From Aminobacter carboxidus (lineage in GTDB: Bacteria > Pseudomonadota > Alphaproteobacteria > Rhizobiales > Rhizobiaceae), in contig NZ_JACZEP010000009.1 in NCBI RefSeq assembly GCF_014863355.1, forward strand, positions 1 through 64,000: a stretch of DNA of 64,000 bases, in the 5' to 3' direction. Position 1 is the first letter of the stretch, and every line of letters starts with the position of its first letter. Under the pieces are notes generated by a model. It saw nothing but the letters and a program-made list of their open reading frames with translations, was not told the DNA's origin and made no database searches. The position numbers and the translations under genes are program-made. This document shows, one piece after another, positions 1-64,000 of the stretch.

Positions 1-132
1 GCCTCATCGAACGAACGCGCCAAAGCCATTCACCACTGGGCAGCAAACTACAACCTAACGCGCCCACACTCTGCACTCGGCGGCATCAGCCCGTTCCAAA
101 GGCTGAACAACCTTCTTGGAAACGACAGTTAG
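1..132 (+). mobile_element. C-terminal fragment of an IS481-type transposase (left-truncated)
   Basis: The first 43 codons read in frame from the window edge to a TAG stop at 130-132. They end in the pattern RPHSALGGISPFQRLNNLL-GNDS, which is typical of the C-terminus of IS481-family DDE transposases (integrase core). The tryptophan/tyrosine context (WAANYN) before RPHSALG also fits rve-type transposases. The catalytic DDE region would lie to the left, outside the window, so I cannot say whether the element is intact. It implies an insertion boundary somewhere in roughly 133-255. Confidence 0.8.
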
Positions 133-140
133 GGCTCGGG

Positions 141-209
141 GTTTAGCCGTAAGAGGCTCTCTCGTGTTTAGCCGCAAGAGGCGCCCCTCTCGCGTTTAGT
201 CGCAAGAGG
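141..209 (+). repeat. Three direct copies of a 16-bp motif, GTTTAGYCGYAAGAGG
   Basis: Copies lie at 141-156 (GTTTAGCCGTAAGAGG), 166-181 (GTTTAGCCGCAAGAGG) and 194-209 (GTTTAGTCGCAAGAGG), with periods of 25 and 28 bp. The spacers are related too (CTCTCGT, CCCTCTCGC). The array sits between the transposase stop and the end of the convergent MBL-fold gene, where an IS end would be expected. It could be subterminal transposase-binding repeats or a short tandem array used as an insertion target. I see no further copies in the next few kilobases. Confidence 0.7.
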
Positions 210-255
210 GGGCCGTGCTGTTTCGAGGGACTGTCGTTGCGAGACGGGCTCTCGC

Positions 256-981
256 CTAACCTTCATTCCTTCTCAGATAGTCCTCGCCAATCTCGCGCAT
301 CCTGGCCCCGTCGATGCTGTCGGTGTGGCCGCCATGGGCGACGCGGACCGGCAGGGCGATGAGCCGGCGCATGGTGGCGCAATAGGCGGCGCGATCCGAA
401 TCCGGCATGTCGTCGACAAGCAGCCCGCCATGGATGGCGTCGCCCGAAAACAGCGTGCCGTCCTGCTCGTCGAACAGGCCGATCGATCCCGGCGAATGGC
501 CGGGCAGGTGCAGGACACAAAAGCGCCTGTCGCCAAGCTCGATCACGTCGCCTTCATCCAAAAGGCGGTGCAGCGGCGCAGGCTCGATGGCATAGTCGGC
601 GGAGCTCCAGCCGGCATAAGGCAGTTCGGACACCGCGCCGGGAAAGTTGCGGAACATGTGGGCGTAGGTGGCCGCGTCAGGCATCGTCTCGAAGAACGGC
701 GCTTCGATGCGCGGGCCGGCGCGCCAGGCGAATTCGTGCAGCGAACCGACATGGTCGAGATGGACATGGGTGGCAACGACGAGAAGCGGCTTGCCCGGGG
801 TCGTTGCGATTTCGGGTGCAAGCGCACAGATGCCCATGCCGGTATCGACCAGCATGTCGATGTCGCTGCCGCGCACCAGCCAGATATTGGCGCGGCAATA
901 GTCTGTCACGAACGGCTCGGTCAGCATCGTCGTGGTCGTGTCGACGATGCTTTTCGAAAACCAGCCGGGCCGGGATTTCAC
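256..981 (-). CDS. MBL-fold metallo-hydrolase
   Basis: A 241-residue protein of the metallo-beta-lactamase fold. The zinc motif THVHLDHVG at residues 71-79 gives His72, His74, Asp76 and His77, and later metal-binding positions are in GHSPGS and SGDAIHGG. A 240-residue single-domain hydrolase of this type usually acts on thioesters, lactones or similar small molecules, and the substrate cannot be read from the sequence. The start is GTG, and GTGA overlaps the stop of the upstream phosphofructokinase gene, so the two are almost certainly translated from one mRNA. That coupling suggests a metabolic rather than an antibiotic-resistance role. Confidence 0.85.
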   Translation of the reverse strand: MKSRPGWFSKSIVDTTTTMLTEPFVTDYCRANIWLVRGSDIDMLVDTGMGICALAPEIATTPGKPLLVVATHVHLDHVGSLHEFAWRAGPRIEAPFFETMPDAATYAHMFRNFPGAVSELPYAGWSSADYAIEPAPLHRLLDEGDVIELGDRRFCVLHLPGHSPGSIGLFDEQDGTLFSGDAIHGGLLVDDMPDSDRAAYCATMRRLIALPVRVAHGGHTDSIDGARMREIGEDYLRRNEG

Positions 982-2144
982 ACGAACGGCCTGCCGATCT
1001 TGAAGCGGCCGGGCACCAGCCGCCTGAGATAGTCCATGCCCTTTTCGGACAGGTGGTTGACGTCTGGAAGCATGTAGTCGTCGGGCATGTGCCGGGTCTT
1101 GCCGGCGACATTGGCCAGCGGCACCAGCTTGAGCACGGTCTTGCCGCCCTCATATTTCAGCGCCACCGAGCCGCCGCCCTTGTCGGCCGCATCGATGGCA
1201 AACACGCCGGCGTCAAAAGCTTCCTGCGCGTCGACGGCGTTGACCGCGCCGATATAGCCGCGCGGCATGTAGCCGAGCGCATCGACACGGGCGCGCTTGC
1301 CCGGCAGGCCTTCGGCAAGCGCGTTTTCGAAGGCCCGGCTGAGATCGCTGCCAGACAGCTTGAGGTTGCCATGCGCGTCGCGTTCGAGCTTGTCGGCGGG
1401 CACGATGCTTTCGACCAGTGCCTTGCCGTCGGCGGTGCTGACGCCTTCGGAAACCGCAACGACGCAGCGACGATGGCGGGCAAGCGTCTCCTTCACCTCG
1501 TCGATGAAGCGCGGCACCGAAAAGGCGCGCTCCGGCACGTAGATCAAATGCGGCCCATCGGTGTCTTCGTCACGCCAGGCCGCGGCTGCGGCGGTCAGGA
1601 AGCCGGCGTGGCGGCCCATGACGATGCCGACATAGATGCCGGGCAGGGCGCGGAAATCGAGATCGACACTGAGGAAGGCACCGGCGACGAACTCGGCCGC
1701 CGAGATGAAGCCCGGCGTGTGGTCGTTTTCCTCAAGGTCGTTGTCGATGGTCTTGGGCGCGTGCACGAAAGCGATGCTGCCCTTGGCCGCTTCGGTCAGG
1801 ATCTGCTGGGTGCCGGCGGTGTCGTTGCCGCCAATATAGATGAAGGCCTGCGCGTCGGCCTTCTTCAGGCCTTCAAGCACCAGGTCGCAATAGGCGGCAT
1901 CGGGCTTGTCGCGCGTGCTGCCAAGCGCTGCACCGGGGGTCGCGGCAATGCGCAACAACTGTTCCTCTGCGATGTCGGTCAGGTCGACATAGTCGCCGTC
2001 GCGGATGCCGCGCACGCCATGGCGCGAACCGAGCACCCGCGCCTTGGGATGGCGCCGGCGGATTTCGAGCACCGCGCCCGCCATCGTCTGGTTGATCACC
2101 GCGGTCGGTCCGCCGCCTTGTGCAATCACGAATGTCGAGGGCAT
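978..2144 (-). CDS. 6-phosphofructokinase, PPi-dependent type by signature residues
   Basis: A 388-residue phosphofructokinase that phosphorylates fructose 6-phosphate in glycolysis. The N-terminus AQGGGPTAVIN (residues 8-18) is the phosphate-donor loop. GGNDT (105-109) and PKTIDNDL (130-137) carry Asp and Lys at the two positions that are Gly in ATP-dependent E. coli PFK. From family knowledge this Asp/Lys pair marks diphosphate-dependent enzymes. GRHAGFL is the substrate loop. The ATG at 2144 is preceded by GGGAGG at about 2152-2157, so I prefer it to the longer upstream extension. It is followed by the MBL hydrolase gene with a 4-bp overlap. Cofactor preference is inferred, not shown. Confidence 0.9.
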   Translation of the reverse strand: MPSTFVIAQGGGPTAVINQTMAGAVLEIRRRHPKARVLGSRHGVRGIRDGDYVDLTDIAEEQLLRIAATPGAALGSTRDKPDAAYCDLVLEGLKKADAQAFIYIGGNDTAGTQQILTEAAKGSIAFVHAPKTIDNDLEENDHTPGFISAAEFVAGAFLSVDLDFRALPGIYVGIVMGRHAGFLTAAAAAWRDEDTDGPHLIYVPERAFSVPRFIDEVKETLARHRRCVVAVSEGVSTADGKALVESIVPADKLERDAHGNLKLSGSDLSRAFENALAEGLPGKRARVDALGYMPRGYIGAVNAVDAQEAFDAGVFAIDAADKGGGSVALKYEGGKTVLKLVPLANVAGKTRHMPDDYMLPDVNHLSEKGMDYLRRLVPGRFKIGRPFV

Positions 2145-2318
2145 GGTCGTCCTCCCCAAGGGTGCCAGAATGGCCGCCAGCACGGCGCTGTTTTCCGGCA
2201 CATTCGCCCTTCTGGCCAATGGACGCAATGGGAGATTGGGTTGGTTTGACGGAGATTCAATCGGTTTGGAAGGTTTCGAAAGGCGGGGCCGGCGCCGCAG
2301 GCACCGGCCAGATGCCGG

Positions 2319-3050
2319 TTAGCCGACGACGATCGGGGTCTTGCCGTTGACGCGGCTGTAGAGGTCGATGACGTCCTGGTTGATCATGCGCACGCAGCCC
2401 GACGACATCGCCTGGCCGATGGTCCACCATTCCGGCGAGCCATGGACGCGGTAGCCGGTGTCCTGGCCGTCCTTGTAGATGTAGAGCGCACGCGCCCCGA
2501 GCGGGTTGTCGAGGCCGCCGGGTTGGCCGCCGGCCCATTTGACCAGCTCCGGCTTGCGCGCGATCATTTCGCGCGGCGGTGTCCAGGTCGGCCATTTCTT
2601 GCCGTACTGGATATTGGCGCGGCCGTTCCACAAAAAGCCGTCGCGGCCGATGCCAACGCCGTAGCGTATGGCTTCGCCGCCGGGCTGGACCAGATAGAGG
2701 AAACGTTCCTGCAGCTTGACGACGATGGTGCCTGATACTTCGCCGGTCGGATCGACGACGATCTGGCGGCGGAATTTCGGGTCGACCTTGGCGAACGGGA
2801 TTTCCGGCAGCTGGTAGCCTTCGTCGGCGAAGGACGCATACATCACATTGGGGCTGGTGACCTGCTTGTCGACGCTGATCTGCGGGCGGACCGAACCAGT
2901 GGCCATGTTGTCGAGACCCATCGCCGGCATCTCGAAATCCATGCTGCGGCTGCAGCCGGCGACAAGGCCGGCGGCACCAAGGCCGAACAGCACGTTGCGG
3001 CGCGACGCAAGTTTCGAAAGGTCGGACTTTTGAGCAGGCGATTTCGACAC
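2319..3050 (-). CDS. L,D-transpeptidase (YkuD family), probable lipoprotein
   Basis: A secreted peptidoglycan cross-linking enzyme of the YkuD family, which makes 3-3 cross-links or attaches proteins to peptidoglycan. The N-terminus has twin arginines and a hydrophobic stretch ending in a lipobox (LVAGC; Cys33 in this numbering), so it is likely exported and lipidated. The catalytic module is near the C-terminus: His203 in HGSPEW and Cys219 in SSGCVRM, followed by the usual D-x-x-D-L-Y tail. I chose the GTG at 3050 because GGAA lies about 9 bases upstream and the extra N-terminal residues look non-coding. An ATG at 3128 would give 269 residues. The gene is divergent from the LysE gene. Confidence 0.88.
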   Translation of the reverse strand: MSKSPAQKSDLSKLASRRNVLFGLGAAGLVAGCSRSMDFEMPAMGLDNMATGSVRPQISVDKQVTSPNVMYASFADEGYQLPEIPFAKVDPKFRRQIVVDPTGEVSGTIVVKLQERFLYLVQPGGEAIRYGVGIGRDGFLWNGRANIQYGKKWPTWTPPREMIARKPELVKWAGGQPGGLDNPLGARALYIYKDGQDTGYRVHGSPEWWTIGQAMSSGCVRMINQDVIDLYSRVNGKTPIVVG

Positions 3051-3229
3051 GGCACAATTCCACTCTACACGCGGGGCGGCCAGGCACCGGAGCGAACCCC
3101 GGCTGTGGATGAAATGCATTTTCACCATTCATGGTTGAAAAAGCATGAACGTCACATGCGACGCGTTAAGGGCTTTACATCGGCATGGAGCCGGAGCTTG
3201 ATCCCGTTTTTCAAAGAGGGAGAGTTTGC

Positions 3230-3850
3230 ATGTCGTTCGAAAGCTGGGCCGCCTTTGCCGCCGCATCCGCGGTGCTGCTGGTCATTCCGGGCCCAACGAT
3301 CCTGCTTGTCGTGTCCTATGCGCTCGGCCAGGGCTGGCGCACGGCATTGCCGATGGCCGTCGGCGTCGCGCTGGGCGATTTCACCGCCATGACGTTGTCG
3401 ATGCTCGGCATTGGCGCCCTGCTTGCCGCTTCGGCCACCGTCTTCACCATGCTCAAATGGATCGGTGCCGCCTACCTCATTTATCTCGGCATCAAGCTGT
3501 TCCGCGCCGGCGGGTCGCTCGATGCCAAGCCGCGTACCGATGCCGCCTCGGCGGTCAAGATGATGGCACATGCCTGGATCGTGACGGCGCTGAACCCCAA
3601 GAGCATCACCTTCTTCGTTGCCTTCCTGCCGCAGTTCCTCGACCGCAACGGCGATTTCTGGACCCAGATGCTGGTGTTCGAACTGACCTTCCTGACGCTC
3701 GCCTTCGCCAATGCCTTCGGTTACGCGCTGGTGGCGTCGCGGGCCCGCAGCGTGGTTTCCAATCCGCGCGCTATCCGCATCTTCAACCGCACCGGCGGCA
3801 CGCTGCTGGTCGGGGCTGGCGTAGCCGTGGCCGTGCGCTCGGGCAGTTGA
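3230..3850 (+). CDS. LysE/RhtB family amino-acid exporter
   Basis: A 206-residue inner-membrane protein with about six hydrophobic segments. The N-terminal signature PGPTILLVVSYALGQGW is the hallmark of LysE/RhtB exporters, and the later segment HAWIVTALNPKSITFFVAFLPQF matches the conserved NPK region. Members export amino acids or their analogues (lysine, homoserine, threonine), but the substrate here is unknown. The ATG at 3230 follows an AGGGAGAG ribosome-binding sequence. The TPR protein gene starts 9 bp downstream, so the two are probably co-transcribed. Confidence 0.92.
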   Translation: MSFESWAAFAAASAVLLVIPGPTILLVVSYALGQGWRTALPMAVGVALGDFTAMTLSMLGIGALLAASATVFTMLKWIGAAYLIYLGIKLFRAGGSLDAKPRTDAASAVKMMAHAWIVTALNPKSITFFVAFLPQFLDRNGDFWTQMLVFELTFLTLAFANAFGYALVASRARSVVSNPRAIRIFNRTGGTLLVGAGVAVAVRSGS

Positions 3851-3859
3851 GGGCCCGTC

Positions 3860-5182
3860 ATGGTGAAGGACGCGCTCGGGCTTGCGCTGAGCGGCGCTGA
3901 TGAGGCGGCGGCCGCGCATTACCAGCGCGGGGTGAGCGAACTGCAGCGCTTCGTCGGCGATCCGGTCGGTTCCGCCGACAGGGCGATCGCGGCGGCGCCC
4001 GATTTCGTCATGGCGCATGTGCTGAAGGGCTGGCTCTACGGCCTGTCGACCGAACGCGAGGCGATGGCCGTGGCACGCGATTGCCACGCCGCCGCCCTTG
4101 GGCTTGCCGCTACCGCCCGCGAGAGGGCGCATGTCGCAGCGCTTGGCCGTCTCGCCGCCGGGCACTGGCACGAGGCAGGACATATCCTCGACCAGCTGAC
4201 CTCAGAGCATCCGACCGATGCGCTGGCGCTGCAGGCCGGACACCAGATCGACTTCTTTACCGGCAACGCACCGAAGCTGCGCGACCGCATCGGCCGAGCA
4301 TTGCCGGCGTGGAGCAAGGGTATGCCCGGCTACCACGCCATTTTGGGCATGCAGGCCTTCGGCTTCGAGGAGATGGGCGACTACGTCACGGCCGAGACGC
4401 TTGGCCGTGAGGCGGTAGCGCTCGAGCCGCGCGACGGCTGGGCTCAGCATGCGGTGGCGCATGTGATGGAGATGCAGAGCCGCCAACGCGACGGCATTGC
4501 CTGGATGCGCGGAAACAGCGATGCCTGGACGAAGGAGAGTTTTCTCCAGGTTCATAACTGGTGGCACCTGGCGCTGTTCTATTACGATCTCGGCGAGACC
4601 GATGAGGTGCTTGCGCTTTATGACGGGCCGATCTACGGCGCGCAGTCGAAGCTGGCGCTCAACATGGTCGATGCCTCGGCGATCCTGTGGCGACTCAATC
4701 TCGGCGGCGTCGATGTCGGCCGGCGCTGGGCCAGCCTTGCGGCGAACTGGGCGCCCAAGGCTGCCGCCGGCAACTACGCCTTCAACGATGCGCATGCGAT
4801 GATGGCCTTTGTCGGTGCAGGTCTCGAAGCGCCGGCAAAAGCGATGCTCGATGCCCAGCGCGAGGCGATCGCCGGCGACGACGACAATGCCGCCTTCACC
4901 CGCGACGTCGGCCACCCCGTCACCTTGGCGATCAAGGCCTTTGGCGAAGGGCGCTATGACGAGACGGTGCGGCGGCTCGAACCTGTCAGGGCCATCGCCC
5001 ACCGCTTCGGCGGCAGCCATGCCCAGCGCGACGTCATCGAACTGACGCTGATCGAGGCGGCTCTGCGCGACGGCAACGATGCGCTTGCCGTCAAGCTCGC
5101 CTCCGCGCGCAACCATGCGCGACCGGCTAGCCCGCTGTCGGGCCTGTTCGTGCAGCGAGCGACGCTTCTGGCGCATGGCTGA
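3860..5182 (+). CDS. TTC38-like tetratricopeptide-repeat protein
   Basis: A 440-residue soluble protein built of helical repeats, with several A-x-x-x-x-P-x-F/D-x-x-A-H repeats (for example AIAAAPDFVMAHVLKG and REAVALEPRDGWAQHAVAHVMEM). The HAVAHVMEM segment with the following W-HLALFYYDLGE region resembles the eukaryotic and bacterial TTC38 family, whose function is not established. There is no signal peptide or membrane segment, so it is probably cytoplasmic. It starts 9 bp after the LysE-type exporter gene and likely shares its transcript. I know of no catalytic residues to look for. Confidence 0.8.
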   Translation: MVKDALGLALSGADEAAAAHYQRGVSELQRFVGDPVGSADRAIAAAPDFVMAHVLKGWLYGLSTEREAMAVARDCHAAALGLAATARERAHVAALGRLAAGHWHEAGHILDQLTSEHPTDALALQAGHQIDFFTGNAPKLRDRIGRALPAWSKGMPGYHAILGMQAFGFEEMGDYVTAETLGREAVALEPRDGWAQHAVAHVMEMQSRQRDGIAWMRGNSDAWTKESFLQVHNWWHLALFYYDLGETDEVLALYDGPIYGAQSKLALNMVDASAILWRLNLGGVDVGRRWASLAANWAPKAAAGNYAFNDAHAMMAFVGAGLEAPAKAMLDAQREAIAGDDDNAAFTRDVGHPVTLAIKAFGEGRYDETVRRLEPVRAIAHRFGGSHAQRDVIELTLIEAALRDGNDALAVKLASARNHARPASPLSGLFVQRATLLAHG

Positions 5183-5213
5183 GCCGGCTGCCCCGGTTGT
5201 TTCAAGGCGTTCG

Positions 5214-5242
5214 ATTTATTTTTTGCGAGTTCCGAAATAAAT
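5214..5242. promoter_or_regulatory. A/T-rich inverted repeat upstream of xylB (candidate operator)
   Basis: ATTTATTT (5214-5221) and AAATAAAT (5235-5242) form a perfect 8-bp inverted repeat separated by 13 bp in an otherwise GC-rich intergenic region, 160 bp upstream of xylB. ROK-family sugar repressors (XylR/NagC type) bind A/T-rich dyads of about this size. No regulator gene for xylose lies in this window, so the assignment is inferred. Confidence 0.45.
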
Positions 5243-5401
5243 GTCGACCCAACCCCGGAATGTTTGCTAATAAGCAGCGTCCGTCGGAGGAACGGGCCGA
5301 TGGCTTGGCCGTTTCAGCCTTTCTTGGCGATGAAGGCCGGGCAATGACGTGAGAGGATGGACGCTAGCCAGCGTCCGCATCGCTCATTCGGGAGGAATGG
5401 C

Positions 5402-6853
5402 ATGTATCTCGGGCTCGATCTCGGCACGTCAGGCGTCAAGGCGCTGTTGATGGATGCCGAGCAGAAGATCATCGGTTCCGGCCACGGTGCGCTCGACGTC
5501 TCCAGGCCGCATCACGGCTGGTCCGAGCAGGACCCGGCCGACTGGATCCGCGCCACGGAAGAGGCGATCGCCGAGCTGATGGCTGCGCATCCTGGGGAAA
5601 TCGCCGCCGTGCGCGGCATCGGCCTATCGGGCCAGATGCATGGCGCGACGCTGCTCGATGCCTCGGGCAAGGTGCTGCGACCCTGCATCCTGTGGAACGA
5701 CACGCGCAGCTTTGCCGAGGCAGCCGGCCTCGACGCCGCCCCGCGCTTTCGCAAGATCACCGGCAACATCGTCTTTCCCGGCTTCACCGCGCCCAAGCTT
5801 GCCTGGGTGAAGGTCAACGAGCCCCAGATTTTCGCCAGGGTGGCGAAGGTGCTGCTGCCCAAGGATTATCTCCGGCTGTGGCTGGCCGGCGAATACATCT
5901 CCGAAATGTCCGACGCCGCCGGCACCTCATGGCTCGACGTCGCGGCACGACGCTGGTCGCCGGAACTGCTTGCTGCCACTGACCTCGATGAAGTGCACAT
6001 GCCGCATCTTGTCGAAGGCACCGAACAAGCCGGCCGCCTGCGCGGCGAACTGGCCGCCAAATGGGGCATGGGACAGGGTGTGGTGATTTCAGGCGGCGCC
6101 GGCGACAATGCCGCGTCCGCCTGCGGCATGGGCACGGTCACGCCAGGTGCGGCCTTCGTGTCGCTCGGCACCTCGGGCGTTTTGTTTGCCGCCAATGGCG
6201 CTTACCTGCCCAACCCTGGAAGTGCCGTACACACCTTCTGTCATGCCTTGCCCAATGCCTGGCACCAGATGGGTGTGATCCTGTCGGCGACAGATTCGCT
6301 CAACTGGCTGAGCAACATCACGGGCAAGGATGCAGCCGAACTCACCGGCGAACTCGGCGACGAATTGCGCCCGCCGTCCGGCGTGAGCTTCCTGCCTTTT
6401 CTCTCGGGCGAACGCACCCCGCACAACGACGCCGCGATCCGCGGCTCCTTCACCGGCCTTGCCCATGAGATCGACCGCGCCGGGCTGACGCAAGCGGTGC
6501 TTGAAGGCGTCGCCTTCGCCTTCCGCGACAGCCTGGAAGCGCTTGCCACGGCCGGAACGACGCTGACGCGCGTCACCGCCATCGGCGGCGGTTCGCGTTC
6601 GCGCTACTGGCTGCAGGCGATCGCGACAGCGCTTGGGCTGCCGGTCGACATTCCCGCCGATGGCGATTTCGGTGCCGCCTTCGGTGCCGCGCGGCTCGGC
6701 CTCATCGCCGCCGAAGGGGCCGACCCGCATCAGGTCTGCACGCCGCCCGCTACGGCCGAAACGATCGAGCCGGTGGCAGCACTGGCCAGCGCCTATGACG
6801 AGGCCTACCAGCGCTATCGCAAGCTCTATCCGGCGATCCGGGGAGCGATGTGA
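5402..6853 (+). CDS. xylB: Xylulokinase
   Basis: A 483-residue FGGY-family sugar kinase that phosphorylates D-xylulose to xylulose 5-phosphate. The ATP-binding N-terminus YLGLDLGTSGVKALL, the region GLSGQMHG and the C-terminal GGGSRSRYWLQ are diagnostic. The catalytic aspartate lies in SGGAGDNAASACG. The length matches XylB. The ATG at 5402 follows GGAGGAATGGC, which favours it over an in-frame ATG 45 bp upstream. xylA lies about 0.5 kb downstream with a small opposite-strand gene between, so the two enzymes form a split xylose operon. The A/T-rich dyad upstream is a likely control site. Confidence 0.96.
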   Translation: MYLGLDLGTSGVKALLMDAEQKIIGSGHGALDVSRPHHGWSEQDPADWIRATEEAIAELMAAHPGEIAAVRGIGLSGQMHGATLLDASGKVLRPCILWNDTRSFAEAAGLDAAPRFRKITGNIVFPGFTAPKLAWVKVNEPQIFARVAKVLLPKDYLRLWLAGEYISEMSDAAGTSWLDVAARRWSPELLAATDLDEVHMPHLVEGTEQAGRLRGELAAKWGMGQGVVISGGAGDNAASACGMGTVTPGAAFVSLGTSGVLFAANGAYLPNPGSAVHTFCHALPNAWHQMGVILSATDSLNWLSNITGKDAAELTGELGDELRPPSGVSFLPFLSGERTPHNDAAIRGSFTGLAHEIDRAGLTQAVLEGVAFAFRDSLEALATAGTTLTRVTAIGGGSRSRYWLQAIATALGLPVDIPADGDFGAAFGAARLGLIAAEGADPHQVCTPPATAETIEPVAALASAYDEAYQRYRKLYPAIRGAM

Positions 6854-6870
6854 ACGCCGCCCCAACCAGC

Positions 6871-7230
6871 TCAGCCCGGCACCTTGTCGAGGAAGCCGGT
6901 GATAATGCTCAGGCGCCCGTCCTTGATGATGGCGAAGTCGGAGCCTTCGATCACGGCCTCCGTGCCATCGGGACCAAGGCCCCAGGAAAAGCGGATGTTG
7001 TCGCCGAAGCCGTCGACCTTGCCCTTGAGCTTGAAACGGAAGCCGGGGAACTGGCCGTGCACGCCTGCAATCAGCGCGTCGATGCCGTCGTGGCCGTCGC
7101 CCTGCATGATCGGGTCGCGATAGGACACGCCCGTGGTGAAGGCTGCCTCGACCAGCGCCTTGCGGGCGGTCGCGTCGGTCTCGTTCCAGGCCGCGATGTA
7201 GGCCTCGGTGATGGCGTTGTAGTCGGTCAT
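6871..7230 (-). CDS. SnoaL/NTF2-like protein
   Basis: A 119-residue single-domain protein of the nuclear-transport-factor-2 fold (SnoaL-like). The pattern fits: an N-terminal helix (YNAITEAYIAAWNETDATARK), then SYRDPIM, GIDALIAGVHGQFPGFRFKLKG and a final strand with IIKDGRLSIITGF. Such proteins are small cavities used as isomerases, cyclases or binding proteins, and no specific function can be assigned. It is encoded on the opposite strand between xylB and xylA, so it is not part of the xylose transcript. The ATG at 7230 fits the family's usual N-terminus. Confidence 0.8.
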   Translation of the reverse strand: MTDYNAITEAYIAAWNETDATARKALVEAAFTTGVSYRDPIMQGDGHDGIDALIAGVHGQFPGFRFKLKGKVDGFGDNIRFSWGLGPDGTEAVIEGSDFAIIKDGRLSIITGFLDKVPG

Positions 7231-7381
7231 TTCTGCTCTCCATCCGTTGCGTCTTGGTTGACGCGACCCTTGTCGCAGCAGTGCCGACTGGAACCAATTA
7301 CGCCTGAGGTAATCGAATTCGGAAATTGGTCGACCGCCCTGTCGGCGACGGCAAAGCGTACTCACTGAAAGGAGTTCTGCT

Positions 7382-8707
7382 ATGAGCACCGGCTATTTCG
7401 GCGACATCAAGCCCGTCCGCTACGAAGGCCCCGACAGCACCGACCCGCTGGCCTACCGTCACTACAATGCCGACGAGGTGGTGCTCGGCAAGCGGCTGGA
7501 AGACCATCTGCGCTTTGCCGTCGCCTACTGGCACAGCTTTGCCTGGCCGGGCGGCGACCCGTTCGGCGGCCAGACCTTCGAGCGGCCCTGGTTTGGAAAG
7601 ACGGGGTTTGGTGAAACCATGGAGAACGCCAGGCTGAAGGCCGACGTCGCCTTCGAGCTGTTTTCGCTGCTCGGCGTTCCCTATTACTGTTTCCACGATG
7701 CCGACGTGCGGCCCGAGGGTGCCAACTTCGCCGAAAGTGCTGCGCGCCTCGACGAGATCGCCGACTATTTCGAAGCCAAGATGGCCAAGACAGGCGTCAA
7801 GCTTTTGTGGGGCACGGCGAACCTGTTCTCCAATCGCCGCTTCATGGCGGGTGCAGCGACCAATCCCGATCCCGATGTCTTTGCCTATGCGGCGGCGACG
7901 GTGAAGCATTGCATGGATGTCACCAGGCGGCTCAAGGGCGAGAACTATGTGCTGTGGGGCGGCCGCGAGGGTTATGAGACGCTGCTCAATACCGACATGG
8001 GCCGCGAACTCGACCAGCTAGGCCGCTTCCTCAACCTCGTCGTCGACTACAAGTACAAATGCGGCTTCACCGGCGCCATCCTGATCGAGCCGAAGCCGCA
8101 GGAGCCGACCAAGCACCAGTATGATTACGACGTTGCCACCGTCTATGGCTTCCTCAGGAAGTACGGGCTGGAGAACGAGGTGAAGGTCAATATCGAGCAG
8201 GGCCACGCGATCCTGGCCGGCCATTCCTTTGAGCACGAGCTGGCGACCGCCAACGCGCTCGGCATCTTCGGTTCCATCGACATGAACCGCAACGACTACC
8301 AGTCGGGCTGGGACACCGACCAGTTCCCCAACAACGTGCCCGAGATGGCGCTGGCCTACTACCAGGTGCTCGCCGGCGGCGGCTTCAAATCAGGCGGCAC
8401 CAATTTCGACGCCAAGCTGCGCCGCCAGTCGCTCGATCCCGAAGACCTGCTGGTTGCCCATATCGGCGGCATGGACGCCTGCGCGCGCGGCCTCAAGGCG
8501 GCGGCGAAGATGATCGAGGACAAGGCGCTGTCGGGTCCGCTCGAGGCACGTTACGCCGGCTGGAACACGGCCGAGGCCAAGGCGATGCTTTCGGGCGAGC
8601 GTACGCTCGAACAGATCGCCACGCGCGTGGTCAGCGACGCCATCGAGCCGCAGCCGAAGTCGGGGCGGCAGGAATATCTGGAAAACGTCGTCAACCGCTA
8701 CGTCTGA
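7382..8707 (+). CDS. xylA: Xylose isomerase
   Basis: A 441-residue cytoplasmic TIM-barrel enzyme that converts D-xylose to D-xylulose with two divalent metals. Family signatures are present: [20 protein letters not shown] near the start, [38 protein letters not shown] and the metal-binding [17 protein letters not shown]. The length matches proteobacterial class II XylA. The ATG at 7382 is preceded by AAAGGAG. With xylB it supplies the isomerase route of xylose catabolism. No xylose transporter is present in the window. Confidence 0.97.
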
Positions 8708-8831
8708 CGGGCATTTCGACAAGAACGAATGGCTCTGACCCCTCGGGCTGGCGCCATTTTTTGTCCGCGCTGTCCGATGCCCAGATGCGGGGGTGCTGCT
8801 AGAGCGGCGCCTCAAGAGCAGGAGCCACAGC

Positions 8832-9320
8832 ATGGACAAGCGCAACATTTCGGTGCGACCGGCGAAAACAGAGGACTTCGCCGCGGTGAAGCAGGTACTG
8901 GCCAATACGTTCGAAAGCACCTGGCGGCCGGAGATCACCGAAGCGGCTGCCGAACGCTACCTTTCGTCCGGTGTCGGCGGCCGTTATGTCGATGAAAACG
9001 GCCTTGCCTTCTGGGTGGCGGAGGTCGACGGCCAGGTCGCCGGCATGGTCCATTGGAGCGGCGACTTCATCGAAGCCCTGCACGTCTGCGGCCAATTCCA
9101 GCGCCTCGGCCTCGGCAGGTTGCTGCTGGCGCGGGCCGAACAGGAGATCGGCAAGGCCGGCTTGCCGAAAGTGCGGCTCGAAACCGATACGTTCAACCAG
9201 CAGAGCCAGGCGTTCTACCGCGCGCTCGGTTATGTCGAGACGGCACGGTATCCCGACGAGGAGTGGGACAGCGGGCTGACCACGGTGCTGTTTGAAAAGC
9301 CGCTTGGTCGCCAACCCTGA
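8832..9320 (+). CDS. GNAT family N-acetyltransferase
   Basis: A 162-residue GNAT acetyltransferase. The acetyl-CoA-binding motif A region is QFQRLGLGRLLLARAEQEIG, an R/Q-x-x-G-x-G/A variant. Motif B follows in the region FNQQSQAFYRALGYVETARY. The acceptor substrate is unknown. The ATG at 8832 follows CAGGAGCC. The gene stands alone downstream of xylA, separated by 124 bp. Confidence 0.88.
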   Translation: MDKRNISVRPAKTEDFAAVKQVLANTFESTWRPEITEAAAERYLSSGVGGRYVDENGLAFWVAEVDGQVAGMVHWSGDFIEALHVCGQFQRLGLGRLLLARAEQEIGKAGLPKVRLETDTFNQQSQAFYRALGYVETARYPDEEWDSGLTTVLFEKPLGRQP

Positions 9321-9428
9321 CAGCACAGGAATCGCATGGGTTGAGCCACGGATACATCTGCACGCCTGCCCCTGAATTGCCTCTTTCTCGCCCTCAAGAC
9401 GCCAGTCGAATCAGCGACTTACCGCGCC

Positions 9429-9659
9429 ATGAGACCGGAACAACAGACTTTCACTGGATATAGCCACGAACCGGCGATCGACGCCCTGCTGAACAAATCA
9501 GAGGCCGGTTCGATCGTCGACCGGCTGATGGCGCTGCCGCCGTCGCTGGAGCCGGAACTTTCCGACGAATGGACCCGGGCGGTTGCGTCGCGCCTTGAGG
9601 CCATATTGGCCCAGAGCATGCGTTCGCGCATCGACGGCGTGGTCAATCAGGCGGCCTGA
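9429..9659 (+). CDS. Hypothetical small protein, 76 residues
   Basis: A 76-residue open reading frame with normal local codon use and no close family that I recognise. It is predicted to be mostly helical, soluble and without a signal peptide. The segment EPELSDEWTRAVASRLEAILAQSMRSRIDGVVNQAA looks like an amphipathic helix pair. It lies 108 bp after the acetyltransferase gene and 50 bp before the HAD hydrolase gene on the same strand. It could be a genuine small gene or a chance frame, and the composition slightly favours a real gene. Confidence 0.5.
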   Translation: MRPEQQTFTGYSHEPAIDALLNKSEAGSIVDRLMALPPSLEPELSDEWTRAVASRLEAILAQSMRSRIDGVVNQAA

Positions 9660-9709
9660 TCCCGACAGCGTGGTTTGACGAACCAAAGGCGGTCGGCCAT
9701 CCTCCTTGC

Positions 9710-10480
9710 ATGATACGCGCGGTGCTGCTCGATCTCTCGGGCGTCGTCTATGATGGCGACACGCCGATACCAGGCGCGGTCGCGGCCATCGCCCGGCTGC
9801 GCGGCGAGGGCCTGCCGATCCGCTTCGTCTCCAACACGACACGGTCGCCGCAGCGGGCGATCTCTGCGCAACTGGCGAGCCTCGGCGTTGCCGTCGATGG
9901 TGACGAATTGTTCACGCCGGCGCGCGCGGCTGTCGACTGGCTCGTCCGTGAAGGCTGCGTGCCGCAGCTTCTGGTCCATCCCGACCTCGTGCCCGAATTC
10001 GCCGGCAACAAGTTCGGCGCGCGAAAGGCGGTGGTGGTCGGCGATGCCGCCGACGCCTTCACCTATGCGGCGCTAAACGCCGCCTTTCGCCAGCTCATCG
10101 ACGGCGCCGAGTTTCTCGCGCTTGCGGTCAACCGCACCTTTAGGGATGCCGATGGCGGGCTCAGCCTTGATGCCGGCGCCTTCGTCACAGCGCTCGAATT
10201 CGCCGCCGGCAAGCAGGCGACGGTGCTGGGCAAGCCCGCGCGGAACTTCTTCCATGCCGCATTAGCCGGGCTGGACTGCCAGCCGGGGCAGGCGGTGATG
10301 GTTGGCGACGACGCCGAAAGCGACGTCGCCGGTGCGTTGCGGGCAGGACTTGGCGGCGGGCTTCTGGTGCGGACGGGGAAATATCGCGCCGGTGACGAAA
10401 GCCGCCACGCACCGCATCCGAGCGCTGTCGTCGACGATCTCACCGCAGCGGTCGACTGGATCCTGGCCCATCGCGGCTAG
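9710..10480 (+). CDS. HAD-family hydrolase (LHPP/HDHD2-like, class IIA)
   Basis: A 256-residue haloacid-dehalogenase phosphatase. Motif I is LLDLSGVVYDGD: the nucleophile Asp is kept and the second Asp is replaced by Ser, as in the LHPP/HDHD2 subgroup. Motif II is FVSNTTRSP. Motif III/IV is in LGKPARNFF ... VMVGDDAESDVAGALRAG. The C2 cap type and length match the class IIA family related to NagD. The substrate is unknown. Its last 4 bases overlap the end of the convergent GlxA-type regulator gene. Confidence 0.9.
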   Translation: MIRAVLLDLSGVVYDGDTPIPGAVAAIARLRGEGLPIRFVSNTTRSPQRAISAQLASLGVAVDGDELFTPARAAVDWLVREGCVPQLLVHPDLVPEFAGNKFGARKAVVVGDAADAFTYAALNAAFRQLIDGAEFLALAVNRTFRDADGGLSLDAGAFVTALEFAAGKQATVLGKPARNFFHAALAGLDCQPGQAVMVGDDAESDVAGALRAGLGGGLLVRTGKYRAGDESRHAPHPSAVVDDLTAAVDWILAHRG

Positions 10481-11457
10481 CCCCGACGCATCCTGACCGG
10501 CGGCGTGCCGAAGGCATGCGAAAAGCTGCGCGAAAAGGCAGCGGCTGAAGAAAAGCCGGTCCGCTCGGCGACGTCGGCCATGCTGACGCGGGTGTCGACA
10601 ACCAGCCGGCGCGCGGCGTTCAATCTGAGCCTGAGATAGTAGGCACCAGGGGTTTCGCCGATCGAGGCGCGGAAGATGCTTTCGAGCGTGCGTGCGGTCA
10701 CGCCGGCACGTCTGGCGATCGCTGCGATGGTCAGCGGCTGGTCGACATGCGCTTCCATCAGCCTGATCGCCTGGGCAAGGCGTGGGTCGTAACCGTCGAG
10801 CCGGCCGAGCGAGACCAAGGGCTGCGCGTCGGTCGCGGCGCGCGACTGGTCGTAGATGAAGACGCTGGCGACATCGAGGGCGGTGGCCATGCCAAGGCGC
10901 GAGCGCACCAGATGCAGCATCAGGTCGAAGGTCGGGGCGGCACCGCCCGAGGTGAAGACCGGGCCGTCGATGATGTAGCGGTCGGGGCGGACCTCGACCT
11001 CGGGGAAGGTTGCGGCGAAATCCTCCATGTCCTCCCAGTGCGTGGTGGCCGTGCGGCCCTCAAGCAGCCCGGCGCGGGCGACCAGCCAGGTGCCGGCCTC
11101 GATGCCGCCGGCAGCGCGGGCCTGGCGGGCACAGCGCCTGATGCCGCCGAGCAGCTTCGATGTGGTGTAGCCCTGCGTGCCGAAGCCGGCGATGACCATC
11201 AGCACGTCGCATGGTGCGTCGGGGTCGAAGGCGCCCGACACCGCCACCGGCAGGCCGCAAGTGGTGATCGCCGGCTCGCCGGTGGCGGACACCAGCCGGT
11301 AGTCGAACAGCGTTTCGCCTGAAATGCGGTTGGCGGCGCGCAGCGGGTCGACGGTCGAGGCGACGCACATGATCGACGCGCCGGAGAACACCAGCATCGT
11401 CACCTTGAGCGGTGAGCGGTCCTCGCGAAAGATTGTCGGCTTTTCGCTTTTTGCCAT
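10477..11457 (-). CDS. GlxA-type AraC-family regulator (CdhR-like)
   Basis: A 326-residue transcription factor with an N-terminal DJ-1/PfpI-like domain (about 15-200, with VTMLVFSGASIMCVASTVDP near the start) and a C-terminal AraC helix-turn-helix (about 220-320, ending in GFSSAAAFSRSFSHAFGTPPVRMR). Regulators of this GlxA class control carnitine and betaine catabolism, for example CdhR of Pseudomonas. The gene is divergent from the BKACE/carnitine dehydrogenase operon, which supports that role by context. Its ATG at 11457 is flanked by an ATTTGT/ACAAAT inverted repeat (11456-11484), which could be part of an autoregulatory site. Confidence 0.88.
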   Translation of the reverse strand: MAKSEKPTIFREDRSPLKVTMLVFSGASIMCVASTVDPLRAANRISGETLFDYRLVSATGEPAITTCGLPVAVSGAFDPDAPCDVLMVIAGFGTQGYTTSKLLGGIRRCARQARAAGGIEAGTWLVARAGLLEGRTATTHWEDMEDFAATFPEVEVRPDRYIIDGPVFTSGGAAPTFDLMLHLVRSRLGMATALDVASVFIYDQSRAATDAQPLVSLGRLDGYDPRLAQAIRLMEAHVDQPLTIAAIARRAGVTARTLESIFRASIGETPGAYYLRLRLNAARRLVVDTRVSMADVAERTGFSSAAAFSRSFSHAFGTPPVRMRRG

Positions 11458-11507
11458 TTGTATTTCGTAAAACGCAAAACAAATCGAGGCAAGCGGCGCG
11501 ATGATCC

Positions 11508-11611
11508 CTAACGCATCGGCCCGAAAATCGGCACCGATTTTCGGTAAGCACGATGCGTAGGTTCAAAGTGTTAGAGCGTCCTTGCGCGTCCGAATGGACG
11601 CGCGGCGCTCC
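11508..11611. repeat. Rhizobiales palindromic intergenic repeat upstream of the BKACE gene
   Basis: A compound palindrome: CGAAAATCGG/CCGATTTTCG (11522-11543) inside a weaker outer dyad (CTAACGCATCG ... CGATGCGTAGG), followed by a second hairpin GCGCGTCC-GAAT-GGACGCGC (11586-11605). I recognise this arrangement, including the flanking GTTAGAGCGTCC, as a dispersed element common in Mesorhizobium genomes. It ends about 25 bp before the BKACE start codon, so it lies in the leader of that operon and may affect its transcription or stability. Confidence 0.75.
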
Positions 11612-11635
11612 AAGTTTCGTATGGGAGGAACTGCG

Positions 11636-12553
11636 ATGCCGCTCGAAATGAACCGCGAGGTTTTCATTACCTGTGCCGTGACCGGGTCCGGCGGCACGCA
11701 GGATCGCAGCCGCCTGGTGCCGCGTTCGCCCAAGGAGATTGCCGACTCGGCCATCGAGGCGGCCAAGGCGGGGGCGGCGATCGTCCACTGCCATGTCCGC
11801 GACCCCGAGACCGGCAAGCCGCGCCGCGACATCCATCTTTACCGCGAGGTGACCGAGCGCATCCGCGAGGCCGATGTCGACGTGGTGCTGAACCTGACCG
11901 CCGGCATGGGCGGCGACATGGTGTTCGGCGGCGTCGAGGCGCCGCTGCCGCTGAAGCAAGCCGGCACCGACATGGGCGGCGCCACCAACCGTGTCGAGCA
12001 TGTGCGCCAGTGCCTGCCGGAGATCTGTACGCTCGACTGCGGCACGATGAACTTCGCCGAGGCCGACTATGTCATGACCAACACGCCGGGCATGCTGCGC
12101 GCCATGGGCGGCATGATGACCGCGATGGGCGTGAAGCCCGAGATCGAGGCCTTCGACACCGGCCATCTGTGGTTTGCCAAGCAACTGGTGGAGGAGGGTG
12201 TGCTTGCGCCCGACGCGCTGGTGCAGCTGTGCATGGGGGTGCCGTGGGGCGCGCCCGACGACCTCAACACCTTCATGGCGATGGTCAACAATGTGCCGAA
12301 GAGCTGGACCTTCTCGGCCTTCTCGCTCGGCCGCAACCAGATGGCTTATGCGGCGGCGGCGGTGCTTGCCGGCGGCAATGTGCGCGTCGGCCTCGAGGAC
12401 AATCTCTGGCTCGACAAGGGCGTGCTCGCCACCAACGCGCAGCTGGTCGAAAAGGCCGTCACCGTCGTCGAGACGCTCGGCGCCCGGGTCATCGGACCCG
12501 AAGAGGTGCGCAAGAAGCTCAACCTCGTCAAGCGCGCGCCGCTGGCGGTGTAA
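11636..12553 (+). CDS. BKACE (DUF849) enzyme, probable 3-dehydrocarnitine cleavage
   Basis: A 305-residue beta-keto acid cleavage enzyme. Family members condense acetyl-CoA with a beta-keto acid and cleave it to acetoacetate and a new acyl-CoA. Zinc ligands His51 and His53 (HCHVRD) and Glu254 (RVGLEDN) are present. The adjacent carnitine dehydrogenase makes 3-dehydrocarnitine the likely substrate, giving betainyl-CoA plus acetoacetate. The ATG at 11636 follows GGGAGGA, and an upstream TTG frame is rejected because it runs into the repeat. It is the first gene of the operon, 32 bp before the dehydrogenase. The substrate is inferred from the neighbour. Confidence 0.92.
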   Translation: MPLEMNREVFITCAVTGSGGTQDRSRLVPRSPKEIADSAIEAAKAGAAIVHCHVRDPETGKPRRDIHLYREVTERIREADVDVVLNLTAGMGGDMVFGGVEAPLPLKQAGTDMGGATNRVEHVRQCLPEICTLDCGTMNFAEADYVMTNTPGMLRAMGGMMTAMGVKPEIEAFDTGHLWFAKQLVEEGVLAPDALVQLCMGVPWGAPDDLNTFMAMVNNVPKSWTFSAFSLGRNQMAYAAAAVLAGGNVRVGLEDNLWLDKGVLATNAQLVEKAVTVVETLGARVIGPEEVRKKLNLVKRAPLAV

Positions 12554-12585
12554 CGAGATTTTCAAAACGCCGGGAGGGTTTTGTG

Positions 12586-13677
12586 ATGAACACTATTTCA
12601 AAGGCAGCCGCCATTGGCGGCGGGGTTATCGGCGCGGGCTGGGTGGCGCGGCTGCTGCTGAACGGCATCGACGTTGCGATCTTCGATCCAGATCCGGAAG
12701 CTTCGCGCAAGGTCGGTGAAGTGATGAAGGGGGCGCGCCGCGCCTACAAGCAGATGCTGCCGGGCGGCCTGCCCAAGGAAGGCAAGCTGACCTTTGCCAA
12801 GACCATCGCCGAAGCGGTGGCCGATGCCGACTTCATCCAGGAAAGCGTGCCCGAACGGCTCGACCTCAAGCACAAGGTGCTGGCCGAGATCGATCTTCAT
12901 GCGCCGGCCAATGCCATCATCGGTTCGTCCACTTCGGGCATCAAGCCGTCTGACATGCAGGTGGCGATGAAGAAGCATCCTGAAAGGCTGGTCGTCGGCC
13001 ATCCGTTCAACCCGGTCTACCTGTTGCCGATCGTCGAGATCGTCGGTGGCGCGCAGACCTTCCCCGAAGCCATCGAGGTCGCCAAGGAGATCTATTCGTC
13101 GATCGGCATGAAGCCTGTGGTTATCCGTAAGGAGATCGAGGCATTCGTCGGCGACCGCCTGCTCGAGGCGGCATGGCGCGAGGCGCTGTGGCTGATCAAG
13201 GACGGCATCTGCTCGGTCGAGGAACTCGACGACATCATGCGCTACGGCTTTGGCCTGCGCTGGGCCCAGATGGGCATGTTCCAGGTCTATCGCGTCGCCG
13301 GCGGCGAGGCCGGCATGCGCCACTTCATGGCGCAGTTCGGGCCCTGCCTGAAATGGCCGTGGACCAAGCTGATGGACGTGCCGGAGTTCAATGACGAGCT
13401 TGTCGACCTGATCGCCACCCAGTCGGACGAGCAGTCCGACAAATGGTCGATCCGCGAGCTCGAAAAGATCCGCGACGACAATCTGGTCGCGATCATGGAT
13501 GCGCTGTCGAAGCAGAACAAGGGCAAGGGCTGGGGCGCTGGTGCGCTCTACAAGGACTACACGAAACAACTTGCCGCCCAGGCCAAGCCAAAGGTGTCGA
13601 AGGCCGCAGAAAAAGCCAAGGCGAGCAAGCCGGTGAAGAAGGCTCCGAAAAAGGCTTCGGCGAAAAAGAAGGGCTAG
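12586..13677 (+). CDS. L-carnitine 3-dehydrogenase with a lysine-rich tail
   Basis: A 363-residue NAD-dependent 3-hydroxyacyl-dehydrogenase-family enzyme that oxidises L-carnitine to 3-dehydrocarnitine. The Rossmann motif is GGGVIGAGW (11-19). The catalytic region contains SSTSG (114-118) and HPFNPVYLLPIVE, with His139 as the catalytic histidine and Glu151. The C-terminal domain matches carnitine dehydrogenases. After about residue 325 there is a tail rich in Lys and Ala (KAAEKAKASKPVKKAPKK region). Some rhizobial homologues carry a fused thioesterase domain, which is absent here. The ATG at 12586 follows GGGAGGG. The gene sits between the BKACE and acyl-CoA dehydrogenase genes. Confidence 0.92.
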   Translation: MNTISKAAAIGGGVIGAGWVARLLLNGIDVAIFDPDPEASRKVGEVMKGARRAYKQMLPGGLPKEGKLTFAKTIAEAVADADFIQESVPERLDLKHKVLAEIDLHAPANAIIGSSTSGIKPSDMQVAMKKHPERLVVGHPFNPVYLLPIVEIVGGAQTFPEAIEVAKEIYSSIGMKPVVIRKEIEAFVGDRLLEAAWREALWLIKDGICSVEELDDIMRYGFGLRWAQMGMFQVYRVAGGEAGMRHFMAQFGPCLKWPWTKLMDVPEFNDELVDLIATQSDEQSDKWSIRELEKIRDDNLVAIMDALSKQNKGKGWGAGALYKDYTKQLAAQAKPKVSKAAEKAKASKPVKKAPKKASAKKKG

Positions 13678-13681
13678 CGAC

Positions 13682-14845
13682 ATGCATTTCGGTCTGTCCG
13701 AGGAACAACAGCTGATCGTCGACACGACGCGCGCCTTTGTCGAAAAAGAGCTCTATCCGCATGAACTGGAGGTCGAACGCACTGGCCACCTGCGCCGCGA
13801 GCTGATCGAGGAAATCAAGGCAAAGGCGATATCAGCCGGGCTCTACGCCGCCAACATGCCGGCCGATGTCGGCGGCGCCGGGCTCGATACGCTGACCTGG
13901 CTGCTCTACGAAAAGGAGCTCGGCCGCGCCAACTACGCACTGCACTGGACCTGCGTGGCGCGGCCGTCGAACATCCTGCTCGCCGGCACGCCGGAGCAGC
14001 GCGAGAAGTATCTGTTTCCCTGCATCCGCGGCGAAAAGTCGGACTGCCTTGCCATGACCGAGCCGGGGGCGGGTTCCGACCTGCGCGGCATGAAAGCGTC
14101 TGCTGTCCAGGATGGCAGCGACTGGGTGCTCAACGGCACCAAGCATTTCATCTCCCACGCCGACATCGCCGACTTCGCCATCGTCTTCATGGCGTCGGGC
14201 GAGGAAGAGTCAGCACGCGGCAAGCGCAAGAAGATCACCGCGTTTTTCGTCGACAAGGGTACGCCGGGATTCACCGTGCGCGACGGCTACCGCAACGTTT
14301 CGCATCGCGGCTACACCAATTCGGTGCTGGAGTTCGACGACTGCCGGCTGCCGGCAAGCCAGGTTCTTGGCGACGTGCACAAGGGCTTCGAGGTTGCCAA
14401 CAGCTGGCTCGGCGCCACCCGCCTGCAGGTCGGCGCGACCTGCCTCGGCCGTGCCGAACGCGCGCTTGGCCACGCTATCGACTATGCCGCGCAGCGCCAG
14501 CAGTTCGGCCAGCAGATCGGCAAATTCCAGGGCGTGTCGTTCAAGCTCGCCGACATGGCAACCGAGCTCAAGGCGGCCGAGCTGATGGTGATGGAGGCCG
14601 GCTGGAAATACGACCAGGGCACCGTCACCGACCAGGACATGGCGATGGCCAAGCTCAAGGCCACCGAGATGCTGGCCTTCGTCGCCGACGAGGCGATCCA
14701 GATCCATGGCGGCATGGGCCTGATGGACGACCTGCCGCTGGAGCGCATCTGGCGCGATGCCCGTGTCGAACGCATCTGGGAAGGCACCTCGGAAATCCAG
14801 CGCCACATCATTTCACGCGCGCTTTTGAGAGCGGTGGGCGGATGA
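13682..14845 (+). CDS. Acyl-CoA dehydrogenase, candidate gamma-butyrobetainyl-CoA dehydrogenase
   Basis: A 387-residue FAD-dependent acyl-CoA dehydrogenase with the full three-domain fold: LTMTEPGAGSD-type flavin loop (AMTEPGAGSDLRG), IQIHGGMG (QIHGGMGLMDD) and the C-terminal ERIWEGTSEIQR with catalytic Glu367. It begins 4 bp after the carnitine dehydrogenase stop and precedes the ADP-forming acyl-CoA ligase and CaiD genes. By position it is the counterpart of CaiA, interconverting gamma-butyrobetainyl-CoA and crotonobetainyl-CoA. In an aerobe the oxidative direction is more likely. The specificity is inferred from context. Confidence 0.9.
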   Translation: MHFGLSEEQQLIVDTTRAFVEKELYPHELEVERTGHLRRELIEEIKAKAISAGLYAANMPADVGGAGLDTLTWLLYEKELGRANYALHWTCVARPSNILLAGTPEQREKYLFPCIRGEKSDCLAMTEPGAGSDLRGMKASAVQDGSDWVLNGTKHFISHADIADFAIVFMASGEEESARGKRKKITAFFVDKGTPGFTVRDGYRNVSHRGYTNSVLEFDDCRLPASQVLGDVHKGFEVANSWLGATRLQVGATCLGRAERALGHAIDYAAQRQQFGQQIGKFQGVSFKLADMATELKAAELMVMEAGWKYDQGTVTDQDMAMAKLKATEMLAFVADEAIQIHGGMGLMDDLPLERIWRDARVERIWEGTSEIQRHIISRALLRAVGG

Positions 14846-14865
14846 GTGTTTCGGTCACTGGTTCG

Positions 14866-14984
14866 ACCCTCCCCCTTGTGGGGAGGGTGGCCCGCAGGGC
14901 CGGGTGGGGGTGAAAATGTCTGGCTCGACTTCTGACACCCCCACCCCGACGCTGCGCGTCGACCCTCCCCACAAGGGGGAGGGT
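14866..14984. repeat. Long inverted palindromic repeat spanning the acyl-CoA ligase gene start
   Basis: Left arm 14866-14912 (begins ACCCTCCCCCTTGTGGGGAG) and right arm 14936-14984 (its near-perfect reverse complement) are joined by a loop of about 23 bp. I recognise the ACCCTCCCC-TTGTGGGGAGGGT core as a dispersed palindromic element of Mesorhizobium and Brucella relatives. Here it lies across the junction of the acyl-CoA dehydrogenase stop and the acyl-CoA ligase N-terminus. A related copy is at 17879-17972. Confidence 0.88.
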
Positions 14985-17063
14985 AAAGGCCGTCTCGAAC
15001 GCCTGCTGCGCCCCAAATCCATCGCCGTGTTCGGCGGTTCGCAGGCGGCGGCCGTGGTCAGGCAATGCCTGAAGATGGGTTTTGCCGGCGATATCTGGCC
15101 GGTGCATCCAACAAAAGCCGAGGTCGAAGGCATAAGAACCTTCCGCTCGGTGGCCGAACTGCCGGCAGCCCCCGATGCCGCCTTTGTCGGTGTCAACCGC
15201 TTCCTGACCATCGAGGTGATCGCAGCGCTTGCCGAGCGCGGGGCGGGCGGGGCGATCTGCTTTGCCTCTGGTTTCCTCGAAGCCGGCAATGACGATGCCG
15301 ATGGCGAGCGGCTGCAAGGCGAGCTGGTGGCGGCGGCCGGCGACATGCCGGTGATCGGGCCCAATTGCTATGGCCTGATCAACTATGCCGACGGTGCGCT
15401 GTTGTGGCCGGACCAGCATGGCGGCCAGCGGCTGGCGCAAGGTGCGCGCGGCGTCGCCATCATCACCCAGTCGTCCAACATCGCCTGCAACCTGACCATG
15501 CAGAAGCGCGGCCTGCCGGTGGCGTTCCTGATGACGGCCGGAAACCAGGCGCAGACCGGCCTGTCCGAGATGGCGCTGGGCCTGATCGAGGACGAGCGCG
15601 TCTCCTGCCTCGGCCTGCATATCGAAGGTTTCGACAAGGTCGACGGCTTCGAGAAACTGGCCAAGCGGGCGCGCGAACTCGGCAAGCCGATCGTCGCCAT
15701 GAAGGTCGGCCGCTCCGAGCAGGCGCGCAAGGCGACGATCTCGCACACGGCGTCGCTGGCTGGCTCGGATGCCGCCTCCGATGCCTTCCTCAAACGTTTG
15801 GGCATTGCCCGTGTCGACACCATCCCCTCGCTGCTCGAGACGCTGAAGCTTTTGCATACAGTCGGTCCGCTGCGGGGCTTCACGCTGTCGTCGATGAGCT
15901 GTTCGGGCGGCGAGGCCTCCGTCATGGCCGACAGCGCCGAAGGCCGGCGGCTGCGTTTCCCGACGCTGACGCCCGAGCACTATGCGAGGATAAAATCGAC
16001 GCTCAGTGCCTTTGTGGCGGTCGCCAATCCGCTCGACTACCACACCTTCATCTGGAACGACGAACCGGCGATGACCGCCACTTTCACCGCCATGGCATCA
16101 GGCGGTTTCGACCTCAACATGCTGGTGCTCGATTTCCCGCGTAACGACCGCTGCTCGGATGCCGACTGGTGGCCGACCGTCAGCGCCTTCGAGGCCGCAC
16201 TCAAGGCCAATGGCGCGTCTGGTGCGGTGGTGGCATCGATGTCGGAGAACCTGACCGAAGAACACGCCGCCGATCTCTTCGCGCGCGGCATCGTGCCGTT
16301 GCAGGGCATAGCGGAGGCGTTGGACGCGGCGGAGGCTGCGGCATTCATTGGCGAGACGTGGGCGCGGCCGGTTGCGGCGGCGGTGGGGCGTGACACTGAT
16401 GCACCCCGCTCCGGCAATAGGCCACAGGGGGGCAAGGCGACGCTCGACGAAGCCGCAGCCAAATCCCTGCTGCGCGACGCCGGCCTCACCGTGCCGGCCG
16501 GCCGTCGCGCCGCAAGCGTTGCCGAGGCCATAGCTGTGGCGGAGGCGCTGGGCTATCCCGTCGCGCTCAAGGCGCTGGGCGTCGCCCACAAGAGCGAACT
16601 CGGTGCCGTCAGGCTCAACCTGCGGAGCGGCGAGGAGGTTGTCACAGCCGCGGCCGACCTGTTGCCGCTCGGCTCCGGCCTCTATGTCGAAAAGATGGTC
16701 CCGGGCGGCGTGGCCGAGCTGATCGTCGGTGTCACCAGCGATCCGCTGTTCGGACCGGTCATGACCATCGGCAGCGGCGGCGTGCTGGTCGAATTGCTCA
16801 AGGACAGCGCCACGCTGCTGCTGCCCGTCGCGCGCAGCGAGGTCGAGGCGGCGCTCAAGGGGCTGAAGATGTATCCGTTGCTCCAAGGCTATCGCGGCCG
16901 CGCCAGGGCGGATGTCGATGCCGCGGTCGATGCGATCATCGCCATATCAGACTTTGCGTCGCATCATGCCGACGCAATCGAGGAACTCGATATCAATCCG
17001 CTGATCGTCTGCGGCGAAGGGCAGGGCGCCTGGATCGCCGATGCGCTGCTGGTAACGGCCTAG
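14916..17063 (+). CDS. ADP-forming acyl-CoA ligase (acetate-CoA ligase family), repeat-derived N-terminus
   Basis: A 715-residue ADP-forming acyl-CoA synthetase with fused alpha and beta parts: CoA-binding domain (about 28-130), flavodoxin-like domains with the phosphorylated-histidine motif SHTASLAG (His277), and a C-terminal ATP-grasp domain (about 490-715). In this locus it could make carnitinyl- or gamma-butyrobetainyl-CoA, or recover ATP from betainyl-CoA. Recognisable homology starts near residue 27 (RLERLLRPKSIAVFGGS). Residues 1-23 are encoded by the palindromic repeat. The ATG at 14916 has GGGGGTG just upstream, and a GTG at 14904 is possible. caiD follows after 12 bp. Confidence 0.88.
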   Translation: MSGSTSDTPTPTLRVDPPHKGEGKGRLERLLRPKSIAVFGGSQAAAVVRQCLKMGFAGDIWPVHPTKAEVEGIRTFRSVAELPAAPDAAFVGVNRFLTIEVIAALAERGAGGAICFASGFLEAGNDDADGERLQGELVAAAGDMPVIGPNCYGLINYADGALLWPDQHGGQRLAQGARGVAIITQSSNIACNLTMQKRGLPVAFLMTAGNQAQTGLSEMALGLIEDERVSCLGLHIEGFDKVDGFEKLAKRARELGKPIVAMKVGRSEQARKATISHTASLAGSDAASDAFLKRLGIARVDTIPSLLETLKLLHTVGPLRGFTLSSMSCSGGEASVMADSAEGRRLRFPTLTPEHYARIKSTLSAFVAVANPLDYHTFIWNDEPAMTATFTAMASGGFDLNMLVLDFPRNDRCSDADWWPTVSAFEAALKANGASGAVVASMSENLTEEHAADLFARGIVPLQGIAEALDAAEAAAFIGETWARPVAAAVGRDTDAPRSGNRPQGGKATLDEAAAKSLLRDAGLTVPAGRRAASVAEAIAVAEALGYPVALKALGVAHKSELGAVRLNLRSGEEVVTAAADLLPLGSGLYVEKMVPGGVAELIVGVTSDPLFGPVMTIGSGGVLVELLKDSATLLLPVARSEVEAALKGLKMYPLLQGYRGRARADVDAAVDAIIAISDFASHHADAIEELDINPLIVCGEGQGAWIADALLVTA

Positions 17064-17075
17064 AGGGAGAGAAAA

Positions 17076-17858
17076 ATGTCCGACGTCGTGAAAACCCGCC
17101 GCGAAGGCGCGATCCTCGAGGTTACCCTCGACCGGCCCAAGGCCAATGCCATCGACCTCGCCACGTCGCGGCTCCTGGGCGAGACCTTCAAGGCCTTCCG
17201 CGACGATGGCGGCCTGCGCGTCGCCATTGTCAAAACCGCTGGGGAGAAGTTCTTCTCGGCCGGCTGGGACCTCAAGGCTGCCGCCAATGGCGATGCGGTT
17301 GACGGCGATTACGGCGTCGGCGGTTTTGGCGGGTTGCAGGAACTGCGCGACCTCAACAAGCCTGTCATCGCCTGCGTCAACGGCATGGCTGTGGGTGGCG
17401 GCTTCGAGCTGGCGCTGTCCTGCGACCTGATCTACGCCTCCGAGCATTCGAGCTTTGCCTTGCCGGAGATCAAGGCCGGCACGCTTGCCGACGCTGCCAC
17501 CATCAAGCTGCCCAAGCGCATTCCCTACCATGTGGCGATGGACCTTCTGCTCACCGGGCGCTGGATGGACGTGGCCGAGGCGCATCGCTGGGGCCTGGTC
17601 AACGAGGTGCTGCCGACTGACAAGCTCGAGGATCGTGTCTGGGAGGTCGCTCGACTGCTCGCCGGCGGCCCGCCGCTGGTCTTCGCCGCGATCAAGGAAG
17701 TGGCGCGCGCCGCCGAGGTGATGGGCTTCCAGGAAACGATGAACCGCATCACCAAGCGGCAATTCCCGACTGTCGACGAACTCTACGCCTCGGAGGACAA
17801 TCTCGAAGGCTTCAAGGCGTTCGCCGAAAAGCGCGATCCGGTGTGGAAGGGGAAGTAG
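17076..17858 (+). CDS. caiD: Carnitinyl-CoA dehydratase
   Basis: A 260-residue crotonase-fold enzyme that hydrates crotonobetainyl-CoA to L-carnitinyl-CoA. The sequence closely tracks E. coli CaiD: ILEVTLDRPKANAID, AGEKFFSAGWDLKAAA (oxyanion loop), and the catalytic glutamates Glu111 (GGGFEL) and Glu131 (FALPE), at what I recall are the same positions as in E. coli. The C-terminus FAEKRDPVWKGK is nearly identical to the E. coli end. The ATG at 17076 follows GAGGGAGAG. It closes the acyl-CoA dehydrogenase/ligase group and ties this locus to carnitine chemistry more firmly than any other gene. Confidence 0.95.
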   Translation: MSDVVKTRREGAILEVTLDRPKANAIDLATSRLLGETFKAFRDDGGLRVAIVKTAGEKFFSAGWDLKAAANGDAVDGDYGVGGFGGLQELRDLNKPVIACVNGMAVGGGFELALSCDLIYASEHSSFALPEIKAGTLADAATIKLPKRIPYHVAMDLLLTGRWMDVAEAHRWGLVNEVLPTDKLEDRVWEVARLLAGGPPLVFAAIKEVARAAEVMGFQETMNRITKRQFPTVDELYASEDNLEGFKAFAEKRDPVWKGK

Positions 17859-17878
17859 GTTCGTACAGCAGGGTGGCT

Positions 17879-17972
17879 ACCCTCCCCTTGTGGGGAGGGT
17901 CCGACCGAAGGTCGGGGGTGGGGGTGTCTGGGTGCGACGTGAGGACCCCCAACCCCGCTCCGCTGGGAGGGT
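17879..17972. repeat. Palindromic repeat, related to that at 14866-14984
   Basis: The left part ACCCTCCCCTTGTGGGGAGG (from 17879) matches the left arm at 14866. The right part, from about 17944 (GACCCCCAACCCC) to GGGAGGGT at 17972, is a degenerate, shortened reverse complement. It lies between caiD and the esterase gene, ending 12 bp before the esterase start and supplying part of its leader. It may terminate or attenuate the carnitine operon. Confidence 0.85.
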
Positions 17973-17984
17973 AAGGGAGAGCCA

Positions 17985-18926
17985 ATGACCGACTACACAA
18001 AGCTCATCGACGCCGAGACCTGGGCCTTCATCGAGCGGACCAATTCCTACTATCCGCCTGATACCATCGACTACACGATCGCCCAGCAGCGCGAAATCTA
18101 CGACCGCATGTGCGGCGAGTTCTTCGCCGGTTACCCTGAGGGCGTGTCGGCCGAAACGACTGCCATCGTGGCGCCAGGGCGCGACGTGCCGATCCGCGTC
18201 TATCGCCTCGCCGGCAAGGCGCCGGAGGCGGTGATGGTCTATTTCCACGGTGGCGGCTTCATCCTTGGCGGGCTCGAAAGCCATGACGACGTTTGTGCCG
18301 AACTGTGCGGCCGCACCGGCTACGAGGTGGTTTCGGTCGACTACCGGCTGGCGCCCGAGCACAAGCATCCGGCTGCCTTCGATGATGCCATGGTCGCTTT
18401 CGAATGGGCGGTGGCGAGATACAGCCAGCCCATCATGCTTGCCGGCGACAGCGCCGGCGGCAACATCGCGGCTGCCGCCAGCCACGCGACGCGCGGGCAC
18501 GCCAGGCGTCCGGTCGGGCAATTGCTGGTCTATCCCGGCCTTGGCGGCGACCGCAGCCAAGGCTCCTATGTCAGCCACGCCGAGGCGCCGATGCTGACTA
18601 TGCGCGATCTCGAATTCTACAAGCACATCCGCAGCGGCGGCGAGGACCGCACCGGCGACATCACGCTGTCGCCGCTTGCCGACGCCGACTTCGCCAATCT
18701 GCCGCCGACCGTCGTCATCACGGCCGAATGCGACCCGCTGTCGTCAGACGGCGAGGCCTATGGCGAGAGCATCGTCGCCGCAGGCGGCAAGGCCTTCTGG
18801 TTCGAAGAGCCAGGCCTTGTGCATGGCTACCTGCGCGCCCGCCACACTGTCACCCGCGCCCGCCAAAGCTTCACCCGCATCGCCGATGCGGCGGCTGTGC
18901 TGGGGCGGGGCGAGTGGGTGTGGTGA
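17985..18926 (+). CDS. Alpha/beta hydrolase, HSL-type esterase
   Basis: A 313-residue esterase of the hormone-sensitive-lipase family. The oxyanion motif is HGGGF (88-92). The nucleophile elbow is GDSAGG with Ser156. Asp250 (ECDPLSSDG) and His280 (GLVHGYL) complete the triad. There is no signal peptide, so it is cytoplasmic. Short-chain esters are usual substrates, and acyl-carnitines would fit the neighbouring catabolic genes, but that is a guess from context. It is separated from caiD by a palindromic repeat. It is convergent with the ABC transporter operon. Confidence 0.9.
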   Translation: MTDYTKLIDAETWAFIERTNSYYPPDTIDYTIAQQREIYDRMCGEFFAGYPEGVSAETTAIVAPGRDVPIRVYRLAGKAPEAVMVYFHGGGFILGGLESHDDVCAELCGRTGYEVVSVDYRLAPEHKHPAAFDDAMVAFEWAVARYSQPIMLAGDSAGGNIAAAASHATRGHARRPVGQLLVYPGLGGDRSQGSYVSHAEAPMLTMRDLEFYKHIRSGGEDRTGDITLSPLADADFANLPPTVVITAECDPLSSDGEAYGESIVAAGGKAFWFEEPGLVHGYLRARHTVTRARQSFTRIADAAAVLGRGEWVW

Positions 18927-18944
18927 CGCCTAGAAGTTAGTGTC

Positions 18945-19000
18945 GCGTTCCTTCGCACCACCCTCTGGCCGGGAGGCCAGAGAGGGGTGCGAAGGAGCGC
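18945..19000. terminator. Long hairpin between convergent genes
   Basis: Left arm GCGTTCCTTCGCACCACCCTCTGGCC pairs with right arm starting GGCCAGAGAGGGGTGCGAAG around a GGGA loop, giving a stem of about 26 bp with two mismatches. It lies exactly between the convergent esterase and ABC ATPase genes. It could act as a bidirectional terminator, but there is no T run. Its length and GC-rich arms also suggest another dispersed palindromic element. Confidence 0.6.
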
Positions 19001-19028
19001 GCCGTTGATAATCTAGCGCTCCAAACCC

Positions 19029-20687
19029 TCAATTCCCGGCACTCGCCATCCTGCGTCCGCTGATCGCCTTTTCCAGCCAGCCGATCTCCATTTCCGGCAC
19101 CGACGACAGCAACAGGTCGGTGTAGGCATCGAAAGGCGGCTTCAGCACCTGCGACTTCGGCCCGTAGCGCACGACTTCGCCGCGATACATGACGGCGATG
19201 GAATCGGCGATCGACTTCACCGTAGCGAGGTCGTGGGTGATGAACAGATAGGCGACGCCTTCCTCGGCCTGCAGCCCGAGCAACAGCTTGAGGATGCCGT
19301 TGGCGACCAGCGGGTCGAGCGCGCTCGTCACCTCGTCGCAGATGATCAGCTTCGGCTTGGCGGCGAGCGCACGCGCGATGCAGACACGCTGCTTCTGGCC
19401 GCCGGAGAGTTCCGCCGGGTAACGGTCGACAAAACCGCGTCCCATCTCGATCTTGTCGAGCAGTTCGGCGACGCGCGCGTCGCGTTCCTTGCCGCCCATG
19501 CCGAAATAGAACTCCAATGGCCGGCCGATGATCGTGCCCACGGTCTGGCGCGGGTTCATCGCCACGTCGGCCATCTGGTAGATCATCTGCAATTCGCGCA
19601 GGTCGTCGCGGCTGCGGTCGGCCAAGCGGTTGGCGAGCGTTCGCCCGGCAAAAGTGATGCTGCCCTGCTCGGGCGGCAAAAGCCCTGTTATGGCGCGTGC
19701 CAGCGTCGACTTGCCCGAGCCGGATTCACCGACCACGGCCAGCGTCTGGCCGGGCAGGATGTCGACCGAGACGTTCTTCAGCACCTTGATCTTGCCGCCG
19801 GCATAGGCCGCGGTGATGTTCCGCACCGACAGGAACGGGCTTGCGTCAGGTTTTTTTTCCTCATGTGCGATCTCATGCACCGAGACCAGTGCCGAGGTGT
19901 ATTCCTGGCGCGGCTCCTTGATGATCTGGCGCGTGCCGCCCCATTCGACCAGCTTGCCGTGCCTCAGCACCATGATCTCGTCGGAGACCTGGGCGACAAC
20001 GGCAAGGTCGTGGCTGATGTAAAGCGCTGCCACACCTGTATCGCGGATCGCCTCCTTGATGGCGGCAAGCACGTCGATCTGGGTGGTCACGTCGAGTGCT
20101 GTGGTCGGCTCGTCAAAGACGATCAGGTCGGGCTCGGAGCACAGCGCCATCGCCGTCATGACGCGCTGCAGCTGCCCGCCCGAGACCTGGTGGGGAAAAC
20201 GCTGGCCGATGTTTTCAGGGTCGGGAAGGCTGAGTTTCCTGAACAGCGCCACCGCCCGCTTTTCCGCCTCGGCCCGGTTCGCCACGCCGTGCAGGATCGA
20301 GGCCTCGACGACCTGGTCCATCAGCCGGTGCGCCGGGTTGAAGGCGGCGGCGGCCGATTGCGCGACGTAACAGACCTCGCGGCCGCGCAGGGCGCGGATG
20401 CCTTGCGTGCCGCCCTTGCGGATGTCGCGGCCGTTGAGGATGATCTCGCCGCCGGTGATCTTCACCCCGCCGCGGCCATAGGCCATCGACGACAGGCCGA
20501 TGGTCGACTTGCCAGCCCCGGACTCGCCAATCAGGCCGAGCACCTTGCCCTTGTTCAGCGTCAGCGACACGTCTTGCACCAGCGTGATCGTGCGTGGCGC
20601 TTCGCCTGGCGGATAGACCTTGGCCTCGATCCTGAGATTGCGGATGTCGAGCAGCAGGTCGGAGCTATCAGCTTGTGTCTTAGCCAT
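19029..20687 (-). CDS. Peptide/nickel-type ABC transporter, fused dual ATPase
   Basis: A 552-residue protein with two complete ABC ATPase domains, equivalent to DppD and DppF fused. The first domain has GLIGESGAGKST, signature VSGGQLQR and Walker B LIVFDEPTTALD. The second has AVVGESGSGKST, signature LSGGQKQR and Walker B LIICDEVTSALD. It powers the importer formed with the two permeases and binding protein encoded immediately upstream. Its ATG at 20687 overlaps the end of the DppC-type permease gene by 8 bases, indicating translational coupling. The substrate is not evident, and peptides, oligosaccharides or betaine-like compounds are possible. Confidence 0.93.
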   Translation of the reverse strand: MAKTQADSSDLLLDIRNLRIEAKVYPPGEAPRTITLVQDVSLTLNKGKVLGLIGESGAGKSTIGLSSMAYGRGGVKITGGEIILNGRDIRKGGTQGIRALRGREVCYVAQSAAAAFNPAHRLMDQVVEASILHGVANRAEAEKRAVALFRKLSLPDPENIGQRFPHQVSGGQLQRVMTAMALCSEPDLIVFDEPTTALDVTTQIDVLAAIKEAIRDTGVAALYISHDLAVVAQVSDEIMVLRHGKLVEWGGTRQIIKEPRQEYTSALVSVHEIAHEEKKPDASPFLSVRNITAAYAGGKIKVLKNVSVDILPGQTLAVVGESGSGKSTLARAITGLLPPEQGSITFAGRTLANRLADRSRDDLRELQMIYQMADVAMNPRQTVGTIIGRPLEFYFGMGGKERDARVAELLDKIEMGRGFVDRYPAELSGGQKQRVCIARALAAKPKLIICDEVTSALDPLVANGILKLLLGLQAEEGVAYLFITHDLATVKSIADSIAVMYRGEVVRYGPKSQVLKPPFDAYTDLLLSSVPEMEIGWLEKAISGRRMASAGN

Positions 20688-21510
20688 TGCCGCGCCCTCC
20701 CTTGAGATCGGTGGTGCGGTTGAGCACCCAGTCGGCGACGAGATTGACGGAGATGGCGAGTGCGGCAATCGCCGCCGCCGGGATCAGGGCTGCCGGAATG
20801 CCGAAGACGATGCCGTCCTTGTTTTCCTTGACCATGCCGCCCCAGTCGGCGTCGGGCGGCTGCACGCCGAGGCCGAGGAATGACAGTGCCGACAAAAACA
20901 GCACGGCATAGATGAAGCGCAGGCCGAGTTCGGAGATCAGCGGCGACAGCGCGTTGGGCAGGATCTCGCGGAAGATGATCCAGCCATTGCCTTCGCCACG
21001 CAGCTTGGCCGCTTCGACGAAGTCCATGACGTTGATGTCGACGGCGACCGCCCGCGACAGGCGGTAGACGCGGGTGGCATCGAGGATGCCCATGACCAGG
21101 ATCAAGGTGAGCAGCGTCGATGGCAGCACTGACAGCACCACCAGCGCGAAGATCAGCGTCGGGATCGCCATCAACAGATCGACGAAGCGCGACATGCCGG
21201 TGTCGAGCCAGCCGCCGACGACGGCGGCCGTGAAACCGAGGATCGCGCCGAGCGAGAACGACAATGCTGTTGCCATCACGGCGATGAAGATCGTCGTGCG
21301 GGCGCCGAAGATCATGCGCGAGAGCAGGTCGCGGCCGAGATTGTCGGTGCCGAGCAGGAATTGCGACGACATCGGTGCCCAGACGTCGCCGACGATTTCG
21401 CCGAGGCCGTAGGGCGCGATCAGCGGCGCGAAGATCGCCGTGATCAAAAACAGCGCCGTCAGGATCAGGCCGATCGCAGCGCCAAGGGGGATATGTTTCA
21501 GATCGAGCAT
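20680..21510 (-). CDS. ABC transporter permease, DppC-type
   Basis: A 276-residue inner-membrane permease with about six transmembrane segments. It starts with a hydrophobic helix (GAAIGLILTALFLITAIFAPL), continues with the FLLGTDNLGRDLLSRMIFGART segment typical of DppC/OppC, and has the EAA-like loop EAAKLRGEGNGWIIFREILPN that contacts the ATPase. The ATG at 21510 excludes an upstream extension that lacks homology. It sits 10 bp after the DppB-type gene and overlaps the ATPase gene by 8 bases, within one operon. Confidence 0.93.
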   Translation of the reverse strand: MLDLKHIPLGAAIGLILTALFLITAIFAPLIAPYGLGEIVGDVWAPMSSQFLLGTDNLGRDLLSRMIFGARTTIFIAVMATALSFSLGAILGFTAAVVGGWLDTGMSRFVDLLMAIPTLIFALVVLSVLPSTLLTLILVMGILDATRVYRLSRAVAVDINVMDFVEAAKLRGEGNGWIIFREILPNALSPLISELGLRFIYAVLFLSALSFLGLGVQPPDADWGGMVKENKDGIVFGIPAALIPAAAIAALAISVNLVADWVLNRTTDLKGGRGNG

Positions 21511-21520
21511 GGCGCGCCTC

Positions 21521-22480
21521 TCACTTCGGATGCCGGAGGCGTGGATTGGCAACGATGGCGGCAATGTCGGCGATGATGTTGAGGCCGATATAGACGGCCG
21601 CGAAGATCAGCCCGACCGCCTGCACCACCGGCACATCGCGCTTGGCGACATGGTCGACGAGATATTGGCCCATGCCCGGGTAGACGAAGATCACCTCGAT
21701 GACGACGACGCCGACGATGAGGAAGGCGAGGTTGAGCATGACGACGTTGATCACAGGGGCGATCGCATTGGGGAAGGCGTGCTTGCGGATGATCTCGAAG
21801 GGCGACAGGCCCTTGAGCTCGGCGGTCTCGATATAGGCGGACTGCATGACGTTGAGTATCGCCGCACGCGTCATGCGCATCATGTGGGCCAGCACCACCA
21901 GCGTCAGGGCCGTTGCCGGCAGGGCGATCGCCCGCATCCGCTCGAGGAACGGCATGCCGTCATAGACGGTGGAGATGCCGGGGAAGATCTGCCACTTCAC
22001 CGCGAAGAAATAGACGAGCAGGTAGCCGACGAAGAACTCCGGCAGCGAGGTCGATGCCAGCGCCAGGCCGGAGATGGTCTTGTCGATCCAGCCGTTGCGG
22101 TAGCGCACGGCGAGCAGGCCGAGGATGATCGCCAGCGGTATCGACACGATCGCCGCCCAGAAGGCGAGGAACAGCGTGTTCCAAAGCCTGCCGCCAATGG
22201 CGGTGGCAATGTCCTGCCGGCTCGACAGAGCGGTGCCGAGATCGCCGGTCAGGACGCCGCCAAGCCAGCGGAAATACCTGACATAGGCCGGCGCATTGAG
22301 GCCGAGTTCCTCACGCAAATTGGCCAGCGCCTGCGGCGTGGCCGACTGGCCGAGAATGGATTGGGCGACGTCGCCGGGCAGGATCTGGGTGCCGGCGAAG
22401 ATCAGGACCGAAACGGCCAGGAGCAGCAGCAAGCCCAGCGCGACGCGCTGGGCTATCAGTTTCAGGATCGGGGAAGACAT
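21521..22480 (-). CDS. ABC transporter permease, DppB-type
   Basis: A 319-residue permease, partner of the DppC-type protein. The N-terminus KLIAQRVALGLLLLLAVSVLIF and the sequence GDVAQSILGQSATPQALANLREELGL match the long periplasmic loop after the first helix of DppB/OppB. The EAA-like loop is ETAELKGLSPFEIIRKHAFPNA. The ATG at 22480 gives the standard N-terminus. It is 14 bp downstream of the binding-protein gene. Confidence 0.93.
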   Translation of the reverse strand: MSSPILKLIAQRVALGLLLLLAVSVLIFAGTQILPGDVAQSILGQSATPQALANLREELGLNAPAYVRYFRWLGGVLTGDLGTALSSRQDIATAIGGRLWNTLFLAFWAAIVSIPLAIILGLLAVRYRNGWIDKTISGLALASTSLPEFFVGYLLVYFFAVKWQIFPGISTVYDGMPFLERMRAIALPATALTLVVLAHMMRMTRAAILNVMQSAYIETAELKGLSPFEIIRKHAFPNAIAPVINVVMLNLAFLIVGVVVIEVIFVYPGMGQYLVDHVAKRDVPVVQAVGLIFAAVYIGLNIIADIAAIVANPRLRHPK

Positions 22481-22494
22481 GCGGGGCCGGGCCG

Positions 22495-24078
22495 TCAGGC
22501 GTTCAGCCAGCACTTGGACAGCGCGTAGCCGCCCATCATCTCCTGGTTGCCGTCATCGACCCAGCCGCCGACCTTGGCGCTGGTGGCGTCGATGAAATCA
22601 TTGAACATCGGCGTGATGACGCCGCCTTCGTCGCGGACGATCTGGCCCATGTCGGCGTAGATCTTCTTGCGCTTCTCCGGATCGAGCTCGGAGCGGGCCG
22701 AAAACAGCATCTTGTCGAAGTCTTCGCGCTGGAACCGCGTGTCGTTCCATTCGGCCTTGGAATAATAGGCCGTCGAGTACATCTGGTCCTGGGTCGGGCG
22801 TCCGCCCCAGTAGGACGCAGAGAAGGGCTGCTTGTTCCACACTTCCGACCAGTAGCCGTCGCCAGGCTCGCGCTTGACCTCGAGCGTGATGCCGGCTTTG
22901 GCGGCACTCTGCTGATAGAGCTGGACGGCATCGACAGCGCCGGGGAAGGCGACGTCGGAGGTGCGCAGCAGCACCGAGCCGGAATGGCCCGACTTCTTGT
23001 AGTGGAACGCCGCCTTTTCCGGATCGAACTTGCGCTGCTCCATCTCGGTGAACAGCGGATAGGCCTTGTTGATCGGCGTGTCGTTGCCGAGCGAGCCGTA
23101 GCCCATCAGGATCTTCTGCAGCATCTCCTCGCGGTCGAGCGCGTATTTCAGCGCCAGCCTCAGATCGTTGTTGTCGAAGGGGGCGGTGTTGCAATGGGCG
23201 ATGAAGACATAGTGGCCACGGCCGGCGACATTGCGGATGACGACGCCCGGCACGCGCTTGATCAGTTCGACGATCTTGGGCTCGACGCGGTTGATGATGT
23301 CGACCTGGCCACCCTGCAAGGCGGACGTGCGCGCCGTGGCATCGTTGATGACGATGATCTCGATCTGGTCGGCAAAGCCGCGGTCGTCGCGCCAGTAGTT
23401 GGCGAATTTCTCGGCGCCGAGGCGCACGCCGGCCTCGTTGACGGTGACCTTGTAGGGGCCGGTGCCGATGCCGGCGTCGGGCTTGTCCTTGCCGCCATTG
23501 GGCTGGATCATCAGATGGTAGTCGTCGAGCAGGAACGGCAGGTCGGCGTTGGCGTCCTTCAGTTCGAAGACGACGTTCTGGCCGTCGGCCTTGACCGAGG
23601 CGATGCCGCCCATCAGGCCGAGCGCGCCTGATTTCGCCTTCTCGTCGGAATGGCGTTCGATGGTGGCGACGACGTCAGCCGGCGTCATCTCCTTGCCGTC
23701 GTGGAACTGCACGCCCTTGCGGATCTTGAAGGTCCAGGTCTTGGCATCGTCGGATGCGCCCCATTCCTCGGCGAGTGCAGGCTTGGGCTCGCCCTCGGGC
23801 GAAATTTGCACCAGTTGCTCGCCCCACTGGCGGCCGAAGAAATAAGGCACCTGGCTCGACCAGGATGCCGGGTCGAGGCTGTCGGTGGCGGCACCACCTT
23901 GCATGCCGGCGCGCAGGATGCCGCCCTTGACGGGGCCTTCCGCCTTGGCGGCGCTGGCCAGCAATGAGTTCGCGAAAGTTGCCGCAACGCCCAGGGCTGC
24001 GGCGCGGCCGAGGAAGTCACGGCGGTTCAACTTACCCGCAGCGACTCGGCGGCTCAGATATTCCAGTTCATTCGACAT
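22495..24078 (-). CDS. ABC transporter substrate-binding protein (SBP family 5)
   Basis: A 527-residue extracytoplasmic solute-binding protein of the DppA/OppA family. A twin-arginine signal is present (NRRDFLGRAAALGVAATFANSLLASAAKA), so it is probably Tat-exported already folded. The cluster 5 signature region reads AEEWGASDDAKTWTFKIRKGVQFHDGKEMTPADVV. It opens the four-gene operon (binding protein, DppB, DppC, fused ATPase). The ligand is not predictable. Tat export of an SBP5 protein is fairly common in Rhizobiales. Confidence 0.92.
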   Translation of the reverse strand: MSNELEYLSRRVAAGKLNRRDFLGRAAALGVAATFANSLLASAAKAEGPVKGGILRAGMQGGAATDSLDPASWSSQVPYFFGRQWGEQLVQISPEGEPKPALAEEWGASDDAKTWTFKIRKGVQFHDGKEMTPADVVATIERHSDEKAKSGALGLMGGIASVKADGQNVVFELKDANADLPFLLDDYHLMIQPNGGKDKPDAGIGTGPYKVTVNEAGVRLGAEKFANYWRDDRGFADQIEIIVINDATARTSALQGGQVDIINRVEPKIVELIKRVPGVVIRNVAGRGHYVFIAHCNTAPFDNNDLRLALKYALDREEMLQKILMGYGSLGNDTPINKAYPLFTEMEQRKFDPEKAAFHYKKSGHSGSVLLRTSDVAFPGAVDAVQLYQQSAAKAGITLEVKREPGDGYWSEVWNKQPFSASYWGGRPTQDQMYSTAYYSKAEWNDTRFQREDFDKMLFSARSELDPEKRKKIYADMGQIVRDEGGVITPMFNDFIDATSAKVGGWVDDGNQEMMGGYALSKCWLNA

Positions 24079-24220
24079 TGGAAAGGCTCCTCACTCTGGC
24101 GGTCGTTATTGCTCGACTTCTGGTGGCAATATTGACCGTAACGTAAGGGCAGCGGCAAGGCCGAATGCGACATCGAGTGGCGCAATCTCCTCGTCGCATT
24201 TGGACCAAGCCGTTTCCGCT

Positions 24221-26221
24221 TCAGATGTGGTCGCGCGTAATGATTTCGCTGAAATCGCGCTCGAAGACGAGCTTGTCGCCTTCGTAAGCCTCGATCCGGC
24301 CGGTCAACTGGAAGTTTTGGCCGTCAGAACGCATTGTCGTGAACGTTTCGGTTCGGATGGCCCAGTCGTTTCTCGACAAAGTCTGTGTCCAGTGGGTCTC
24401 GCCATGGGCCGAAAGCGGGTCGGACGGGTCGATTGTCCAGTGCTCGCGCGCGACATCGCCGATGACCAGGCCATGGTCGGAATCGCGGATTTCGCCGAAG
24501 TCGTCGACGATGCTCAACGTCACCTTGCCGTCGGTGCGTTCAACCTTGCGGCTGTTCGAGCTTTCGCGCAGCGTCTCGAATTGCCACGGCGTCGCGCCCT
24601 CCGGCTGTTCGAATTTCCATTCGTCGCCGTCGCCGGACAGACGCACCGGCAGGTCGATCGCACCGTCATGCAGCGTCAGCGTTACCTCTTCGGGCGACGG
24701 CCAGACCAGCGGCCAGTAGGTTGAGGAAATGGCGACGCGCAGCCGGTTGCCCGGCAGCACGCGATAAGCGATGTCGTCGAGCTTGAGGGTGATCTCCATC
24801 ATCTCGCCGGGAACGACAGCTTCCGGGAATTCGTGACTGTTGCGGTGGCAAAGGTTGAGCACGCCATAGGTGATGCGCGTCGAGGCGCCATCGGGCTGGA
24901 CGTCGCAGAGCCGCACCGCGACCATCGCCCGGCTGCGGTCGGCGGCGAGCTTCAGCCGGATGACCGGCGCCCCGACAATGTCGAGCGGGGCGTCAAGCAC
25001 CGCCCCATCGAAACAGGCGGATTTGCCGTCATCGGCGCGCTGGTCGCCCGGCAACTCCGGTCCGAGCCAGATGGCGCAATATTCGCCGCCATCCATGCCG
25101 CAGTCCTGCGGCGAGTTGATCGTCACTTTCTCCGTCAGTGACGCCGTTTGCGACAGTTGGCCATGCGTGCCGAGCTTGAGCTGCCTGGCGGTGATGCCGG
25201 GCGCGGGCCATTGCTGCTCCGCTATCCAGCGGCCGGGACGTTCGAGATACCAGTCGCGCGGCGGCTCGGAATCCATGACGTAGAGCCGCATCGCCGGGTC
25301 GTCGTCGACACCGGTATCGATGCTCTTGAGCCAGTGGTCCCACCAGCGCAAGGCTTCCTGCAGAAAGCCGATGGCCGGCTTGGGCACGGCGAAATGCGGG
25401 TATTTGTGGATCCAGGGCCCGACGATGCCCTTGACCGGCGCCTGTACGCCCTGGACCAGACGCGACACCGCATTCTTGTAGGCGTCGCCCCAGCCGCCGA
25501 TGGCCAGCACCGCCGCCTTGATCGCGGAGAAATCCTCGTTGACCGAGCCGCGTTTCCAGTAGGTGTCGCGGGTCTGGTGCCTGAGCCAGACCGCCGGCAG
25601 GAACGGCTCGTGTTCCAGCCGGTCGAGCCAGATGTCGCGCCATGCGTCGCCGACAAGTGCCGGATCCGGCGGCCTGGAGGAGTAGGACAGCATGGTGGCG
25701 CCCCAGCCCATGTTCTCGTTGAGCAGAAGGCCGCCCTTGTAGTGGATATCGTCGGCATAGCGGTCGTCGGTCGAGCACAGCGTGATGATTGCCTTTAGCG
25801 CCTTGGGCTGTTTCGCCGCCACCTGCAGGCCGTTGAAGCCGCCCCAGGAGATGCCCATCATGCCGACCTTGCCGTTGCACCATGGCTGGGCGGCGGCCCA
25901 GGTGATGACATCGCAGGCGTCCTGCCATTCCTGCTCGGTGTATTCGTCCTCCATCAGCCCTTGGGAATCGCCGTTGCCGCGCATGTCGACGCGGATCGAG
26001 GCATAGCCATGGCCGGCGAAATAGGGATGGGTCAGGCAGTCGCGCGTCGTGGTGCCGTCGCGCTTGCGGTAAGGCAGGTGCTCGAGGATTGCAGGCACCG
26101 GATCCTGGTCGGCGTCGGCCGGCATCCACACCCGCGCCGACAGCCGTGTGCCGTCGGGCATGACGATGCCCATGTCAGGGAATTCGACGATGTCGCGCGG
26201 AAATTCGGTGATGGTCTTCAT
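24221..26221 (-). CDS. CocE/NonD family hydrolase
   Basis: A 666-residue serine hydrolase of the X-Pro dipeptidyl-peptidase (S15)/cocaine esterase family. The alpha/beta-hydrolase domain carries the nucleophile Ser125 (GISWGGFNG) and RGNGDSQG. The C-terminal jelly-roll domain is visible from about residue 370 (LTLHDGAIDLPVRLSG and so on). Family members cleave esters, amides or beta-lactam side chains. I chose the ATG at 26221 because GGAA lies about 9 bases upstream, while two earlier ATGs have poor spacing. It follows the ABC importer on the same strand and may hydrolyse the imported compound, which is an inference from position. Confidence 0.87.
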   Translation of the reverse strand: MKTITEFPRDIVEFPDMGIVMPDGTRLSARVWMPADADQDPVPAILEHLPYRKRDGTTTRDCLTHPYFAGHGYASIRVDMRGNGDSQGLMEDEYTEQEWQDACDVITWAAAQPWCNGKVGMMGISWGGFNGLQVAAKQPKALKAIITLCSTDDRYADDIHYKGGLLLNENMGWGATMLSYSSRPPDPALVGDAWRDIWLDRLEHEPFLPAVWLRHQTRDTYWKRGSVNEDFSAIKAAVLAIGGWGDAYKNAVSRLVQGVQAPVKGIVGPWIHKYPHFAVPKPAIGFLQEALRWWDHWLKSIDTGVDDDPAMRLYVMDSEPPRDWYLERPGRWIAEQQWPAPGITARQLKLGTHGQLSQTASLTEKVTINSPQDCGMDGGEYCAIWLGPELPGDQRADDGKSACFDGAVLDAPLDIVGAPVIRLKLAADRSRAMVAVRLCDVQPDGASTRITYGVLNLCHRNSHEFPEAVVPGEMMEITLKLDDIAYRVLPGNRLRVAISSTYWPLVWPSPEEVTLTLHDGAIDLPVRLSGDGDEWKFEQPEGATPWQFETLRESSNSRKVERTDGKVTLSIVDDFGEIRDSDHGLVIGDVAREHWTIDPSDPLSAHGETHWTQTLSRNDWAIRTETFTTMRSDGQNFQLTGRIEAYEGDKLVFERDFSEIITRDHI

Positions 26222-26327
26222 GCTCATTCCAGTCTTGTGCTGCGCCATTTGTGCACGCCGGGGCCGTTGCTGGCTAGCGTGGAAACGTCATCGGCCGGCG
26301 CAGGGCACAGCGGATTGAAATGACCGC

Positions 26328-26356
26328 TTAAAGGTACTATTTACGGGTCTTATAAT
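26328..26356 (+). promoter_or_regulatory. Sigma-70-like promoter of the toxin-antitoxin pair, probably leaderless
   Basis: A perfect -10 hexamer TATAAT (26351-26356) with a weak -35 TTAAAG (26328-26333) and 17-bp spacing. Transcription would start about 7 bases after the -10, at or next to the ATG at 26363, leaving no room for a ribosome-binding site. A consensus -10 is rare in this GC-rich genome. The antitoxin usually represses such a promoter by binding across it. Confidence 0.6.
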
Positions 26357-26362
26357 GGGATC

Positions 26363-26617
26363 ATGAAAATGCCGAACACAGTGCTCGCCGAAGTTACAGC
26401 CAGCGTCTCGGAGCTGAAAAAGAACCCGATGGGAACCGTTGCTGCCGGTGAAGGGTTTCCGGTTGCCATTCTCAATCGCAACGAGCCGGCATTCTACTGC
26501 GTGCCTGCGAAGGCTTTCGAAGCGATGATGGAACGGCTCGAGGATATCGAACTCAACGCGATCGCCGACGCCCGCAAGGGCGAGAAGCGCGTGCGGGTGG
26601 ATATCGATGCCTTATGA
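26363..26617 (+). CDS. Type II antitoxin, Phd/YefM (StbD-like) family
   Basis: An 84-residue antitoxin. The N-terminal half (TVLAEVTASVSELKKNPMGTVAAGEGFPVAILNRNEPAFYCVPA) is the Phd/YefM DNA-binding fold, and the C-terminal tail (ARKGEKRVRVDIDAL) would wrap the toxin. It overlaps the downstream RelE/ParE-type toxin gene by 11 bases, the standard arrangement. The start may be the ATG at 26363 or the one at 26369. The promoter directly upstream suggests a leaderless mRNA. It lies between the transporter and purine loci and may have arrived by transfer. Confidence 0.9.
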   Translation: MKMPNTVLAEVTASVSELKKNPMGTVAAGEGFPVAILNRNEPAFYCVPAKAFEAMMERLEDIELNAIADARKGEKRVRVDIDAL

Positions 26618-26888
26618 GGTCGAATTCCTCGAAACCGCACTCAAGGAATGGAAGGCTCTAGACGCCAATACGCGTGAGCAGTTCCGCAAGAAGCTGAAGG
26701 AACGCTGCGAAAATCCACGCGTTCCCTCAGCCAAGCTGCATGGCGCCAAGGACCGCTACAAGATCAAGCTGCGCAGTGCCGGCCATCGTCTTGTCTATGA
26801 GGTCGAGGATGCACGCGTGGTCGTGCTGGTCGTCGCCATTGGCCGGCGCGACCGCCTTGAGGTCTACGCCAAGGCGGCCAGACGCTGA
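26607..26888 (+). CDS. Type II toxin, RelE/ParE (StbE-like) family
   Basis: A 93-residue basic protein of the RelE/ParE superfamily. Diagnostic segments are YEVEFLETALKEWKALD, LKERCENPRVPSAKLHGAKDRYKIKLR and GHRLVYEVEDARVVVLVVAIGRRDRLEVY. RelE-like members cleave mRNA on the ribosome, and the Arg/Lys-rich KIKLRSAGHRLVYEV strand carries the expected basic residues. It is cotranslated with the antitoxin (11-base overlap). It is convergent with the deaminase gene, ending 7 bp before that gene's stop. Confidence 0.9.
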   Translation: MPYEVEFLETALKEWKALDANTREQFRKKLKERCENPRVPSAKLHGAKDRYKIKLRSAGHRLVYEVEDARVVVLVVAIGRRDRLEVYAKAARR

Positions 26889-26895
26889 ATTCGTG

Positions 26896-27489
26896 TCAGT
26901 TCAGCGGGATGTCGTTGTCGGACTTGCTCTCCTGGTAGGTCTCCGACATCTCGTCGTAAAGCGCCGAGATATTCGCCACGCGTCCTTCCAGCCGCTTGCG
27001 GTCGGCCTCTGGCAGTTCGCGCACCAGCTTGCGCAGCGAAAAGCTCTTCCAGTAGGCGTTTTCGGCGTTGTAGCCGCCGGGCTCCAGCGTGAAGACTTCT
27101 TTCAGGATCTTGAGGTCATGCGGGATGGCAAAGCTGTCGCGCGAATCCTCATGGCTGAACAGATAGTAGAAATTGTCGAAGCCGGCCCAGGTGATCGCCG
27201 ACAGGCACAACGAGCAGGGCTCGTGGGTCGACAGGAAGATCAGGTCCTTGGTGTCGGCGCGGGTGGCCTTCGGCATTTCGTAGAAACGCTTCAGGCAGTG
27301 CATCTCGCCGTGCCAGAGCGGATTTTCGAGCTCGTTGTTGGTCTCGGCCAGCACCAGCGAGCGGTCGTTCTTGGCGAGCAGGGCCGCACCGAACAGCTTG
27401 TTGCCCTTCGTTACGCCTTCGGCGGTCTTGGGCACGATGTCATGTTCGATGACGTCGAAGAGGCGTTCGATGAGCGAGAGTTCGGCCAT
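26896..27489 (-). CDS. Cytidine-deaminase-fold deaminase in the ureide cluster, substrate unknown
   Basis: A 197-residue zinc deaminase of the CMP/nucleoside deaminase fold. The zinc and proton-shuttle motif is His60-Gly-Glu62 (HGE rather than the common HAE), with PCSLC (Cys92 and Cys95) completing the site. It ends 3 bp from the allA gene and appears to be the last gene of the operon PuuE-UraD, allE, allA, deaminase. The operon position suggests a role on purine breakdown products, possibly deaminating a purine base or a ureide. It is not the amidohydrolase-type guanine deaminase, which is encoded separately at 41272. Confidence 0.82.
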   Translation of the reverse strand: MAELSLIERLFDVIEHDIVPKTAEGVTKGNKLFGAALLAKNDRSLVLAETNNELENPLWHGEMHCLKRFYEMPKATRADTKDLIFLSTHEPCSLCLSAITWAGFDNFYYLFSHEDSRDSFAIPHDLKILKEVFTLEPGGYNAENAYWKSFSLRKLVRELPEADRKRLEGRVANISALYDEMSETYQESKSDNDIPLN

Positions 27490-27492
27490 GTG

Positions 27493-28005
27493 TCAGAAGC
27501 CTTCCGGAAGCACGATTTCGTAAGGGTGCGAGAAATGGAACTCTTCGAGATTGGGACCGGTGCCACCGCGGTCGACGACGACGAAGTCCTGGTTCTCGCC
27601 GATCGGCGTCAGCACGCCGTGCCAGAGATTGCGCGGGTAGTTCACGCCCTGGCCGGGCGAAGTGATGAAGGCATGTGGCTCGCCCGGGCCGTCGCCGATG
27701 TCATGGCAGACGACGACGAGGTAGGGCCGCTGGGTGAGCGGAATGAAGGCCTGGCTGCCGAAGGGGTGGCGCTCGACCATCGAAAGCTTGAGCGGGAAAT
27801 CGTAGGGCGTGCCCTTGAAGATGTTGATGATGACGTGGCCGTCGGGGCCGGCCGCCTCGGCACGGGCGAGCGCATGGTAGCGCTCGCATTTGCCCGCATT
27901 GATCGGGTAGTGGCTGTCGCAGTTGGTGTCGATCACCTCGCCGAACGCGGCGAAATTCTCCCGCGTCAGCGGCTTGGCGACGATCCGCTTCATCTCACCC
28001 GGCAT
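27493..28005 (-). CDS. allA: Ureidoglycolate lyase
   Basis: A 170-residue cupin-fold enzyme that splits (S)-ureidoglycolate into glyoxylate and urea at the end of the ureide pathway. Characteristic AllA segments are PLTRENFAAFGEVID, INIFKGTP, SMVERHPFGSQAFIPL and NYPRNLWHGVLTPIGENQDFVVVDRGG. The length matches the family. It is 9 bp after allE in the same operon. The glyoxylate product links to the glycerate 2-kinase encoded at 43171. Confidence 0.95.
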   Translation of the reverse strand: MPGEMKRIVAKPLTRENFAAFGEVIDTNCDSHYPINAGKCERYHALARAEAAGPDGHVIINIFKGTPYDFPLKLSMVERHPFGSQAFIPLTQRPYLVVVCHDIGDGPGEPHAFITSPGQGVNYPRNLWHGVLTPIGENQDFVVVDRGGTGPNLEEFHFSHPYEIVLPEGF

Positions 28006-28014
28006 GGCTTGTCC

Positions 28015-28860
28015 TCAGCGGCGGTGCGTGGCGTTGAAGGCGCCGAGCTGCATGTGGCGGTTGACGTCCTTGTAGAGCAGGTAGCGGAAGCGGCCGGGGC
28101 CGCCGGCATAGCAGGCCTGCGGGCAGAAGGCGCGCAGCCACATGAAATCGCCGGCTTCAACCTCGACCCAGTCACTGTTGAGCCGGTAGACCGCCTTGCC
28201 TTCGAGGACGTAAAGGCCGTGCTCCATGACGTGGGTTTCGGGGAACGGGATGATGCCGCCCGGCTCGAAGGTCACGACAGTGACATGCATGTCGTGGCGC
28301 AAATCGTTGGGATCGACGAAGCGGGTCGTTGCCCACCTGCCGTCCGTATCCGGCATGGCGTTGGGCTCGATGTCGTTGTCGTTGAGGAACAGCGGATCGG
28401 GCGCATCGAGGCCGTCGACATATTCATAGGCCTTGCGGATCCAGTGGAAGCGCGCGGTCTCGGTTCCGGCATTGCGTATCGTCCAGCCGCTCGCAGGCGG
28501 CAGATAGGCGTAGCCGCCCGGCGTCAGCACATGGCTCTTGCCTGATATGGTCACCGTCACTTCGCCTTCGACGACGAAGAAAACGCCTTCCGCACCCGCA
28601 TCCGGTTCCGGCCGCTCGCTGCCGCCGCCGGGCTGCACTTCCATGATGTATTGCGAGAATGTCTCGGCGAAGCCCGAGAGCGGTCGGGCGATGACCCACA
28701 GCCGCGTCTTGTCCCAGTGCGGCAGGAAGCTGGTGACGATGTCCGAAAATTCACGCTTGGGGATCACCGCATAGGCCTCGGTGAAGACGGCGCGGTCGGT
28801 GATCAGGTCGGTCTGGGGCGGCAAGCCGCCTTTCGGAGCGTAATAGGAGCGGTTTGCCAT
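28015..28860 (-). CDS. allE: (S)-ureidoglycine aminohydrolase
   Basis: A 281-residue bicupin that converts (S)-ureidoglycine to (S)-ureidoglycolate and ammonia. Both cupin halves can be seen: GVFFVVEGEVTVTISGKSHVLTPGGYAYLPP in the first and FPETHVMEHGLYVLEGKAVYRLNSDWVEVEAGDFMWLRA in the second. The conserved His and Glu ligands of the manganese site lie in ETHVMEHG. The N-terminus YYAPKGGLPPQTDLITDRA is typical of AllE/UGlyAH. It lies between the PuuE-UraD fusion gene and allA. The enzyme that supplies ureidoglycine from allantoate is not in the window. Confidence 0.94.
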   Translation of the reverse strand: MANRSYYAPKGGLPPQTDLITDRAVFTEAYAVIPKREFSDIVTSFLPHWDKTRLWVIARPLSGFAETFSQYIMEVQPGGGSERPEPDAGAEGVFFVVEGEVTVTISGKSHVLTPGGYAYLPPASGWTIRNAGTETARFHWIRKAYEYVDGLDAPDPLFLNDNDIEPNAMPDTDGRWATTRFVDPNDLRHDMHVTVVTFEPGGIIPFPETHVMEHGLYVLEGKAVYRLNSDWVEVEAGDFMWLRAFCPQACYAGGPGRFRYLLYKDVNRHMQLGAFNATHRR

Positions 28861-28866
28861 GGTCTC

Positions 28867-30300
28867 TTAGCTTGGAAGGAGGTCGTGAAGTCGGTACCAG
28901 GCGATGCGTTCCACCTGCTTGCAGGCGGTGGCGAATTCCTGGTCGCGGTTGTTGGCGATGCGGGTCTCGAACGCCTTCAATATGCTTGCCTTGTCATTGT
29001 CGCGCACGGCGATGATGAAGGGGAAGCCGAATTTGTCGACATAGGTGGCGTTGATCTCGGTGAAGCGGGCGCGCTCGGCGTCGGTCAGCGCGTCGAGCCC
29101 GGCGGACGCCTGTTCCTTGGTCGACTCCTCGGTCAGGCGCCTGGCCTGGGCCAGCTTGCCGGCGAGGTCGGGGTGGGCGGTCAGCACGCCGAGGCGTTCG
29201 GTCTCGCTCGCCGAACGGAAGGCGCGGCAGAGCGCGTTGTGCACGCCGCCGGCGCTGTCATGCGCCGGGCCGAGCTCGAACTCGAAGGCGCGCTCGGCAA
29301 TCCACGGCGAATGCTCGAAGATCGAGCCGAAGTGCTGGACGAACTCGCCGCGCGCCATGCGCGAGGGACGCAGCGCCTGCGGCTGGTAGGGATGATGCTG
29401 CTGCCAATGCTGGGCGATGTCCTGGCGGCGGGCGAGCCAGACCTTGTCGTGACCCTGCACATATTCGACGAAGCGGCGCAGTGCCTCGGCGCGGCCGGGG
29501 CGGCCGACGAGACGGCAGTGCAGGCCGATGCTCATCATGCGCGGGCGCCCAGCTGCACCCTCGCGGTACAGCGTGTCGAAGCTGTCCTTGAGATAGGCGT
29601 AGAACTGGTCACCCGAATTGAAGCCCTGGGCGGTGGCAAAACGCATGTCGTTGGCGTCGAGCGTGTAGGGGATGACCAACTGCGGGGCAATCGCGTTGCC
29701 GTGGCCGTCATGGTCGAGCCAGTAAGGCAGCTCGTCGTCATAGGTATCGGAAATCCACTCGAAACCGCCTTCTTCAGCGGCGAGACGGACCGAATAGACC
29801 GAGGTGCGGCCGAGATAGAGGCCCTTGGGGCGCTCGCCGACCACTTCGGTGTGCAGGCGCACCGCTTTGATCAGGTCGGCGCGTTCGTCGGCTTCGGCGT
29901 GGTCGCGATAGTCGATCCAGCGCAGGCCGTGCGAGGCGATTTCCCAGTCGGCGTCCTGCATGGCCGCGACATGGTCAGGTGAACGGGCAAGGGCGGTGGC
30001 CACGCCGTAGACGGTGACAGGCACATTGGCCTCGGTGAACATGCGGTGGAGACGCCAGAAGCCGGCGCGGGCGCCGTATTCGTAGATCGATTCCATGTTC
30101 CAGTGGCGCTTGCCGGGCCACTGGGCCGCACCGACGACCTCCGACAGGAACGCTTCCGAAGCCGCGTCGCCATGCAGGATGTTGTTTTCGCCGCCCTCTT
30201 CGTAATTGACCACGAACTGCACGCAGACATTGGCGTTGCCCGGCCATTGCGGGTGGGGTGGATTGGCGCCGTAGCCGCGCATGTCTCTTACGTAACGCAT
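28867..30300 (-). CDS. Bifunctional allantoinase (PuuE) / OHCU decarboxylase (UraD) fusion
   Basis: A 477-residue fusion. Residues 1 to about 308 are a polysaccharide-deacetylase-like allantoinase of the PuuE type (FVVNYEEGGENNILHGD, WEIASHGLRWIDY). Residues about 312-477 are an OHCU decarboxylase (catalytic His in AHPDLAG near 376, then FGFPFIIAVRDN and TRIANNRDQEF). OHCU is decarboxylated to S-allantoin, which the first domain hydrolyses to allantoate, so the fusion joins consecutive steps. The ATG at 30300 gives the usual MRYVRDMRGYG start. It is the first gene of the leftward operon and is divergent from uraH. Confidence 0.95.
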   Translation of the reverse strand: MRYVRDMRGYGANPPHPQWPGNANVCVQFVVNYEEGGENNILHGDAASEAFLSEVVGAAQWPGKRHWNMESIYEYGARAGFWRLHRMFTEANVPVTVYGVATALARSPDHVAAMQDADWEIASHGLRWIDYRDHAEADERADLIKAVRLHTEVVGERPKGLYLGRTSVYSVRLAAEEGGFEWISDTYDDELPYWLDHDGHGNAIAPQLVIPYTLDANDMRFATAQGFNSGDQFYAYLKDSFDTLYREGAAGRPRMMSIGLHCRLVGRPGRAEALRRFVEYVQGHDKVWLARRQDIAQHWQQHHPYQPQALRPSRMARGEFVQHFGSIFEHSPWIAERAFEFELGPAHDSAGGVHNALCRAFRSASETERLGVLTAHPDLAGKLAQARRLTEESTKEQASAGLDALTDAERARFTEINATYVDKFGFPFIIAVRDNDKASILKAFETRIANNRDQEFATACKQVERIAWYRLHDLLPS

Positions 30301-30481
30301 GGTCCCTCGAAATTCGGTCTCTTGCCGGGCACTTGAGCAGAATAGCGAAAGGTGCGTCAGACATTCCCTCGAAAAAATTTGAAAGTCTTTTTGTAGTGCT
30401 CTGCTCGACCACACCTTATGCAATGGCCTTAAATGGCGCAAAATCCAAGACGATGGCGTTCAACGCCAATAGGGAGAGCGA

Positions 30482-30847
30482 ATGACAAAGGCCGAAGGCG
30501 GACGCCTCACCACCCATGTCCTTGATACTGCTACCGGAAAGCCTGCCGAAGGCCTGGCGATCTCGCTGTTCCGCATCGAAGGCGACGTGCGCACGCTGCT
30601 GAAGCAGGTCGCCACCAATTCCGACGGCCGCTGCGATGCGCCGCTGCTTGCCGGCGATGAGTTCCTGACCGGCGAATATGAGCTTGTCTTCGCTGCCGGC
30701 GATTATCTCCGCGGCCTGGGCACGGATTTGCCGAAACCGGCATTCCTCGACATCGTGCCGATCCGCTTCGGCATGGCCGAGCGGACGCATTTTCATGTCC
30801 CGCTGTTGATCTCGCCGTTTGGCTATTCCACCTATAGGGGGAGCTGA
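30482..30847 (+). CDS. uraH: 5-hydroxyisourate hydrolase
   Basis: A 121-residue transthyretin-like enzyme that hydrolyses 5-hydroxyisourate to OHCU. The signature termini are present: [16 protein letters not shown] at the N-terminus, [13 protein letters not shown] in the middle, and the C-terminal YRGS tetrapeptide that forms the active site. The upstream leader has AGGGAGAG. xdhA begins 3 bp after its stop, so it heads a rightward uraH-xdhA-xdhB-xdhC operon, divergent from the PuuE-UraD gene. Confidence 0.96.
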
Positions 30848-30850
30848 GCC

Positions 30851-32332
30851 ATGGCAACGGTGGAGATACGCAACCATATCCGCTTCATCCTCAATGGTGA
30901 GGATGTGACGCTGGGCGCTGTCGCACCCGACGCCACGCTGCTTGATTATCTCCGGCTCCAGCGCACGCTGCGCGGCACCAAGGAAGGTTGTGCCGAAGGC
31001 GACTGCGGTGCCTGCACGGTACTGGTCGGACGGCTCGCCGGCGGCAAGCTGGTCTATGAAAGCGTCAATGCCTGCATCCGCTTCATGGGGTCGCTCGACG
31101 GCTGCCATGTCGTCACGGTCGAGCATCTGGGCACCAGCAACGGCAAGCTGCACCCGGTGCAGCAGGCGATGGTCGATTTCCACGGCTCGCAATGCGGCTT
31201 CTGCACGCCGGGCTTCATCATGTCGCTGTACGGCCTGTGGATGGAGACAGCCAATCCATCCGACCAAGCGATCGAAAAGGCGCTGCAGGGCAATCTGTGC
31301 CGCTGCACCGGCTATGAGGCGATCATGCGCGCCGCACGCGCCATCTCCGACTATGGCAAGGTCGCCAAGGATCCGCTGCTGGTCGAACGCAAGGCGATCA
31401 CCGCCCGCCTCGAAGCCTTCAGGGATGGCACCCGCGTCGAAGTCGGCGCGGGCAAGGAGCGCTTCGTCATCCCGGCCAGCGTCGACGATCTCGCCGCTGT
31501 GCTCGAAGCCGAGCCGACAGCGACCGTGGTCGCCGGCTCGACCGATGTCGGCCTGTGGGTCACCAAGCACATGCGCGCCATTTCGCCGGCCGTGTTCATC
31601 GCCAATATCGATGGCTTGCACACCATGTCTGAGGACAAGGGCGTCATCTCGATCGGCGCCGGCGTCACCTACACCGAAGCGTTCGAAACGCTGTCGAAGC
31701 GCATTCCAGCCCTTGGGCCGCTGATCGACCGCATTGGCGGCCAGCAGGTGCGCAACATGGGCACCATCGGCGGCAACATCGCCAATGGCTCGCCGATCGG
31801 CGACACACCGCCGCCGCTGATCGCGCTCGGCGCGACGCTGACTTTGCGCAAGGGCAAGACCCGCAGGACGATTTCGCTGCAGGACTTCTTCATCGCTTAT
31901 GGCAAGCAGGACCGCGCGCCGGGTGAATTCGTCGAGACCGTGCATGTGCCGGTGCCCGCCAAGGGCGAGCATTTTGCCGTCCACAAGATCACCAAGCGCC
32001 GCGACGAAGACATTACCGCAACCCTCGGCGCCTTCTGGCTGAAGCTCACCAAGGACGGCAGCGTCGATCAGGTCCGCATCGCTTATGGCGGCATGGCGGC
32101 GACGCCGAAGCGTGCCGCAGCGGTCGAGGCAGCACTTGTCGGTCAGCCCTGGACCGAAGCGACGGTCGAGGTCGCGATGGCAAAATACGCCGAAGACTTC
32201 ACGCCGCTGACCGACATGCGCGCCACCGCTGAATACCGCGCGCTGGCGGCGAAGAACCTGCTGTTGCGTTTCTACATGGAAACGACCGGCACCAAGGCAC
32301 CGCTGCAGGTGTCGAGATACGAGGCCGCGTGA
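30851..32332 (+). CDS. xdhA: Xanthine dehydrogenase small subunit
   Basis: A 493-residue iron-sulfur and FAD subunit of xanthine dehydrogenase, which oxidises hypoxanthine and xanthine to urate. The plant-type 2Fe-2S motif is CAEGDCGACTV. The second cluster motifs are CGFCTPGF and CRCTGYEAI. The FAD-binding segment is VAGSTDVGLWVTKHMR with MGTIGGNIANGSPIGD. The length matches XdhA. It overlaps nothing but is 1 base from xdhB. The Moco subunit and XdhC are downstream. Confidence 0.96.
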   Translation: MATVEIRNHIRFILNGEDVTLGAVAPDATLLDYLRLQRTLRGTKEGCAEGDCGACTVLVGRLAGGKLVYESVNACIRFMGSLDGCHVVTVEHLGTSNGKLHPVQQAMVDFHGSQCGFCTPGFIMSLYGLWMETANPSDQAIEKALQGNLCRCTGYEAIMRAARAISDYGKVAKDPLLVERKAITARLEAFRDGTRVEVGAGKERFVIPASVDDLAAVLEAEPTATVVAGSTDVGLWVTKHMRAISPAVFIANIDGLHTMSEDKGVISIGAGVTYTEAFETLSKRIPALGPLIDRIGGQQVRNMGTIGGNIANGSPIGDTPPPLIALGATLTLRKGKTRRTISLQDFFIAYGKQDRAPGEFVETVHVPVPAKGEHFAVHKITKRRDEDITATLGAFWLKLTKDGSVDQVRIAYGGMAATPKRAAAVEAALVGQPWTEATVEVAMAKYAEDFTPLTDMRATAEYRALAAKNLLLRFYMETTGTKAPLQVSRYEAA

Positions 32333-32333
32333 G

Positions 32334-34694
32334 ATGACCCAGCACACTCCGAACCTCAAGGCGCAGAAGATTGCCGGCGGCGTCCACACCGACCAGCGCC
32401 ATGATTCCGCGCACAAGCACGTCGCCGGCGAGGCGGTCTATATCGACGACATGCCCGAGCCGGCGGGTACGCTGCATGTCGGGCTTGGCCTGTCCAACGT
32501 TGCCCATGGCACCTTGAAGACCGTCGACCTGTCGGCGGTCCGCGCTGCACCTGGCGTCGTCGACGTTTTGACCTATGCCGATGTTCCAGGCGAAAACGAC
32601 GTGTCGCCGAGCGGCATGCATGACGACCCCGTTCTTGCTCAAGGCAAGGTCCAGTTCCACGGCCAGCCGATCTTTGCCGTCATCGCCGAAACCCGCGAGC
32701 AGGCGCGCCGCGCCGCGCGGTTGGCCAAGATCGAATATGACGAACTGCCTGCGGTCATCAGCATCTGGGATCTCGATACCGAAAACGACAAGCAGGTGAC
32801 GACGCCGCTGACGCTCAAGCGCGGCGATGCGGCGTCAGCGATCGCTGCGGCGCCGCGCCGGGTCAAGGGGCGGATGAAGCTCGGCGGCCAGGACCATTTC
32901 TATCTCGAAGGCCAGATTTCTCTGGCTGTGCCCGGCGAAGACGACGAGGTAACAGTCTATTGCTCGACGCAAGGACCAAGCGAGACCCAGCACCTGGTTT
33001 CGCATGTGCTCGGCGTGCCGAGCCACGCGGTGACGGTGGAAGTGCGCCGCATGGGCGGCGGCTTCGGCGGCAAGGAAACCCAGGCCAACCAGTGCGCGGC
33101 GATTGCCGCCATCGCTGCCAAGAAGCACAAGCGCGCCGTCAAGGTCAGGCTCGACCGCGACGAAGACATGACCGCCACCGGCAAGCGCCACGACTTTGCC
33201 ATCGACTACGAGGTCGGCTTCGACGACGAAGGCAACATCCTCGGCGTTGACTACATGTTCGCGCTCAATGCCGGCTTTTCGGCCGACCTGTCGGGGCCGG
33301 TCGGCGACCGGGCACTGTTTCATTGCGACAACGCCTATTTCTATCCCAACGTCCATGCCAAGTCGGCGCCGCTTTACACCAACACCGTCTCCAACACGGC
33401 GTTCCGTGGCTTTGGCGGTCCGCAAGGCATGGTCGGCGCCGAACGGGTCATCGACGAGGTCGCCTTTGCCGTCGGCAAGGACTCGCTCGAAATCCGCAAG
33501 CTGAATTTCTACGACCAGATCGGCACGCCGGGCGAGCGCAACCTCACGCCCTATCACCAGAAGGTCGAGGACTGCATCATCCAGCGCATCGTCGCCGAGC
33601 TCGAGGAAAGCGCCCAATACGCACGGCGCCGGCGCGAGATCGCGGCGTTCAACGCCAACAGCCGCTTCATCAAGCGCGGCCTGGCGCTGACGCCGGTCAA
33701 GTTCGGCATCTCTTTCACCAAGACCGAGTCCAACCAGGCCGGCGCGCTGGTGCATGTCTATGCCGACGGTTCGGTGCATATGAACCATGGCGGCACCGAG
33801 ATGGGCCAGGGCCTGCACCTCAAGGTGGCGCAGGTGGTGGCTGAAGAGTTCCAGATCGACCTCGACCGGGTCAAGATCACCGCAACCACCACCGCCAAGG
33901 TGCCGAACACCGCGCCAACGGCGGCATCGTCGGGCGCCGACCTCAACGGCATGGCAGCACAGGATGCGGCACGCCAGATCCGCAAGCGGCTGACCGACTT
34001 CGCAGCCGAGAAGTACCAGGTGCCGGTCGACCAGGTGGTGTTCCTGCCCAACCGCGTACGTGTCGGCAACCAGGAGATTTCCTTCAACGACCTGGTCAAG
34101 CAGGCCTATCTCAACCGCATCCAGCTGTCGGCGGCCGGCCACTACAAGACGCCGAAGATCCACTGGGACCGCGCCAAGGGCAGGGGCCATGCCTTCTACT
34201 ACTACGCCTATGGCGCGGCCTGCGCCGAAGTCTCGGTCGACGTCTTGACCGGCGAATATGTCGTCGAACGCGCCGACATCCTGCACGACACCGGCCGTTC
34301 GCTGAACCGGGCGATCGACATCGGCCAGGTCGAAGGCGGCTTCATCCAGGGCATGGGCTGGCTGACCACCGAAGAGCTGTGGTGGGACGGCAAGGGCCGG
34401 CTGCGCACACATGCGCCGTCGACCTACAAGATCCCGCTGGCATCCGACCGGCCCAAGATCTTCAACGTCGCTTTGACCGACTGGTCCGAGGCCTACGAGC
34501 CGACGATCCATCGCTCCAAGGCCGTGGGCGAGCCGCCGCTGCCGCATGGCATGGCGGTGCTGCATGCGCTGTCGGATGCGGTGGCAAGTGTTGCCGAGCA
34601 CAAGATTTGCCCGCGTCTCGACGCCCCGGCAACGCCGGAGCGGGTGCTGATGGCGATCGAACGCCTGCGGGCCGAGGCGGCCCAGGCAAAGTGA
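32334..34694 (+). CDS. xdhB: Xanthine dehydrogenase molybdopterin-binding subunit
   Basis: A 786-residue molybdopterin cytosine-dinucleotide-type (xanthine oxidase family) large subunit. Family landmarks are QDHFYLEGQISLAVPGE, MGGGFGGKETQ (Moco binding), TVSNTAFRGFGGPQG (substrate arginine) and the C-terminal KAVGEPPLPHG, which contains the catalytic glutamate in VGEPP. The length matches XdhB. It directly follows xdhA and overlaps xdhC by 4 bases. Confidence 0.96.
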   Translation: MTQHTPNLKAQKIAGGVHTDQRHDSAHKHVAGEAVYIDDMPEPAGTLHVGLGLSNVAHGTLKTVDLSAVRAAPGVVDVLTYADVPGENDVSPSGMHDDPVLAQGKVQFHGQPIFAVIAETREQARRAARLAKIEYDELPAVISIWDLDTENDKQVTTPLTLKRGDAASAIAAAPRRVKGRMKLGGQDHFYLEGQISLAVPGEDDEVTVYCSTQGPSETQHLVSHVLGVPSHAVTVEVRRMGGGFGGKETQANQCAAIAAIAAKKHKRAVKVRLDRDEDMTATGKRHDFAIDYEVGFDDEGNILGVDYMFALNAGFSADLSGPVGDRALFHCDNAYFYPNVHAKSAPLYTNTVSNTAFRGFGGPQGMVGAERVIDEVAFAVGKDSLEIRKLNFYDQIGTPGERNLTPYHQKVEDCIIQRIVAELEESAQYARRRREIAAFNANSRFIKRGLALTPVKFGISFTKTESNQAGALVHVYADGSVHMNHGGTEMGQGLHLKVAQVVAEEFQIDLDRVKITATTTAKVPNTAPTAASSGADLNGMAAQDAARQIRKRLTDFAAEKYQVPVDQVVFLPNRVRVGNQEISFNDLVKQAYLNRIQLSAAGHYKTPKIHWDRAKGRGHAFYYYAYGAACAEVSVDVLTGEYVVERADILHDTGRSLNRAIDIGQVEGGFIQGMGWLTTEELWWDGKGRLRTHAPSTYKIPLASDRPKIFNVALTDWSEAYEPTIHRSKAVGEPPLPHGMAVLHALSDAVASVAEHKICPRLDAPATPERVLMAIERLRAEAAQAK

Positions 34695-35578
34695 GCACGA
34701 CGGCCAAAAGCCTCAGGGCCTTCCTCGACGCAGCGCCTTCGGTGGCGCTGGTCGAGGTGGCCGAGGCCAAAGGCTCGACGCCACGCGAGAAGGGCGCGTG
34801 GATGCTGGTGTCGCCGCAGCGCATCTTCGGCACCATCGGCGGCGGCCAGCTCGAATTCATGGCCATCGACACGGCACGGGCGATGCTGGCCGGTTCGTCC
34901 AAGCGCAGCACTGTGATGGAGCATGTCACCGGCGATCCCGTCCCGGCGCGCTATCTCGACCGGGATGCCAAGGACAGTCTCACCCTCGACATTCCGCTCG
35001 GGCCGGAGATCGGCCAGTGCTGCGGCGGACGCGTCGAGGTCGCCGTCAGGAACGTCGACGCGGCGCTGCGCGCGGACCTGCTTGCCTCGGCCGAGACGAC
35101 CGATGCGGCACGTCCGCATGTCCATGTCTTTGGCGGCGGCCATGTCGGCCATGCGCTGGCATCGGCCTTTGCGCTCTTGCCGCTCAATGTCGTGGTCGTC
35201 GAGACCCGCACTGATGCGCTCGACGACATGCCCGACAACGTCGTCACGCGGCTGACGCCGATGCCCGAAGAGATGGTGCGCGAGGCTCCCGCCGGCACCG
35301 CCTTTGTCGTGCTGACGCACGACCACGCGCTCGATTTCCTGATCGTTGGCGAAGCGCTCAAGCGCGACGACGCGGCCTATGTCGGGATGATCGGCTCCAA
35401 GACCAAGAAGGCGACATTCAAGAGCTGGTTCCTCAAGACCGCGGGCGGCAACGAGGCGCAGTATGCGCGGCTGGTCTGCCCGATCGGCGGCGACGGGGTC
35501 AAGGACAAGCGCCCCGCCGTCATCGCCGCACTCGCCGCAGCCGAGATCATGACCGCTCTGGTTCTCAGGGCCAATTGA
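34691..35578 (+). CDS. xdhC: Xanthine dehydrogenase accessory protein XdhC
   Basis: A 295-residue Moco-insertion and sulfuration chaperone for xanthine dehydrogenase. The N-terminal XdhC/CoxI domain contains SVALVEVAEAKGSTPREKGAWMLV and IGGGQLEF. A Rossmann region follows at HVFGGGHVGHALASAFALLP. The start is GTG at 34691, overlapping the xdhB stop as GTGA, so translation is coupled. The residue stretch upstream of this start belongs to a shadow of xdhB. Confidence 0.95.
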   Translation: MSTTAKSLRAFLDAAPSVALVEVAEAKGSTPREKGAWMLVSPQRIFGTIGGGQLEFMAIDTARAMLAGSSKRSTVMEHVTGDPVPARYLDRDAKDSLTLDIPLGPEIGQCCGGRVEVAVRNVDAALRADLLASAETTDAARPHVHVFGGGHVGHALASAFALLPLNVVVVETRTDALDDMPDNVVTRLTPMPEEMVREAPAGTAFVVLTHDHALDFLIVGEALKRDDAAYVGMIGSKTKKATFKSWFLKTAGGNEAQYARLVCPIGGDGVKDKRPAVIAALAAAEIMTALVLRAN

Positions 35579-35633
35579 ACGGGGGCTAGTGACCGCGGGG
35601 CAACCGGCGGGGTGGCCTGAGGTCAGCCGGCGG

Positions 35634-36122
35634 CTATTCGCTTTCCTGGATGTGGGCTTCGAGGAACCACAACGACTTGTCGAGCGTACGCGAATAGGCG
35701 GTGAAGATGTCAGCCGTATCGGCGTCTCCTGCCTCTCCCGCCTCGTCGATGGCGGCGCGCGCGCTTTTTGCGGCGTCTGCATAGCGGTCGATCAGGGCTG
35801 CGATATGATCCTTGGTCTTTGCGATATCGGTCGGGTAGGGCTTCAGCTTGCTGGCCTCGACGACGACCTGCGAGGTGCCGAGGGCAGCCCCGCCGAGCTG
35901 GGCGACGCGTTCGGCGACGGTGTCGACGTGCTCATCGAGATCCTTGCGGAAGCCGTCCAGCATCTCGTGGATGGCGATGAAATGCGGGCCCTTGACGTTC
36001 CAGTGCGCCTGCTTGGTGATCAGCGCCAGGTCGATCGCATCGGCAAGCCGAGCGTTGAGCAGTTCGATCGAAACCTTCTTGGCGTTGGATTTGAGATCAT
36101 TGCGCGTCGGATGCGAAATCAT
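35634..36122 (-). CDS. dps: Dps family DNA-protecting ferritin-like protein
   Basis: A 162-residue Dps protein that forms dodecamers, binds DNA and oxidises Fe(II) with peroxide. The ferroxidase residues lie in HWNVKGPHFIAIHEMLDGFRKDLDEHVDTVAERV (the HW...H...D...E pattern typical of Dps). The short N-terminal tail MISHPTRNDLKSNAKK is lysine-containing and may bind DNA. The gene is convergent with xdhC. It has no obvious link to purine breakdown beyond oxidative stress, although urate hydroxylase and xanthine dehydrogenase can produce peroxide. Confidence 0.95.
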   Translation of the reverse strand: MISHPTRNDLKSNAKKVSIELLNARLADAIDLALITKQAHWNVKGPHFIAIHEMLDGFRKDLDEHVDTVAERVAQLGGAALGTSQVVVEASKLKPYPTDIAKTKDHIAALIDRYADAAKSARAAIDEAGEAGDADTADIFTAYSRTLDKSLWFLEAHIQESE

Positions 36123-36145
36123 TGCCTGCTCCTTGATGGCTGGTC

Positions 36146-36310
36146 GCGTCGCCAGGTGGCCGCCTGGCGACGCACGCAGGCTACAACAGCCTCATGACAA
36201 TTCGGTTCCGGGCTGGCCCAGAGCGTTTTTCGCTTTTCTTCGAAGCGCAGAAACGCTCTATCTTCTTGTCTTGCGCAATTCCCAGGGAAAACCGCTGCAC
36301 AGTTTTCCTG
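36146..36310. repeat. Palindromic elements between dps and the HxlR gene
   Basis: A perfect hairpin GCGTCGCCAGG/CCTGGCGACGC (36146-36156 and 36163-36173) sits in the dps leader. After it, AGAGCGTTT (from about 36220) pairs with AAACGCTCT (ending about 36259), and GCGCAATTCCCAGGGAAAAC with GTTTTCCTGGAATTGCGC (about 36275-36319). I recognise the last two as dispersed palindromes typical of Mesorhizobium intergenic regions. They occupy the roughly 200-bp gap between dps and the HxlR gene. Confidence 0.7.
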
Positions 36311-36329
36311 GAATTGCGCGAGTCGAAAA

Positions 36330-36845
36330 TCAACCAGCCACGGCATTGCGGGCAACCACTTCGAGATAGGCCGCCTGCAGCTCCTGGCGCACCGGCAGCC
36401 GGCGCTGTGCTGCCTCCGACAGCGGCTCGCCGAGATGGTCGGTGCGCAGTTCCTCCATGAAACGCTGCCACATTTCGGGACCGCCCTTTTCCAGCAGCTC
36501 GGCGCGGATGCTGAGCTCTTCGCTGACCGGCAGCCATTTGCGGCCCCAGGCGGCGATCTGCGCGAAAACCGGCAACAGCTCGATCGCCATTTCGGTCAGC
36601 GAGTAGATCGCCTTCTGCTTGTGGCTGGGGTCGTCAGCCTTGCTGATCAGCCCGTCCTCGAGCAGCCGCCGCAGCCGGTCGGCCAGGATATTGGAGGCGA
36701 TGCCTTCCTCGGACTGGGTCAGCAACTCGCGAAAATGCCTGCGATTGCCGAACATCATGTCGCGCAGGACGATGAGGCTCCATTTGTCGCCGACCACCTC
36801 GAGGGTCAGGTTGATCGGGCAGCCCGACCGGTGATGCATGTTCAT
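36330..36845 (-). CDS. HxlR family transcriptional regulator
   Basis: A 171-residue winged-helix regulator. The core HxlR pattern is CPINLTLEVVGDKWSLIVLRDMMFGNRRHFRELLTQSEEGIASNILADRLRRLLEDGLI, including the conserved GDKWSLLIL-type region with an N-terminal cysteine. The ATG at 36845 follows GGAGG with normal spacing. A longer in-frame extension is rejected because it would read through the operator array. It is divergent from the SRPBCC gene and probably represses both through the four repeats between them. Cys and the nearby residues make a redox or electrophile signal possible but unproven. Confidence 0.9.
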   Translation of the reverse strand: MNMHHRSGCPINLTLEVVGDKWSLIVLRDMMFGNRRHFRELLTQSEEGIASNILADRLRRLLEDGLISKADDPSHKQKAIYSLTEMAIELLPVFAQIAAWGRKWLPVSEELSIRAELLEKGGPEMWQRFMEELRTDHLGEPLSEAAQRRLPVRQELQAAYLEVVARNAVAG

Positions 36846-36863
36846 GCAAAGCGCCTCCAAAAA

Positions 36864-36925
36864 AACCAGTTGCAATATAAAATCAGTTTGCATATCTTGC
36901 AACCAGTTAGTAATCACAACCAGTT
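36864..36925. promoter_or_regulatory. Four AAYCAGTT repeats in the HxlR/SRPBCC divergent promoter
   Basis: AACCAGTT at 36864, AATCAGTT at 36881, AACCAGTT at 36901 and AACCAGTT at 36918, all in the same orientation, with spacings of 17, 20 and 17 bp. They therefore form two pairs offset by 37 bp. TTGCAA-like extensions flank several copies. Located between an HxlR repressor and its divergent target, they are good candidates for the operator. The direct-repeat pairing is notable because many HxlR sites are dyads. Confidence 0.6.
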
Positions 36926-36981
36926 GTAAAGGCGTATGCCGAGCCGCCTTTTTGATAGAGAGCACTTTGATGGAGAGCACA

Positions 36982-37455
36982 ATGACCGCAACTGCAACAG
37001 TTCAGGCCAGCTTCAGCATCGACCGCTTTTATGCGGCATCGCCCGCCGAGGTGTTCGCCGCCTTCTCCAATGCCGAGCGCAAGCGCCGCTGGTTCGCCGA
37101 GGGCGAAGGCTGGGAGGTCGACGAATTCTCCCTCGATTTCCGTATCGGCGGTTCGGAGCGCAGCCGTTTCCGCTTCCAGGGCGGCCCCGAGATTTCCAAC
37201 GACACCACATATCTCGACATCGTCCCTGACCAGCGCATCGTCATCGCCTATGTCATGGCGCTTGCCGGTATCCGCTTTTCCGCCTCGCTCGCCACCATCG
37301 AGTTCACGCCCGAAGGCAATGGCACGCGGCTGACCTATGTCGAGCAGGATTCGTTCCTCGACGGACAGTATGGCTCGGCCGATCGCGAGGCCGGCTGCAG
37401 GGGCCTGCTCGAGATCCTGGCCGGCGAAGTCGAGAAGGTGGCGGTCGCCGCCTAG
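36982..37455 (+). CDS. SRPBCC (AHSA1-like) domain protein
   Basis: A 157-residue START/Bet v1-like protein of the AHSA1 subfamily. It opens with FSIDRFYAASPAEVFAAFSNAERKRRWFAEG, the usual beginning of such domains, and ends with a C-terminal helix (GLLEILAGEVEKV). These proteins bind hydrophobic ligands and are often regulated by adjacent ArsR or HxlR repressors, as here. The ATG at 36982 has GGAGAG at about 36972. An upstream ATG at 36970 is possible. The ligand is unknown. Confidence 0.87.
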   Translation: MTATATVQASFSIDRFYAASPAEVFAAFSNAERKRRWFAEGEGWEVDEFSLDFRIGGSERSRFRFQGGPEISNDTTYLDIVPDQRIVIAYVMALAGIRFSASLATIEFTPEGNGTRLTYVEQDSFLDGQYGSADREAGCRGLLEILAGEVEKVAVAA

Positions 37456-37500
37456 CTCGGTGCGCCTGAGATGGGAGAGATGCCAGACAAGGAGGCTGAG

Positions 37501-38847
37501 ATGAGTATGTCTTCGGGGTTGGATCGTCGTAGCTTGATGAAGGGATTTGCGCTGTCGGCGGCTCTTGCCGCGCCGACAGCGGCCGGTGCCCAGACGGCGC
37601 CGGCACAACCGGCTTCGGCCGCCACAGCAGGAACAGGAAAGACGGCGATGAGTGTGGGAAATTTTGTACCGGAGCGGCTCGAACGGATGCGCAAGGTCAT
37701 GGCCGGCCATGTCGAGCGCGGCGATGTACCTGGCCTCGTCTGGGCGGTCAGCCGCGGCGGCGAGACCCATGTCGAGGCAGCCGGCACGCTTGCGCTCAAC
37801 GGCTCGGCACCGATGCGGGGCGACAGCATCTTCCGCATCGCCTCGCTGACCAAGCCTGTCACCGCGACTGCTGCGATGATCCTGGTCGAGGAAAGCCGTC
37901 TGCGTCTCGACGATCCCGTCGACACATGGCTGCCCGAGCTTGCCGACCGCAAGGTGCTCAAGAGCGTCGACGCCAAGCTCACCGATACGGTTCCAGCCAA
38001 CCGGCCTGTCACGCTGCGCGACCTGCTCACCTTGCGCTTCGGTGTCGGCGCGATCATGGTCTATCCATTCGCCTATCCGGTGCAGCATGCGATGGCTGAA
38101 GCCGGCATAGCCCCCAGCGCCGACCTGTTCCGCGGCTCGCCCGACGCCTTCATGAAGGCCGTCGGCTCGCTGCCGCTCGCGCATCAACCGGGCGAAGGCT
38201 GGCTCTACCACACCGGCCTCGACGTCGCCGGCGTGCTGGTCGCGCGCGCTGCCGGCCAGCCGCTGTCCGCCTTCATGCAGGAGCGTATCTTCGGACCGCT
38301 CGGCATGAAGGATACCGGCTTCCACGTGCCGGCGGAGAAGGTCGACCGGCTCGCCACCGCCTATTCCCGGGATGTCCAGACCGGCAAGCTCGGCGTCTAT
38401 GACGAGGCAAGGGGCGGGCTGTTTGCCAAGCCTGCCAGCTTCGAATCCGGTGGCGGCGGTCTTGTGTCGACGGCTGAGGACTATCTCGCCTTCCAGAAGA
38501 TGCTGCTTGGCAAGGGCAAGCTCGGCGCCGAGCGCATCCTGTCGCGCGCCTCGGTCGAGCTGATGACCACCGACCAGCTTAGCGAAGAACAAAAGGCGAG
38601 TGCTGCGATGTTCTTCAACGGCAATTCGGGTTGGGGTCTCGGCATGTCGGTGGCGCTCAAGCGCGACAATCTCTTTACGACGCCGGGGCGCTTCGGCTGG
38701 GACGGCGGCTACGGCACCTCAGGATATGCCGATCCCGAAAACGACCTTGCAGGCGTACTGCTGACCCAGCGGCTGATGGATTCGCCTCAGGCACCCAAGC
38801 ACCATGTCGACTTCTGGACGTCCGCCTACCAGGCCATCACAGGGTGA
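37501..38847 (+). CDS. Serine hydrolase, class C beta-lactamase-like
   Basis: A 448-residue exported serine hydrolase of the beta-lactamase class C / esterase EstB family. It has a Tat-like N-terminus (DRRSLMKGFALSAALAAP) and a nucleophile motif SLTK (115-118). The second motif is a Tyr in WLYHTGLD rather than the more common Y-S/A-N. The ATG at 37501 follows AAGGAGG. It is 45 bp after the SRPBCC gene and probably in its operon under HxlR control. Function as an esterase or D-aminopeptidase is more likely than as a beta-lactamase, but the sequence does not decide it. Confidence 0.88.
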   Translation: MSMSSGLDRRSLMKGFALSAALAAPTAAGAQTAPAQPASAATAGTGKTAMSVGNFVPERLERMRKVMAGHVERGDVPGLVWAVSRGGETHVEAAGTLALNGSAPMRGDSIFRIASLTKPVTATAAMILVEESRLRLDDPVDTWLPELADRKVLKSVDAKLTDTVPANRPVTLRDLLTLRFGVGAIMVYPFAYPVQHAMAEAGIAPSADLFRGSPDAFMKAVGSLPLAHQPGEGWLYHTGLDVAGVLVARAAGQPLSAFMQERIFGPLGMKDTGFHVPAEKVDRLATAYSRDVQTGKLGVYDEARGGLFAKPASFESGGGGLVSTAEDYLAFQKMLLGKGKLGAERILSRASVELMTTDQLSEEQKASAAMFFNGNSGWGLGMSVALKRDNLFTTPGRFGWDGGYGTSGYADPENDLAGVLLTQRLMDSPQAPKHHVDFWTSAYQAITG

Positions 38848-38874
38848 GGCGCAAGCCTCACCTTTCCGCCAGCC

Positions 38875-39795
38875 TCACTTGCCGGCCAGAATGTCCTTGA
38901 TCAGCTTGTGGCAGCGCTCGGCCATGAAGTCGAGCAGCAGCCGGACCTTCGGGTCCTGCAGCTTCTTGTGCGGATAGACGGCGGCGAACTGCACCGGCGT
39001 CGGCGGCGTCTCTTTCAGGATGATCTTCAGCCGCTGGTCGCGGATGAACGGCTCGACCTCGAAGCGGGGCTTGTTGATGATCCCGCGCCCGGCCAGCGCC
39101 CAGCCGGTCAGCACGTCGCCATCGTCGGAATCGAACGGCCCATGGACCTCGAACTTGGTCGGGCCGCCCGGCGTCTCCAGCGTCCAGAAATATTCGCGCG
39201 AGCCGGGATAACGCAGCATCAGGCAGTCATGCTTCTTGCCGATCAGCTCGTTGGGGCTTTCCGGCTCGCCGCGCTTTTCGAGATATTTGGGCGCGGCGAC
39301 CAGCACGCGCTCGCATTCCATGATGCCGCGCATCCTGAGGCTCGAATCTTCGATCACGCCGAGCCGGAAGGCGACGTCGAGGCCTTCCTTGAGGATGTCG
39401 ACATTGTGGTCTGAAAGCCGGAGCCGGACCTCGATGTCGGGGTATTTGTCGTGGAATTCGGGGATTCCCGAGGCGACGAGGCGGCGGCCAAGCCCGAGCG
39501 GGGCGGTGACGCGGATGGTGCCGCGCGGCTGGCCTGAAAGTGCTGAGACGGCGGCCTCGGCCTCGGTGATCGCTTCCAGCACCTGCTTGGCGCCGGAATA
39601 AAACACGTTGCCGTGCTCGGTCGGCATCAGCTGCCTGGTGGTGCGGTTGAACAGCCTGACGCCAAGGTGCTTTTCCAGCTCCTTGATGCGGTTGGAGGCG
39701 ACAGCTGGCGAAATGCGCATGTCGCGTCCCGCGGCGGAAAGATTGCCGAGTTCCACGACGCGTACGAAGACGGCGATGTTGTCGAGATAAGCCAT
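38875..39795 (-). CDS. LysR family transcriptional regulator
   Basis: A 306-residue LysR regulator: N-terminal winged helix (about 1-60, VVELGNLSAAGRDMRISPAVASNRIKELEKHLGVRLFNRTTR) and a substrate-binding domain (about 90-300). The ATG at 39795 follows the usual start MAYLDN. It is divergent from the urate hydroxylase gene with a 145-bp gap, so it is the natural regulator of that gene and probably of guaD and the genes after it. The effector is unknown; urate or xanthine would be reasonable to test. Confidence 0.9.
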   Translation of the reverse strand: MAYLDNIAVFVRVVELGNLSAAGRDMRISPAVASNRIKELEKHLGVRLFNRTTRQLMPTEHGNVFYSGAKQVLEAITEAEAAVSALSGQPRGTIRVTAPLGLGRRLVASGIPEFHDKYPDIEVRLRLSDHNVDILKEGLDVAFRLGVIEDSSLRMRGIMECERVLVAAPKYLEKRGEPESPNELIGKKHDCLMLRYPGSREYFWTLETPGGPTKFEVHGPFDSDDGDVLTGWALAGRGIINKPRFEVEPFIRDQRLKIILKETPPTPVQFAAVYPHKKLQDPKVRLLLDFMAERCHKLIKDILAGK

Positions 39796-39940
39796 GCGAT
39801 GCAAGGTTCCATAGCCGGCTTGTGCCGTGCCGCGCTACGCTAGTATTTTCCAGATTTTTTTGAAAGTCATCGCGAATCCTTTCACTTCCCCAATGCATCG
39901 GGCATCGTAAGATCGGCACGCTGCGAAAAAGGGACGGCGG

Positions 39941-41161
39941 ATGTACGACTTGGCGTTTTTCATGGAGTGGGCGAGCTTCGCCGTGCGATGGCTGCATGTC
40001 ATCACTGCGATGGCCTGGATCGGCTCGTCCTTCTACTTCATCGCGCTTGACCTCGGCCTGAGGAAGCACCCCGGCCTGCCTGTCGGCGCCCATGGCGAAG
40101 AGTGGCAGGTCCATGGCGGCGGCTTCTACCACATCCAGAAATACCTGGTGGCGCCGGCGCAGATGCCGGAGCACCTGACCTGGTTCAAGTGGGAATCCTA
40201 CGCCACCTGGCTGTCCGGCTTCATGCTTCTGTGTCTCGTCTATTATGGCGGCGCCGAGCTGTTTTTGATCGACCGCAACGTGCTCGACGTGTCGGCGCCG
40301 GTGGCGATCGGCATTTCGCTGGCCTCGATCGGGGTCGGCTGGGTGATCTACGACCAGCTCTGCAAGTCGAAGCTCGGCGACCACGACACGCTGTTGATGG
40401 TCATCCTCTACGCTGTCGTGGTGTTCATGAGCTGGGGCTATACGCAGCTGTTCACCGGCCGCGCCGCCTTCCTGCATCTCGGCGCCTTCACCGCGACGAT
40501 CATGTCGGCCAACGTCTTCATGACCATCATTCCGAACCAGAAGATCGTCGTTGCCGACCTGATTGCCGGCCGCAAGCCCGATCCGAAATACGGCAAGATC
40601 GCCAAGACGCGCTCGACGCACAACAACTACCTGACCCTGCCGGTCGTGTTCCTGATGCTGTCGAACCACTACCCGCTGGCCTTCGGCACCGAATTCAACT
40701 GGGTCATCGCCTCGCTGATCTTCATCATCGGCGTGCTGATCCGCCACTACTTCAACACGCTGCACAAGCGCGAGGGCAACCCGCACTGGACGTGGCTCGC
40801 CGCCGGCATCGTGTTCGTCATCATCATGTGGCTGTCGACGGTGCCGAAAGTTCTGACCGGCGAAGACAAGAACGCCTCGGTGACCACTGCACCCTTCGTC
40901 GCCTCGGCGCAGTTCCCCAAGGTCCGCGATACCGTGCTCGGCCGCTGCGCCATGTGCCATGCCAACGAGCCGTCCTATGAGGGTGTCTACCATGCACCCA
41001 AGGGCGTGGTGCTGGAGACCGACACTGCGATCGCCGAGCATGCCCGTGAAATCTACCTGCAGGCGGGCCGCAGCCATGCCATGCCGCCCGCCAACGTCAC
41101 CCAGATCACGCCGGAGGAGCGGGCGTTGCTGGTTGCCTGGTACGAGCAGGCGCGGAAGTAG
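39941..41161 (+). CDS. puuD: Urate hydroxylase with C-terminal cytochrome c domain
   Basis: A 406-residue membrane protein that oxidises urate to 5-hydroxyisourate in organisms lacking soluble uricase. About eight or nine transmembrane segments carry conserved histidines (WLHVITAMAWIGSSFYFIALD, HGEEWQVHGGGFYHIQKY). The C-terminal domain has a heme c motif Cys336-x-x-Cys339-His340 (CAMCH) and the axial Met in SHAMPP. It supplies the substrate for uraH. The gene name is shared with an unrelated polyamine hydrolase encoded at 59280. The gene starts 145 bp from the divergent LysR gene. Confidence 0.94.
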   Translation: MYDLAFFMEWASFAVRWLHVITAMAWIGSSFYFIALDLGLRKHPGLPVGAHGEEWQVHGGGFYHIQKYLVAPAQMPEHLTWFKWESYATWLSGFMLLCLVYYGGAELFLIDRNVLDVSAPVAIGISLASIGVGWVIYDQLCKSKLGDHDTLLMVILYAVVVFMSWGYTQLFTGRAAFLHLGAFTATIMSANVFMTIIPNQKIVVADLIAGRKPDPKYGKIAKTRSTHNNYLTLPVVFLMLSNHYPLAFGTEFNWVIASLIFIIGVLIRHYFNTLHKREGNPHWTWLAAGIVFVIIMWLSTVPKVLTGEDKNASVTTAPFVASAQFPKVRDTVLGRCAMCHANEPSYEGVYHAPKGVVLETDTAIAEHAREIYLQAGRSHAMPPANVTQITPEERALLVAWYEQARK

Positions 41162-41271
41162 CAGCAGTACGACGACGCAGACTGAAAGCTCAGGGCGCGC
41201 TGGTCGCGCCCAATTCGACGCGCGGCGACGGCCGCGGTTTTGTCACGCCAGAAAGCTTGTAGAGTTCGATC

Positions 41272-42588
41272 ATGACCACCACACTTCTTCGCGGCCGTAC
41301 CTTGTCCTTCCTGCGCTGGCCCGACAGCGCCGACGACCATGCGTCCTATGCCTATGAGGAAGACGGTGCAGTGCTGATGCGCGACGGCAAGATCGCCGCC
41401 GTCGGCGCCTATGCGGAGGTCGCGGCCCAGGCGGGCGATGCCAAGATCATCGACCACCGCCCGCATCTGGTCCTGCCCGGCTTCATCGACGCCCATGTCC
41501 ACATTCCGCAGATGCAGATCATCGCCGCCTATGGCGCCGAACTGCTGGAATGGCTGAACAAATACACTTTCCCCGAGGAAACGCGTTTCATCGACGCCCA
41601 GCACGGCCGCCGCATCGCGCGCCTGTTCCTCGACGAGATGGTGCGCCATGGCACGACGACCGTTGCGGCCTACTGCTCGGTGCACAAGCAGTCGGCCGAG
41701 GCGTTCTTCGCCGAATCGCACGAGCGCAACATGCTCAACATCGCCGGCAAGGTGATGATGGACCGCAACGCCCCTGACGGCGTGCTCGATACGCCGCAGA
41801 CGAGCTACGACGACACCAAGGCGCTGATCACGGAATGGCATGGCAAGGGCCGTCAGCTCTATGCCATCACCCCGCGCTTCGCCATCACCTCTACGCCCGA
41901 ACAGATGGAGATGGCCGGCCAGCTGGCGCGCGAGCATCCCGGCCTGCATATCCAGACGCATCTGTCCGAAAACCACGCCGAGATCGCCTTCACCCAGGAG
42001 CTCTATCCCTGGTCGCGCGACTACACCGACGTCTACGAACATTACGGCCTGCTCGGCCAACGCACGCTGCTCGGCCACTGCATCCACCTCGGCGAACGTG
42101 AGTCCGACGCGATCTCCGAGCACGGCTCGATCGCCGTGTTCTGCCCGACCTCCAACCTGTTCCTCGGCTCGGGCCTGTTCGACTACCAGCGCTACCGCAA
42201 GCGCGACAAGCCGCTACGCATCGCCACCGCCACCGACGTCGGCGGCGGCACCAACTATTCGATGCTGCGCACCATGGACGAGGCCTACAAGGTCATCGCG
42301 CTCAACGGCGAGAAGCTCAACCCACTGGCCTCCTACTGGCAGCTGACGCGCGGCAATGCCGAGTCGCTGTCGATCGCAGACAAGGTCGGCACGCTGGAAG
42401 TCGGCACCGACGCCGACATCGTGGTGCTCGACGCCCGCGCCACGCCGGGCATGCGGCTTCGGATGGAGCGCACCGGCACGCTGGCCGAGGAGCTGTTCCT
42501 GCTCCAGACGTTGGGTGACGATCGCGCCGTGGTCGAAGTCTATGTCGCGGGCAAAGCCGCAAAGTCGACAATGGATCAGGCCGCCTGA
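41272..42588 (+). CDS. guaD: Guanine deaminase
   Basis: A 438-residue amidohydrolase that converts guanine to xanthine, feeding xanthine dehydrogenase. Zinc ligands His75 and His77 are in GFIDAHVHIPQ. Other landmarks are TFPEETRFID, TTTVAAYCSVH, LSEN and LGHCIHLGERE, with TATDVGGGTNYSML near the metal-binding aspartate. The length matches GuaD. It follows the urate hydroxylase gene by 110 bp and is followed by the UPF0303 and glycerate kinase genes, so it may belong to the same transcript. Confidence 0.95.
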   Translation: MTTTLLRGRTLSFLRWPDSADDHASYAYEEDGAVLMRDGKIAAVGAYAEVAAQAGDAKIIDHRPHLVLPGFIDAHVHIPQMQIIAAYGAELLEWLNKYTFPEETRFIDAQHGRRIARLFLDEMVRHGTTTVAAYCSVHKQSAEAFFAESHERNMLNIAGKVMMDRNAPDGVLDTPQTSYDDTKALITEWHGKGRQLYAITPRFAITSTPEQMEMAGQLAREHPGLHIQTHLSENHAEIAFTQELYPWSRDYTDVYEHYGLLGQRTLLGHCIHLGERESDAISEHGSIAVFCPTSNLFLGSGLFDYQRYRKRDKPLRIATATDVGGGTNYSMLRTMDEAYKVIALNGEKLNPLASYWQLTRGNAESLSIADKVGTLEVGTDADIVVLDARATPGMRLRMERTGTLAEELFLLQTLGDDRAVVEVYVAGKAAKSTMDQAA

Positions 42589-42645
42589 CCTTGCGTCATT
42601 CGCCCGCGTCTGCCATGTGAGCCGTGTCTGACGGAGGAACGGACG

Positions 42646-43152
42646 ATGGCAGCAGCCGAGGACCTGAAAAAGCTCGCCGAACAGGAAGACCGACTGGTCT
42701 TCGACCGCTTCGATGAGGCGGTTGCCTTCGACATCGGCGCGGCCATCCGCGCCCGTGGGGTGACCGAGAAATTTCCCATCATCGTAGACATCCGCCTGTG
42801 GGATCGGGCGCTGTTCTACTGCGCGCTGCCAGGCTCGACGGTCCACAACACCGAATGGGCGCGGCGCAAGATCAACGTCGTCAGGACCTTCCACCGCAGC
42901 AGCTACCGCATGGTGCTGCACAAGGCACGGACCGACCGCACATTCGCTGTCGGCGATGCCTTGCCGATCGACGACTATGTATTGGCCGGCGGCGGATTCC
43001 CGATCCGCGTCAAGGGCGTCGGCGTCATCGGCGCCATTGCCGTTTCGGGCCTGCCGGAGCGCCAGGATCATGAGGTGGTGGTCGCGGCCGTCTGCGATCA
43101 CCTTGGAATTCCCCGCCAGGAGCTTGCCTTGCCCCCCGTTGCGAACAGCTGA
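42646..43152 (+). CDS. UPF0303 family protein (heme-degrading-domain fold)
   Basis: A 168-residue soluble protein of the UPF0303 family (related to GlcG/HbpS-type domains). Typical segments are FDEAVAFDIGAAIRARG, PIIVDIRLWDRALFYCALPGS, NTEWARRKINVVRTFHRSSYRM, GGGFPIRVKGVGVIGAIAVSGLPERQDHEVVVAA. The biochemical role is not established; HbpS relatives bind heme and GlcG sits in glycolate operons. Placement between guaD and glycerate 2-kinase, at the glyoxylate end of purine breakdown, recalls the GlcG association. The ATG at 42646 follows GGAGGAAC. Confidence 0.85.
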   Translation: MAAAEDLKKLAEQEDRLVFDRFDEAVAFDIGAAIRARGVTEKFPIIVDIRLWDRALFYCALPGSTVHNTEWARRKINVVRTFHRSSYRMVLHKARTDRTFAVGDALPIDDYVLAGGGFPIRVKGVGVIGAIAVSGLPERQDHEVVVAAVCDHLGIPRQELALPPVANS

Positions 43153-43170
43153 GAGAGTTTGAACGTCCCG

Positions 43171-44436
43171 ATGGCCATGACCGACCCGAAGCATTTTCTG
43201 ACCAGCGTTTTCGAAGCCGCCGTGGCTGCTGCCGACCCCGAGCTCACCATCCGCCGCCATCTGCCGGAAAAGCCCAAGGGTCGCACCATCGTCATCGGCG
43301 CAGGCAAAGGCTCGGCGCAGATGGCAGCTGTTTTCGAAAAAGCCTGGGACGGGCCACTGGAGGGCGTGGTCGTCACCCGCTATGGCTTTGCCGCCCCTTG
43401 CGAGCGCATCAGGATCGTCGAGGCTTCGCACCCGGTGCCCGACGCCAACGGCCTCGAAGCGGCAAAGCTGCTGCTGGAGACGGTGTCCGGGCTGAGCGAG
43501 GACGATCTTGTCGTGGCACTGGTTTCCGGCGGCGGTTCGGCGTTGCTGCCGTCGCCGGCCGGCCCCCTAACCCTTGCCGACGAGATCGCCGTCAACGAGG
43601 CGCTGCTCGCGTCGGGCACGCCGATCTCGGCGATGAACACCATCCGCAAGCACATCTCCGGCATCAAGGGCGGCAGGCTGGCGGCCGCTGCCTGGCCGGC
43701 GCGCGTCGTTTCGCTTGTCGTGTCCGACATTCCCGGCGACAATCCCGCGCTCGTCGCGTCCGGTCCGACCGTGCCCGACGAGGCCACGCGGGCCGATGCG
43801 CTCAGGATGATCGAGACCTACCGCATCGCGCTGCCTGCCAATGTCATGGCGCATATCAATTCGGCCGCCGCCGATGCGCCGCAGCCGTCCGATCCGCGCT
43901 TTGCCCGCAACGAGGTGCATGTCATCGCCTCGGCCGCGGTGTCGCTCGACGCTGCTGCTGAAGCAGCGCGCAAGCAAGGCGTCGAAACGGTCATCCTGTC
44001 CGACGCCATCGAGGGCGAGGCGCGCGAGATCGGCAGCGTGCACGCCGCCATCGCCCGTGAAGTCGCGACCCGCAACCGGCCGTTCAACAAGCCGGTGCTG
44101 ATCCTGTCCGGTGGCGAAACCACAGTCACCTTGCGCGCAAAAGGCAAGGGCGGGCGCAACAGCGAATTCCTGCTCGCCTTCGCCATCGGCATCGACGGGC
44201 TTTCCGGCATCGAAGCGCTTGCCGCCGACACCGACGGCATCGACGGTTCCGAGGACAATGCCGGCGCCTTCGCCGACGGCTCGACGGTTTCGCGCATGCA
44301 TGCTGCAAGCGTCGACGCCAAGGCGATGCTCGCCGCCAACAATGCCTGGACGGCGTTCAATGCCATCGGCGACCTGTTCGTGCCGGGCCCGACCGGCACC
44401 AACGTCAACGATCTCAGGGCGATCCTGGTCCGCTAG
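43171..44436 (+). CDS. Glycerate 2-kinase (MOFRL family, TtuD-like)
   Basis: A 421-residue kinase of the class II glycerate kinase family, which makes 2-phosphoglycerate and lets glyoxylate carbon re-enter glycolysis. Landmarks are IVIGAGKGSAQMA, SGGGSALLPSPAGPLTLADEI, DIPGDNPALVASGPT and the C-terminal MOFRL domain SGGETTVTLRAKGKGGRNSEFLLAFA. The position after the purine genes is logical, since allA releases glyoxylate, which the glycerate pathway can assimilate. I chose the ATG at 43171, and a TTG 12 bp upstream is possible. The convergent repair operon overlaps its end by 4 bases. Confidence 0.92.
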   Translation: MAMTDPKHFLTSVFEAAVAAADPELTIRRHLPEKPKGRTIVIGAGKGSAQMAAVFEKAWDGPLEGVVVTRYGFAAPCERIRIVEASHPVPDANGLEAAKLLLETVSGLSEDDLVVALVSGGGSALLPSPAGPLTLADEIAVNEALLASGTPISAMNTIRKHISGIKGGRLAAAAWPARVVSLVVSDIPGDNPALVASGPTVPDEATRADALRMIETYRIALPANVMAHINSAAADAPQPSDPRFARNEVHVIASAAVSLDAAAEAARKQGVETVILSDAIEGEAREIGSVHAAIAREVATRNRPFNKPVLILSGGETTVTLRAKGKGGRNSEFLLAFAIGIDGLSGIEALAADTDGIDGSEDNAGAFADGSTVSRMHAASVDAKAMLAANNAWTAFNAIGDLFVPGPTGTNVNDLRAILVR

Positions 44437-45887
44437 GCAGCCATCATCGCGCGCACGATCCCGATGTCCTCGGCGAAGCGGGCACGCTCGGCTCCGGCGT
44501 CCTGCGGGTCGCGGATGCGCAGGATGTAGGACGGATGGATCGTCAGGAACACGGCGAGGCCGTCGTCGCGCATGATGGTCTGGCCGCGCTGCCTGGTGAT
44601 TGCCACCGGCGCGTCCAGCAACGACTGGGCAGCGGTCGCGCCGAGCGCCACCACCAGCCTCGGCTCCACCAGCTTCAGTTCCTGCGCCAGCCACCAGCGA
44701 CAGGCCTCAACCTCGCCGGCATTGGGCTTGCTGTGGATGCGGCGCTTGCCACGCGGCTCGAACTTGAAGTGCTTGACGGCATTGGTGACGTAGACCGCAG
44801 TGCGGTCGATGCCGGCTTCGCCGAGCACTGCGTCGAAGATCTTGCCAGCGGGGCCGACGAAGGGCCTGCCCTGCAGATCCTCCTGGTCGCCGGGCTGCTC
44901 GCCGACGAACATCAGTTCGGCATCGTCGGGGCCTTCGCCGAAGACGGTCTGCGTCGCCTCGCTCCACAGCGGGCAGCGCCGGCACTGGCTCGCCTTCTGG
45001 CGCAGGGCGTCGATGGATTGCGCCTCAGCCGCTGCCGGTTGTTTCGCCGCCGGCCAGTGCTTCGCCTGAATCGCCTGGTGATGCGGCGCGGGCATTGTCG
45101 GCATCCTTGCGATCATCTCCCGGGCGGCCTGGTCGGCGCCTGATATCAGTCCCGGAATGAGCGAGGCCTCGGGAAGGTTCCGCCAGTATTTCTTGGGCAT
45201 CTCCGATTGCATCGCCTTCACCTTGAGACGGGCCGGATTGAAGATGCTGGTGAAATAGGTCCGCCACATCTCCTCCGACGGGTCGGCCGTGGGTGCGTCC
45301 TCTTTCGAGGCGCCGGGGCCGAGCGCCAGCATTTCGCGGTCCCATTCGGCCGAGCCGTGCGGCGTCAGGATTGCCCAGCGCATGCCGGTGAAGCGGCGCA
45401 CGAAGAACGGCGCGGCCAATTCGACGATAAAGTGCTCGGGCTCAAACCAGGCAACGAAACGCTCGTCGTCACCGTCGCCGATCTTTCGGAAGCGGACGAA
45501 GGCATGCATCTTGTGCTCGTCGCGCCGGACCGCCTTCTCCATCGCCTCGAAACGTCTGACGTCGGGGTCGGAGGCAATGTGGAGCAGATGCGGTTCGCTG
45601 CGCTGCCGCCACAGCATCCGGTAGAGCAGGGCGAAGCGCTCGCTGTCGCTGTGGCAGGTCACGATGGCCGCGCGGTCGACGAAGTCTCGCGAGACCTTGA
45701 GTTCGACAGCCGGGATCGGCGCTGGCAGCTCTGTCGCTGCGCCGCCGACATGCCACTCAATGTCCTCGGGTCTCACCTCGTTGGAAACAAGCGTTCTTGC
45801 CGCATCACGCCAGCCGCCGAAGTCGGTCGGACCGGCGAGGTGCACGGCGTATGCGGCCAGTGACAGGGCGGGCGGGCTGGTCATCAA
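44433..45887 (-). CDS. UdgX-type uracil-DNA glycosylase with N-terminal DUF4130 domain
   Basis: A 484-residue two-domain DNA-repair protein. Residues 1 to about 285 match the DUF4130 family (segment RALLYRMLWRQRSEPH-like: LLYRMLWRQRSEPHLL, and MHAFVRFRK). Residues about 295-484 are a UdgX glycosylase. It has FeS ligands Cys302 and Cys305 (CRRCP), motif GEQPGDQEDLQGRPFVGPAG, the specific loop KRRIH (381-385) whose His385 should bind covalently to the uracil-excised site, and motif HPSYILR. A further Cys396 is visible, and His373 sits where family 4 enzymes have Cys. ATGA overlap couples it to the radical SAM gene upstream. Confidence 0.93.
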   Translation of the reverse strand: MMTSPPALSLAAYAVHLAGPTDFGGWRDAARTLVSNEVRPEDIEWHVGGAATELPAPIPAVELKVSRDFVDRAAIVTCHSDSERFALLYRMLWRQRSEPHLLHIASDPDVRRFEAMEKAVRRDEHKMHAFVRFRKIGDGDDERFVAWFEPEHFIVELAAPFFVRRFTGMRWAILTPHGSAEWDREMLALGPGASKEDAPTADPSEEMWRTYFTSIFNPARLKVKAMQSEMPKKYWRNLPEASLIPGLISGADQAAREMIARMPTMPAPHHQAIQAKHWPAAKQPAAAEAQSIDALRQKASQCRRCPLWSEATQTVFGEGPDDAELMFVGEQPGDQEDLQGRPFVGPAGKIFDAVLGEAGIDRTAVYVTNAVKHFKFEPRGKRRIHSKPNAGEVEACRWWLAQELKLVEPRLVVALGATAAQSLLDAPVAITRQRGQTIMRDDGLAVFLTIHPSYILRIRDPQDAGAERARFAEDIGIVRAMMAA

Positions 45888-47119
45888 AACAGCTCGAGTT
45901 GTCGTGGCTTCGGCGCGATCGTCTCACGCAGCCTCATGGCATCGATGGACGCACCCGGTGACCAGCCGTCGGCGACGATGAATGGGCGCACCTTGGCTAT
46001 GGATTGGCACAGCCTGCCGACGTCCTCGAGCCGCAGCCGCTTGAAGCGGCGGGTCTCGATGACACGTTCGACGGCGCGCGTGCCGAAGCCCGGGATGCGC
46101 AGCAGCATCTCCTTGTCGGCGCGGTTGACGTCGAGGGGAAACGAGGCGCGATTGCGCAGCGCCCAGGCGAGCTTGGGGTCGATCTCCAGGTCGAGCATGC
46201 CGTCGGTTTGGCCGCCCAGGATCTCGCTTTGGTCGAAGCCGTAGAAACGCATCAGCCAGTCGGCCTGGTAGAGCCGGTGCTCGCGCATCAGCGGCGGCTT
46301 CTTCAGGGGCAAAGTGGAGGAGGCATCGGGGATCGGGCTGAAGGCCGAATAGTAGACGCGCCGCAGCTGGTAGCTGCCATAGAGCCGGGCGCTGGTCTTG
46401 AGGATGCCGGCGTCTGAAGTGGCGTCGGCGCCGACGATCATCTGGGTGGACTGACCACCCGGCGCGAAGCGTTCGCGTTTCTTCGTCCGCAGCGTTGGTT
46501 CGGCCTTTTCCTCGATCTTCGAACGCAGTTTTGCCATGGAAATACGGATCGTCTCCGGCCGCTTTTCCGGCGCCAGCCGTTTCACGCTCTCGTCGGTCGG
46601 CAGCTCGACATTGATCGACAGCCGGTCGGCATAGAGGCCGGCCTTTTCGACCAGTTCGGCCGAGGCATCCGGGATTGTCTTGAGATGGATGTAGCCGCCG
46701 AATTTCTCGTCGAGCCTCAGCCTCCTCGCCACCTCCACTATCTCGCCCATGGTTTCGTCGGGCGAACGGATGACGCCGGAGGACAAGAACAGCCCCTCGA
46801 TGTAGTTGCGCTTGTAGAAGTCCATGGTCAGCTGCACCACCTCGTCGACCGTGAAGCGGGCGCGGCGAACATTGGAGGACGAGCGGTTGATGCAGTAGCT
46901 GCAGTCGTAGATGCAGAAATTGGTCAGCAGGATCTTGAGCAGCGAGATGCAGCGGCCGTCGGGCGCGTAGGAGTGGCAGATGCCCATGCCCTCGGTCGAA
47001 CCGATGCCGCGCGACTTGAGCGAGTCGCGCCCTCCGGCGCCAGAGGAGGCGCAGGAAGCGTCGTATTTCGCGGCGTCGGAAAGGATTGCGAGTTTCTCGC
47101 GGGTCGAAAGAATTGCCAT
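45884..47119 (-). CDS. Radical SAM DNA modification/repair protein, UdgX partner
   Basis: A 411-residue radical SAM enzyme of the family described as a putative DNA modification/repair protein partnering the UdgX/DUF4130 protein. It has the motif Cys69-x3-Cys73-x2-Cys76 (NFCIYDCSYC), the N-terminus EKLAILSDAAKYDASCASSG, and a C-terminal helix-hairpin-helix DNA-binding segment (NRADKEMLLRIPGFGTRAVERVIETRR). The reaction it catalyses on DNA is unknown. The start is the ATG at 47119. It is the first gene of the operon and its stop overlaps the glycosylase start as ATGA. A LexA box lies 2 bases upstream of the start codon. Confidence 0.93.
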   Translation of the reverse strand: MAILSTREKLAILSDAAKYDASCASSGAGGRDSLKSRGIGSTEGMGICHSYAPDGRCISLLKILLTNFCIYDCSYCINRSSSNVRRARFTVDEVVQLTMDFYKRNYIEGLFLSSGVIRSPDETMGEIVEVARRLRLDEKFGGYIHLKTIPDASAELVEKAGLYADRLSINVELPTDESVKRLAPEKRPETIRISMAKLRSKIEEKAEPTLRTKKRERFAPGGQSTQMIVGADATSDAGILKTSARLYGSYQLRRVYYSAFSPIPDASSTLPLKKPPLMREHRLYQADWLMRFYGFDQSEILGGQTDGMLDLEIDPKLAWALRNRASFPLDVNRADKEMLLRIPGFGTRAVERVIETRRFKRLRLEDVGRLCQSIAKVRPFIVADGWSPGASIDAMRLRETIAPKPRQLELF

Positions 47120-47121
47120 AT

Positions 47122-47136
47122 GTTCATGGTATGTTC
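47122..47136 (+). promoter_or_regulatory. LexA (SOS) box, GTTC-N7-GTTC
   Basis: GTTC (47122-47125), ATGGTAT, GTTC (47133-47136): the exact alphaproteobacterial LexA operator with 7-bp spacing. It reads GAAC-N7-GAAC on the coding strand of the radical SAM gene. The box ends 2 bp before that gene's ATG, so LexA bound here would block the transcription start. This makes the downstream two-gene operon a predicted SOS target. The intergenic space to the next gene (47235) contains nothing else that I can identify. Confidence 0.85.
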
Positions 47137-47234
47137 TTTTGACCGACAAGACCAGTGGCTTCGCCGCGTCGTGGCGAGATGTGATCGCTTCGAAGGAGAT
47201 TGGATGGCGGGCGTTGTCCGCCATCCCTCAGCGG

Positions 47235-48623
47235 TCACACCTCGTGCAGATAGAGATGATAGTCCAACTCGCTCACCGTGCGGGCGACGCGCAGATATTC
47301 GCTTTCCTTGATCGCCGTAAACGTGCGGTGCAGATCGTGGCCAAGAGCTTCGCGCAGGAACTCCGAGCCCTTCGCCGCCTCGATCGCCGTGCGCCAGTCC
47401 GCCGGCATCACGCTCTCGCTGCCTTCGGCCTGTTCGTAGCCGTTGCCTGACGTCTCTGGGCCGGGATCGAGCTGTTCATCGAGCCCCTTCGAGATGCCGG
47501 CGAGAATGGTCGCGGCCACCAGATAAGGATTGGCGTCGACACCCGAGGGGCGATGCTCGATGCGGCGGTTCCTGGCGTCGCCGGCCGGTACGCGCAGCGC
47601 CACCGAGCGGTTGTTGACGCCCCAGGTCGGGGCCACCGGCGCGTAGGACTGCGACACGAAACGGCGCCAGGAATTGGCGTGCGGGGCAAACACCAGCATC
47701 GATTCCGCCATGGTCGCGGCAAGGCCGCCGATCGCGTGCAGCAGCTTCGGCTGCCACTCGCCTTCCTTGGCCTCGGTGAAGACGTTGGTGCCGTCGGCAT
47801 CGAGCAGCGAGGCGTGGAAATGCATGCCCGAGCCGGCGTACTTCTCGATCGGCTTGGCCATGAAGCACGCGGTGACGCCATGACGACGCGCCTGGATGCG
47901 GACGATGCGCTTGAGCATGATCAGGTCGTCGGCGGCCTGCATGACGTCCTTGCGGTAGCGCAAGGTGAGCTCGTACTGGCCCGGCGCGTATTCCGAGATG
48001 ACGGTTTCCGCCGGAATGCCCTGCAGCTTGGCCGCGGCATAGATGTCGGAGAACAAAGGCTCCATGCCGTGCAGATGGTCGACCGAATAGACCTCTGTTT
48101 TACCAGAGACGCGGCCGTCGAGCACGGCGCGGGCCGGCTGGACCTTGCCGTCGCCGTCACGTTCGTTGGACAGCAGGAAGAATTCGAGCTCGAAGGCGCC
48201 GGCCGGATGCAGGCCCTTTGCCGCCAGCCTGTCGACCTGGCGCTGCAGCGCCAGCCGCGGGTCCGAGGTCATCGGCGCGCCGTCGAGATGGTACATCGAC
48301 ATCAGCAGCTGGCCGCGAGCCGGGCTGGTGGCATGCATCGGCTTCAGCGTGCCGGGGATCGGCCAGGCCCTGAGATCGCCGTCGCCGGAGTCCCAGATCA
48401 GCCCAGTCTCGTGCACATCCTCGCCCGTGATGTCGAGGCCGAGGATGGAGATCGGCAAATGCCGTCCGCCTTCATACAGCCCCATCAACTCGTGGCGGCG
48501 AATGATCTTGCCGCGGCCGACGCCATTGGCGTCGGTCAGCACGATGTCGAAGGCTTCGATGTCGGGGTTCGCGTCGAGGAAGGCTCTGGCCTCGTCGACG
48601 GTCGAGCCGGAAGGTGATGTCAT
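47235..48623 (-). CDS. Glutamine synthetase family protein (PuuA/GlnT-like)
   Basis: A 462-residue glutamine-synthetase-superfamily ligase. The N-terminal beta-grasp domain (about 1-110) is followed by the catalytic domain with the glutamate-binding FELEFFLL, the metal-binding EYAPGQYELTLRYRKD and GMHFHAS, and the phosphate/substrate loop RVPAGDARNRRIEHRPSGVDANPYL. The pattern is of the gamma-glutamylputrescine or glutamylamide synthetase type rather than canonical GlnA. The adjacent class III aminotransferase fits polyamine or amine catabolism. The ATG at 48623 follows GAAGGTGA. It is 29 bp after the aminotransferase gene. Confidence 0.88.
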   Translation of the reverse strand: MTSPSGSTVDEARAFLDANPDIEAFDIVLTDANGVGRGKIIRRHELMGLYEGGRHLPISILGLDITGEDVHETGLIWDSGDGDLRAWPIPGTLKPMHATSPARGQLLMSMYHLDGAPMTSDPRLALQRQVDRLAAKGLHPAGAFELEFFLLSNERDGDGKVQPARAVLDGRVSGKTEVYSVDHLHGMEPLFSDIYAAAKLQGIPAETVISEYAPGQYELTLRYRKDVMQAADDLIMLKRIVRIQARRHGVTACFMAKPIEKYAGSGMHFHASLLDADGTNVFTEAKEGEWQPKLLHAIGGLAATMAESMLVFAPHANSWRRFVSQSYAPVAPTWGVNNRSVALRVPAGDARNRRIEHRPSGVDANPYLVAATILAGISKGLDEQLDPGPETSGNGYEQAEGSESVMPADWRTAIEAAKGSEFLREALGHDLHRTFTAIKESEYLRVARTVSELDYHLYLHEV

Positions 48624-48652
48624 GATGTCACTCGATTGTCTTGTGCCTTGTC

Positions 48653-50035
48653 TCATGCGGCAAGCTTGGCGGCAATATCGCCGAAAGCTGCAACCAGCCT
48701 GTCGACCTGCCGCGCTGTCGTCACCGGCGAGACCAGCATCATGTTGTGGAATGGCGCGATCAGCACGCCACGATTGACCAGCGCCACATGCATGGCAGCC
48801 TCCAGCCGGGAGGCATGCGCATGCTCGGCCTCGCCGCCGTTGCGCAGCGGGCCAGTCGCGCAGATGAACTCGACGCGGGCGCCGACCCGCATCACATGCC
48901 AGGGCAGCTGGCGTTTTCGAATGGCCTTGTCGAGCCCGGTCGCCAGCCTTTGCGCCAGCGCCTCCATATGGGCGTAGTTTTCTTCGGTCATCACCTCTTC
49001 GAGCGTCGCCCGCATCGCTGCGAACTGCAGCGGGTTGGCCGACAAGGTCGTGCCCATGCCGGAATAGCCCGGCTGCTTGGTGCTGTTGTAGGCGGCGTAG
49101 CGGTTGGCGACCTCTTCGCTCATGCCCCAGACGCTGGCCGGCACGCCGCCGGCGACGGGCTTGCCGAGGACAAACAAATCGGGGTCGAGATTATGCTTGC
49201 CGACATAACCGCCGGGCCCGGTCGAGATGGTATGGGTCTCGTCGATCAAAAGCAGCGTGCCGGCCTTGCGGGTCAGCGCGCGCACGCCTTCGAGAAAGCC
49301 GGGCTCGGGCAGCACCATACAGGAGTTGGTCAGCACCGGCTCGGTGATGACGCAGGCGACGTCGCCATGGCTGAGCGCCTGTTCCAGCGCCGGCAGGTCG
49401 TTGAACTCGACGATGCGGGTGCGGGCGGTGAGGTCGCGGAATTCGCCTGATAGCCCCGGGCGGTTGATCGGCTTGCCATCGTCCAGCCGCACCATCGTTT
49501 CGTCGACGGCGCCGTGATAGCAGCCGTTGAACACCAGGATCTTGTCGCGGCCGCTGACGGCGCGCGCCACGCGCAAGGCGAAGCGATTGGCGTCGGTGGC
49601 GGTAGTGGCGATCTGCCAGTGCGGCAGGCCGAAGCGCTTGGCAAGCAATAGCCCAAGCGTCAGCGAATCCTCCGACGGCAGCATGTAGGTCAGTCCGCGG
49701 CTCGCCTGCCTGCGGATGGCGCGGGCGACCGGGGCAGGGGAATGGCCGAACATCGAGCCGGTGTCGCCGAGGCAGAAATCGGCAAGCTGGTTGCCGTCGA
49801 CATCGGTGATGACGGCACCGCGCGCCTTGTCGACCAGGATCGGGAACGGCGTCGGCCAGTCCTTCATCCAGTGCATCGGAACGCCGCCGAAGAAGCCCGC
49901 CATGCCGTTGCCGAGTGCTGCCTCGGATTTGGGCCGGGCACGGCGGAAGATTTCGGCCTCCGTCGCTGCAAGCTCGGCAATGCGTGACAGCGGCACGCCG
50001 CCTTCGGTGGCTTCGGGTCGTTCGATGCGGTTCAT
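48653..50035 (-). CDS. Class III PLP-dependent aminotransferase
   Basis: A 460-residue aminotransferase of the omega-amino-acid/4-aminobutyrate type. Recognisable segments are FCLGDTGSMFGHSPAPVARAI, GCYHGAVDETMV, LLLIDETHT (Asp that binds the pyridine nitrogen) and VLGKPVAGGVP (Lys that binds PLP). It may transaminate an amine or a beta-amino acid, and its substrate is not decided by the sequence. It is the first gene of a two-gene operon with the glutamine-synthetase-like gene. The second of two adjacent ATGs (50035) has better ribosome-binding spacing (GGAG) than 50038. Confidence 0.9.
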   Translation of the reverse strand: MNRIERPEATEGGVPLSRIAELAATEAEIFRRARPKSEAALGNGMAGFFGGVPMHWMKDWPTPFPILVDKARGAVITDVDGNQLADFCLGDTGSMFGHSPAPVARAIRRQASRGLTYMLPSEDSLTLGLLLAKRFGLPHWQIATTATDANRFALRVARAVSGRDKILVFNGCYHGAVDETMVRLDDGKPINRPGLSGEFRDLTARTRIVEFNDLPALEQALSHGDVACVITEPVLTNSCMVLPEPGFLEGVRALTRKAGTLLLIDETHTISTGPGGYVGKHNLDPDLFVLGKPVAGGVPASVWGMSEEVANRYAAYNSTKQPGYSGMGTTLSANPLQFAAMRATLEEVMTEENYAHMEALAQRLATGLDKAIRKRQLPWHVMRVGARVEFICATGPLRNGGEAEHAHASRLEAAMHVALVNRGVLIAPFHNMMLVSPVTTARQVDRLVAAFGDIAAKLAA

Positions 50036-50199
50036 CATGGCTCCGATAGGACAGGCGGGCATTGGGCAGACGGGCGCACTCTAGCCAGAGGCGGTGTGAA
50101 ACGGCAATTGGCCGTGCGTTAGGCGTCGATTGGCGCAGCCTGGCAGGCTCTTGACCCTGCCTGAACATCGGCGATCATGACACTGTGCTTTGGGGGTGA

Positions 50200-50658
50200 A
50201 TGCCGATGCGTGTTATAATGACGGCCATGTCGATCCTGCTTGCGGCGGGCCCGGCCGGTGCCTCTGGCGGGCTCTCATGCGGTGCCAAGGATGAGGCAGT
50301 GAAGCTGACCATCGAGAGTGGCGTCACTCGCGGCATGGGCAGTCCGGTGTTCAATTTTCGCGGCGAGATCGAGCTGGCCGAAAAGGCTATTTCACAAGAT
50401 CTGCGCGCGATGAGCTTCGAGCGCGAGCACCTCGCGCAATACTGGCTCGACGGCGAAGAGTTGCGCATGGTCATCTATCGCGAGCGTGAAGGCGACAAGC
50501 CGCATGGCTATGTCGAGGTTACGGTCAGGACCAAATCAGGCGACGAGGGCGACTATATCGGCCAGTACTCGGTCACCGTGTTCGACATGACCGATGCCAC
50601 CGGCGGCGACGGCAAGACCTACAATTTCACCGGCCGCGCCACCTGCCTGGTCGAATAG
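50200..50658 (+). CDS. Exported hypothetical protein
   Basis: A 152-residue protein with an N-terminal signal peptide (MRVIMTAMSILLAAGPAGAS, cleavage probably near residue 22) and two cysteines (Cys27 and a C-terminal one). The remaining sequence is beta-rich (EELRMVIYREREG, GYVEVTVRTKSGDEGDYIGQYSVTV). I do not recognise a family. It is probably periplasmic. The ATG at 50200 is one of two close candidates. It is a single gene, convergent with the MarR gene. Confidence 0.72.
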   Translation: MPMRVIMTAMSILLAAGPAGASGGLSCGAKDEAVKLTIESGVTRGMGSPVFNFRGEIELAEKAISQDLRAMSFEREHLAQYWLDGEELRMVIYREREGDKPHGYVEVTVRTKSGDEGDYIGQYSVTVFDMTDATGGDGKTYNFTGRATCLVE

Positions 50659-50699
50659 TTCCAGCCCGGCATTGGTTACGCCGGCGACGCGACTGGCGG

Positions 50700-51131
50700 T
50701 CAGTCGCCATGCATGGCTGATATGGCGCGCCGCATCAGCGCCAGGAATGTCTGCCGTTCCTCATCGGTGAAGTCGGCCAGTGCTGCCTCGTTCTGGGCGC
50801 GGGCGGCGGCGGTCGCCGGGTCACGCAGCGCCTTTGCCCTTGGCGTCAGGTGGATGGCCTGCGAGCGGCCATCGTCGGGGTTGGCGCGCCGTTCGATCAG
50901 CCCGTCGCGCTCCATCCTTGTCAGCGTATTGGCCATCGTTGCCTGTTCGACATCGAGGCGCTGTACCAGTTCGCTCTGGGCCAGCCCATCCTCGTCCCAT
51001 AGCGCCAGCAGCGTCATGAACTGGGCCGGTGCCAGCCCGAGCGGGCGGATGCGCTCATGCAGGCCCTTGGCGAATAGGCGCGCCATCTGGTTGGCGAGGA
51101 AGCCGGCGGAGCGTTCTTTGTGGAAAGCCAT
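50700..51131 (-). CDS. MarR family transcriptional regulator
   Basis: A 143-residue MarR winged-helix repressor: GLAPAQFMTLLALWDEDGLAQSELVQRLDVEQATMANTLTRMERDGLIERRANPDDGRSQAIHLT, with the wing in DDGRSQAI. The start at 51131 is chosen because two direct repeats that look like its operator lie just upstream. Two earlier ATGs fall inside that operator. It is divergent from a membrane-protein gene, its likely target. Confidence 0.9.
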   Translation of the reverse strand: MAFHKERSAGFLANQMARLFAKGLHERIRPLGLAPAQFMTLLALWDEDGLAQSELVQRLDVEQATMANTLTRMERDGLIERRANPDDGRSQAIHLTPRAKALRDPATAAARAQNEAALADFTDEERQTFLALMRRAISAMHGD

Positions 51132-51151
51132 GGCAGAGAGATAGCCGTTGA

Positions 51152-51189
51152 ATAGCATGCTATGCAATGATATATAGCTTGCTATGCAA
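51152..51189. promoter_or_regulatory. Twin 16-bp MarR-type operator ATAGCWTGCTATGCAA
   Basis: ATAGCATGCTATGCAA (51152-51167) and ATAGCTTGCTATGCAA (51174-51189), identical at 15 of 16 positions and offset by 22 bp, about two helical turns. Each has an internal near-palindrome (TAGCATGCTA is perfect in the first). The pair fills the gap between the MarR gene and the divergent membrane-protein gene and most probably binds the MarR protein. Confidence 0.7.
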
Positions 51190-51204
51190 ATGGGAGGTTC
51201 GACA

Positions 51205-51657
51205 ATGAAAGCGAAACTTCATGCCGCGGCCGGTGGGGTCGCCCTGCTCACGGTCAGCTGTTTCTGGATTTCCACCGTTGCCGCCGAACTGACCGGCAAT
51301 GCCGAAATCATCGCCACTGTTAAGGCGACCATTCTTGCCGGCATGGTGGTGCTGATCCCGGCGATGATCATCGCCGGCGCCTCCGGCTTTTCGCTCGGCA
51401 AGGGCTGGAGGAGCCCTGTCGTCCAGATCAAGAAGCGCCGCATGCGCATCATCGCTGCCAACGGGCTCTTGGTGCTGCTGCCGTCGGCCTATGTGCTTGC
51501 CGGCTGGGCCGGGGAAGGGCGTTTCGATGCGGCCTTCATCATCGTGCAGACACTGGAACTGGCCGCGGGTGCGGTCAACATCGCACTGCTTTCGCTCAAC
51601 ATGCGCGACGGCCTGGCGCTTCGGCGCAAGCCGGCGAGGGCCATGCGCGCAGGCTGA
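51205..51657 (+). CDS. Four-helix membrane protein of unknown function
   Basis: A 150-residue integral membrane protein with four hydrophobic segments: GGVALLTVSCFWISTVAA (about 11-28), ATILAGMVVLIPAMIIAGASGF (about 41-62), IIAANGLLVLLPSAYVLAGW (about 83-102) and a last one around 115-135. The basic residues KKRRMR and RRKPARAMR suggest the inside-positive ends. I recognise no named family. The ATG at 51205 follows GGGAGG. Its position opposite a MarR repressor with shared operators suggests induction by a small aromatic or a drug-like signal. Confidence 0.85.
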   Translation: MKAKLHAAAGGVALLTVSCFWISTVAAELTGNAEIIATVKATILAGMVVLIPAMIIAGASGFSLGKGWRSPVVQIKKRRMRIIAANGLLVLLPSAYVLAGWAGEGRFDAAFIIVQTLELAAGAVNIALLSLNMRDGLALRRKPARAMRAG

Positions 51658-51713
51658 GATTTCGGGCGGCAGGCGCAGCGACGGCCGCTTCGCGTCCTTC
51701 CCTGGAATTTACG

Positions 51714-52688
51714 CTAGCCGGTGATGTCGATGACGCCGCAATCGCCGCTGGCACTGCCGAAGGCGAGGCGGCGTTCTTCCTTGTCCCAGGCCATCGAGGT
51801 GATGGCGCCCTTGCCGGGGCGGCGCAGCAGTACTTCCTTGGCGTCGGCAAAACGCACCGCCAGCACCATGCCGTCCTCGTAGCCGACAGCGACGATGTCT
51901 TCGCTGGGATGACAGGCAACCGAGGTCACCATGGTGTTGCCGCGCGTGCCGAGCTCCAGCGGTGCCTTGCCCATCGGGCCGTCCTTGCCGCTGAACGGCC
52001 AGACGATCGCCGCCGGTGCGCCGGAGCTTGCCAGCCACTTGCCCTTGGCGCTCCACGACAGGCTCTTCACCTTGGCGGGATAGCCGGTCATGCGCATGTG
52101 CTTGGCATCGACGAGCTTCCAGCCATGCAGGGCGTTTTCCTGCATGGTGGTGACGAGGAAGGCGCCGTCGGGCGAAAACGTGATGCCGGTATGGGCGCCG
52201 TCCCATTGCAGTTCGGTCGGCGTGCCGTCGGCGGCAGGGAAATGCAGCGTCGCGCCATTGTAGCGGGCGACGCCGACGCGCATGCCCTTGGGCGAAAAGG
52301 CGATGCCTTCGACCGAGCGCGGGTGGTTGAATTCCTTGGTCTTGCCGTCGGCGAAACGCACCCAGGCATTGCGGCCGCTGGCATAGGCAAGCGCGCCTTG
52401 CGGTCCCGAGGCGACCGAGGTCACCCATTTCTTGCCGATGCTTGCCAGTTCCTCGGCCACGCCCGCCGCGGTCAACGACATCACCTTGCCGTCCTCGCCG
52501 CCCGAGATCATCACGTCGTTCTTGGCGGTGGTCGTCGCCGACAGCAGCCCGTCATGCAGCTTCAGTGACTTCTGGCCATGGTCGAGCCAGTGCACCGTGC
52601 CATCGGCAAGCGCGAAAAACGGGATGTTGTCGAGGAAGCTTGCTGTGACGCAATGTCCGTCGAGATCAAGCGGGGCGACTGTCGGCAT
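51714..52688 (-). CDS. WD40-repeat protein, CobW-associated
   Basis: A 324-residue beta-propeller protein. Repeated blades with the pattern G-x-D/N-G-x-V/A and terminal W/F-D are visible, for example FFALADGTVHWLDHG, VMISGGEDGKVMSLT, SVEGIAFSPKGMRVGVARYNGATLHF and VKSLSWSAKGKWLASSGAPAAIVWPF. There is no signal peptide. In Rhizobiales such a protein is often encoded directly after a CobW-family GTPase gene, as here (160 bp downstream on the same strand). The link to zinc or cobalamin metabolism is by association only. The ATG at 52688 follows the CobW gap, and no strong ribosome-binding site is visible. Confidence 0.85.
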   Translation of the reverse strand: MPTVAPLDLDGHCVTASFLDNIPFFALADGTVHWLDHGQKSLKLHDGLLSATTTAKNDVMISGGEDGKVMSLTAAGVAEELASIGKKWVTSVASGPQGALAYASGRNAWVRFADGKTKEFNHPRSVEGIAFSPKGMRVGVARYNGATLHFPAADGTPTELQWDGAHTGITFSPDGAFLVTTMQENALHGWKLVDAKHMRMTGYPAKVKSLSWSAKGKWLASSGAPAAIVWPFSGKDGPMGKAPLELGTRGNTMVTSVACHPSEDIVAVGYEDGMVLAVRFADAKEVLLRRPGKGAITSMAWDKEERRLAFGSASGDCGVIDITG

Positions 52689-52847
52689 GGGCTGTAAAAC
52701 TTCCGGTGCTGATTTGTCCTCACCCCTAAGGACAGGGGGAGCAAGCGTCAACTTCGACGCTGGGTCGACGCTGGCGTTCGACACGCCTCTGGGGCGAGGC
52801 AAGCGACCGGCCCCCGATAGATCGAGGGCCGTGGGTTGTCTGATGGC

Positions 52848-53933
52848 TTACGCCGCCTGGCAGGCTTCGAAGCTGCGCTTGAGACGCTCGGCGTCGAGCT
52901 CGCGGCCGATGAACACCAGCCGGCTTTCGTGCTTCTCATCGTCCTTCCAGGCGCGCTGGTGGTCGCCCTCGATGATCATGTGGACGCCCTGGATGACGTA
53001 GCGATCCGGATCGTCCTTGATGGCAATGATGCCCTTGAGGCGCAGGATGTTGGGCCCTTCCATCTGGGTGATCTTCTCGATCCAGGGGAAGAACTTCTTG
53101 GAGTCCATCTCGCCGCCGCGCAGCGACACCGACTGCACCGTCACGTCATGGATCGGCGACACCGCCCCATGCTCGTGATGGTCGTGATCATGGTGGGCAT
53201 GGTCGTGATCATGATCGTGGTGGTGATGATGGTCGTGGTCGCAGTTCGGGCCGCATTCGTGGTCGTGGTCATGATCGTGGGCGTCGAGGAAATGCGGGTC
53301 GTCGGCCAAAACGCGCTTCAAATCGAAGGCGCCGCGGTCGAGCACCTGGTCAAGCGCCACGCCGGCGCGGGTGGTGCGGTGGATCTTCGCCGATGGGTTG
53401 ATGGCGCGGATGGCGGCTTCGACGTCGCGCAGCTCGTCAGCGGTCACCAGGTCGGTCTTGTTGAGAACGACGACGTCGGCGAAGGCGATCTGATCCTCGG
53501 CCTCGCGGGAATCCTTGAGGCGCAGCGGCAGGTGCTTGGCGTCGACGAGGGCAACGACGGCGTCGAGCTTGGTCTTGGAACGGACGTCATCGTCCATGAA
53601 GAAGGTCTGGGCCACCGGCACCGGGTCGGCGAGGCCGGTGGTCTCGACGACGATGGCGTCGAAGCGGCCGGGACGGCGCATCAGGCCCTCGACGACGCGG
53701 ATCAGGTCGCCGCGCACCGTGCAACAGACGCAACCATTGTTCATCTCGTAGATTTCCTCGTCGGATTCCACGATCAGGTCGTTGTCGATGCCGATCTCGC
53801 CGAATTCGTTGACGATGACCGCATAACGCTTGCCGTGGTTCTCCGACAGGATGCGGTTGAGCAGCGTCGTCTTGCCGGAACCGAGATAGCCGGTCAGCAC
53901 GGTAACGGGGATTTGGGTCTGAGCTTCGGTCAT
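52848..53933 (-). CDS. CobW/COG0523 GTPase, zinc metallochaperone type
   Basis: A 361-residue G3E-family GTPase. Walker A is GYLGSGKTT (15-23), the metal motif is GCVCC (Cys68, Cys70 and Cys71), and NKTD is at 158-161. A strongly His/Asp-rich loop with a Cys pair (about residues 219-255) follows, then the C-terminal CobW_C domain ([16 protein letters not shown]). The GTPase delivers zinc (or another divalent metal) to client enzymes. The His-rich loop and CxCC motif favour a zinc role, although some relatives supply cobalt for cobalamin. It precedes the WD40 gene. No clear Zur box is visible upstream. Confidence 0.93.
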
Positions 53934-54118
53934 GGTCGTCCTCGGGATCGGATAGAGGCTCCATATAGGATGCCGGGGTGGTTTTTGCACGTCTCAAACG
54001 TCATCGCGGCCGCGCGTTTCAAACATTACGGAAGTTTCATTGGGCCAGCAGATCAGGCGCACCTAGATTGAGGTCCAGGCAAGGGGCTTGCCGAGCCATT
54101 TCGCGGAGACAGCCAGCT

Positions 54119-54853
54119 ATGCAGAAATCGTCTTTTCCCGGCAAACTGAGCCGCCGCCGCGCACTTGGCCTGATCGCCGTGACGGCCGGCGGTACAGCAC
54201 TCGTGCCGGTGCAGCTGTTTGCCCAGCAGGCTTCGCCGGCATCCGGCACAGCGCTGCTGATGCCGGAAGCTGGCGTCTGCTCGATCACGCCCGAGACCAC
54301 CGAAGGTCCCTACTACTTCGACCCCGAACTGGAGCGCAGCGAGATCACCGAAGGGCGCGAAGGCGTTAAGCTGACCGTACGCCTGCAGGTCGTCGACGAG
54401 GCCTGCAATCCGATCGAGGGCGCACGCGTCGATCTCTGGCATTGTGATGCAACGGGCCATTACTCCGGCTATCCCGGCCAGGGCGACAACCGCGACGTCG
54501 ATACATCGGGACAGAAGTTCCTGCGCGGCTGGCAGCGGGCGGACAAGACCGGCATCGTGTCCTTTGAGACCATCTATCCCGGTTGGTACCGCGGCCGCAC
54601 CACTCACATTCATTTCAAGGCTTTCCCACGCGAGGGCTTTGAAATGACCGGGCAGATATTTTTCCCCGACGATGTGAGCGAGCACATCTTCTCGACTTGG
54701 GCGCCCTACGCCACGCGTGGCGGACAGCGCGACACGATGAACGCCGACGACGGCATCCTGCGCCGTGCCGGCCCGGGCGTGCAAAGTGCCGTCAGCGAAG
54801 CGGCTTCGGCTTATGAAGCCGTGATGATCATTGCCGTGAAACGGGCGGGATAA
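54119..54853 (+). CDS. Tat-exported intradiol ring-cleavage dioxygenase
   Basis: A 244-residue enzyme of the protocatechuate 3,4-dioxygenase/catechol 1,2-dioxygenase fold with an added twin-arginine signal (LSRRRALGLIAVTAGGTALVP). The iron(III) site is intact: Tyr in TEGPYYF (65 or 66), Tyr157 (GWYRGRTTHIH) and His163 and His165 (HIH). The catalytic domain resembles the single-gene secreted intradiol dioxygenases found in actinobacteria and proteobacteria. Cleavage of a catechol outside the cytoplasm is unusual for this fold. The ATG at 54119 follows CGGAG. It is divergent from the CobW gene. Confidence 0.9.
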   Translation: MQKSSFPGKLSRRRALGLIAVTAGGTALVPVQLFAQQASPASGTALLMPEAGVCSITPETTEGPYYFDPELERSEITEGREGVKLTVRLQVVDEACNPIEGARVDLWHCDATGHYSGYPGQGDNRDVDTSGQKFLRGWQRADKTGIVSFETIYPGWYRGRTTHIHFKAFPREGFEMTGQIFFPDDVSEHIFSTWAPYATRGGQRDTMNADDGILRRAGPGVQSAVSEAASAYEAVMIIAVKRAG

Positions 54854-54927
54854 GCTGATCTCCGCTCGGCGGGCGCCAGCTTGGAAATCCCGTTGACACA
54901 CATCCACTCGTCGCTTCGACTGGGTGA

Positions 54928-55332
54928 ATGAAAGCGAGCGATACTTTCCTTCGATTTGTCACGCACGCGACACACGAGCCTTTCGGGCATCGTAGTGGCC
55001 TTTTCAAAGTCGCCTATGCGCTTCGCAGGGACCTCACACCTGCAGCGCCATTTGCAGTGGACCTCACGAAGCAATTGTCGTGGTTCGAGGCCAACATGGC
55101 GGTGCCGACGCGGTTTTCGAAGTCCCGTCATCCTCGAGCACAAGAGACGGCGCTTTCTTGGGTCAAGGCCAACGCAGACGAGCACATTCGAAGGCTACGC
55201 CTGCTTGTCGCTCTTGTCGAAGAAGTGGGGCAGGTAAATATTGTCGAACTGCGGACGACGCGACCTGGTTATGTCGTTTTCGAAGACGACCATCAGGTGA
55301 TTGCTCAACCTTTCGCCGACACCCCGCGCTGA
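54928..55332 (+). CDS. Conserved small protein of unknown function
   Basis: A 134-residue soluble protein. It has recurring features that I associate with a widespread uncharacterised bacterial family: an N-terminal FLRFVTHATHEPFGHRSGLFKVAY, the segment SWFEANMAVPTRFSKSRHP, then ALSWVKANADEHIRRLRLL and a C-terminal RPGYVVFEDDHQVIAQPFADT. The many His residues give no clear metal motif. There is no signal peptide. Its GC content appears slightly lower than neighbouring genes. No function is assigned. Confidence 0.75.
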   Translation: MKASDTFLRFVTHATHEPFGHRSGLFKVAYALRRDLTPAAPFAVDLTKQLSWFEANMAVPTRFSKSRHPRAQETALSWVKANADEHIRRLRLLVALVEEVGQVNIVELRTTRPGYVVFEDDHQVIAQPFADTPR

Positions 55333-55564
55333 GCTTTCTAACACGCTGCAGCCTTGATGGGCGTTGGGCTTACAAAAATAGGCAATTTGCCGGCGAAGCA
55401 TTCCTGTCATCGAACTGTAACATACGTCTGGCAATAGCGCTCGTAAGCGTGGTCGGTTGCCGGCAAACTGAGCTGGCAACAATCTCCCCGCGGTCGATTG
55501 CCAAGGGCCACGCAGCAACTATTCTCGGCCATTACGGCACGGGGGCGTGGCGCAGGAGAGGCGG

Positions 55565-56077
55565 ATGTCCAAGTCCAACAAAGGCGCGGCGATGAGCCGG
55601 CTTCACCAAGTGGCCCGGCTGGCGCGCACCTCGCTTGCCGCACGGCTTTTGGCACATGGCTTTTATGCCGGCCAGGACCAGATTATGCTGTCGCTGCACG
55701 ATGACGACGGCCAGACCCCTGGCCAGCTCGCCTCGCGCCTCGGCGTGCGTCCCCCGACGATCACCAAGACCATCAACCGGCTGCAGGCCCAGGGCTTCCT
55801 GGAAAAGCGCGCCTCGGAGACCGATGCCCGCCAAGCCCACATCTTCCTGACCGAAACCGGCAACGATGCCATCCGCGCCGTCGAGAAGTCGGTCAAGAAG
55901 ACCGAAAAGCAGGCGCTCAAGGGTTTCGACAAGAAGGACATCAAGCAGCTTTCCAAGCTTCTGCTGCGCATCGAGGCCAACCTTTCCGACCTGACCCTGA
56001 TCGACGACGAGGCCGCCGCCGATGTCGAGGGTGCGGCCGAGGTCGAGCCCGAACTGGAAGCCGAAGCGGCGGAATAG
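55565..56077 (+). CDS. MarR family transcriptional regulator
   Basis: A 170-residue winged-helix protein: LARTSLAARLLAHGFYAGQDQIMLSLHDDDGQTPGQLASRLGVRPPTITKTINRLQAQGFLEKRASETDARQAHIFLTETG. The C-terminal 40 residues are unusually acidic (repeated E/A/D), which may form a disordered tail. The ATG at 55565 follows GGAGAGG. It is followed 130 bp later by an EamA-type exporter gene that it might regulate. The ligand is unknown. Confidence 0.9.
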   Translation: MSKSNKGAAMSRLHQVARLARTSLAARLLAHGFYAGQDQIMLSLHDDDGQTPGQLASRLGVRPPTITKTINRLQAQGFLEKRASETDARQAHIFLTETGNDAIRAVEKSVKKTEKQALKGFDKKDIKQLSKLLLRIEANLSDLTLIDDEAAADVEGAAEVEPELEAEAAE

Positions 56078-56207
56078 CCGCAACGGCAGCAGCGCTCCAT
56101 CCCGTTACAGGGATGGAAAATGGCGTGGCCCACCTGTTTTGCCTTGCCGGGCGGCGGCGATAGGCGCAATAGCCAGATATCCCCAGTCATTTGCCCGGCC
56201 TGCCAGC

Positions 56208-57146
56208 GTGTCTCCTCAAAAACCAGCAGAAACCGCAACGCCTTCATCGGCGATCCTGCTGATATTCGCCTCGGGCCTGGTGTTTTCCTTCCTCGACACC
56301 AGCGCCAAGCATCTCGTCACGTCGGGCATGGCTGCGCCCTTCGTCACCTGGGTGCGCTTTGCCGTGCATGCGGCGATCGTGCTGGTGCTGTTCAAGGCCT
56401 GGGAGCGGCCGGAGCGCCTTGTGCCGCAGAGCCTGAAGCTGCAGATCCTGCGCGCGGTTTTCATGTTCGGCTCGACGATCTTCAATTTTCTGGCGCTGCA
56501 GACCCTGCAGCTTGCCGAAACCGTGTCGATCAACTTCGCCAGTCCGATGGTCATCACCGCCCTTGCCGGGCCGCTGCTTGGCGAATGGGCCGGCTGGCGG
56601 CGCTGGCTCGCGGTCTTCGTCGGCTTTCTCGGCGTGCTCGTCATCACCCGGCCGGGCTTCGGCGGCTTCGACATCGGCCACATCTTTTCGCTCTGCGCCA
56701 TGCTGAGTTCGTCGCTTTACACCATTATGACCCGGCAGATGGGCCGACGCGAAACGGCCGAGAGCCTGATCCTCTATTCGGCTGTCGTGCCGGCGATCTT
56801 CATGCTGCCGGCCGTGCCTTTGGCCGGCTCGTTGCCTGTCCACTCCTACGACTGGCTGGTGCTGTTCGGGCTCGGCGTCTTCGGCGGTTTCGGCCACTGG
56901 CTGCTGATCAAGGCCTATCAGCGCGCCTCCGCCACAGCGCTTGCGCCTTACCCCTACCTGCAGATGGTCTGGATGATCATCCTGGGCTGGCTGGTGTTCG
57001 ACCAGTTGCCCGACCGCTGGACGCTTGCGGGTGCCATGATCATCGTTGCCAGCGGCCTCTACATCATCCATCGCGAGCATACGCTGAGGGTTCGGAACCG
57101 GGCCGCGCCAAGCACCGAAACCGAAGAGCTGGCAAAAAAGCTTTGA
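56208..57146 (+). CDS. EamA (DMT superfamily) transporter
   Basis: A 312-residue inner-membrane transporter with about ten transmembrane segments in two EamA repeats: ILLIFASGLVFSFLDTSAKHL, then FNFLALQTLQLAETVSINFASPMVITALAGPLLGEWAGWRRWLAVFVGFLGVLVITRPGF, and the second repeat ending AGAMIIVASGLYIIHREH. Such proteins export amino acids, metabolites or drugs. The start is uncertain: GTG at 56208 gives the usual short cytoplasmic N-terminus but has no good ribosome-binding site. It lies between the MarR gene and the LacI gene on the same strand. Confidence 0.85.
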   Translation: MSPQKPAETATPSSAILLIFASGLVFSFLDTSAKHLVTSGMAAPFVTWVRFAVHAAIVLVLFKAWERPERLVPQSLKLQILRAVFMFGSTIFNFLALQTLQLAETVSINFASPMVITALAGPLLGEWAGWRRWLAVFVGFLGVLVITRPGFGGFDIGHIFSLCAMLSSSLYTIMTRQMGRRETAESLILYSAVVPAIFMLPAVPLAGSLPVHSYDWLVLFGLGVFGGFGHWLLIKAYQRASATALAPYPYLQMVWMIILGWLVFDQLPDRWTLAGAMIIVASGLYIIHREHTLRVRNRAAPSTETEELAKKL

Positions 57147-57172
57147 TTTGCCGTTGAACAATGGCATACGGC

Positions 57173-57187
57173 TTTAAACGGTTTAAA
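57173..57187 (+). promoter_or_regulatory. TTTAAACGGTTTAAA, possible LacI-type operator
   Basis: Two TTTAAA hexamers flank CGG, 24 bp before the LacI-family start. It is the only A/T-rich symmetric block in this short gap and could be an autoregulatory operator. Because TTTAAA is itself palindromic, the symmetry is not strong evidence. LacI sites normally have a central CG, which is only approximately met here. Confidence 0.35.
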
Positions 57188-57210
57188 AGACCGTCCGTTC
57201 ACGCTTGCGG

Positions 57211-58245
57211 ATGGAGGGCCCGCTGGCTCAGAAGATCAAGCTTTCGACGATTGCCGACGCGCTTGGGGTTTCGACCGCAACCGTGTCGCTTGCGTTGCGT
57301 GACAGCCCGCTTGTCGCCGACGTCACACGCGACCGCATCAAGCAGCATGCCCGCGAGATCGGCTACATCTACAACCGCCGTGCCGCCAGCCTGCGCACCT
57401 CGCGCTCCGGCATTGTCGGGGTCGTCGTCCACGACATCATGAACCCGTTCTATGCCGAGATTTTGCGCTCCATCGAGAGCGAACTCGACCGCAGCCGGCA
57501 GACCTTCATCCTGTCCAACCACTATGACGATCTGGAAAAGCAGCGCACCTTCGTCGACACGCTCCTGCAGCTCGGCGCCGACGGGGTGATCATGTCGCCG
57601 GCCATCGGCACGCCGGCCGAAGACATCGTCATGGCCGAGGAAAACGGGCTTCCCGCGGTGCTGATCGCCCGTTCGGTCGAAGGTGCCGAGGTGCCGGTGT
57701 TCCGCGGCGACGACGCCTATGGCACCGCACTTGCCACCAACCACCTGATCTCGCTCGGCCACAAACGCATCGCCATGATCGGCGGCACCGACCAGACTTC
57801 GACCGGCCGCCACCGCTACCAGGGTTATCTCAACGCCATGGAAGCAGCGGGGCTCGAAGTGCTGCCGAGCTGGCGTATCGCCGGCCCGCGCACCAAGCAG
57901 GGCGGCTTCGAGGCGGCGGCACAGTTCCTGGCGCTGAAGGACAAGCCGACGGCCGCCTGCTGCTGGAACGACCTCGTCGCCATCGGCCTGATGAACGGCA
58001 TCGCCCGTGCCGGCCTCGTGCCCGGCATCGACGTCTCGGTCACCGGTTATGACGACCTCGAGGAGGCCCAGATCGCGACGCCGGCACTGACCACGGTGTG
58101 GAACGGTCAGCGCGAGGTCGGCCGCCGCGCTGCCAGCGCTTTGCTCGACAAGCTCAACGGCCAGTCGGTGCGGCCGTCGCAGGAACTGATCAAGCCCGAG
58201 CTGCATGTCAGGCAGTCCACCGGAAAACCCAAAGAACGCACATGA
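57211..58245 (+). CDS. LacI family transcriptional regulator
   Basis: A 344-residue LacI regulator: N-terminal helix-turn-helix (KLSTIADALGVSTATVSLALRDSPLV) with the hinge helix in YNRRAASLRTSRSG, and a periplasmic-binding-protein-like effector domain (about 65-340, DGVIMSPAIG, GRHRYQGYLNAM, GYDDLEEA). The ATG at 57211 is preferred over TTG at 57205. Its stop overlaps the start of the hydroxyacid dehydrogenase gene (ATGA), so the dehydrogenase is probably in the same operon and perhaps controlled by it. The ligand is likely a sugar or sugar acid. Confidence 0.92.
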   Translation: MEGPLAQKIKLSTIADALGVSTATVSLALRDSPLVADVTRDRIKQHAREIGYIYNRRAASLRTSRSGIVGVVVHDIMNPFYAEILRSIESELDRSRQTFILSNHYDDLEKQRTFVDTLLQLGADGVIMSPAIGTPAEDIVMAEENGLPAVLIARSVEGAEVPVFRGDDAYGTALATNHLISLGHKRIAMIGGTDQTSTGRHRYQGYLNAMEAAGLEVLPSWRIAGPRTKQGGFEAAAQFLALKDKPTAACCWNDLVAIGLMNGIARAGLVPGIDVSVTGYDDLEEAQIATPALTTVWNGQREVGRRAASALLDKLNGQSVRPSQELIKPELHVRQSTGKPKERT

Positions 58246-59225
58246 CCGTGTCGAATTCCGAAACGCCGGCGATCGTGATCCCCGGCCTGCTGCACCCGCG
58301 CGTCGCCGAGCGGCTCAAATCGGCATTTCCGCTCGTTGAACTCGCCTCTGGCGATCCGGCATTGCTGACCCAGGAGATGAAGGCAAAGGTGCGCGGCATC
58401 GCCTCGGCCGGCCGCGTCGATGCGGCTTTCATCGACGCTTTGCCCCATCTCGAGATCATCGCCAATTTCGGCGTCGGTTACGATGGTGTCGATGCGCGCC
58501 ATGCCGGCGCGCGCGGCATCATGGTCACCAATACGCCAGACGTTCTGACCGAGGAGGTCGCCGACACCGCTGTCGGCCTGCTCATCAACACGGTGCGCGA
58601 GCTGCCGCGGGCCGAAGCCTGGCTGCGCGACGGGCGCTGGGTCCGCGAGGGCGGCTATCGCCTGACGCCGGGCACGCTGCGCGGCCGCCGCATCGGCATC
58701 TTCGGCATGGGCCGCATCGGCCTTGCCGTCGCGCGCCGTCTCGAAGCCTTCGGGCTGCCGATCGCTTATCACAACCGCCGCCCTGTCAATGGCGTCGCCT
58801 ACGACTACTTTCCGACGCTGAAGCAACTGGCAGCCGCCGTCGACACGCTGGTGTCGGTGGCGCCGGCTACGCCGCAGACCGAAAAGATCGTCGACGCCGG
58901 CATCTTCGAAGCGCTCGGTGCCAACGGCGTCTTCGTCAATGTCGGCCGTGGCGCCACCGTCGACGAGGCAGCCCTGGTTGCGGCTCTTTCAAAAGGCACG
59001 ATCCTGGCGGCTGGCCTCGATGTCTTCACCGACGAGCCGAACGTGCCGCAGGCATTGATCGACCTGCCCAACGCATCGCTGCTGCCGCATGTCGCCTCCG
59101 CCACCGTCCACACCCGGCAAGCGATGGCCGATCTTGCCGCCGACAACATCTTGTCGTGGTTTTCCCAGGCGCGCCGGGCGTTGACGCCCGTGCCCGAGAC
59201 CGCTGAAGTGACGGCCAGGGTCTAG
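58242..59225 (+). CDS. D-isomer 2-hydroxyacid dehydrogenase
   Basis: A 327-residue NAD(P)-dependent dehydrogenase of the glyoxylate/hydroxypyruvate reductase group. The cofactor loop is GMGRIG (155-160). The catalytic Arg236 (NVGRGATVDE), Glu265 (DEPNVP) and His283 (LLPHVAS) are all present. The N-terminal region EIIANFGVGYDGVD is typical. It is translationally coupled to the LacI gene. Reduction of glyoxylate or hydroxypyruvate is likely, but the natural acid cannot be fixed from the sequence. Confidence 0.92.
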   Translation: MTVSNSETPAIVIPGLLHPRVAERLKSAFPLVELASGDPALLTQEMKAKVRGIASAGRVDAAFIDALPHLEIIANFGVGYDGVDARHAGARGIMVTNTPDVLTEEVADTAVGLLINTVRELPRAEAWLRDGRWVREGGYRLTPGTLRGRRIGIFGMGRIGLAVARRLEAFGLPIAYHNRRPVNGVAYDYFPTLKQLAAAVDTLVSVAPATPQTEKIVDAGIFEALGANGVFVNVGRGATVDEAALVAALSKGTILAAGLDVFTDEPNVPQALIDLPNASLLPHVASATVHTRQAMADLAADNILSWFSQARRALTPVPETAEVTARV

Positions 59226-59279
59226 CTGAGCCGATCTGGCTGGGGTGCTATCTCCCCGGCGCGGGGAAGCGCCCGGAGC

Positions 59280-60053
59280 TTACTCCGCTGCCGTCCGTGC
59301 CGCCTGCCTTGCGACAGCATGGGCCCGCACGGCATCGCCGAAGGCCTTGAAGATACGCTGCGAGACGTCGTCCGACTTGACCCAGTATTCGGGATGCCAT
59401 TGCACGCCGACGGCGAAGGCGCGTGAGTCGCGTATCGACACCGCTTCGACAGTGCCGTCGGGTGCCACCGCCTCAACCTGCAGCTTCGAACCGAGGCGTT
59501 CGACCGCCTGGCGGTGGACCGAATTGACCAGGATGTCGCCTGGGCCGAACACGCCGGCAAGGCAGCTGCCTGGCTTGATGGTCGCCACCTGATGGATGGC
59601 GAAGCGTTCGTCCTGGTTGTCGCTGACGGGTGCGCGGTGATCGGCGATGCCTTCGCGCTCCTGGATTTCGGTGGCGAGCGAGCCGCCAAGCGCGACGTTC
59701 AATTCCTGGATGCCGCGGCAGATGGCGAGCAGCGGCACGCCGCGCTCGATCGCCTTGCGGATCAGCGGCATGGTCGTGGCATCGCGGGCGAAGTCGTAAG
59801 GGCCGTTGGCCTCGGTCGCTTCCTCGCCATACAGGCGCGGATCGACGTTGGACTTCGAGCCGGTCAGCATGACCCCGTCGACGGATGACAACAGCTCGTC
59901 GAGGTCGAGGCGGTCGCCGAAATTGGGCACCAGTACCGGTAGCACACCGGCGCCCGAGATCGCCGCCTCGAGATACTGCTGGGGTGCTGCATGCCAGGTG
60001 TAGTTCTCGAACTGCTTGACGTCTGACGACACGGCAACAAGCGGCTGGTGCAT
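59280..60053 (-). CDS. Gamma-glutamyl-gamma-aminobutyrate hydrolase (class I glutamine amidotransferase-like)
   Basis: A 257-residue peptidase C26-family hydrolase. The nucleophile Cys112 (LLAICRGIQELN) and the partner His220 and Glu222 (WHPEYW) complete the catalytic triad. The sequences VMLTGSKSNVDPRLY and PVLVPNFGDR are typical of PuuD-like hydrolases, which release GABA in putrescine breakdown. The glutamine-synthetase-like gene at 47235 would be its logical partner but lies 12 kb away. E. coli names this PuuD, which is unrelated to the urate hydroxylase gene of the same name. It is divergent from the TRAP genes. Confidence 0.92.
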   Translation of the reverse strand: MHQPLVAVSSDVKQFENYTWHAAPQQYLEAAISGAGVLPVLVPNFGDRLDLDELLSSVDGVMLTGSKSNVDPRLYGEEATEANGPYDFARDATTMPLIRKAIERGVPLLAICRGIQELNVALGGSLATEIQEREGIADHRAPVSDNQDERFAIHQVATIKPGSCLAGVFGPGDILVNSVHRQAVERLGSKLQVEAVAPDGTVEAVSIRDSRAFAVGVQWHPEYWVKSDDVSQRIFKAFGDAVRAHAVARQAARTAAE

Positions 60054-60287
60054 GATCGGGTTCGAATCCTTGTGGAAAGCAGGCTGTTTCCTTGCCTACA
60101 AAATAGGCGATCCCGAGGCGCTTTTCCAACACAAGTTTGCATATCTCGTATGTGCCAGATGAGCGGGATTAGACTATAGTGTTAGATGCTTGGGCTGCCG
60201 CAGCGTTTTGCGCGGTCAAACTTTCCCTGCCCTCTCGGGCGCGCTTTACTCATCCCCTTCGCCGTGTATTGTCGCGGTCGGCGTTAG

Positions 60288-61460
<1,173 letters not shown>

Positions 61461-61483
61461 GCTTCCGCACTGCACCGTGTCAG

Positions 61484-61518
61484 AGGCCCGGGACGCACAT
61501 GCGCGCGCCCCGGGCCTT
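61484..61518 (+). terminator. Hairpin terminator of the first TRAP binding-protein gene
   Basis: AGGCCCGGG ... CCCGGGCCT forms a 9-bp GC-rich stem around a loop of about 16 bases, 24 bp after the stop codon, and is followed by TTATACATTT. The weak T run makes it an acceptable rho-independent terminator. Confidence 0.65.
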
Positions 61519-61527
61519 ATACATTTC

Positions 61528-61560
61528 GAGGCCGGAATGTCGTTATGATGTTCCGGCCTC
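61528..61560. repeat. Second hairpin, GAGGCCGGAA / TTCCGGCCTC
   Basis: A perfect 10-bp inverted repeat (61528-61537 and 61551-61560) with a 13-base loop follows the terminator. It could be a backup terminator or a small palindromic element. It ends just before the sigma-factor remnant. Apart from these two hairpins and that remnant, the 61461-62047 gap contains nothing I can identify. Confidence 0.5.
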
Positions 61561-61590
61561 AGTTGTCATTGTGGTGGTTGCAACACCGCG

Positions 61591-61842
61591 ATGACGGCAC
61601 GCAGAGCGGTTGGCCTGTCCGAGGCGGGGTGGCTTGAAGCCGCGTCGCGCTCGCTCGACGCGCTGGCGCCCGAACTCAAGGGCTATCAGCCCTATCATGC
61701 GGCGCGCGCCGAGCTGTTGTCGCGCAAGGGCAATTTCAGCCAAGCGGCCGCCGCGTACGCCATCGCCATCGAGTTGGCCAGCTCGGTGTCAGACTCGGCA
61801 TTCTTGCGGCGACGGGCCGGGCATCTCGCCGGGCGAAGCTAA
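61591..61842 (+). pseudogene. Remnant of an ECF sigma factor C-terminal domain
   Basis: An 83-residue reading frame (GLSEAGWLEAASRSLDALAPELKGYQPYHAARAELLSRKGNFSQAAAAYAIAIELA and so on) matches only the TPR-like C-terminal end of DUF6596-type ECF sigma factors (L-x-Y-x-P-Y-H-A-A-R-A-E-L-L-x-R). The sigma-2 and sigma-4 regions are missing and no upstream coding sequence continues them. It is a decayed fragment between the two tandem TRAP binding-protein genes, suggesting an old deletion or insertion event here. Confidence 0.7.
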
Positions 61843-62044
61843 CGCAACATCGTGCTCCGGGGTCGTCACGGCAAGCTCCAGGCGCGGTAGCGGCAGTAAC
61901 GCAAGCCCTGTCGTGCAAGCCGCGGGGCGTCTGTTTTTTTGCGGCAACCGTTTTCGGTTCTGCTATTCTCCCGCCCGTGCCGGACAAGCAGAACATCAAG
62001 GGGTCCCCGGCGCGCTCAAGAACATAAGCAACAAATGGGAGTAA

Positions 62045-63154
<1,110 letters not shown>

Positions 63155-63199
63155 GCATCGCGGCGCAAGGTCAGCGCCTGGCCAGCATCGTCACAATGA

Positions 63200-63225
63200 G
63201 AAAGGGCGCCTTTCGGCGCCCTTTC
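63200..63225. terminator. Bidirectional terminator between TRAP genes
   Basis: GAAAGGGCGCC-TTTC-GGCGCCCTTTC: a perfect 11-bp stem with a 4-base loop, with A-rich sequence on one side and T on the other. It lies between the stop codons of the convergent binding-protein gene (63154) and TRAP permease gene (63240) and can serve both. Confidence 0.8.
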
Positions 63226-63239
63226 GCTTGTCGTAGCCG

Positions 63240-64000
63240 TCAGTTGAAGCTCGGCGGCTTCGTCAGGTCGTTGGCAGGTGCCGCCGGTGCCGTGCCGGGG
63301 GCTGGTGCGGTGCCGGGAGCCGGTGCGCCAAGCGGCGGCAGGCCGAGGCCACCGCCCAGTCCGGGCATGTCGGGCATCTTGATCTCAATGGTGCTTGGAT
63401 CAACCGGCGTGCCCTTGTAATGCATCACCATCTGCGGGAAGGCGATCGTCAGCCCGATCATGATGATCTGGATGCAGACGAAGGGAACGGCACCCCAGTA
63501 GATCTGCCCCGTCGTCACCGGCTCGATGTTCTTGCCGGTGATGCGGTCGAGATAGGGCACCCGGGCCGCGACCGAACGCAGGTAAAACAGCGCGAAGCCG
63601 AAGGGCGGGTGCATGAAGCTGGTCTGCATGTTGACGCCCAAAAGCACGCCGAACCAGATCAGGTCGATGCCGAGCTTGTCGGCGGCAGGCGCCAGAAGCG
63701 GCACGATGATGAAGGCCAGTTCGAAGAAGTCGAGGAAGAAGGCCAGCAGGAAGACCAGGATGTTGACGGCGATCAGGAAGCCGACCTCGCCGCCGGGCAG
63801 CGACACCAGCAGGTGCTCGACCCAGAGATGGCCGTTGACGCCGTAGAAGGTCAGCGAAAACACCCGCGCGCCGATCAGGATGAACAGCACGAAGGACGAC
63901 AGCCTCGTCGTCGAGGCCAGCGCCTGGCGAATGACGTCAAGCGAAAGCCGTCCCTTCATCCCAGCCATGATCAGGGCGCCCACCGCGCCCATCGCGCCGC
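63240..64000 (-). CDS. TRAP transporter large permease (DctM-like), C-terminal part, continues beyond the window
   Basis: The last roughly 250 residues of a DctM-type membrane permease; the reading frame is open to the right edge. Conserved DctM segments include FLLAFFLDFFELAFIIVPLLAP, NMQTSFMHPPFGFALFYLRSVA and ITGKNIEPVTTGQIYWGAVPFV. The C-terminal tail (about 40 residues) is rich in Gly, Pro and Ala (PGLGGGLGLPPLGAPAPGTAPAPG). The gene is convergent with the DctP-type binding proteins but belongs to the same class, so it may serve one or both. The DctQ gene would lie upstream, outside the window. Confidence 0.93.
   Translation of the reverse strand, partial: GAMGAVGALIMAGMKGRLSLDVIRQALASTTRLSSFVLFILIGARVFSLTFYGVNGHLWVEHLLVSLPGGEVGFLIAVNILVFLLAFFLDFFELAFIIVPLLAPAADKLGIDLIWFGVLLGVNMQTSFMHPPFGFALFYLRSVAARVPYLDRITGKNIEPVTTGQIYWGAVPFVCIQIIMIGLTIAFPQMVMHYKGTPVDPSTIEIKMPDMPGLGGGLGLPPLGAPAPGTAPAPGTAPAAPANDLTKPPSFN

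Follow-up and report, generated by a model that had tools for sequence, protein, structure and literature searches.

Among the nearest described systems is a two-gene operon of Bacteroidetes, COG1573-COG4277, for which passages of PMC8565304 predict SOS control, describing the operon as UDG-based excision and citing earlier reports (2016, 2008) for Verrucomicrobia and Alphaproteobacteria. The same passages suggest that UDGs in the SOS response handle ribonucleotide misincorporation, and record that spore photoproduct lyase (SplB) is SOS-regulated in several species. DUF4130 is tied to radical SAM proteins and UDGs in part of the text of PMC3765255, where it is called a predicted mutagenesis-related enzyme and where it or its associates are suggested to modify thymines. 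The linked NCBIfam families TIGR03916, TIGR03915 and TIGR03914, from which the locus studied here shows no difference at family level, are labelled a putative DNA modification/repair radical SAM protein and its partners; the domains are named by linkage and the descriptions give no reaction for TIGR03916 or TIGR03915. We take COG4277 to be this radical SAM family. In the literature searched, the TIGR family names led only to a paper that appears to concern Chloroflexota, and we found in this literature neither biochemistry of the radical SAM or DUF4130 family nor a paper on UdgX together with a radical SAM protein, in keeping with the view of the preliminary description of this locus that the chemistry and DNA substrate of the radical SAM enzyme are not established. 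That description had also put the locus forward as the leading candidate for an undescribed system, which it is not, since both the gene pairing and its control by the SOS response have been outlined in earlier publications: NCBIfam names the linkage, and the passages of PMC8565304 give an operon with predicted SOS control. What is new here is a clamp-type tail on the radical SAM enzyme, a set of six cysteines, and a UdgX domain that is optional where DUF4130 is near-obligate; no earlier description of the tail, the six-cysteine pattern or the optional UdgX was found in the literature searched.

The locus lies in the window (the whole 64-kb stretch of Aminobacter carboxidus DNA that was analysed) and consists of two adjacent genes on which all three NCBIfam profiles score above their cut-offs (Table 1), bearing out the radical SAM, DUF4130 and UdgX identities first read from the sequence. 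Pfam matches were 141 bits for DUF4130 (PF13566; cut-off 27), a clear 121 bits for UDG and 44.3 bits for the radical SAM domain (PF04055). The genes overlap, as had been claimed, by a single base (45884) shared between the TGA of the radical SAM gene and the ATG of the DUF4130-UdgX gene, both on the minus strand, and the CxxxCxxC motif attributed to the radical SAM protein corresponds to C69-C73-C76. Our preferred start of the radical SAM gene is ATG 47119 (MAILSTREK...), the position where orthologues begin, and a LexA box of the alphaproteobacterial type, GTTCATGGTATGTTC, is present in front of the pair exactly as described, ending two bases before this codon. The COG1573-COG4277 operon in the passages of PMC8565304 likewise has two genes and predicted LexA control.

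Table 1. Features of the radical SAM and DUF4130-UdgX operon, with positions in the window.
Feature	Position	Strand	Evidence
LexA box, coding strand GAACATACCATGAAC	47122..47136	-	Exact match, kept ahead of orthologues
Radical SAM enzyme, TIGR03916 rSAM_link_UDG, 411 aa	45884..47119	-	562.9 bits, cut-off 343.5
Extra invariant cysteines C23, C48, C57 (span)	46949..47053	-	Cys in 177/177 aligned relatives
Radical SAM motif C69-x3-C73-x2-C76	46892..46915	-	Sequence; invariant in 177/177
C-terminal helix-hairpin-helix region, residues 313-359	46043..46183	-	Pfam HHH_5, HHH_3 below gathering score
C-terminal QLELF, residues 407-411, beta-clamp-binding-type motif	45887..45901	-	Sequence; relatives
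DUF4130-UdgX fusion protein, 483 aa from ATG 45884	44433..45884	-	Profile matches
DUF4130 / TIGR03915 domain	45165..45827	-	210.5 bits, cut-off 112.25
UdgX / TIGR03914 domain	44457..45161	-	332 bits, cut-off 189.95; PDB 6ail E 6e-50
UdgX R-loop KRRIH with AP-site cross-linking histidine	44733..44747	-	Alignment to UdgX 6ail

Among the 151 genomes of the family sample the radical SAM profile scored above cut-off in 67, and DUF4130 was present in 66 of these, the lone exception ending at a contig edge. The phylum sample of 398 genomes gave 84 with the radical SAM gene, all 84 with DUF4130, and three further genomes with DUF4130 but without the radical SAM gene; within the genus, the radical SAM profile exceeded its cut-off in 7 of 10 genomes. 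Both genes are kept even where they lie apart, at a distance of about 495 kb in one genome (G022) and on different contigs in another (G124). Caulobacter vibrioides, one of the control genomes, has matches to both families. A comparison of 82 loci, all but three of them from outside the Alphaproteobacteria, showed DUF4130 in 76 and the next most frequent family in 12. Judged by this co-occurrence, the conserved core of the system is the radical SAM enzyme with DUF4130, and DUF4130 is its near-obligate partner.

The eight-base core of the LexA box is by itself no evidence, since it stands at chance level, without enrichment, both in the window (2 matches against 1.59 expected) and in the 6.29 Mb genome (162 matches against 178 for the reversed control). 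The box was therefore judged only by its extended form and its conservation. The tighter form, GTTCNNNNWWTGTTC, has 16 sites in the genome against 3. Besides the site in the window, seven of these precede repair-type genes, namely two dinB genes (DNA polymerase IV), ssb, uvrA and imuA-like, uvrD/pcrA-like helicase and yifB-like genes; for the remaining eight no tie to repair genes was made. Several of the reading frames behind such boxes score below cut-off because the end of the locus cuts them; the imuA-like gene reaches 66 bits where its cut-off is 150.

The decisive support for the box is its conservation upstream of orthologues. The alphaproteobacterial box stands ahead of 123 of 124 alphaproteobacterial orthologues, compared with 11 of 2802 control windows from the same loci, many of the counted sequences here and below being close relatives, so that the counts are not independent. 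These loci comprise 68 matches from the family sample (the window and a relic included), 50 further alphaproteobacterial carriers from the phylum sample and 6 additional loci from the genus, and the only one without a box (L097) is a truncated relic coding for a 177-residue fragment. In a smaller count the box lies 50-142 bp ahead of the conserved LxDAAKYD codons in 97 of 98 alphaproteobacterial loci, and its spacers mostly start with ATA (74, 72 and 78, respectively, of 87 GAAC-oriented boxes). The search across orthologous pairs proposed in the preliminary description thus found the box conserved rather than missing, and the assignment of the operon to the damage response is supported.

Other lineages carry other boxes. 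In the remaining Pseudomonadota carriers the E. coli-type CTGTN8ACAG precedes 19 of 29 loci (4 of 776 control windows) and is missing at the other 10, and at all six Moraxellaceae loci none of the four box types was found. Two LexA motifs are published for the Bacteroidota: CTAAN5TTAG stands ahead of 19 of 63 loci (16 of 4576 control windows) and the weak motif GGAN5TCC ahead of 12 of 63 (132 of 4576), 30 loci having either motif and 33 neither. The two Bacteroidetes LexA motifs of the COG1573-COG4277 operon in the passages of PMC8565304 are also found ahead of some relatives of the present pair. The box count omits eight Bacteroidota-group loci in which the ORF pattern found no gene (L210, L211 and L214-L219) and a weak match far below cut-off (L257), while L156, L213 and L220 fall in no group. 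Since lineage-specific LexA boxes stand ahead of the orthologues, SOS control appears to be ancient and to have persisted while the LexA recognition sequence changed. DNA damage apparently induces both genes via LexA, which is predicted to bind the box.

The UdgX domain is distributed differently from DUF4130. By motif, UdgX is present in 91 of 96 alphaproteobacterial DUF4130 ORFs and in 4 of 8 from other Pseudomonadota, and in none of the 7 Moraxellaceae-type, 1 Brachymonas and 69 Bacteroidota-group ORFs. Searches of whole genomes agreed: among 24 Bacteroidota and Moraxellaceae genomes with the radical SAM enzyme, none had TIGR03914 above cut-off, one showing a weak match with an internal stop, and in 23 of them DUF4130 lies beside the radical SAM gene. 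Because many genomes pair the radical SAM enzyme and DUF4130 without it, UdgX is, on its distribution, an optional add-on and not the heart of the system, whereas the passages of PMC8565304 describe the COG1573-COG4277 operon as excision based on the UDG.

In relatives that have UdgX, the cross-linking site is conserved. The UdgX signature is given in PMC10359453 as GEQPG, KRRIH and a motif B of the form HPS(S/A)(L/V)(L/V)R. Aligned to 6ail, the domain here has motif A (GEQPG) and the R-loop (KRRIH) intact, as in Mycobacterium smegmatis UdgX (PDB 6ail and others), from which it differs in following DUF4130 within a fusion protein, in having a radical SAM enzyme as partner and in its motif B, HPSYILR, which retains H, P, S, L and R of the stated form and departs from it at Y and I; the relatives compared mostly read HPSYLLR, HPSFLLR, HPSFILR or HPSYILR. 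The R-loop histidine and GEQPG are each found in 114 of 115 relatives, a count confined to readable ORFs, 110 of which also carry the DUF4130 signature. Covalent capping of an abasic site by this domain is predicted from its cross-linking histidine. The intact motif A and R-loop would also suit a base-excision operon that removes uracil or nucleotides misinserted by SOS polymerases, with the glycosylase as main actor and the radical SAM enzyme as an accessory converting a damaged base for UdgX, an idea to which the suggestions on SOS UDGs and ribonucleotide misincorporation (passages of PMC8565304) and on thymine modification by DUF4130 or its associates (passages of PMC3765255) lend some weight. 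We nevertheless consider it unlikely, given that UdgX is missing from every Bacteroidota-group (69/69) and Moraxellaceae-type (7/7) DUF4130 ORF, that the 24 genomes above lack TIGR03914 above cut-off (the only glycosylase family searched) and that the conserved core is the radical SAM enzyme with DUF4130.

The radical SAM enzyme ends in QLELF, which at an exposed, flexible C terminus suggests a beta-clamp-binding-type motif: the clamp consensus in passages of PMC3716654 is QL[S/D]LF, usually at the C terminus of the client. A strict form of the motif, Q[LM]xL[FL] within the last 14 residues, occurs in 181 of 221 closed radical SAM ORFs and a broader form in all 221; the other ORFs of these loci that reach 150 aa number 2398, and only 1 of them has the strict and 20 the broad form. 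The motif is short and the related sequences are not independent. The strict form was written after the first 16 sequences only and the broad form after the variants were known, so that the strict count is the fairer (L098, L254 and L257 are left out of both). By group, the strict tail is found in 108 of 122 alphaproteobacterial, 60 of 63 Bacteroidota and 4 of 6 Moraxellaceae proteins, and in only 9 of 29 from other Pseudomonadota, which have QMALW, QASLF and the like instead. Q407 is kept in 176 of 177 aligned sequences, while columns 382-406 all stay at 66% or less, and in the predicted model residues 407-411 have pLDDT below 50. The strict motif is missing from both DinB proteins of this genome, so it does not capture every clamp client. 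Pol II (QLGLF) and UmuC (QLNLF), for example, are known clients and are polymerases, whereas here the predicted clamp motif belongs to a radical SAM enzyme, and no paper on such a combination was found in the literature searched, as judged by titles and the openings of abstracts. Since tails of this kind tether repair proteins to the replication clamp, the motif suggests where the enzyme works.

Rather than a clamp hook, the terminal QLxLF could be a peptide for self-association or for docking DUF4130, as might be expected of a partner that is near-obligate, clamp binding of the tail being a prediction from sequence. We think this improbable: the tail fits the published clamp consensus (passages of PMC3716654), the motif forms the tip of a variable tail, and its Gln and hydrophobic pattern are kept through many spellings.

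A clamp-bound pair need not repair anything; it might mark or alter template bases so that DinB and ImuB-DnaE2 bypass lesions. Here the tail resembles those of translesion polymerases (passages of PMC3716654), a LexA box of the same kind precedes dinB and the imuA-like gene in this genome, and DUF4130 has been called a predicted mutagenesis-related enzyme (part of PMC3765255). However, it is DUF4130 that recurs in 76 of the 82 loci, the next neighbour family reaching 12, and no polymerase was recognised by eye among the families found in at least five loci (one of which was scanned besides the pair), which leaves an accessory role in mutagenesis distinctly improbable in our view.

All 177 aligned relatives share six invariant cysteines: C69, C73 and C76 of the radical SAM motif together with C23, C48 and C57, which could possibly bind a second iron-sulphur cluster. 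This second set and the clamp-type tail were absent from the preliminary description. The predicted model of the enzyme is moderate (pLDDT 70, pTM 0.65), and its best Foldseek match (E 1.7e-4) is to radical SAM enzymes; because residues 19-48 and 69-82 are poorly modelled (pLDDT below 50), a second cluster is not seen in it. The helix-hairpin-helix reported earlier stays below the Pfam gathering score (HHH_5, E 5e-4; HHH_3, E 6e-3), but the model is at its most reliable over residues 311-390 (pLDDT of at least 90 in each block); the region also has weak RuvA and ComEA-like PDB matches (E 0.004). SplB is also a radical SAM enzyme, and its substrate is damaged DNA, as is predicted here; unlike SplB, the enzyme here has the helix-hairpin-helix, the clamp-type tail and three extra cysteines. 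No SPL model was found among the NCBIfam matches to E 0.01, and no SPL entry among the 50 matches listed in the further comparisons. A sulphur-donating cluster of the lipoyl synthase kind on the extra cysteines, with the enzyme inserting sulphur into, or otherwise making, a DNA or nucleotide modification, is very improbable: the cysteines are spaced differently from those of lipoyl synthase, the model is poor around them, and matches to other radical SAM enzymes are just as good.

The reading we favour, which we hold to be about evenly balanced, is that of an SOS-induced, clamp-tethered radical enzyme complex that processes a replication-blocking DNA lesion. DNA damage would inactivate LexA, whereupon the radical SAM enzyme and DUF4130 would be made together. 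The helix-hairpin-helix region would hold DNA, and the flexible QLxLF tail would hook the enzyme to the beta sliding clamp, delivering it to stalled forks and repair patches. There, with DUF4130 as a subunit, SAM radical chemistry would repair or convert a replication-blocking damaged base, a second iron-sulphur site on C23/C48/C57 probably taking part in this chemistry. The UdgX domain added in this lineage would remove uracil-like bases and covalently cap the resulting abasic site. Several observations speak against this reading: the shortness of the clamp motif and the lack of its strict form in both DinB proteins, the moderate quality of the enzyme model, the Moraxellaceae, Bacteroidota and other Pseudomonadota loci at which no LexA box of the expected type was found, and the three genomes with DUF4130 alone.

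More tentatively, and at somewhat less than an even chance, this may be the first clamp-delivered radical SAM enzyme of DNA repair or modification: SOS-induced and with two clusters, acting on a lesion at the fork with DUF4130 as a near-obligate subunit, spread over Pseudomonadota and Bacteroidota, and joined in some lineages to UdgX as an abasic-site capper. The family has so far been named by genome context only, and the clamp-type tail, the persistent damage-induced promoter and the two-protein core sharpen the vague label 'DNA modification/repair' into testable claims. If these are true, many common bacteria would use radical chemistry on DNA when they respond to damage during replication.

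Neither the radical SAM nor the DUF4130-UdgX protein matched any PADLOC anti-phage family up to E 0.01. A glutamine-synthetase-like gene lies upstream and a convergent glycerate-kinase-like gene downstream, both recognised by reading the ORFs, and neither is a usual SOS gene. At 12 Bacteroidota loci a divergent gene adjoins the operon, and a scan of one such gene showed an HTH together with a peptidase S24 domain, a combination shared with LexA and CI.

The best fold matches of the DUF4130 model were mostly DHH/DHHA1 proteins, including RecJ and alanyl-tRNA synthetase C-Ala among others. These matches were weak, yet they were coherent; DUF4130 could be a relative that has lost catalytic activity. 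DUF4130 was also present in three genomes of one genus (G346, G363 and G432) from which the radical SAM gene was absent.

Where the radical SAM gene is separated from the DUF4130-UdgX gene (loci L126 in G022 and L127 in G124), the latter lies, as read by eye, directly 3' of a nucleoside-deaminase-like gene; no LexA box was found within ∼1.7 kb 5' of it at either locus. The sole alphaproteobacterial radical SAM copy lacking the box, among those examined, is a truncated relic of 177 aa (L097, genome G082). Another GTTC-N7-GTTC core in the window, whose spacer is not A/T-rich, is roughly what chance would provide. In twelve Bacteroidota loci, L161 among them, a divergent repressor gene adjoins the operon; a domain scan of one member identified HTH and S24 domains.

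Coordinates of the features described
Feature	Sequence	Position
DUF4130 model	window	45138-45887
Additional GTTC-N7-GTTC core	window	26422-26436
Divergent repressor gene	L161	5077-5871
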